This document shows, one piece after another, positions 1-22,061 of a stretch of 22,061 nt of DNA. This DNA is from a virus: the IMG/VR virus record IMGVR_UViG_3300025161_000277, positions 1-22,061 of that record. The stretch is one strand, 5' to 3'. The notes beneath the pieces were generated by a model. It was not told the DNA's origin, did not search any database, and saw only the letters and a program-made list of their open reading frames with translations. The translations under genes were made by a program, and so were the position numbers. Within the stretch, counting starts at the first letter, position 1. Every line of letters begins with the position of its first letter.

Positions 1-1554
1 ATGGCTCGGCGGATCGAGCTGTGGCCGCTGGACCGTTTGATCCCCTACGCCCGGAACGCCCGCACGCACTCCGACGAGCAGGTGGCGCAGATCGCGGCCT
101 CGATCGTGGAGTTCGGTTTTTGCAACCCGATCCTGGTCGATTCGCGCAACGGCATTGTGGCCGGCCATGGGCGGCTGCTGGCGGCGCGCAAGCTCGGGTT
201 GGCCGAGGTGCCGGTGATCGTGCTCGATCACCTCAGCGAGACCCAGCGGCGGGCCTACCTGCTGGCCGACAACCGGCTGCCGGAGCTGGCCGGCTGGGAC
301 AGCGAGTTGCTGGCGCTCGAGCTGAAGGAGTTGACCGACGCCGGTTTCGACGCCACGCTGGCGGGCTTCGACCAGAAGGAGCTGGACGACTTTCTGGCGT
401 CGCTCGAGCTGGAGGGCGAGGCGGAAGCCGAGGAGGCCGAGGACCTCATTCCCGCGGCGCCCTACCAGCCGGTCACGCAGCCTGGCGACGTGTGGGCGAT
501 CGGGCCGCACCGGCTGATCTGCGGGGATTGCCGGGACCGGAACGTGCTCGCGCGGCTGTTTGAAGGCCGCAAGGCCAACGTGGTGGTCACCTCGCCGCCC
601 TACGCCTCGCAGCGGGAGTACGACCCGGCGAGCGGATTTAAACCGATCCGACCGGAGGAGTACCTCGCCTGGTACCGCGACGTGGCGGCAGGGATTGAGT
701 CGGTGCTGGCGGAGGATGGATCGTACTTCCTGAACATCAAGGCGCACGCGGAAGACGGCGAGCGGCACACCTACGTCATGGACCTGGTGCTGGCCCACAA
801 GCGGCAGTGGGGCTGGCGTTTTGTGGACGAGTTCTGCTGGCGCAAGACCGATGACGGCGTGCCGGGCGGCTGGAACAACCGCTTCAAGAATGCCTGGGAG
901 CCGATCTATCACTTCTCGCGCCAGCGCACGATCAAGTTCCGGCCGCGCCAGGTGGCGCACTGGTCCGATGACTGCTTCGACTACTCGCCCGACAACCCCA
1001 AGTCGCAAACGGGCAGCGGACTGCTGGGACCGGGCCCGCGCGGCGCGGCGGCGGGCAAACCCGGCGCAGCGGACGATGACGGAAGGCGCCAGGGACTGGC
1101 GCGGCCGAGCAACGTGATCGAGGTGAAGTCTGAGAGCAGTCAGGGCGCGCACTCGGCTCCGTTCCCGCGGGCGCTGGTCGAGTTCTTCGTGAAGGCCTTC
1201 ACCGACGCCGGCGACATCGTGTTCGATCCGTTCATGGGCAGCGGCACGACGATGGCGGCGGCAGCCGTGCTTGGCCGGATCGGGTACGGCTGCGAGATCA
1301 GTCCAGCCTACTGCGACGTGATTGTGCGCCGCATCGAGCGAGCCATTTCCCAGGAGAGCGCCAACGAACACGAGCGCGTTCCCATTCTCGCCGCAACCGG
1401 CCAGACATTCGAGCAGGTGGCGGCGGAGCGGGAGATCGATCCGAACGCCGCCGCGGATCTGCGCGGGCGCGACCGGAAGTCCATCCGGCGCAAGCCCAAC
1501 GGCATGCCGTGCTACGCGCCGCGCAAGGCTGGCGATGCGGTCCAAACCTTTTGA
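1..1554 (+). CDS. ParB-domain/DNA methyltransferase fusion (beta-class, SPPY type)
   Basis: This is a two-domain protein of 517 residues. The N-terminal 130 residues match the ParB/Srx-like domain found in phage modification enzymes, with a GHGRLLAARKLG stretch near residues 55-66 and an ADNR motif near 89-92. The C-terminal part is an S-adenosylmethionine-dependent amino-methyltransferase: catalytic motif IV is TSPPY (197-201) and the SAM-binding motif is DPFMGSGTT (409-417). Motif IV precedes motif I, which is the beta-class arrangement. SPPY is more often seen in N4-cytosine enzymes and DPPY in N6-adenine enzymes, so N4-cytosine methylation is inferred. No restriction partner is present, so it probably protects phage DNA. 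The ATG is the first base of the window, so a longer N-terminus cannot be excluded. It is a paralogue of the gene at 3246-4505. Confidence 0.9.
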   Translation: MARRIELWPLDRLIPYARNARTHSDEQVAQIAASIVEFGFCNPILVDSRNGIVAGHGRLLAARKLGLAEVPVIVLDHLSETQRRAYLLADNRLPELAGWDSELLALELKELTDAGFDATLAGFDQKELDDFLASLELEGEAEAEEAEDLIPAAPYQPVTQPGDVWAIGPHRLICGDCRDRNVLARLFEGRKANVVVTSPPYASQREYDPASGFKPIRPEEYLAWYRDVAAGIESVLAEDGSYFLNIKAHAEDGERHTYVMDLVLAHKRQWGWRFVDEFCWRKTDDGVPGGWNNRFKNAWEPIYHFSRQRTIKFRPRQVAHWSDDCFDYSPDNPKSQTGSGLLGPGPRGAAAGKPGAADDDGRRQGLARPSNVIEVKSESSQGAHSAPFPRALVEFFVKAFTDAGDIVFDPFMGSGTTMAAAAVLGRIGYGCEISPAYCDVIVRRIERAISQESANEHERVPILAATGQTFEQVAAEREIDPNAAADLRGRDRKSIRRKPNGMPCYAPRKAGDAVQTF

Positions 1555-1585
1555 AGCGCGTGATGGCGGAGAAACCCCAGCGTTC

Positions 1586-2131
1586 TCAGAACGTGATGGA
1601 GAACTCCGGCCCGAGGCTGAAGATGTTTAGGTGCGGCCCGAACCGGTAGTAGCGCGCACCACCCCCGAGCCGAAACCGGCCGCTGGCCAAATTCCTACCG
1701 GCGCCGACGCCGGCCCAAGCTCCCCACTTGCTGCTTCCGACGAGGCCAATCGCAGAGTTCTCGTAGCCGAAGGTGTGCTTCAAATAAGCGCCGCCACCGC
1801 CCAGCGACATGGTCCATGCACTTTCTTGCGGAGTCAGCGTGAGCCGCGGTCCAAACGGTATCAGAAACAAGTTGTCGTCGGCATCGGGATAACGGGTGTC
1901 ACCCACAAATCCCACTGGGCGGCGAACATACTCCAATCCAGCCTCCGCAGCAAACAAGCTGTGGAAACGAACCCGGTAGGTCATCCCTACACCGGGCCGG
2001 TTGCGGTCAGCGAAACCACCGGACTGGAATACACCGATGAAGCCGGCCGAAAGCTCCTGGCGAGGGAAGTCAGCTGCTGCAAGACTACAGGAGAATAAGA
2101 GGAAAAGCACTGCCGACTTTCGTTGCTTCAT
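1586..2131 (-). CDS. Putative outer-membrane beta-barrel protein (reverse-strand moron)
   Basis: This 181-residue protein starts MKQRKSAVLFLLFSCSLAAA, a good Sec signal peptide with cleavage expected after the AAA near residue 20. The rest is rich in alternating aromatic/hydrophobic and glycine segments and ends in SITF. A C-terminal phenylalanine is the usual barrel-assembly signal of outer-membrane proteins. The open frame continues upstream to 2572, but the signal peptide fixes the start at 2131. A TAGAAT hexamer (2143-2148, minus strand) could be its -10, though no good -35 is seen. The gene is opposite to its neighbours, ends 31 bases past the stop of the methyltransferase gene and looks less G+C-rich than them. 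These traits suggest a lysogenic-conversion (moron) gene acquired separately. The exact function is unknown. Confidence 0.72.
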   Translation of the reverse strand: MKQRKSAVLFLLFSCSLAAADFPRQELSAGFIGVFQSGGFADRNRPGVGMTYRVRFHSLFAAEAGLEYVRRPVGFVGDTRYPDADDNLFLIPFGPRLTLTPQESAWTMSLGGGGAYLKHTFGYENSAIGLVGSSKWGAWAGVGAGRNLASGRFRLGGGARYYRFGPHLNIFSLGPEFSITF

Positions 2132-2229
2132 AGCCTGGAGCCATTCTACACAAACATGATTCAGGGCGGTATTCCTCAACCGCACCCTTGCGATCAGGCG
2201 TTGAGCTTCTGCGCTTAGCCTGATGAGCC

Positions 2230-2248
2230 AAGTGTCTGTCCGACACTT
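2230..2248. repeat. Hairpin just upstream of the gene at 2252
   Basis: Inverted repeat with arms AAGTGTC (2230-2236) and GACACTT (2242-2248) and a 5-base loop. It lies in the divergent gap between the outer-membrane protein gene and the plus-strand gene at 2252, three bases before that start codon, where a Shine-Dalgarno sequence would be expected and is absent. It could be an operator or a translational hairpin; there is no run of T, so an intrinsic terminator is unlikely. Confidence 0.5.
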
Positions 2249-2251
2249 CGA

Positions 2252-2704
2252 ATGGAGAAGAGCTTTACGCCCGAAGTTGCCACTCCGAACCAGGCCGAAC
2301 GCGAGTTCGAGACCGGGACGGATGAATCGTTCAAGAACACGAGCGCTACAGCCGGGGCCGCGCACAGCGAGAACCAGCGCGTGACGTTTGCCAACATCAA
2401 ACGGACCTACGACGTCTACCAGGACCTCGACATCCAGGCAGCGCGCCAGGCGTTGATCGAGCAGACGCGCGTGAACCAGATCGCCTCGCAGGCGCTGCAA
2501 AACGCCGTCGAGACCGCGAACCTCGTCTCGAAGCAGGCCGTGCGCCACTCGGACATCGCCATCGACGGCCAATGGAATCCCATTCAGGCCGGCGCGGGCG
2601 ACACGCTCACGGCGCGGGCCGTGTCGATCGATGACGTGTCGCTCAAGGCCATCGGCGCGGTGGTTGCCGCCGCCGTGGCCGACGCGCTCGCCAGCCGCAA
2701 GTAG
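2252..2704 (+). CDS. Hypothetical phage protein (150 residues)
   Basis: I do not recognise the family. The protein is acidic and polar at its N-terminus, has a probable helical middle (residues about 50-95, rich in Gln, Ala, Asn and Val) and an alanine-rich end (AIGAVVAAAVADALASRK). There is no signal peptide; the terminal Ala/Val stretch is short and may be an amphipathic helix. ATG at 2252 is the first usual start codon in the frame, whose upstream stop is TAG at 2216-2218. It lacks a clear Shine-Dalgarno sequence and sits just after the hairpin at 2230-2248. A strong terminator follows immediately. Codon use is like the surrounding phage genes, so it is likely real and possibly a structural or accessory virion protein. 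Confidence 0.6.
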   Translation: MEKSFTPEVATPNQAEREFETGTDESFKNTSATAGAAHSENQRVTFANIKRTYDVYQDLDIQAARQALIEQTRVNQIASQALQNAVETANLVSKQAVRHSDIAIDGQWNPIQAGAGDTLTARAVSIDDVSLKAIGAVVAAAVADALASRK

Positions 2705-2727
2705 TCTTTCTCCTCAAGGCGCATGAT

Positions 2728-2769
2728 GGGGCGGTTCCGCACTCCTTGCGCGGGGCCGCCCCGATTTTT
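2728..2769 (+). terminator. Rho-independent terminator after the gene at 2252-2704
   Basis: The left arm 2728-2740 (GGGGCGGTTCCGC) pairs with 2750-2762 over 13 positions, including two G-U pairs, around a 9-base loop. It is followed by GATTTTTC. This is a textbook intrinsic terminator on the plus strand, 24 bases after the stop at 2704. It separates the preceding gene from the tRNA region. Confidence 0.85.
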
Positions 2770-2786
2770 CACCACATGACTTCTGA

Positions 2787-2861
2787 TGCGGAGTGGCGCA
2801 GCGGCAGCGCGGCGGACTCATAATCCGCAGGCCGTGGGTTCGAGTCCCACCTCCGCAACCA
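2787..2861 (+). tRNA. tRNA with CAU anticodon (Met, or Ile2 if lysidine-modified)
   Basis: A full cloverleaf can be drawn. The acceptor stem TGCGGAG (2787-2793) pairs with CTCCGCA (2851-2857). The D stem is GCGC (2796-2799) with GCGC (2807-2810). The anticodon stem GCGGA (2812-2816) pairs with TCCGC (2824-2828) around the loop CTCATAA with anticodon CAT at 2819-2821. The T stem GTGGG (2834-2838) pairs with CCCAC (2846-2850) around the loop TTCGAGT. The discriminator A is followed by an encoded CCA at 2859-2861. The anticodon stem lacks the three G-C pairs of initiator tRNA and the first acceptor pair is matched, so it is not an initiator. Elongator Met and Ile2 (CAU) cannot be told apart by eye. 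An encoded CCA is common for phage tRNAs. Confidence 0.93.
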
Positions 2862-2863
2862 TG

Positions 2864-2951
2864 GGGGAGTCAAGCTGGACGGCAGACCGTGCCGCGGTGG
2901 GAGTTGGCCGCCCCACGACGCGGACGCCGGGTTCGACCCCCGGACTCCCTC
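2864..2951 (+). other. Degenerate or unusual tRNA-like element
   Basis: Two bases after the tRNA(CAU), GGGGAGT (2864-2870) can pair with ACTCCCT (2944-2950), with one G-U pair. A perfect T arm lies just inside it: CCGGG (2927-2931), loop TTCGACC, CCCGG (2939-2943). The middle does not fold into a standard D arm. The best anticodon-like arm is GGTGG (2896-2900) with CCGCC (2908-2912) around GAGTTGG, which would give anticodon GTT (Asn) but has A instead of the nearly universal U at position 33. The 14 bases before the T arm would form a long variable region. No CCA is encoded. It could be a decayed tRNA, a divergent phage tRNA or a tRNA mimic. Confidence 0.4.
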
Positions 2952-2979
2952 ACTCTGCATCGTGGGTTACGAGGACGGC

Positions 2980-3249
2980 ATGATCCGCGAGCTGCGCATC
3001 CTGTGGCGGCTGCGGCCGCTCGTTGAACGATTCAAGGAGCTCAGCAAGATGAAGTTCTCTGTCAATGTTGCGATTCAGATGCTGGCGTTGGCGGCGCAGG
3101 GGTTGAACGCCACCATGGACCTGCTGCCGCCGCGCGGGCGGTTCTGGGCGATGGTCGGGTTGTCCGCTGTGCAGGGCGTGGCCGCCGTGCTCGCACACTT
3201 TGCCAACCCGGATGGCACGCCGGCCGAGGCGCCGTACATCAAGAAGTGA
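2980..3249 (+). CDS. Small membrane protein, possible holin
   Basis: From ATG 2980 the protein is 89 residues. GAGG lies 5 bases upstream of that start. A second in-frame start at 3049 (MKFSVN) has the better Shine-Dalgarno sequence AAGGAG, 9 bases upstream, and would give a 66-residue product. GTG at 2962 is a third possibility. The C-terminal half has two hydrophobic stretches (about residues 26-42 and 58-76) separated by DLLPPRGR, and ends in a polar lysine tail. Size, two membrane segments and two possible starts resemble small phage holins, but no lysin gene is adjacent, so this is inference. The stop overlaps the GTG start of the downstream methyltransferase by four bases. Confidence 0.6.
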   Translation: MIRELRILWRLRPLVERFKELSKMKFSVNVAIQMLALAAQGLNATMDLLPPRGRFWAMVGLSAVQGVAAVLAHFANPDGTPAEAPYIKK

Positions 3250-4505
3250 AACCCGACCTCCACGTCCAGCGTTGGCCCACCGAGCGGCTGATTCCCTTCG
3301 CCCGGAATCCGCGCACGCACACTGAGGAGCAGGTGGCCCAGGTGGCGGCGTCGATCGCCGAGTTTGGGTTTGTGAACCCGATCCTGGTGGGGTCCGACGG
3401 CGTGATGATCGCCGGCCACGCGCGGCTGGTGGCGGCGCGGAAACTGGGCCTGGCCGAGGTTCCGGTGATCGTGCTGGACCACCTGACCCCGGCGCAGCGG
3501 CGGGCGCTGGTCATCGCCGACAACCGGCTGGCTCTCGGCGCGGGCTGGGATGAGGAGCTGCTGCGGTTGGAGCTCGAGGCCTTGCGGGAGGAGGACTTCA
3601 ACCTCGACCTGCTGGGCTTCGGCGAGGAGGAGCTGGAGGCGCTGCTGGCGGAACCGGAGGCCGAGGCTGCGGGGCTGACGGACGAAGACGCCGTGCCGGA
3701 GGCGCAGGAGGCGGCGGTCACGGTGCCGGGTGAGGTTTGGATTCTTGGGCAGCACCGCCTCTTGTGTGGGGACGCGACGCAGATCTCTGATGTGGAGAAG
3801 GTGCTGGCCGGAGGTCTGGCGGACATGGTCTTCACGGACCCGCCGTACAACGTGAACTACGGCGCGACGATGAAGGACAAGTTGCGGGGAAAGAAACGCA
3901 AGATCGCCAACGACGATCTCGGTGATGGCTTTGAGAGCTTCCTCCGCGACGCCTGCACGAATATCCTCACCGTCACCAAGGGCGCCGTCTACCTCTGCAT
4001 GTCGTCGTCCGAGTTGCACACCCTCTACCGCGCGTTCACCGAGGCGGGCGGCCACTGGTCCACGTTCCTCATCTGGGGCAAGAACACCTTCACGATGGGG
4101 CGGTCGGATTACCAGCGGCAGTATGAGCCGATCCTCTACGGCTGGAAGGAAGGCGCGGAGCATTACTGGTGCGGCGCCCGCGACCAGGGCGATGTGTGGT
4201 TTGTGAACAAGCCCGTCGCCAACGACCTGCACCCGACCATGAAGCCGGTGGAGCTAATCGAGCGGGCGATTCGGAACTCGAGCAAGAGCCGGGATACGGT
4301 ATTGGATCCTTTCGCCGGGTCGGGCTCGACGCTGATCGCCTGCGAGAAGACCGGCCGGCAGGCGCGGCTGATTGAGTTGGAGCCGAGGTACTGTGACGTC
4401 ATCGTGCGGCGGTGGCAGGAGTACTCGGATCGGCAGGCCATGCTGGATGGGGATGGGCGTAGCTTCGAGGAGGTGGCCGATGAGCGGCGGCGAGTACCAG
4501 CGTGA
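3246..4505 (+). CDS. ParB-domain/DNA methyltransferase fusion (beta-class, DPPY type)
   Basis: This 419-residue protein has the same architecture as the gene at 1-1554. An N-terminal ParB-like domain carries AGHARLVAARKLG near residues 56-68 and ADNR near 91-94. The methyltransferase domain has motif IV DPPYN (198-202) and SAM-binding motif DPFAGSGST (354-362), again beta-class order. The DPPY tetrapeptide is typical of N6-adenine methyltransferases, so adenine methylation is inferred. The N-terminal domains of the two genes are nearly alignable residue for residue while the catalytic halves differ strongly, so specificities probably differ. The start is GTG, overlapping the stop of the membrane-protein gene by four bases (GTGA). 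Its 3' end overlaps the next gene by 26 bases. No cognate endonuclease is seen. Confidence 0.9.
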   Translation: MKPDLHVQRWPTERLIPFARNPRTHTEEQVAQVAASIAEFGFVNPILVGSDGVMIAGHARLVAARKLGLAEVPVIVLDHLTPAQRRALVIADNRLALGAGWDEELLRLELEALREEDFNLDLLGFGEEELEALLAEPEAEAAGLTDEDAVPEAQEAAVTVPGEVWILGQHRLLCGDATQISDVEKVLAGGLADMVFTDPPYNVNYGATMKDKLRGKKRKIANDDLGDGFESFLRDACTNILTVTKGAVYLCMSSSELHTLYRAFTEAGGHWSTFLIWGKNTFTMGRSDYQRQYEPILYGWKEGAEHYWCGARDQGDVWFVNKPVANDLHPTMKPVELIERAIRNSSKSRDTVLDPFAGSGSTLIACEKTGRQARLIELEPRYCDVIVRRWQEYSDRQAMLDGDGRSFEEVADERRRVPA

Positions 4506-4746
4506 GGTCGAGCGGTGCCGGCGGGAGATGGCCGAGGTGGAGCGTCTGCTGCGGGAGGGCCATCCGGACATCGATGGTCTGTGCCTGGCGCTGCACGACT
4601 GGGCGCAGGAGTTGCGGATTCTAGAGCGCGAGCGCGAGCGGCGAACCGAGCCGTTCACGCCGCCGGACGCTTCCGCACCGTGCGTTCGATCTCCGGGCCA
4701 AGGGTTCGGCGCGCCTGCCGCAGATCGTACTCCGATTGCAGATTGA
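4480..4746 (+). CDS. Small coiled-coil protein with tail overlapping higA
   Basis: ATG 4480 has the ribosome site GAGGAGG about six bases upstream and lies inside the end of the methyltransferase gene. The first 55 or so residues are charged and helical (REVERCRREMAEVERLLREG, then LHDWAQELRILERERERR), a convincing short coiled coil. From about residue 57 the composition changes to Pro/Ser/Gly/Ala-rich, and this part (4655-4746) runs antisense through the 3' end of higA. I infer that the original C-terminus was lost when the higBA cassette arrived and that the present tail is read-through. The function is unknown; the small protein may act with the methyltransferase upstream. Confidence 0.6.
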   Translation: MSGGEYQREVERCRREMAEVERLLREGHPDIDGLCLALHDWAQELRILERERERRTEPFTPPDASAPCVRSPGQGFGAPAADRTPIAD

Positions 4747-4963
4747 GCCAGAGTTCGGCGGACGTGCCGAAGTAGGCCGCCAGCCGCAGGGCCGTATCGG
4801 CGCTAATCGAGCGCACGCCGTGCACAATGCCGTGAATGCGGTTGGGCGGCACGTGGAGGTCCCGCGCCAGGGCGTTGATGCTGAGGCCGAGCGGCTTCAT
4901 GAACTCCTCGGCCAGGATCTCGCCGGGATGGATGGGTTCGAGTTGCTGTGGTTTCTTGGCCAT
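4655..4963 (-). CDS. higA: HigA-family antitoxin (XRE helix-turn-helix)
   Basis: This 102-residue protein begins MAKKPQQLEPIHPGEILAEE; the HPGEIL(A/L)EEF signature is the hallmark of HigA/VapI-type antitoxins. The helix-turn-helix follows at about residues 28-60 (LSINALARDLHVPPNRIHGI). It neutralises HigB and, with it, represses the operon. The gene lies 9 bases downstream of higB on the same strand, giving the toxin-first order characteristic of higBA. Its last 92 bases overlap the convergent plus-strand gene at 4480-4746. It is one of four toxin-antitoxin-like modules on the minus strand in this window. Confidence 0.93.
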   Translation of the reverse strand: MAKKPQQLEPIHPGEILAEEFMKPLGLSINALARDLHVPPNRIHGIVHGVRSISADTALRLAAYFGTSAELWLNLQSEYDLRQARRTLGPEIERTVRKRPAA

Positions 4964-4972
4964 GGCCGCCTC

Positions 4973-5251
4973 TCAGTGATAGTCGACGATTTCCACCTCA
5001 TGGGCTTCGCCGCCGCGCCAGACGAAGCAGATCCGCCAACGGTCGTTGATGCGGATGCTGTGCTGCCCGGCCCGGCCGCCTTTGAGCGCCTCCAGATGAT
5101 TGCCCGGAGGGCAACGGAGATCCTCCAGCCGCCGGGCGGCGTGCAGGTACAGCAGCTTGCGCCGGGCCGCCCGTTCGATGGAGCGGAAGCGCGGCACAAG
5201 CTGGTCGGCGAACAGCGCGGCCGTATCCCGGCATCGAAACGAGCGGATCAA
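4973..5251 (-). CDS. higB: HigB-family toxin (RelE fold, mRNA interferase)
   Basis: The 92-residue protein starts (M)IRSFRCRDTAALF, close to the usual HigB opening, continues with an arginine-rich helical region (about 20-45), then LEALKGGRAGQHSIRINDRWRICFVW, the conserved core strands of HigB toxins, and ends VEIVDYH with the conserved C-terminal histidine. Family members cleave mRNA on the ribosome. The start is TTG at 5251; no ATG or GTG fits the family N-terminus. A promoter-like sequence ends only five bases upstream (see 5257-5285), implying an almost leaderless message. higA follows after 9 bases. Confidence 0.9.
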   Translation of the reverse strand: MIRSFRCRDTAALFADQLVPRFRSIERAARRKLLYLHAARRLEDLRCPPGNHLEALKGGRAGQHSIRINDRWRICFVWRGGEAHEVEIVDYH

Positions 5252-5256
5252 GTTCC

Positions 5257-5285
5257 AGTCTATGACACGGATGGTATTCCGTCAA
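5257..5285 (-). promoter_or_regulatory. Promoter of higBA
   Basis: On the minus strand TTGACG (5285-5280) and TAGACT (5262-5257) are separated by exactly 17 bases, five and four matches to the sigma-70 consensus. The expected transcription start falls at or next to the TTG start codon of higB, so the transcript would have little or no 5' leader. CGGA and TCCG flanking six bases inside the spacer form a short inverted repeat that could bind HigA. The same -10 and the bases after it (ATAGACTGGA) recur at the second toxin operon (19076-19104). Confidence 0.55.
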
Positions 5286-5390
5286 CAGTAATAGAGGCCG
5301 GCCATCCGCCGGGCGAGGCAACGGCGGCGCCGCTGGATGCGGTCGCCGCCTGGCTCGTTCTGGGCGGAACGGATCGAAGGGATTGGACGG

Positions 5391-5427
5391 CAGAATACAG
5401 AAGCCGCCAGCGACGAAGGCTGGCGGC
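5391..5427 (-). terminator. Terminator of the 5446-6681 minus-strand gene cluster
   Basis: Arms GCCGCCAGC (5403-5411) and GCTGGCGGC (5419-5427) form a 9-pair stem with a 7-base loop. On the minus strand it lies 18 bases after the stop of the DUF3489 gene and is followed by TTCTGTATTCTG, which is T-rich but not a pure U tract. It would insulate the cluster from the downstream higBA promoter. Confidence 0.55.
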
Positions 5428-5445
5428 GGAGGAGCGGCGCGGAGG

Positions 5446-6039
5446 CTACTGAGGCTTGATTCGATACGCGCGGGCGCCTTCGGCGGTCTTGAGAGATTCG
5501 ACCGTGAGTCCCATCTTCTTGCCGAGGCCTCCGGACAGGAAGCCGCGGACGCTGTGGGGTTGCCAGCCGGTGGCGGCCATCAGCTCGGCGAGCGTGGCTC
5601 CCTCGGGGCGGCGCAGGAGCTCGAGGACGATGGCCGTCTTGGTGCCCGGGCGCGCTGGGGGCGATCCGGACGGGGCGGTGGCCTCCTTGGGCGTTCTGGC
5701 CTTCTTCGGCGCAACCTTGGCGGCCTGGGGCGCAGGAGCGGCCTTTTCTCGGGCTGGGGCTGGCGCCAGGCGCTGGAGGGCGCGCCAGATCCGGTTCGCC
5801 GCCGTTTTGCGGTCGGTGAACTTCTTGACCGGCTTGAGATCGTCAAAGGGCACCACGCCGGCAAAGCCGTTCCAGATCTCGACGAGCTGGCCGGCGGAGA
5901 GCGGGCTCGAGGCCAGTTCGGCCTCGGAGGTAACGACCAGGCGCGGATCCGAGTCGGCGGCGGCCGCCACGGCTTGTTTGGCTTCAGCCACCGTGGGGTA
6001 GGCGGTGACGTTGGTTTCGAGGATGGCGAATGCAGTCAT
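5446..6039 (-). CDS. DUF3489-domain protein
   Basis: This 197-residue protein starts MTAFAILETN at 6039, chosen because AAAGGA lies about ten bases upstream; an in-frame ATG at 6057 overlaps the stop of the preceding gene by four bases and would add six residues. Residues 1-85 contain a conserved-looking region (LVEIWNGFAGVVPFDDLKPVKKFTDRKTAANRIWRALQRLA, about 53-93). A low-complexity Ala/Pro/Lys linker follows (about 94-130). The C-terminal 65 residues (TAIVLELLRRPEGATLAELM to AYRIKPQ) match DUF3489, a winged-helix-like domain common in mobile elements of Proteobacteria and soil bacteria. DNA binding is inferred; no specific role is known. It is the last gene of the minus-strand cluster. Confidence 0.8.
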   Translation of the reverse strand: MTAFAILETNVTAYPTVAEAKQAVAAAADSDPRLVVTSEAELASSPLSAGQLVEIWNGFAGVVPFDDLKPVKKFTDRKTAANRIWRALQRLAPAPAREKAAPAPQAAKVAPKKARTPKEATAPSGSPPARPGTKTAIVLELLRRPEGATLAELMAATGWQPHSVRGFLSGGLGKKMGLTVESLKTAEGARAYRIKPQ

Positions 6040-6053
6040 GAGTAGTTTTCCTT

Positions 6054-6287
6054 TCATCGGGTCATGCCGGTGAGTTGGCCGGCGCCGGTGATGGTTAAGT
6101 CTTTGTAGTAGCCGCTGCGGATGCGGACCCATCCGGCGGAGGATTTCAGTTCGTACCGGGCGGCGATACGGCTGAGCTTGAGGCGGTACGTGGCGCCGTT
6201 GTTCGTCTTCTGGAGGTGGTTCCAGCGGTCGAGGGCCCACCCGTTGCGGCGGGCCCAGGCGATTAATTCCTCGCGGGTGATGGCCAT
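6054..6287 (-). CDS. Hypothetical small protein with ITREELIA N-terminus
   Basis: The 77-residue protein starts MAITREELIAWARRNGWALD at 6287, preceded by a good ribosome site GGAGG seven bases upstream. It is basic, with a likely helix (3-15) followed by predicted strands (YRLKLSRIAARYELK and WVRIRSGYYKDLTI). This compact fold could bind nucleic acid, but no family is recognised. It starts three bases after the stop of the upstream gene and its stop overlaps a possible start of the DUF3489 gene, so the cluster is probably translated as an operon. It shares its first residues with the gene at 6290-6490. Confidence 0.7.
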   Translation of the reverse strand: MAITREELIAWARRNGWALDRWNHLQKTNNGATYRLKLSRIAARYELKSSAGWVRIRSGYYKDLTITGAGQLTGMTR

Positions 6288-6289
6288 GG

Positions 6290-6490
6290 TTATGCCTCCT
6301 CGAGGTTGGCTTTCCATGCCAGCGCTGCGTTCATCGCTTCTTCGCGGGTTTCGAAGTATGCCGGCATTTTTGTGCCGGGCTGTAAGACCCAGTGGCGAAT
6401 ACGGCCGTTGTCGGCATAAACCATCGCGGCCCACTTCCAGGGCATGCACATTTCAACTTCTGCGATTAATTCTTCTCTGGTGATTGGCAT
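6290..6490 (-). CDS. Hypothetical small protein, N-terminus shared with neighbour
   Basis: This 66-residue protein starts MPITREELIAEVEMCMPWKW. After the ITREELIA stretch it differs from its neighbour: HWVLQPGTKMPAYFETREEA looks like a strand followed by a helix (EEAMNAALAWKANLEEA). A GGAAAC purine run precedes the ATG. The region looks less G+C-rich than the structural genes. The function is unknown. It is the second gene in the cluster, 11 bases after the coiled-coil gene. Confidence 0.65.
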   Translation of the reverse strand: MPITREELIAEVEMCMPWKWAAMVYADNGRIRHWVLQPGTKMPAYFETREEAMNAALAWKANLEEA

Positions 6491-6501
6491 GGTTGTTTCC
6501 T

Positions 6502-6681
6502 TTATTGGATTCGTTCGATCAACGCTTCTGCCTTGTTAATCAGGGCTTTCAGTTCTGCCAGATGATTGCGATCCTCCTGGCCGCTGCATGCCAGGCGAAG
6601 TTCTCTATGCGCTTTCTGGAGAGCGGCGACTGCGTCTTCCAGAGATTCGATTGCATTGTCTAGGTGAATTAGTTTTTCCAT
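6502..6681 (-). CDS. Small coiled-coil protein (59 residues)
   Basis: Reading from ATG 6681 gives MEKLIHLDNAIESLEDAVAA and ends with AEALIERIQ before TAA. Nearly the whole chain is a heptad-like amphipathic helix interrupted by ACSGQEDRN near residue 35, suggesting a helical hairpin. AAGGA lies about ten bases upstream of the ATG. It is the first gene of the minus-strand cluster. The 154-base gap to the terminase small subunit gene must hold the divergent promoters, but I see only a weak candidate (TTGACT at 6756-6751 without a good -10). The function is unknown. Confidence 0.65.
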   Translation of the reverse strand: MEKLIHLDNAIESLEDAVAALQKAHRELRLACSGQEDRNHLAELKALINKAEALIERIQ

Positions 6682-6835
6682 TTCTCTTTTTCCTTACGTT
6701 TGGTATTCGTCGATCATCGTGACTCCATTCATCGCTTGGGTTGGCGAAGGAGTCAAGCTGAATCTGCAAAGAAGTGCAATCTGTATTCGGCGTGTTTTCT
6801 AGCACTTACGGGCGCGTAGGCCAAGGTGGCGTGGA

Positions 6836-7327
6836 ATGCCGCTGGTGAGCTTGCGGGCTTACGCCAAACACCGTGGCGTGCGCCTTTCAGCCGTCCAGAA
6901 GGCGATTCAGACTGGGCGGATTCAAACCACGCCGGACGGGCGGATCGACAGCGAGCAGGCCGATGCGGACTGGGAGGCCAGGACGCGGCCGGGACAAGGC
7001 AGGGCGGCGCATCGCGGAACAGAACCCCCGCGCACCGATGCTGCCGGCGGCCTGGATTACTTCAAGGCGCGGGCTATCCGCGAGAGCTACCTGGCGCGGC
7101 TGGCCAAGATCGAGTTCGAGGAGAAGACCGCCAAGCTGGTCAGCCGCGACGAGGTGCAAGTGGCAGCCTTCACCTTGGCCCGCACGGTGCGCGACAACCT
7201 GTTGAACCTTCCGGACCGTCTGGCGGCGTTGCTGGCCTCGGAGTCCGACGCCGACCGGGTGCATCAGATTCTGACCGAGGAGATTCGCAAGGCGCTCGAT
7301 GAACTGGCCGGCGCAAACGGCAACTGA
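6836..7327 (+). CDS. Terminase small subunit-like protein
   Basis: This 163-residue protein begins MPLVSLRAYAKHRGVRLSAV, a winged-helix/helix-turn-helix DNA-binding N-terminus (about 5-50, with QKAIQTGRIQTTPDGRID as the recognition part) like lambda Nu1. A disordered linker (50-75) precedes a long helical region (LDYFKARAIRESYLARLAKI, EEIRKALDELAG). The linker-to-helix part resembles phage packaging small subunits. It would recognise the packaging site and recruit the large subunit. AAGG about ten bases upstream supports the ATG. The 3' end overlaps the large subunit gene by 29 bases in another frame, which points to translational coupling. Confidence 0.82.
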   Translation: MPLVSLRAYAKHRGVRLSAVQKAIQTGRIQTTPDGRIDSEQADADWEARTRPGQGRAAHRGTEPPRTDAAGGLDYFKARAIRESYLARLAKIEFEEKTAKLVSRDEVQVAAFTLARTVRDNLLNLPDRLAALLASESDADRVHQILTEEIRKALDELAGANGN

Positions 7328-9206
7328 GGTCTACCAGGAGGCCTTCCGCGCGGGGCTGCGGCCGGACCCGCTGCTGACGGTCTCGGAGTGGGCCGACCGC
7401 TACCGGCGGCTGTCGGGCAAGTCAGCGGCCGAGCCGGGGCCCTACCGCACCAGCCGCACGCCGTACCTGCGCGAGATCATGGACGCGCTGTCGCCTTCCT
7501 GCCCGGTGGAACGGGTGGTGGTCATGAAAGGCGCCCAGTTGGGTTTTACGGAGGCGGGCAACAACTGGGCCGGCTACGTGATCCACAAATCGCCCGGGCC
7601 GATGATGGTGGTGCAGCCCACGGTGGAGCTGGCCAAGCGCAACTCCAAGCAGAGGATCGATCCGCTGATTGAGGAGAGCGAGGCGCTGCGGGAACTGGTC
7701 AAGCCGGCGCGCTCGCGTGACTCGGGCAACACGGTGCTGTCGAAGGAATTTCCCGGCGGGGTGCTGGTGATGACGGGGGCCAACTCGGCGGTTGGATTGC
7801 GCTCGATGGCGGTGCGGTATCTGTTCCTGGACGAGGTGGACGCCTATCCGGGAGACGTCGACGGGGAAGGCGATCCGATCCACCTGGCTTATGCGCGGAC
7901 GCGGACCTTCTCGCGGCGCAAGGTGTTGATGGTTTCGACGCCGCTGGTTACGGGCTGGAGCCGGATCGAGGCGGCGTTCGCCGAGAGCGACCAGCGGCGG
8001 TACTGGGTCCCGTGCCCGCACTGCGGCCAGTTCCAGGCGCTGAAGTTCGAGCGGCTGCGCTGGCCCAAGGGCCAGCCGCAGAAGGCGGCCTATAATTGCA
8101 TGGCCTGTGAGCAGGCCATCTACAACCACCACAAGGCGGCGATGCTGGCGCGCGGGGAGTGGCGGCCGGAAGCCGCCGGCGACGGGCGCACGCGCGGTTA
8201 CCACCTGTCGAGCCTCTACAGCCCGGTGGGCTGGTACTCGTGGGAGCGGGCGGCCGAGGACTGGGAGAAGGCGCAGGGGGATGTGGAGCGGTTGAAGTCG
8301 TTCGTCAACCTGGTGCTGGGCGAGTCGTGGCAGGAGCGCGGGGAGGCGCCCGACTGGCAGCCGCTCTATGAGCGCCGGCAGGATTACCGGATCGGGAGCG
8401 TGCCCGAGGGCGGGCTGTTCCTGACGGCGGGCGCGGACGTGCAGAAGGACCGCATCGAGGTGGAGATCGTGGCCTGGGGCCGGGGCAAGGAGTCCTGGTC
8501 GGTGGACTACCGGGTGCTGGTGGGGGACATCGCCGAATCGGGCATCTGGCGGGAGCTCGATGCGCTGCTGGAGGAGGAGTTCAGCGGGCTGCCCATCCGG
8601 GTGTTGTGCATCGACTCGGGCTACAACCCGCAGTTGGTTTACGACTGGGTGCGGCGCCACCCGCAGGCGAGCTGGGGGCCGGCGGGGGCCCGCGCGCCCC
8701 ATCCGAGGACGGCGGTGGCGGTCAAAGGCACGGCCCGCTCCGATCGGCTGATCGTGGGCGCGAGCGCGGCCGACACGGCCTCCAAGCGCCGCGCGGTGCG
8801 GGTGTGGACGCTTGGGACGCCGGTGGCTAAGTCGCAGCTCTATAGCTGGCTCCGGCTTCCGAAACCGGCCGAAGAGAGCGGCGAGCCGTACCCGGCGGGC
8901 TACTGTCATTTTCCGCGTTACACGGAGGAGTACTTCCGGCAGTTGACGGCGGAGAGCTTCATCAAGGGGCAGTGGGTGAAGGACCCCAACCGCCGCAATG
9001 AGGCGTTGGATGCACGCTGCTATGCGCGGGCGGCGGCGGCCATTTACGGCATGGACCGCTTCGCCGAGCGGCAGTGGAGGGAACTGGAGGCGGCGCGGCC
9101 GTGGCACAGAACTGAAACGGAGATGCAGGAGCTGGTGCCGGTTGAGCCGTTGGTGAAACCAGTGCGGCGGGCGGTGGTGCGATCCAGTTGGATCCGCGGC
9201 GGATGA
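7299..9206 (+). CDS. Terminase large subunit, GpA family
   Basis: At 635 residues this is close to lambda gpA (641). The ATPase domain has the Walker A-like motif KGAQLGFTEA (77-86), Walker B RYLFLDEVDA (173-182) and coupling motif STPL (213-216). Cysteines CPHC (239-242) and CMAC (267-270) form the zinc-ribbon-like insert seen in this family. The C-terminal nuclease domain shows TAGADVQKDR (acidic residue near 380), CIDSGYNPQ (near 437-445) and NEALDARCYA towards the end. It cuts concatemeric DNA and pumps it into the prohead through the portal. The start overlaps the small subunit gene, and the stop is separated by a single base from the stop of the convergent DUF2442 gene. Confidence 0.97.
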   Translation: MNWPAQTATEVYQEAFRAGLRPDPLLTVSEWADRYRRLSGKSAAEPGPYRTSRTPYLREIMDALSPSCPVERVVVMKGAQLGFTEAGNNWAGYVIHKSPGPMMVVQPTVELAKRNSKQRIDPLIEESEALRELVKPARSRDSGNTVLSKEFPGGVLVMTGANSAVGLRSMAVRYLFLDEVDAYPGDVDGEGDPIHLAYARTRTFSRRKVLMVSTPLVTGWSRIEAAFAESDQRRYWVPCPHCGQFQALKFERLRWPKGQPQKAAYNCMACEQAIYNHHKAAMLARGEWRPEAAGDGRTRGYHLSSLYSPVGWYSWERAAEDWEKAQGDVERLKSFVNLVLGESWQERGEAPDWQPLYERRQDYRIGSVPEGGLFLTAGADVQKDRIEVEIVAWGRGKESWSVDYRVLVGDIAESGIWRELDALLEEEFSGLPIRVLCIDSGYNPQLVYDWVRRHPQASWGPAGARAPHPRTAVAVKGTARSDRLIVGASAADTASKRRAVRVWTLGTPVAKSQLYSWLRLPKPAEESGEPYPAGYCHFPRYTEEYFRQLTAESFIKGQWVKDPNRRNEALDARCYARAAAAIYGMDRFAERQWRELEAARPWHRTETEMQELVPVEPLVKPVRRAVVRSSWIRGG

Positions 9207-9207
9207 A

Positions 9208-9471
9208 CTACAAGGATTTCTGCGGGGCGCGGACTCCTCGCAACAGGCCCGCGACGCTCAGATCCTCATCGAGATCCGGCCAGTGAACCCCCTCGCCGTC
9301 GCCCAGGAGTTCGAAGCGCTGCCGCTGTTCGGGTGTGGCGCGCACCAGGGCTGGAAACCAAGCCAAGGGAACGGAAAGCCTGCGGCCATCCACCAGCAAG
9401 ACAATGAGCTCGTCCTCCGTGACTTGGACCTCGCGGGCCCGCGGCTGGACTTCAACCCCCAAAGTACTCAT
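9208..9471 (-). CDS. DUF2442 protein (putative antitoxin-like partner)
   Basis: The 87-residue protein contains VTEDELIVLLVDGRRLSVPLAWFPALVRATPEQRQRFELL and VHWPDLDEDLSVAGLLRG, the typical DUF2442 signature. DUF2442 genes are often found next to DUF4160 genes, and the pair is generally suspected to be a toxin-antitoxin-like system, without a role that I can state as established. Here it overlaps the upstream DUF4160 gene by 20 bases on the same strand. Its stop codon lies one base from the terminase stop, so the cassette fits tightly between packaging genes. Confidence 0.88.
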   Translation of the reverse strand: MSTLGVEVQPRAREVQVTEDELIVLLVDGRRLSVPLAWFPALVRATPEQRQRFELLGDGEGVHWPDLDEDLSVAGLLRGVRAPQKSL

Positions 9472-9688
9472 GCCATGCCTCCAACCAGCTCTGCTGGTGA
9501 TCTTGCACCATTCGGATCAAGTCGCGCAACTCCCTGGCCCCGAAACCACTGGCTGCGGCCAGCGCGGCCGACTCCAACCAGATCTTCGCCAGCGCACGCT
9601 CGCGCTGGATGTGGACATGCGGCGGCTCGTCGCTTTCGTTGCTGAAGAAGAACACCCGGTATGGCCCGATCCGCGCAATCGTGGGCAT
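9452..9688 (-). CDS. DUF4160 protein (toxin-antitoxin-like partner of DUF2442)
   Basis: This 78-residue protein starts MPTIARIGPYRVFFFSNESD and continues EPPHVHIQRERALAKIWL, the DUF4160 signature with its conserved PxHVHI core. The C-terminal half is helical (GARELRDLIRMVQDHQQSWL). AGGA lies five bases upstream of the ATG at 9688. TACACT preceded by TG (minus strand, near 9711-9719) may be an extended -10 box. It is first in a two-gene operon with DUF2442. The biochemical activity is unknown; calling it a toxin is inference from pairing and context. Confidence 0.88.
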   Translation of the reverse strand: MPTIARIGPYRVFFFSNESDEPPHVHIQRERALAKIWLESAALAAASGFGARELRDLIRMVQDHQQSWLEAWHEYFGG

Positions 9689-9843
9689 CGATTCCTGTCG
9701 ATCCGCCCTGAGTGTAACAGAGTCACTCCTGGCCCGGCGCGGGAATCGGGGTGGGCTCGCCATCCATGGACGCGGCAAGCTTCCCGGCGGCAGTCATGGT
9801 TGAAGCGAGAACACACACGGGAAGTTGAGTTGGGAGGCGCAAG

Positions 9844-10053
9844 ATGGCCTACACGCAATCGCAGTTGGAGGCGCTGGAGGCGGCACTGGCCAGCGGCGCG
9901 CTGCGGGTGAGCTTCGAAGGGCGGAGCATGGAGTACCGCAGTGTCGATGAGCTCAAGAAGGCCATGGCCGAGGTGAAGGCGGCGCTGGCGGCGCAGGATC
10001 CGGCGCAAGCGCGATCGCGCATCGTGAAGATCTCGACAAGTAAGGGATTCTGA
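9844..10053 (+). CDS. gpW-like head-tail joining protein
   Basis: The 69-residue protein has the size and layout of lambda gpW (68): N-terminal helix with YTQSQLEALEAALASG, a beta hairpin (LRVSFEGRSMEYRSV), and a second helix (DELKKAMAEVKAAL) followed by a basic tail. gpW enters the head after packaging and forms the platform for the tail. Position between large terminase and portal matches lambda A-W-B. A strong ribosome site GGGAGG precedes the ATG. The stop overlaps the portal start (TGATG). The 155-base gap before it contains the promoter side of the DUF4160 cassette. Confidence 0.88.
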   Translation: MAYTQSQLEALEAALASGALRVSFEGRSMEYRSVDELKKAMAEVKAALAAQDPAQARSRIVKISTSKGF

Positions 10054-11546
10054 TGGCGGGCTACTGGCGGAATCTCCTGCGGGCGGCGTTTGCGCCGCTT
10101 CTGAAAGCGGCCTCGGGCTATGAGGCGGCCTCGGCGGGCTGGCGCACGCGGGGCTGGTATGCCTCGGCCGAGGGTCTCAATGCCCTGCTGACGGTGGGCG
10201 GGGAAGCCTTGCGGTCGCGCTCGCGGGACATGGTGCGGCGCAACGCCTGGGCCTCGAACGCCATCGACAGCTTCGTGGCCAACGCCGTGGGCGCGGGCAT
10301 CAAGCCCCAGTCCAAGCACCCCGATGCGGCGGTCAAGCGGCGGCTTCAGGAACTGTGGCTGCGCTGGACCGACGAAGCCGACGCCCATGGGCTCACCGAC
10401 TTCTACGGGCTGCAAGCCCTGGTCTGCCGCTCGGCGATCGAGGGCGGCGAGTGCCTGGTGCGGCTGCGCCAGCGGCGGGCCGAGGACGCTCTCACGGTCC
10501 CGCTTCAGTTGCAGTTGCTGGAGGCCGAGCATCTGCCCCTGGCCAAGAACGAAGACCTGCCGAACGGCAACGTCATCCGGGCGGGGATCGAGTTTAACGG
10601 TCTCGGCCGGCGGGTGGCTTATCACCTCTACCGCGAGCATCCCGGCGAGCGGGTGATGTTCGCCAACGCCGGCGAGACGGTGCGCGTGCCGGCCGAGTCG
10701 GTGCTGCACATCTACAAGCCCCTGCGGCCCGGCCAGCACCGCGGGCAGCCCTGGCTGGCGCAAGTGCTGGTGAAGCTCCATGAGCTGGACCAGTACGACG
10801 ATGCCGAGCTGGTGCGCAAGAAGCTGGCGGCCATGTTTGCGGCCTTCATTGTCGAAAACAATCCGGACGATCCGGTGCTTGGGGCCAAGCCGGCCGAGGC
10901 GGAGCGGGACGAAGCGGGCGCCGCGCTGGCTGGGCTGGAGCCGGGCTCGATGGTCAAGCTGCTGCCGGGCGAGGATGTGCGGTTTGCCGAGCCGGGCGAT
11001 GTGGGCGGCATGTACACCGAGTTCATGCGGGTGCAGTTGCGGGCCATCGCCGCGGGGCTGGGCATCACCTACGAGCAGTTGACCGGGGACCTGGAGCGGG
11101 TGAACTACTCTTCGATCCGGGCGGGGCTGTTGGAGTTCCGCCGCCGCTGCGAGCAGTTTCAGCACCAGGTGCTGGTCTACCAGTTCTGCCGGCCGGTGTG
11201 GCGGGCGTGGATGGAAGCGGCCGTTTTGGCGGGGGCGATTGAGGCGCGGGATTACCGGCGCCAACAGTATGCCTATCTGGATGTCGAGTGGCGGCCGCCG
11301 TCCTGGGCCTGGGTGGATCCGCTCAAGGACATGAATGCGGAGCTGCTGGCGGTGCGGGCGGGCTTCAAGCCGCGCAGCGCGGTGATCAACGAGATGGGCT
11401 ACGACGAAGAAGAGGTCGACCGGCAGGCCGCCGCCGACAACGCACGCGCCGACTCGCTGGGCCTGACCTATGACTCCGACCCGCGCAAGACCACGGGCAA
11501 TGGGCAACGAGTGGCCGAGAAGGAGCCGGCCACAGAAACCTCATGA
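10053..11546 (+). CDS. Portal protein, lambda gpB family
   Basis: This 497-residue protein (lambda gpB 533) has the family's opening region with RSRDMVRRNAWASNAIDSFV (about 53-72) and GAGIKPQSK, the GGECLVRLR strand, and the late conserved YEQLTGDLERVNYSSIRAGL motif followed by a helix rich in Arg and Phe (LEFRRRCEQF). These match phage_portal of the lambda type. Twelve copies would form the ring through which DNA enters and leaves and to which the tail joins. The gene is coupled to its neighbours, with TGATG at the start and ATGA at the stop. Confidence 0.96.
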   Translation: MAGYWRNLLRAAFAPLLKAASGYEAASAGWRTRGWYASAEGLNALLTVGGEALRSRSRDMVRRNAWASNAIDSFVANAVGAGIKPQSKHPDAAVKRRLQELWLRWTDEADAHGLTDFYGLQALVCRSAIEGGECLVRLRQRRAEDALTVPLQLQLLEAEHLPLAKNEDLPNGNVIRAGIEFNGLGRRVAYHLYREHPGERVMFANAGETVRVPAESVLHIYKPLRPGQHRGQPWLAQVLVKLHELDQYDDAELVRKKLAAMFAAFIVENNPDDPVLGAKPAEAERDEAGAALAGLEPGSMVKLLPGEDVRFAEPGDVGGMYTEFMRVQLRAIAAGLGITYEQLTGDLERVNYSSIRAGLLEFRRRCEQFQHQVLVYQFCRPVWRAWMEAAVLAGAIEARDYRRQQYAYLDVEWRPPSWAWVDPLKDMNAELLAVRAGFKPRSAVINEMGYDEEEVDRQAAADNARADSLGLTYDSDPRKTTGNGQRVAEKEPATETS

Positions 11547-12775
11547 GGAATCTTCCACACCTGGCCTCGCGCGTGTTCCACACGCCGCTGATGATCGAGC
11601 AGAAGAAGCTGGCGGCGATCCTGGCCGTGCTCGCACCTCGCCTCGGATTCGATGCTCCGGGCGTGGAGGCGGCGGCTCTGGCCGAGCAGCGGACGCGGAA
11701 GCCTTATGCCGTCACCGAGGCCGGCGTCGCCGTCATCGAAGTCTCGGGGACGCTGGTCAACCGCGCTTCCGGCCTGGAGGCGCAGTCGGGGCTGACCTCG
11801 TATGAGCAACTCGGCAACGAGGTTCTCGAGGCAGCGGCGGACCGGCAGGTGAAGGGGATGCTGCTGCGGTTGGACAGCTACGGCGGCGAGGCCAACGGGG
11901 CCTGGGATGTGGCCGATCTGATCGAGCAGGCGGCACAGGTAAAACCTGTTTGGGCCGCGGTTGACGACTGGGCCTTGAGCGCCGCCTATCTGCTCGCCTC
12001 GGCGGCGGGCCAGATCTGGGTAACACGCACCGCCGGCGTGGGCTCGATCGGCATCATTGCCTTGCACATTGACCAGAGCGGCTCCGACGCGGCCCATGGC
12101 CTGAACTACACCGCCATTTACGCCGGCGAGCGGAAGAACGACTTTAGTCCGCATGAGCCGCTTTCGGAGGAGGCCCGGGGCGTGCTCGAAACCGAAGTCC
12201 ACCGGCTGTACCAGATGTTTGTGGAAACCGTGGCGCGCCGGCGCAGACTCAGCGCGGAGGCTGTGCGCGCCACGGAAGCGGGCATTTTCTACGGCCCGGA
12301 TAGCGTCGCCCGCGGCTTCGCAGACCGCATAGGCCCGTTCCGCGACGCGCTGGCCGCCCTGACCGAATCACTTTCCAAACCCAAGTTCACGAAAGGAGGC
12401 ACCACCGTGTCTGAAACCATCCTGGATGCAACCATCCAGGCCCCAACCATCCAGGCGGCCCCCAGTCCGCCCGTTCCTGTTTCCGATCCGGCCTCGATCC
12501 AGGCCGAAGCTCGCGCAAAGGGCTATGCCGAGGCGGCCGAGATCGTCGATCTGTGCGCCCTGGCCGGCTGCCCGGCGCGGGCCGCGGAATTCATCGAGCG
12601 TCAACTGCCGGCCGCTGAGGTCCGGAAACTGCTTCGGGCGATGCGCGCCGAAGCCGAAGCGCCCCCGATCCGTTCCCACGTGTTGCCGGAAACCGGAACC
12701 CGCGCTCCGGCGGATCTGGAGGATAACCCGATTGTGCAAGCCTGCGCCCGCTTGGGCGCGCGAGGAGGAAAGTAA
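11543..12775 (+). CDS. Head maturation protease, S49/SppA-like (gpC-like) with C-terminal scaffold
   Basis: The 410-residue protein has an S49 peptidase domain at about residues 55-270. VEAAALAEQR precedes AVIEVSGTLVNR. RLDSYGGEANGAWDVADLI is the characteristic SPGG-like region, here with Tyr-Gly-Gly. ALSAAYLLAS supplies the nucleophile Ser146 and ERKNDFSPHEPLSEEA the general-base Lys198; the 52-residue gap fits the short SppA/gpC type. Residues 289-410 form a scaffold-like tail, also expected as a separate product from an internal start (see 12407-12775). It processes the prohead during assembly. It overlaps the portal stop by four bases. Confidence 0.95.
   Translation: MRNLPHLASRVFHTPLMIEQKKLAAILAVLAPRLGFDAPGVEAAALAEQRTRKPYAVTEAGVAVIEVSGTLVNRASGLEAQSGLTSYEQLGNEVLEAAADRQVKGMLLRLDSYGGEANGAWDVADLIEQAAQVKPVWAAVDDWALSAAYLLASAAGQIWVTRTAGVGSIGIIALHIDQSGSDAAHGLNYTAIYAGERKNDFSPHEPLSEEARGVLETEVHRLYQMFVETVARRRRLSAEAVRATEAGIFYGPDSVARGFADRIGPFRDALAALTESLSKPKFTKGGTTVSETILDATIQAPTIQAAPSPPVPVSDPASIQAEARAKGYAEAAEIVDLCALAGCPARAAEFIERQLPAAEVRKLLRAMRAEAEAPPIRSHVLPETGTRAPADLEDNPIVQACARLGARGGK
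12391..12399 (+). promoter_or_regulatory. Strong internal Shine-Dalgarno for nested scaffold
   Basis: GAAAGGAGG lies inside the protease gene, seven bases before the in-frame GTG at 12407. It is stronger than the ribosome sites of most starts in this window. Its place exactly at the protease/scaffold domain border argues for use in vivo. Confidence 0.75.
12407..12775 (+). CDS. Nested capsid scaffold protein (Nu3-like), same frame as protease
   Basis: Starting at GTG 12407 (codon 289 of the protease gene, same frame) gives a 122-residue protein beginning (M)SETILDATIQ. It has an Ala/Pro/Gln-rich start, helical centre (AEARAKGYAEAAEIVDLCAL, FIERQLPAAEVRKLLRAMRA) and a flexible end, like the internal scaffold of lambda C/Nu3. 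The DPASIQAEARAKGYAEAAEI region is typical of the tail of gpC-like proteases. Expression as a separate product is inferred from the ribosome site at 12391-12399 and lambda precedent. It would guide capsid assembly and then be degraded. Confidence 0.72.
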   Translation: MSETILDATIQAPTIQAAPSPPVPVSDPASIQAEARAKGYAEAAEIVDLCALAGCPARAAEFIERQLPAAEVRKLLRAMRAEAEAPPIRSHVLPETGTRAPADLEDNPIVQACARLGARGGK

Positions 12776-12778
12776 CCG

Positions 12779-13153
12779 ATGCCCGTTATGGACGAAACCA
12801 ACCGCTTGGGCGACTGGCTCAAGTGGGAAGAAGACAACCTTTACAGCCGCCGGCAGGTCCTGGTGGCCGCCGGCCAGAAGCTGGCCACGGGCACGGTGGT
12901 CGGCGTCATCACTGCCAGCGGTAAAGTGACCCAGCTTGCGCCGGCTGCCGAGGACGGCTCGCAAAACGCCGCGGGCGTCCTGCTCCACAGTGTCGATGCC
13001 ACCGCAGCGGACGCACCCGGGGTGATCCTCGCCCGCGAGGCCATCTGCGCCGACAGGGGGCTCGTGTGGCCCGCCGGCATTACGGCCCCGCAGAAGGCCG
13101 CCGCCCTCAGCCAACTGGAAAACCTGGGCATTCTCGTCCGGGAAGGGGCGTGA
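12779..13153 (+). CDS. Head decoration protein, gpD-like
   Basis: This 124-residue protein has the signature of the lambda gpD/HDPD family: an N-terminal segment with DWLKWEEDNLYSRRQVLVAAGQKLATGTVVGVIT, then AAGVLLHSVDATAADAPGVILAREAICADRGLVWP, and a C-terminal QLENLGILVREG. gpD trimers cap the expanded capsid and stabilise it. Its place between scaffold and major capsid genes matches lambda. AGGAGGAA lies close before the ATG. Confidence 0.93.
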   Translation: MPVMDETNRLGDWLKWEEDNLYSRRQVLVAAGQKLATGTVVGVITASGKVTQLAPAAEDGSQNAAGVLLHSVDATAADAPGVILAREAICADRGLVWPAGITAPQKAAALSQLENLGILVREGA

Positions 13154-13159
13154 CCCATT

Positions 13160-14170
13160 ATGCCGATGCTCAATCCCTTCGCCACCGATGCCTTCCACAT
13201 GGTCGCCCTCACGGCGGCCCTCAACAAGCTGCCCAACCTCTATGGCCGCCTGGAGCAACTCAACCTGATGCCCGCCGAAGGCGTGCGCACCCGCACCCTG
13301 ATCCTCGAGGAGATGAACGGGGTCTTGAGCCTGCTGCCCACCCGCCCGGTGGGCGCTCCGGCCACCCTCGGCGCCCAGGCCAAGCGCAAGCTGCGCAGCT
13401 TCGTCATCCCCCACATCCCGCATGAGGATGTGGTGTTGCCCGAGGAGGTCCAGGGCTTGCGCGCCTTCGGCTCCGACAACCAGTTGGAGGCCCTGGCCAA
13501 CCTTATCGCCGCCAAACTCCAGACCATGCGCAACAAGCACGCCATCACCCTGGAGCACCTGCGCATGGGGGCCTTGAAGGGGGTGATTCTGGACGCCGAC
13601 GGCTCGGTGCTCTACGACCTCTACAGCGAGTTCGGCATCACGCCCAAGAGCGTGAACTTCGCCTTGACCGCCAACACCACCGAGGTGCTGACCAAGATCC
13701 TGGAGGTGAAGCGGCACATCGAGGACAACCTCAAGGGCGAGTTCATGACGGGGGTGATGTGCCTGTGCTCGCAGGGCTTCTATGACGCGCTGACCACCCA
13801 TCCCAAGGTCAAGGAGGCCTTCCTGTACTTCCAGCGCAGCCAGCAGCTGGGCAACGACTACCGCACCGGGTTCAGCTTCGGCGGGGTGACCTTTGAGGAG
13901 TACCGCGGGCAGGCGACCGACGCCGCGGGCAACGTGCGCAAGTTCATCGCCGACGACGAGGCGCACTTCTTCCCGCTGGGCACGGCCAACACCTTCCGGA
14001 CCTACTTCGCCCCGGCGGACTTCAACGAGACCGCCAACACGCTGGGCCTGCCGCTGTACGCCAAGCAGGAACCGCGCAAGTTCGACCGCGGGACCGATCT
14101 TCACACTCAGTCCAACCCTCTGCCGATCTGCCTGCGGCCGGAGGTGCTGGTGAAAGGGACGAAAGCCTGA
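13160..14170 (+). CDS. Major capsid protein, gpE family
   Basis: The 336-residue protein is close in length to lambda gpE (341). The family pattern is visible: MVALTAALNKLPNLYGRLEQ near the N-terminus, TRTLILEEMNGVLSLLPTRPVGAPA (about 36-60), RSFVIPHIPHEDVVLPEEVQGLRAFG (about 77-102), and the C-terminal GTANTFRTYFAPADFNETANTLGLPLYAKQ with LHTQSNPLPICLRPEVLVK at the end. It forms the icosahedral shell. It follows the decoration gene after a 6-base gap. Confidence 0.97.
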   Translation: MPMLNPFATDAFHMVALTAALNKLPNLYGRLEQLNLMPAEGVRTRTLILEEMNGVLSLLPTRPVGAPATLGAQAKRKLRSFVIPHIPHEDVVLPEEVQGLRAFGSDNQLEALANLIAAKLQTMRNKHAITLEHLRMGALKGVILDADGSVLYDLYSEFGITPKSVNFALTANTTEVLTKILEVKRHIEDNLKGEFMTGVMCLCSQGFYDALTTHPKVKEAFLYFQRSQQLGNDYRTGFSFGGVTFEEYRGQATDAAGNVRKFIADDEAHFFPLGTANTFRTYFAPADFNETANTLGLPLYAKQEPRKFDRGTDLHTQSNPLPICLRPEVLVKGTKA

Positions 14171-14214
14171 GCCGGGGCGGTTGGCCGGCGGCGGTCAAGG
14201 ACCTCGACGCGGCC

Positions 14215-14478
14215 GTGGTGCAAGCCTTCGGCCGCGAGGTTCTTTACTGGCCCGAGGCGGGCGGCGAGGCCGCGATCCGCGCGGTGTTTCAGCCGGCGCG
14301 GGAGGCCGAGGACGCTTCGCCGGGCGTCTACGCGGTGCTGTTTGTGCGGCTGGCGGATCTGCCCGGCGCACCGCGGCGCGGGGACGAAGTCGAGATCGGC
14401 GGCGTTCGTTACAAGGTCTTCGACATCGAGCTGGATGCGGAGGGCGCCGCCGTGTTCAAGCTCCGCAAGACAGGTTGA
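14215..14478 (+). CDS. Head-tail joining protein-like (gpFII position)
   Basis: From GTG 14215 this is an 87-residue, strand-rich protein: VLYWPEAGGEAAIRAVFQPA, YAVLFVRLADLPGAPRRGDEVEIGGVRYKVFDIELDAEGAAVFKL. The GDEVxIGGxxYKVxDIxxD pattern is typical of small phage head-tail joining proteins of the lambda FII type (assigned by position and fold pattern). No ribosome site precedes 14215. The open frame continues upstream through GGWPAAVKDLDAA, which looks like genuine protein, to CTG at 14167, which overlaps the capsid stop and follows a purine-rich AAAGGGA. The true start may thus be the rare codon CTG (103 residues). Confidence 0.7.
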   Translation: MVQAFGREVLYWPEAGGEAAIRAVFQPAREAEDASPGVYAVLFVRLADLPGAPRRGDEVEIGGVRYKVFDIELDAEGAAVFKLRKTG

Positions 14479-14501
14479 CTTGTGGAAGATCTTCCACAAG
14501 T
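14478..14501. repeat. Perfect 24-base palindrome, first of two
   Basis: Arms ACTTGTGGAAGA and TCTTCCACAAGT are perfect complements with no loop, centred on AGATCT. It begins with the last base of the joiner stop codon and lies between that gene and the convergent hicA. No T run follows on either strand, so a simple intrinsic terminator is doubtful; a dimer-binding site or bidirectional RNA hairpin is possible. Confidence 0.85.
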
Positions 14502-14517
14502 TGAGTCGGCGGGAACG

Positions 14518-14541
14518 ACTTCCGCCAGATCTGGCGGAAGT
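14518..14541. repeat. Perfect 24-base palindrome, second of two
   Basis: Arms ACTTCCGCCAGA and TCTGGCGGAAGT pair perfectly, again 24 bases long, centred on AGATCT and with ACTT/AAGT ends like the first. The centres of the two are 40 bases apart. The inner arms differ between the two, so they are not a simple duplication. Confidence 0.85.
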
Positions 14542-14556
14542 GGAGCGGGATGGCAG

Positions 14557-14580
14557 AGTAGCCTCGACGCGGAGGCTACT
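14557..14580. terminator. Hairpin overlapping the hicA stop
   Basis: AGTAGCCTC (14557-14565) and GAGGCTACT (14572-14580) form a 9-pair stem with a 6-base loop. The right arm contains the hicA stop codon (14576-14578). It may stop convergent transcription, but no U tract follows on either strand, so the terminator assignment is tentative. Confidence 0.4.
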
Positions 14581-14824
14581 GCTCCGTGTAGAACAGAGGC
14601 TTCAGTGCCGATTCTGGAACGAACCGCAGCGCCTGCCGGTAAATGGCCCGCAAGGTCCCCTTGTCCACTTCTCGATGCAGAGGAATGGTCAGGATTTGAC
14701 GGGCATCGCCTGCCGACAGACGGAGAAGCTTCACATGGCTGCCGCGCTGTGCCGAGGGCCGAAACCCCAATTCCCCAAAGATGCGGAGCAGATCGTCTCC
14801 GGAGAGGCTCTTGAGCTTCGGCAT
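14576..14824 (-). CDS. hicA: HicA-family toxin
   Basis: This 82-residue protein starts MPKLKSLSGDDLLRIFGELG and has FRPSAQRGSHVKLLRLSAGD, in which GSH (His30) is the catalytic region of HicA toxins; ILTIPLHREVDKGTLRAIYRQA is the second conserved part. The family adopts a double-stranded-RNA-binding-like fold and cleaves mRNA. The ATG overlaps the last base of the hicB stop (TGATG), so translation is coupled. It faces the head-tail joining gene across the palindrome region. Confidence 0.93.
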   Translation of the reverse strand: MPKLKSLSGDDLLRIFGELGFRPSAQRGSHVKLLRLSAGDARQILTIPLHREVDKGTLRAIYRQALRFVPESALKPLFYTEQ

Positions 14825-15045
14825 CAGGCGGCCGCGTCCAGCTCCAGGGTGGCGACGATGGTCGGGTGCTCAGCCAAGCCCAGTTCCGCCAGGTCCTCCC
14901 CTTCCAGGTGCAGGTGGATGGCCTCCCGGATGTTGGCGGCTAATTCATCGAGGGTCGGCGCCTGCGTCACAACCGGCAGGTCCAGGCATTCGGCAACATA
15001 CTGTTGCTCGCCCTTTGAAATGCGCACTTGGATGGTTCGTTTCAT
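14824..15045 (-). CDS. hicB: HicB-family antitoxin (short type)
   Basis: The 73-residue protein starts MKRTIQVRISKGEQQYVAEC, with YVAECLDLPVVTQAPTLDEL as the HicB core fold, followed by AANIREAIHLHLEGEDLAELGL. There is no added DNA-binding domain, so this is the short HicB form often encoded upstream of HicA. AGGTG lies eight bases upstream of the ATG. The order is antitoxin first. It blocks HicA by direct binding. Confidence 0.9.
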   Translation of the reverse strand: MKRTIQVRISKGEQQYVAECLDLPVVTQAPTLDELAANIREAIHLHLEGEDLAELGLAEHPTIVATLELDAAA

Positions 15046-15097
15046 CGAGCGCACCTGCTTTTGGCGATAGGATACCGCAGACGGCGCCTCAGAAACC

Positions 15098-15553
15098 ATG
15101 GCTACGGTTCGGGTGTATGTGAAGAAGCAGCTCCGGCTCGACCGGCTCAACTTCCGCCAGCGGCAGATGTATGAGCTGGGCAACTCGGGCGTCGCGGCGG
15201 TGAAGTCGCGGCTGGCGGCGGCGCGGGATCCCACGGACGCTCCAGCCAAGCCGTTGACCAAACGCTACGCGATCTTCAAGACCCGCAAAGGCCAGAGCAA
15301 CCGCCGCAACCTGACTTTCACCGGCGACCTGCTGCGCAACTTCCAGGTGCGCACCGTGAGCGAGAACCGTGCCAAGGCCGGCGTTTCGACTCGCAAGGAG
15401 CGCATCAAGGCCTGGGCCAACCAGAAGCGCGAGGAGTGGATGGTCTTCTCGCCGAAGAACAAGGCGGCCGTCGTTGAAGCCGCGCGGAAGATGCTCGAGG
15501 CCATGAAGCCTCGTTTGCTCGTCGAGCGCGCCTTGGGAGGTAAGCAGCGATGA
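15098..15553 (+). CDS. Probable tail-completion/minor tail protein (gpZ position)
   Basis: This 151-residue basic protein contains LTFTGDLLRNFQVRTVSENRAKAG and EEWMVFSPKNKAAVVEAARKML. The TGxLLRxFxV pattern with a later WxxxSxxxxxxV helix resembles small phage virion-morphogenesis proteins that join head and tail. The place corresponds to lambda Z. No Shine-Dalgarno precedes the ATG at 15098, which sits inside the 5' region of the hicBA cassette; insertion there may have removed it. The stop overlaps the next start by four bases (ATGA). Assignment is by position and pattern. Confidence 0.65.
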   Translation: MATVRVYVKKQLRLDRLNFRQRQMYELGNSGVAAVKSRLAAARDPTDAPAKPLTKRYAIFKTRKGQSNRRNLTFTGDLLRNFQVRTVSENRAKAGVSTRKERIKAWANQKREEWMVFSPKNKAAVVEAARKMLEAMKPRLLVERALGGKQR

Positions 15554-16023
15554 TCAACCCGGCGGAACTGGTCGACAACCTGGTCGCCTTGCTGCGCGAT
15601 ATCCCGGAGCTGGTAGCCGAGATGGAGGGCGATCCAGAGCGGATCTGCGCTTACCACGACCAGTATCCGAAGCGCGCGAGCCTCGCGGCGGCCATTCACG
15701 ACATGCCCGCGCCGGGGATCCTGGCCGCCTGGCAAGGCACGCTGCCGGGGAGTTTCGGCGGCCTGGACGTCTGGCGCCATCAGGTCACGCTCTACCTGCG
15801 GGCGCGCCAGACATTCGACGGCGATCCGCCTACGGCCTACTACCGGCTGTTTCGGCTGATCACCAAGGGTGTGCCAGCATCGTTGGGCGTGCCGATGCTC
15901 AACGCGACGGTCCATCCCTCCTGCTACCCGATGGACCTGCCGCAGATCCAGCGGCAGACCGACGCCGAGGGACTCGACTATTTTGAAATGCCCCTGAGTT
16001 TCACGGAGATGGGAGATGAGTGA
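15550..16023 (+). CDS. Probable tail terminator-like protein (gpU position)
   Basis: This 157-residue protein begins MINPAELVDNLVALLRDIPELVAEM and has DVWRHQVTLYLRARQ, YYRLFRLITKGVPASLG and a C-terminal LDYFEMPLSFTEMGDE. Such a layout (helix, strand, helix, final strand with target-like residues) fits tail-terminator proteins that cap the tail tube. It lies between the gpZ-like gene and the tube gene as in lambda. I do not recognise the exact family, so the function is inferred from order and size. It is coupled to both neighbours by overlapping codons. Confidence 0.62.
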   Translation: MINPAELVDNLVALLRDIPELVAEMEGDPERICAYHDQYPKRASLAAAIHDMPAPGILAAWQGTLPGSFGGLDVWRHQVTLYLRARQTFDGDPPTAYYRLFRLITKGVPASLGVPMLNATVHPSCYPMDLPQIQRQTDAEGLDYFEMPLSFTEMGDE

Positions 16024-16186
16024 ACAAGTCGTCTTGATCTCGCCTGAGGGCGAAGTGGAAGAGGTCGAAGCTACGCCGGCCGAGCTTGTGCCGAGGATGG
16101 TGCGTGGCTGGCGGCAGATCAACAAAGAGGAGGTAACGCCTGATGTCCGTCGCGCGGATGCAGGAGATCCAGATCTGCTTCGGTAA
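16016..16186 (+). CDS. Small tail-region protein (56 residues)
   Basis: ATG 16016 overlaps the end of the previous gene and has GGAG about eight bases upstream. The protein starts MSEQVVLISPEGEVEEVEAT and continues PAELVPRMVRGWRQINKEEV. The pattern of a short strand pair followed by a helix and a GW(R)Q turn is common in small phage proteins. It ends at TAA 16184-16186, overlapping the tube gene by 44 bases in another frame. The role is unknown; it may be an accessory tail protein. Confidence 0.55.
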   Translation: MSEQVVLISPEGEVEEVEATPAELVPRMVRGWRQINKEEVTPDVRRADAGDPDLLR

Positions 16187-17183
16187 GCAGAAGCAGGCCG
16201 ACATTGTCACGGCCAACACCGCTGGGCAGATGTGGCAACTGCGCAAGCTGAACGCTGCGCTGGCCAACCCCAAGCTGAACACCGAAAACGACGCCGAGGA
16301 GTTTGGCAAGGGCCACGAGTTCGCCACGCAGCCGTTCCCGGCCGCCTGGGATCTGGGCGGGACGCTCGAGAAATACCTGAGCGCGGAGATCGCGGCTTGG
16401 GCCATGGCCTTTGGGCTGGGCAAGGTCGTCAAGTCGGGCACGGCGCCGAACTTCACCTACACCTCGACGCCGCTCTTTCCGGCCTCGGGCGATGCGGCCG
16501 AGCTGCCCCACTTCTCTTTCGTTGAGCAGATCCGGCCCGGCGCGAGCGCCGTCATCGACCGCATGGCGGTGGGCTGCGTCCTTGAAGGCTGGACCATCTC
16601 GATCGGCTCGGGGCCGGGCCGCGCCAACTCGAAGATCACTGTTGAGTTCGTAGGCTCGGGCAAGCTCGTCGAGCCTTCGGGCATCACGATGCCGGCGGCG
16701 ACGGTGGAGAAACTGCTTCCCTCGGCCTCGCTGGCGCTCACCATCAACGGGGTCAACTACGTCTCGAACAAGAACATCGTCTCGCTCGAGACGTCCTGGA
16801 AGAACAATGTGCGGTTGGACGGCGGTTTCTACCCGGGCTCGGGCTTCCAGACGCCCGGCGACGGGGCGAGCGGGGCCATCCGAGGTCGGCTCGAGTTCGG
16901 CAACCGCCAGGGCACGCTGCGATTCGTGGCCCGCTACGAGAACGGTTCGACCGAGCTCACCAAGCTGCGCCAGCAGACGGCCGGCACGGCGGTGATCTCG
17001 CTCACCTACGACTCGAACAACTCGCTCGAGCTCACCTGGCATAAGGTCTCGTTTGCGACCGCGGAGGTCGGCGAGACGGACGGCATCGTCACGGTTTCGG
17101 TTGAGTGCCTGCCGATGTGGGATGAGGCCAACGGCGTCGTTTCGGCCGTGGCGAAATGCGGCGTGGATGGGATCTGCCAGTAG
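16143..17183 (+). CDS. Major tail tube protein-like (gpV position)
   Basis: This 346-residue protein opens MSVARMQEIQICFGKQKQAD and has LRKLNAALANPKLNTENDAEEFGKGHEF (about 34-61), WDLGGTLEKYLSAEIAAWAMA, and long beta-rich stretches (GWTISIGSGPGRANSKITVE, INGVNYVSNKNIVSLETSWKNNV, LTYDSNNSLELTWHKVSF). This is the pattern of the larger phage tail tube family of about 300-350 residues. A strong ribosome site AGAGGAGG lies about nine bases upstream of the ATG. Located just before the tail chaperones, as in lambda. It forms the stacked rings of the tail tube. Confidence 0.75.
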   Translation: MSVARMQEIQICFGKQKQADIVTANTAGQMWQLRKLNAALANPKLNTENDAEEFGKGHEFATQPFPAAWDLGGTLEKYLSAEIAAWAMAFGLGKVVKSGTAPNFTYTSTPLFPASGDAAELPHFSFVEQIRPGASAVIDRMAVGCVLEGWTISIGSGPGRANSKITVEFVGSGKLVEPSGITMPAATVEKLLPSASLALTINGVNYVSNKNIVSLETSWKNNVRLDGGFYPGSGFQTPGDGASGAIRGRLEFGNRQGTLRFVARYENGSTELTKLRQQTAGTAVISLTYDSNNSLELTWHKVSFATAEVGETDGIVTVSVECLPMWDEANGVVSAVAKCGVDGICQ

Positions 17184-17196
17184 AAAGGACTCTCAC

Positions 17197-17799
17197 ATGT
17201 TTGACGCAAAGCAATCCATCACCATCCACCTGCGCACACCCGAGGGCGTGAAGCCCATCCGCGTGCGCTTCCCTACGGATGAAGAGTGGCTGGACCGGCA
17301 GCGCAAGCGCAAGGTCATCGTGAAGCAACTGGGGCGCGGCGTCTCCGAGACGACAATCCCTGACTCTCACGATGCCGACGCCGCGCTGCTCGCCAAGATC
17401 CGGTTGGCCGACGAGAACGCGCCCGAGGTGGACCCCTTCGAGGCCAGCCGGATCATTGAGCAGTTGAGCCAAGCGGAGGTCGACGACGTGGTCCAGGTTG
17501 GCGACGGCTTCCGCGTGACGATGCGCGTGCTGGGTGGCACGGTGACGCATGTGCTGCGGATGCCCTCGGCCAAGGACGTCTTCGAATACCGCCGCGGCTT
17601 CGCGCGGGTTCTCGATCTGCCCTATAACCGCCAAGAGCTGATCATCAACCTGGCCCCGGCGGCGGCGCTCTACAAGAAGCTGATCGAATCCACCGAAGGC
17701 TACGCGGGCGAGGCGCCCATCATCCACCAGGCCGTGGCGGTGAAGGCCGCCATCGACGCGCTCGACGGCGCACTCGCGGAGTCCTCGGACCCAAACTGA
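17197..17799 (+). CDS. Tail assembly chaperone (gpG-like)
   Basis: The 200-residue product starts MFDAKQSITIHLRTPEGVKP with AAAGGA eight bases upstream; the open frame extends further upstream but inside the tube gene. It is mixed alpha/beta in the first half and helical in the second (QELIINLAPAAALYKKLIES, AVKAAIDALDGALAE). It lies directly before the tape measure region, where tail chaperones sit, and ends SSDPN just after the CCCAAAC slip site. The family is inferred from position and the frameshift signal rather than from sequence similarity. It would bind and fold the tape measure protein during tail assembly. Confidence 0.72.
   Translation: MFDAKQSITIHLRTPEGVKPIRVRFPTDEEWLDRQRKRKVIVKQLGRGVSETTIPDSHDADAALLAKIRLADENAPEVDPFEASRIIEQLSQAEVDDVVQVGDGFRVTMRVLGGTVTHVLRMPSAKDVFEYRRGFARVLDLPYNRQELIINLAPAAALYKKLIESTEGYAGEAPIIHQAVAVKAAIDALDGALAESSDPN
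17790..17796 (+). promoter_or_regulatory. -1 programmed ribosomal frameshift site CCCAAAC
   Basis: The heptamer C CCA AAC fits X XXY YYZ exactly in the chaperone frame (codons GAC CCA AAC TGA) and is followed at once by the stop codon. Slipping back one base reads CTG ACA CCG and enters the 110-codon open frame 17796-18128. A short hairpin, GGCCG (17812-17816) with CGGCC (17820-17824), starts 15 bases downstream and could stimulate the slip. Confidence 0.85.
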
Positions 17800-18128
17800 C
17801 ACCGGGGGAGTGGCCGGAGCGGCCCTCGCTGCGGTTCCTGATTCACTGGGCGCTGCGCCGCGAAGGGCTCTGCGACCCTGGTCTCTGTCCGGATGCGCCC
17901 GACGATGGCGGGCGCTGCGGTCACTGTCCGCTCGACAAGCTGGAGGCGGCTCAATCCTCGGAGGCGGGCCTGTTGTTGCGGCGCGCGATTGACCTTCGCG
18001 CGGCGTTGAAGTTGGGCGTCCAGATCGGCCTCGACGAGATCCGGGCGGATGAGTTCGCAGCGATGCTCATCCTGGAAGAGGAACGCGAACAGCTGAAGAG
18101 TGAACGGATCGAGGCTCAATCACCTTGA
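17796..18128 (+). CDS. Tail chaperone frameshift extension (gpT-like part of G-GT fusion)
   Basis: This frame encodes LTPGEWPERPSLRFLIHWAL at its start, then a cysteine-rich stretch (CDPGLCPDAP, GRCGHCPLDK) that may bind metal, and helical segments ending EEEREQLKSERIEAQSP. It has no ATG or GTG start at its beginning, which supports synthesis only as the -1 fusion of 310 residues. In lambda the G-GT fusion links the tape measure protein to the tail tube protein. Four cysteines plus a histidine are unusual for such an extension. Its last 13 bases overlap the convergent DUF4926 gene. Confidence 0.8.
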   Translation: MTPGEWPERPSLRFLIHWALRREGLCDPGLCPDAPDDGGRCGHCPLDKLEAAQSSEAGLLLRRAIDLRAALKLGVQIGLDEIRADEFAAMLILEEEREQLKSERIEAQSP

Positions 18129-18370
18129 GCGGCTTGATGGATGGGCTCGTGATGCAGAACCAGAAGCTGCTCGCCGGACACGGCCAACGAGGCATATGTT
18201 CTGCCAGCGTCATCGCTGAACTCCACCTCGTACACACCGGGGTCGAGGCGTTCGACGGCCGTCCACACCTGGCCGCGGACCAATCCGCGCTCTGGCAGGT
18301 CAGCGAGTAGTGCAACCACGGAATGCAGGCTGACTTCGGAAGCCGATCTTCCTCGCTGGTTGTCTGCCAT
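18116..18370 (-). CDS. DUF4926-like protein, third gene of toxin-antitoxin cassette
   Basis: The 84-residue protein contains SVVALLADLPERGLVRGQVWTAVERLDPGVYEVEFSDDAGRTYASLAV, the DUF4926 pattern (V-x-L-x-D-L-P-x-x-G-L-x-x-G followed by a YEVEF strand), a small SH3-like barrel. ATG 18370 lies two bases after the stop of the XRE gene; GTG 18376 overlaps that stop and is an alternative start. The function is unknown, though this domain often accompanies toxin-antitoxin or repair-type clusters. It is likely cotranscribed with the two upstream genes. Confidence 0.75.
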   Translation of the reverse strand: MADNQRGRSASEVSLHSVVALLADLPERGLVRGQVWTAVERLDPGVYEVEFSDDAGRTYASLAVSGEQLLVLHHEPIHQAAQGD

Positions 18371-18372
18371 GC

Positions 18373-18693
18373 TCACGCAGATCTTCGGACCGGAACGAAG
18401 CGGATCTCAACGCGCCGGTTCAGGGCCGCTGCGATCCGGCGCAGCATGGCCAGGGAGTGACCTTCATAGTCGGCATCCTCGAGGCGTGAGATCACCGACG
18501 CCGTGGTGCCGATCATCTTCGCCAACTGCGCTTGCGTCAGACCGGCCTTTCTCCGAAGTTCATAGATCTTCCGGGCGACCTCGTCGTCGGCTCGGGCCTC
18601 TTCCAATGCCTTCAGGCGCTCTGGCCGCCCCTGGAAGAATCGCCGGTGAAGAATCTCCACCGCATCGGTCGTAGACTTTCGTTTACCGCTCAT
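18373..18693 (-). CDS. XRE-family antitoxin (HigA-like)
   Basis: This 106-residue protein has a lead segment (residues 1-45, about GRPERLKALEEARADDEVAR) and a helix-turn-helix domain IYELRRKAGLTQAQLAKMIGTTASVISRLEDADYEGHSLAMLRRIA (about 44-90), ending RRVEIRFVPVRRSA. This is the usual partner of Gp49/RelE-type toxins. Its ATG overlaps the toxin stop by four bases (ATGA), giving toxin-first order. It probably represses its own promoter by binding the palindrome at 19082-19097. Confidence 0.92.
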   Translation of the reverse strand: MSGKRKSTTDAVEILHRRFFQGRPERLKALEEARADDEVARKIYELRRKAGLTQAQLAKMIGTTASVISRLEDADYEGHSLAMLRRIAAALNRRVEIRFVPVRRSA

Positions 18694-19067
18694 TCTGAGG
18701 CCTCCTCGAAATAGCTGTGTCCGGCCGGATCGGCTTCGTATCGCTTCTTGCGCTGAACCGCGTGCTCGATCTCCTTGGCGGGGACCGCCCCTTCTTTCAC
18801 AATTCCGTGGGAAACAACCGCCGCCCCGGTCCCATGGAAGAAGTACAAAACCCGAAAATGCATGTGCTGAACGCGGACACGAAGTTCATAGATCCCGTCC
18901 CGTAAGTAGTCCGCCTCCGGGCGGCGTAGCTCATGCCCCAACTCGCGCAGCCGTTCCAGCCGGAGCAGACATTTCGCCTGCGCCTTGACCGGTAAGCCGC
19001 TGTACCAGTCAAGAAACGGGCAGGCGCCGTCTTGCTCGCAGTAAAGGACGACCTTTGTCCTTGGCAT
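18690..19067 (-). CDS. RelE/HigB-like toxin, phage Gp49-like family
   Basis: The 125-residue protein starts MPRTKVVLYCEQDGACPFLD and has the Gp49-like core: LLRLERLRELGHELRRPEADYLRDGIYELRVR, MHFRVLYFFHGTGAAVVSHGIVKEG and AKEIEHAVQRKKRYE. The KxxxxPxxEIxxAxxRxxxY ending is diagnostic of this family, which cleaves mRNA during translation. The start lies nine bases after the -10 box of its promoter, implying almost no leader. The open frame extends upstream beyond the tape measure start, but the toxin start at 19067 is fixed by family length. Confidence 0.92.
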   Translation of the reverse strand: MPRTKVVLYCEQDGACPFLDWYSGLPVKAQAKCLLRLERLRELGHELRRPEADYLRDGIYELRVRVQHMHFRVLYFFHGTGAAVVSHGIVKEGAVPAKEIEHAVQRKKRYEADPAGHSYFEEASE

Positions 19068-19075
19068 CCTAATCC

Positions 19076-19104
19076 AGTCTATTCGCAATATTGCGAAATC
19101 GCAA
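19076..19104 (-). promoter_or_regulatory. Promoter of the second toxin-antitoxin operon
   Basis: On the minus strand TTGCGA (19104-19099) and TAGACT (19081-19076) are 17 bases apart. The spacer is almost entirely the palindrome 19082-19097. The predicted transcription start is within about two bases of the toxin ATG (19067). The -10 and following bases (ATAGACTGGA) are identical to those of the higBA promoter at 5257-5285. Confidence 0.6.
19082..19097. promoter_or_regulatory. Palindromic operator TTCGCAATATTGCGAA
   Basis: A perfect 16-base palindrome without a loop, placed exactly in the -35/-10 spacer of the toxin promoter. An XRE-antitoxin dimer binding here would block RNA polymerase. It also lies 22 bases upstream of the tape measure start on the opposite strand. 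Confidence 0.75.
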
Positions 19105-19118
19105 CAGCCGCTCTTCGC

Positions 19119-22061
19119 ATGGCGGACAACCGTCTCGAACTCGTCGTTGAAGTGGACGCCAACCGGGCCAATGCGTCCCTCAAGGGCGTCAACGCCAGCC
19201 TGTCCGGCATGGAACAGGCCGCCGTCAAGACCGCCCGCGGTGCATCGCAAGGCATCGACGGCATGACCGCCAGCATGACGAAGGCCGTCGTCGCCGGCCT
19301 GGCCATCTATGGCGCACTCATGTCCGCTGCGCGTGCCATTCAATCCCTGACGATTGGCGCTCTTGAGCAGCAGGACGCGATGGGCAAGGCCGCGCAGAAA
19401 GTTGGGCTGACCGTAGCAGCCTATTCTGAGCTCAAGCAGGTTGCCGAACTGTCGGGCATGAGCGCGGAGCAGCTCGCTACCTCTGTCGGAAGTCTCTCGC
19501 GCAACATGATGGACGCCGCCAAGGGAGCCGGTGAGCAGAGACGCGCCTTTGAGGCGCTCGGTGTGTCCTTCCGCGACCAGCGCGGGCAACTCCGCAATGC
19601 CGGAGATGTCCTGGAGGATCTGGCCGACCGCTTCCGCCAGATGCCGGAGGATGCGACTCAGGTGGCGCTCTCCATGACCCTGCTCGGCCGCTCGGGCCGG
19701 GAGATGATTCCGTTTTTGAATCAGGGCGGGTCGGAGATCCGCCGCTTGCGGCAGGAGGCGCATGACCTTGGCCTGGTGGTTGGCGAAGATGCGCTCCGCG
19801 CCGCCGGGCGGTTCACCGACAACCTGAAGCGATTGCAATCGGCGATTCAAGGCCTGAAGTTCGCCCTGGCCAATGAACTCACGCCGCGGCTGGTTGAACT
19901 CACCGACAAGATGGTCCGTTGGGTAAGGGGCGGTGGTCTGCGGCAAGCGATCACCTATGTCAAGGACCTCGCAAATGCGCTCGCGGAAATCGGAATCGCA
20001 ATCGGTCTTTATTCGCTGGTGACTGCGATTCCCAAAGTCGCTGCGGCGATAAAAGGCCTTGCGGCTGCCATGGGACTGCTGAGCCCTTGGGCATTGGCTG
20101 GCGCTGGTCTGGCTGCGTTCGGTGGGGTGCTCTGGCGCGAGAGGAAGCGCGCCGATGAATTCCGGGAATCACTGGAGCGGCTCAACCGGCAGGCTGAGGT
20201 CTTCTCTGGGCTCAAGTCAGGCAAGACGCTGGAGCAGATGACAGCCGCCGGCCTGAGCGAGGCTGAGATTCGGCAGGCGATCGGCGGCCGGTCCATGGAA
20301 CCATTGGACCTGGAGGTCGAGACCGGCTTTAAGGTGCGCGGGCCTGGCATCAACTTTGAAGAACTGGAAGAGCTCGAAAAGGAGAGGGAGAAGCAACGGG
20401 AGGCCGAAAAGCAGGCCCGCGAATATCTTTTGTCTGCCCAAACTGCCGAACTTGGCAACATGGGACGGATCTATGCCGAGAGACAGAAATTACTGAACGT
20501 CTACGGTCTGACGGCTGCCGCCATCTGGGATATCAATCGGGCCACTGTGACGCTTGTGTCCAATGAGCTCCAGCGAATCAAGCTAGAGAGCGGCAAGCAT
20601 CTGGCGGAGGTGGAAAGAGATGCTGAGGGTGCAAAAGAGAAATTTCTGAACTGGCGCCAGCAGCAGGTTGCCGAGGAGCGCCAGTTCGAGACGGAAACGC
20701 TGGAGATTCAACGGCAGGCACTTGAGGCGAGACTCACCTACGAGGAGCAGGCAGCTGAGCATGTCCGGGATTACGAGCTGCGCCATCTGGATCGGATGGA
20801 GACCGCGACCGTCCAGCAGCAGCTCGATGGGGTTGCCCAAAAGCTTGCCATCGAGGAGCGCTACTTAATGACCCGGTTTCGACTGCTTGCCGATCAACTC
20901 AAGCGCGAGTCCGAAATCGAGCTCGACACGATGGAGACGATCGCCCGGGCGCGGGGCATGGCGGAGGAGCAAATCGCCGCGCGCCGGGACGCCATTCTCC
21001 AACAGTACGCCGAGCGCGGGCAGCGGCTCGACGCCGACACGCAGGCGGCACTGGATGCGGCGCGGCAATCGGCAGCCATTCGGCAAACCCAGATCATCCG
21101 GGATGAGAACCAGCGGATCTTCGACAGCTTCCGGCGGCAGGCCGAGGGGGTGTTCGATGCCTTGCTGACGAAGGGCCGGTCGATCTGGTCGGCGCTGGCG
21201 GACTCGCTCAAGACGGCGCTGCTGACCGCTATCAAAGAGGTCGTGACCTCGCGCATCGCAGCGATGCTGACCTATTTATTCACTGGGCAGCGGGTATCGC
21301 TGGCCGGGGCCGCAGGCGGCATACTCGGGGCTGGTGCGGTGCCTGTGTTTGGCGCGATTGGCGGTGGCACCGGGTCCGCAGCGAGCACTCCCGCTGGAGG
21401 CCTCGGCGGTTTGACGGGACTGGGCACTGGACTGGGGGTGACTCGAGCGGGACTGGCGGCGATAGCGCCTCAACTTGGACTGCTTGGCGCGGGCCTGGGA
21501 CTGACGGGCGCGTTCCGGCTCGGGCAAGGCGGCGGAGTGGGGCGCGGGCTGGCGCCGGCGCTTGGTGCGATCAGCGGCCTGGTGGGGTTCGGCGCGCTGG
21601 CCTCTATGTTCCCCGCCCTGATCGCTGTCGGACCAGTGGGGTGGATTGCGGCGGCGGGTATCGGTGCGGTCGCCGGAATCCTCGGCATGTTCCGCAAGAG
21701 CGCGGAGCAGAAGGCGCGAGAGAAGATCAAAGCGACCTACGGCGTCGAGATCCGCGAGAAGAACATCCTGCGCCAGATCGTTGAGATCGCCAAGCATGGG
21801 TTCGGCGGCAACCTCGAGATGGCCATTCGCAGCCAGCCGGTGCGGGAACTGGTCGAGCTCTACGCCATGAGCACGGGCCAGAGCACCGCAGGGCTGCCGG
21901 CCACCATGCGCCCGGTGTCGATGGTGCAGTACGGCGGTGCGCTGTTCTCGCAGGGATCCGGCGGGCTGTCGATTGACCGGATCGGAGCGGGTGTGGCGTC
22001 TAGTGGGACGACCGTCATCAACATCACCGTGCCGGGGGCCAAGGAGTTCTTCGAGCAGGAG
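19119..22061 (+). CDS. Tail tape measure protein (3' end beyond window)
   Basis: The frame is open for 981 codons from ATG 19119 to the last base, so the protein is incomplete. It starts MADNRLELVVEVDANRANAS, the usual small beta-alpha opening of tape measure proteins, followed by a helical region with LGRSGREMIPFLNQGG typical of the family. Hydrophobic stretches lie near residues 285-305 and 310-340, a long coiled-coil region near 408-671, and a Gly/Ala-rich hydrophobic region near 725-858. It sets tail length and is ejected during infection. No Shine-Dalgarno precedes the start, which adjoins the reverse toxin promoter. This gene seems less G+C-rich than the capsid genes. Confidence 0.93.
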   Translation, partial: MADNRLELVVEVDANRANASLKGVNASLSGMEQAAVKTARGASQGIDGMTASMTKAVVAGLAIYGALMSAARAIQSLTIGALEQQDAMGKAAQKVGLTVAAYSELKQVAELSGMSAEQLATSVGSLSRNMMDAAKGAGEQRRAFEALGVSFRDQRGQLRNAGDVLEDLADRFRQMPEDATQVALSMTLLGRSGREMIPFLNQGGSEIRRLRQEAHDLGLVVGEDALRAAGRFTDNLKRLQSAIQGLKFALANELTPRLVELTDKMVRWVRGGGLRQAITYVKDLANALAEIGIAIGLYSLVTAIPKVAAAIKGLAAAMGLLSPWALAGAGLAAFGGVLWRERKRADEFRESLERLNRQAEVFSGLKSGKTLEQMTAAGLSEAEIRQAIGGRSMEPLDLEVETGFKVRGPGINFEELEELEKEREKQREAEKQAREYLLSAQTAELGNMGRIYAERQKLLNVYGLTAAAIWDINRATVTLVSNELQRIKLESGKHLAEVERDAEGAKEKFLNWRQQQVAEERQFETETLEIQRQALEARLTYEEQAAEHVRDYELRHLDRMETATVQQQLDGVAQKLAIEERYLMTRFRLLADQLKRESEIELDTMETIARARGMAEEQIAARRDAILQQYAERGQRLDADTQAALDAARQSAAIRQTQIIRDENQRIFDSFRRQAEGVFDALLTKGRSIWSALADSLKTALLTAIKEVVTSRIAAMLTYLFTGQRVSLAGAAGGILGAGAVPVFGAIGGGTGSAASTPAGGLGGLTGLGTGLGVTRAGLAAIAPQLGLLGAGLGLTGAFRLGQGGGVGRGLAPALGAISGLVGFGALASMFPALIAVGPVGWIAAAGIGAVAGILGMFRKSAEQKAREKIKATYGVEIREKNILRQIVEIAKHGFGGNLEMAIRSQPVRELVELYAMSTGQSTAGLPATMRPVSMVQYGGALFSQGSGGLSIDRIGAGVASSGTTVINITVPGAKEFFEQE

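Follow-up and report, generated by a model that had tools for sequence, protein, structure and literature searches.

Paired palindromes at a phage head-closure gene are probable elements of a site array for a ParB-like protein

In the window, i.e., the whole stretch of 22,061 nucleotides of viral DNA that was analyzed here, two perfect palindromes (P1 and P2) lie at the end of a head-closure gene, and they are probably elements of a DNA site array that is read by a phage protein of the ParB/Noc/KorB type, for which they would act as parS- or operator-like loading sites. Both belong to a palindrome family with recurrent locations in related phages of soil bacteria, the members of which are self-complementary beyond what coding needs and have centers that match the recognition helix of a phage ParB-like protein. 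A parB-like helix-turn-helix (HTH) gene is absent from the 22-kb window, in which two ParB_N-methyltransferase genes are present, and the relation between P1/P2 and a ParB-like protein thus rests on the relatives. We infer, furthermore, that P1 and P2 may control the late operon.

P1 (ACTTGTGGAAGATCTTCCACAAGT, positions 14478-14501) and P2 (ACTTCCGCCAGATCTGGCGGAAGT, 14518-14541) are perfect loopless palindromes of 24 bp, which are spaced by 40 bp and have the ACTT/AAGT ends and the AGATCT center in common. The analysis thus recovered the pair of equal length with shared ends and center exactly where an earlier note on this DNA had placed it. The view of that note that a chance origin is very unlikely was borne out as well, as perfect palindromes with arms of at least 11 bp were absent from all 60 runs in which the window was simulated with a first-order Markov model, compared to the two that are seen, and base composition lets one expect 0.004 perfect 24-bp palindromes in the window. 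P1 is the first array element, has a center of the class AARATYTT (which goes with FGN/Gln helices) and leads the conserved arrays, whereas P2 is the second element, with a center of the class CARATYTG (FGGH helices). The upstream gene (14215-14478, plus strand) is Hc1-like and matches phrog_82 with an E-value of 1.6e-9; the final base of its stop codon TGA (14476-14478) is the first base of P1. The location between a head-tail joining gene and hicA, as it had been described, is thereby corrected in that P1 shares the stop base of the Hc1-like gene. The hicA toxin gene (14576-14824, minus strand; PF07927, E-value 9.8e-14) is cargo at the place where elements 3 and 4 are missing. With a 4-bp overlap it adjoins a hicB-like antitoxin gene (14824-15045, minus strand), which was assigned by position and reading frame and for which Pfam gave no hit at the threshold applied. 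The next late gene (15098-15553, plus strand) follows directly after the array in relatives, as seen from the tblastn placement of homologs, by which most relatives were also found to be without hicA. A third hairpin (14557-14580; AGTAGCCTC-GACGCG-GAGGCTACT, with arms of 9 bp and a loop of 6 nt) is present, as noted before, but stands outside the ACTT family and overlaps the hicA stop; in L003 its stem is conserved and its loop is altered. A scan for intrinsic terminators (G+C-rich hairpin plus U tract) yielded nothing at P1 and P2, in agreement with the lack of U tracts noted earlier. Rfam covariance models, applied to the window at the gathering score, matched tRNA only and left P1 and P2 unmatched; a tRNA-Met gene is located at 2787-2861. 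The two methyltransferase genes of the window are fusions of ParB_N with an N6/N4 methyltransferase (1-1554 and 3246-4505). In the ParB_N part of the first one lies GGTGATCGTGCTCGATCACC (213-232), and near-identical inverted repeats occur in G204 and G666, whereby a conserved peptide alone may account for this recurrence.

The family pattern is ACTT-N6-RATY-N6-AAGT. Of 80 capsid relatives, the loci of which had been chosen by the capsid protein alone, 31 have arrays of one to four family elements at one and the same junction, where the head-closure gene is followed by the next late gene. P1 occurs exactly in 22 IMG/VR contigs and P2 in four, in one of them (L106) within a parB-like gene; the looser family pattern was found in 62 stretches and its CAATTG type in 63. 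Each element consists of a 10-bp stem around RATY (GATC, AATT, AATC, GATT), and both arms and centers vary between elements, with most stems still complementary. Where an array is present, it begins at the stop codon and the order of elements is conserved, with losses, whereas in relatives without an array, such as L041, the two flanking genes directly adjoin or overlap each other (TGATGG). Each of three center classes tends to be represented once in an array, and P1 and P2 stand for two of these. The search for the same arms in related phages and hosts, as proposed in the earlier note, thus found clear conservation, the opposite of what that note had named as speaking against its claim. In a few contigs, sites are located upstream of a putative small-terminase gene instead. 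A perfect palindrome of 38 bp in L047 (7600-7637) resembles joined sequencing-adapter (Tn5 end) sequence.

In the window, elements 1 and 2 have been kept and hicBA occupies the place of elements 3 and 4. The arrays predate hicBA, which is seen only in the lineage of the window, and relatives carry the array with no gene in between. Given this order of events, the suggestion that the palindromes are a scar of hicBA insertion is unsupported, and what is left of it is that the junction does admit cargo, namely hicBA here and an SDR gene in L136. HicB was rejected as the binder, and P1/P2 as its operator, as both sites are located past the 3' end of hicA instead of upstream of hicB, and the same array is present in relatives without hicBA. 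The more general proposal of protein-binding sites is supported, with a phage ParB-like protein in place of HicB as the likely reader. It might also be that the palindromes are recombination sites at which hicBA and other cassettes enter. This would fit with the position of hicBA at the place of elements 3 and 4, with the SDR gene of L136 (4459-5889), which lies between two copies of element 1, and with L128 (1-4300) and L145, where the array and the start of the next gene are duplicated around approximately 3.8 kb of host-like genes. However, there are only three such cargo cases, hicBA does not have palindrome copies on both sides, and the duplication in L128/L145 may be a real junction or else a product of assembly or homologous recombination. 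As the parB copy of the palindrome and the HTH match would also be left unexplained, we regard this explanation as most improbable. The insert in L136 contains a decayed palindrome.

Outside the junction, family palindromes were found mainly within a phage ParB-like gene, which encodes a ParB_N domain and an HTH. The copy in this gene is in frame and is located in the disordered linker immediately N-terminal to the HTH, where it encodes LPENFPEV, LVEDLPQV, LPPDLAEV, LPLNCAEV, and similar peptides. When 43 distinct ParB-like genes were each recoded synonymously 1000 times, the linker palindrome reached significance (p<=0.01) in 34, 27 of them at 0/1000; the parB-like stretch of L138 was left out of these statistics. 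Some ParB-like relatives are without a linker palindrome. It is also present in cultured Pseudomonas, Vibrio, and Staphylococcus phages (phiAH14a, eugene 12A10, and EW, respectively), where it surpasses every other inverted repeat in the gene (0/60). In distant phages, the same parB position is occupied by unrelated arm sequences. The ParB-like protein matches PF02195 (ParB_N) just over the cut-off and PHROG 12047 ("ParB-like partition nuclease") with an E-value of 8.6e-35, and a profile search yielded matches to ParB, Noc, and Spo0J. Its AlphaFold model (pLDDT 78.7, with low confidence at linker residues 115-118 and 125-128) has Noc, ParB, and KorB as best matches among solved folds and places the HTH after ParB_N, with helices at 136-144 and 149-161, the latter being the recognition helix. 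The motifs GERR and ENE.RK are conserved in the protein alignment. Among the inspected neighbor genes of the parB-like gene, no parA stood out.

The recognition helix and the center of the palindrome go together. Among the genes in which the palindrome is significant, helices of the type [YF]-x-R-A are paired with the center CAATTG in 10 of 10 cases; Y-x-Q-A helices go nearly always with A-RATY-T, and FGGH helices with CCAGATCTGG-like sites. The ParB-like proteins of L106, L110, and L165 have helices of the types FGGH (Gln), FGN (Gln), and FDS (Arg), respectively. The sole Gln case with CAATTG is L221, where a second palindrome (AAAATTTT) adjoins the HTH. For Arg/Gln versus center, Fisher's test calculated by hand yielded approximately 6e-8, with genes treated as independent although they are related. 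In a tree built from the N-terminal domain only, Arg/Gln changed eight times, and the four supported independent Arg/Gln pairs out of four agree with the center (p 0.125), which is too few for significance; because L221 has two palindromes, it was recoded by hand for this tree test. The Vibrio phage eugene and L179 violate the Arg/Gln rule. In ParB/Noc, Arg/Gln swaps in the recognition region set the reading of G versus A (PMC7383237); that change probably sits at a different helix position from the one in the phage ParB-like protein. Since the site and the HTH are close neighbors, the match between helix and center could alternatively be due to co-inheritance.

In G203, G204, G210, and G670, palindromic sites are on the same replicon as the parB-like gene. 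G203 and G204 each combine a single parB site with an array that includes the class of the parB site, and G037 has a single site of the CAATTG class at each of the two places. In the more distant phage G670, the parB site is private (CGGCAA-AATG-TTGCCG), and a single copy that matches it is located 31 kb away, where tail genes meet. The arrays or second sites of G665 and G668 are without the class of their own parB. In phiAH14a, G672, and G675-G678, no second copy of the linker palindrome was found within three mismatches, and therefore the junction array is not general. In L266 (G665:6703-6832) and L273 (G668:7668), GTGGAA-TT-TTCCAC palindromes precede the parB-like gene by about 1.3 kb and might serve a different regulator as operators.

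Relative to transcription, the two copies of the same site in G204 are oppositely oriented, which favors a function as DNA over one as RNA. The alternative is that the elements form a row of hairpins with 10-bp stems and RAUY loops in the late mRNA, which would protect or separate the capsid part of the transcript, and that the parB copy is a hairpin likewise; the earlier note had also considered RNA hairpins at transcript ends. Both strands do fold strongly, with z values of -5.0 and -6.3, and the arms vary yet remain complementary. However, among 58 distinct elements the mismatches have no clear G-U bias (21 G-U versus 14 A-C, with many G-G and C-C), the commonest element retains a G-G mismatch, loop and ends are strand-symmetric, and U tracts are absent. 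Together with the two orientations in G204 and the HTH match, which hairpins would leave unexplained, this makes an RNA function less likely than a DNA site, and we judge it to be rather unlikely.

It could also be suggested that the palindrome is a selfish mobile mini-element of 24 bp that lands harmlessly in linkers and junctions, comparable to the palindromic elements of Rickettsia, which are found within and outside coding genes and leave the frames open. In-frame copies do occur in different genes and frames, as in the parB-like gene, in L164 (inside a ParB_N-methyltransferase gene, in another frame), and in L129 (in frame in a primase-like gene), and copies occur at gene junctions as well. 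But the copies per genome are few and their places fixed, and the same parB position with unrelated arms in distant phages and the helix-center match speak against such an origin, so that we consider it very unlikely. The Rickettsia elements are, moreover, longer and dispersed over many genes, whereas the phage sites are tied to one protein family.

According to the preferred explanation of a ParB-type site array, the HTH of the ParB-like protein would recognize the center of the palindrome, whereby Gln154 would prefer a AAGATCTT center and Arg at this position CAATTG. The protein might load at the array as a clamp and then slide or block, and might in this way keep the late operon quiet, or mark or partition the phage DNA. 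An array with three classes would suit any parB allele that is present in a mosaic phage. As the array of the window retains the FGN and FGGH classes only, the complete phage would be expected to have a parB-like gene of one of these two classes. Reading of the center alone gives no explanation for arms that vary and are yet self-complementary; such arms may be required for binding or may be maintained by template-switch mutation. That it is a widespread principle for ParB-like proteins to keep their own target palindrome in front of the DNA-reading helix, whereby target and protein would stay linked when recombination occurs, and for mosaic phages to keep "universal" arrays with all specificities in the late operon, seems possible rather than probable.

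The ParB-parS and Noc-NBS systems, which are CTP-dependent clamps, resemble the phage system in having a ParB_N fold followed by an HTH and small clusters of palindromic sites. They differ from it in that the phage sites have at least 24 bp, other sequences, and several specificity classes per array, that a phage copy is built into the linker codons of the protein, and that the arrays are located in the late operon. In Bacillus subtilis, one parS lies within spo0J (parB) itself. KorB of the plasmid RK2 is a ParB-family clamp and a repressor with long-range action from its sites (PMC11790492). The fold matches of the phage protein include KorB, although the KorB/OB system needs KorA at target promoters and has another operator sequence; no counterpart of KorA was identified for the phage protein. 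Because the array lies inside the late operon, KorB-like silencing is favored as a first model. The phage ParB-like proteins of PHROG 12047 are of the same family as the parB-like protein; open-access papers yielded neither a binding site for this group nor a description of such palindromic sites. To our knowledge, ParB-like proteins are common in phages, and their targets and roles are mostly not known. Should the target indeed be the linker palindrome, the binding sites of many phage ParB proteins would be readable from their own genes, which would provide natural pairs of helix residue and site for studying changes of DNA-binding specificity and would suggest that phage late genes are controlled by a clamp mechanism.

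The known hosts are mostly Bryobacteraceae (Acidobacteriota), and parB-like genes are rare in Acidobacteriota, with 2 of 396 genomes at large and 11 of 237 in the family. Among named genomes, the palindrome pattern matched Bryobacteraceae and further MAGs of Acidobacteriota. It has zero to four copies per genome and a reversed control gave no matches, and therefore it is a phage feature and not a host repeat; a dispersed repeat of the REP type was ruled out by these whole-genome counts. A match of the DNA pattern in Gemella (L111) looks unrelated and constitutes an AT-rich terminator-like site, and the palindromes on a contig of a gammaproteobacterial symbiont (L115:5500-6900), which has repetitive open reading frames, are probably of an unrelated type. 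On a Hyphomicrobium contig (L114:3900-6900), decayed ParB-like genes likewise have linker palindromes.
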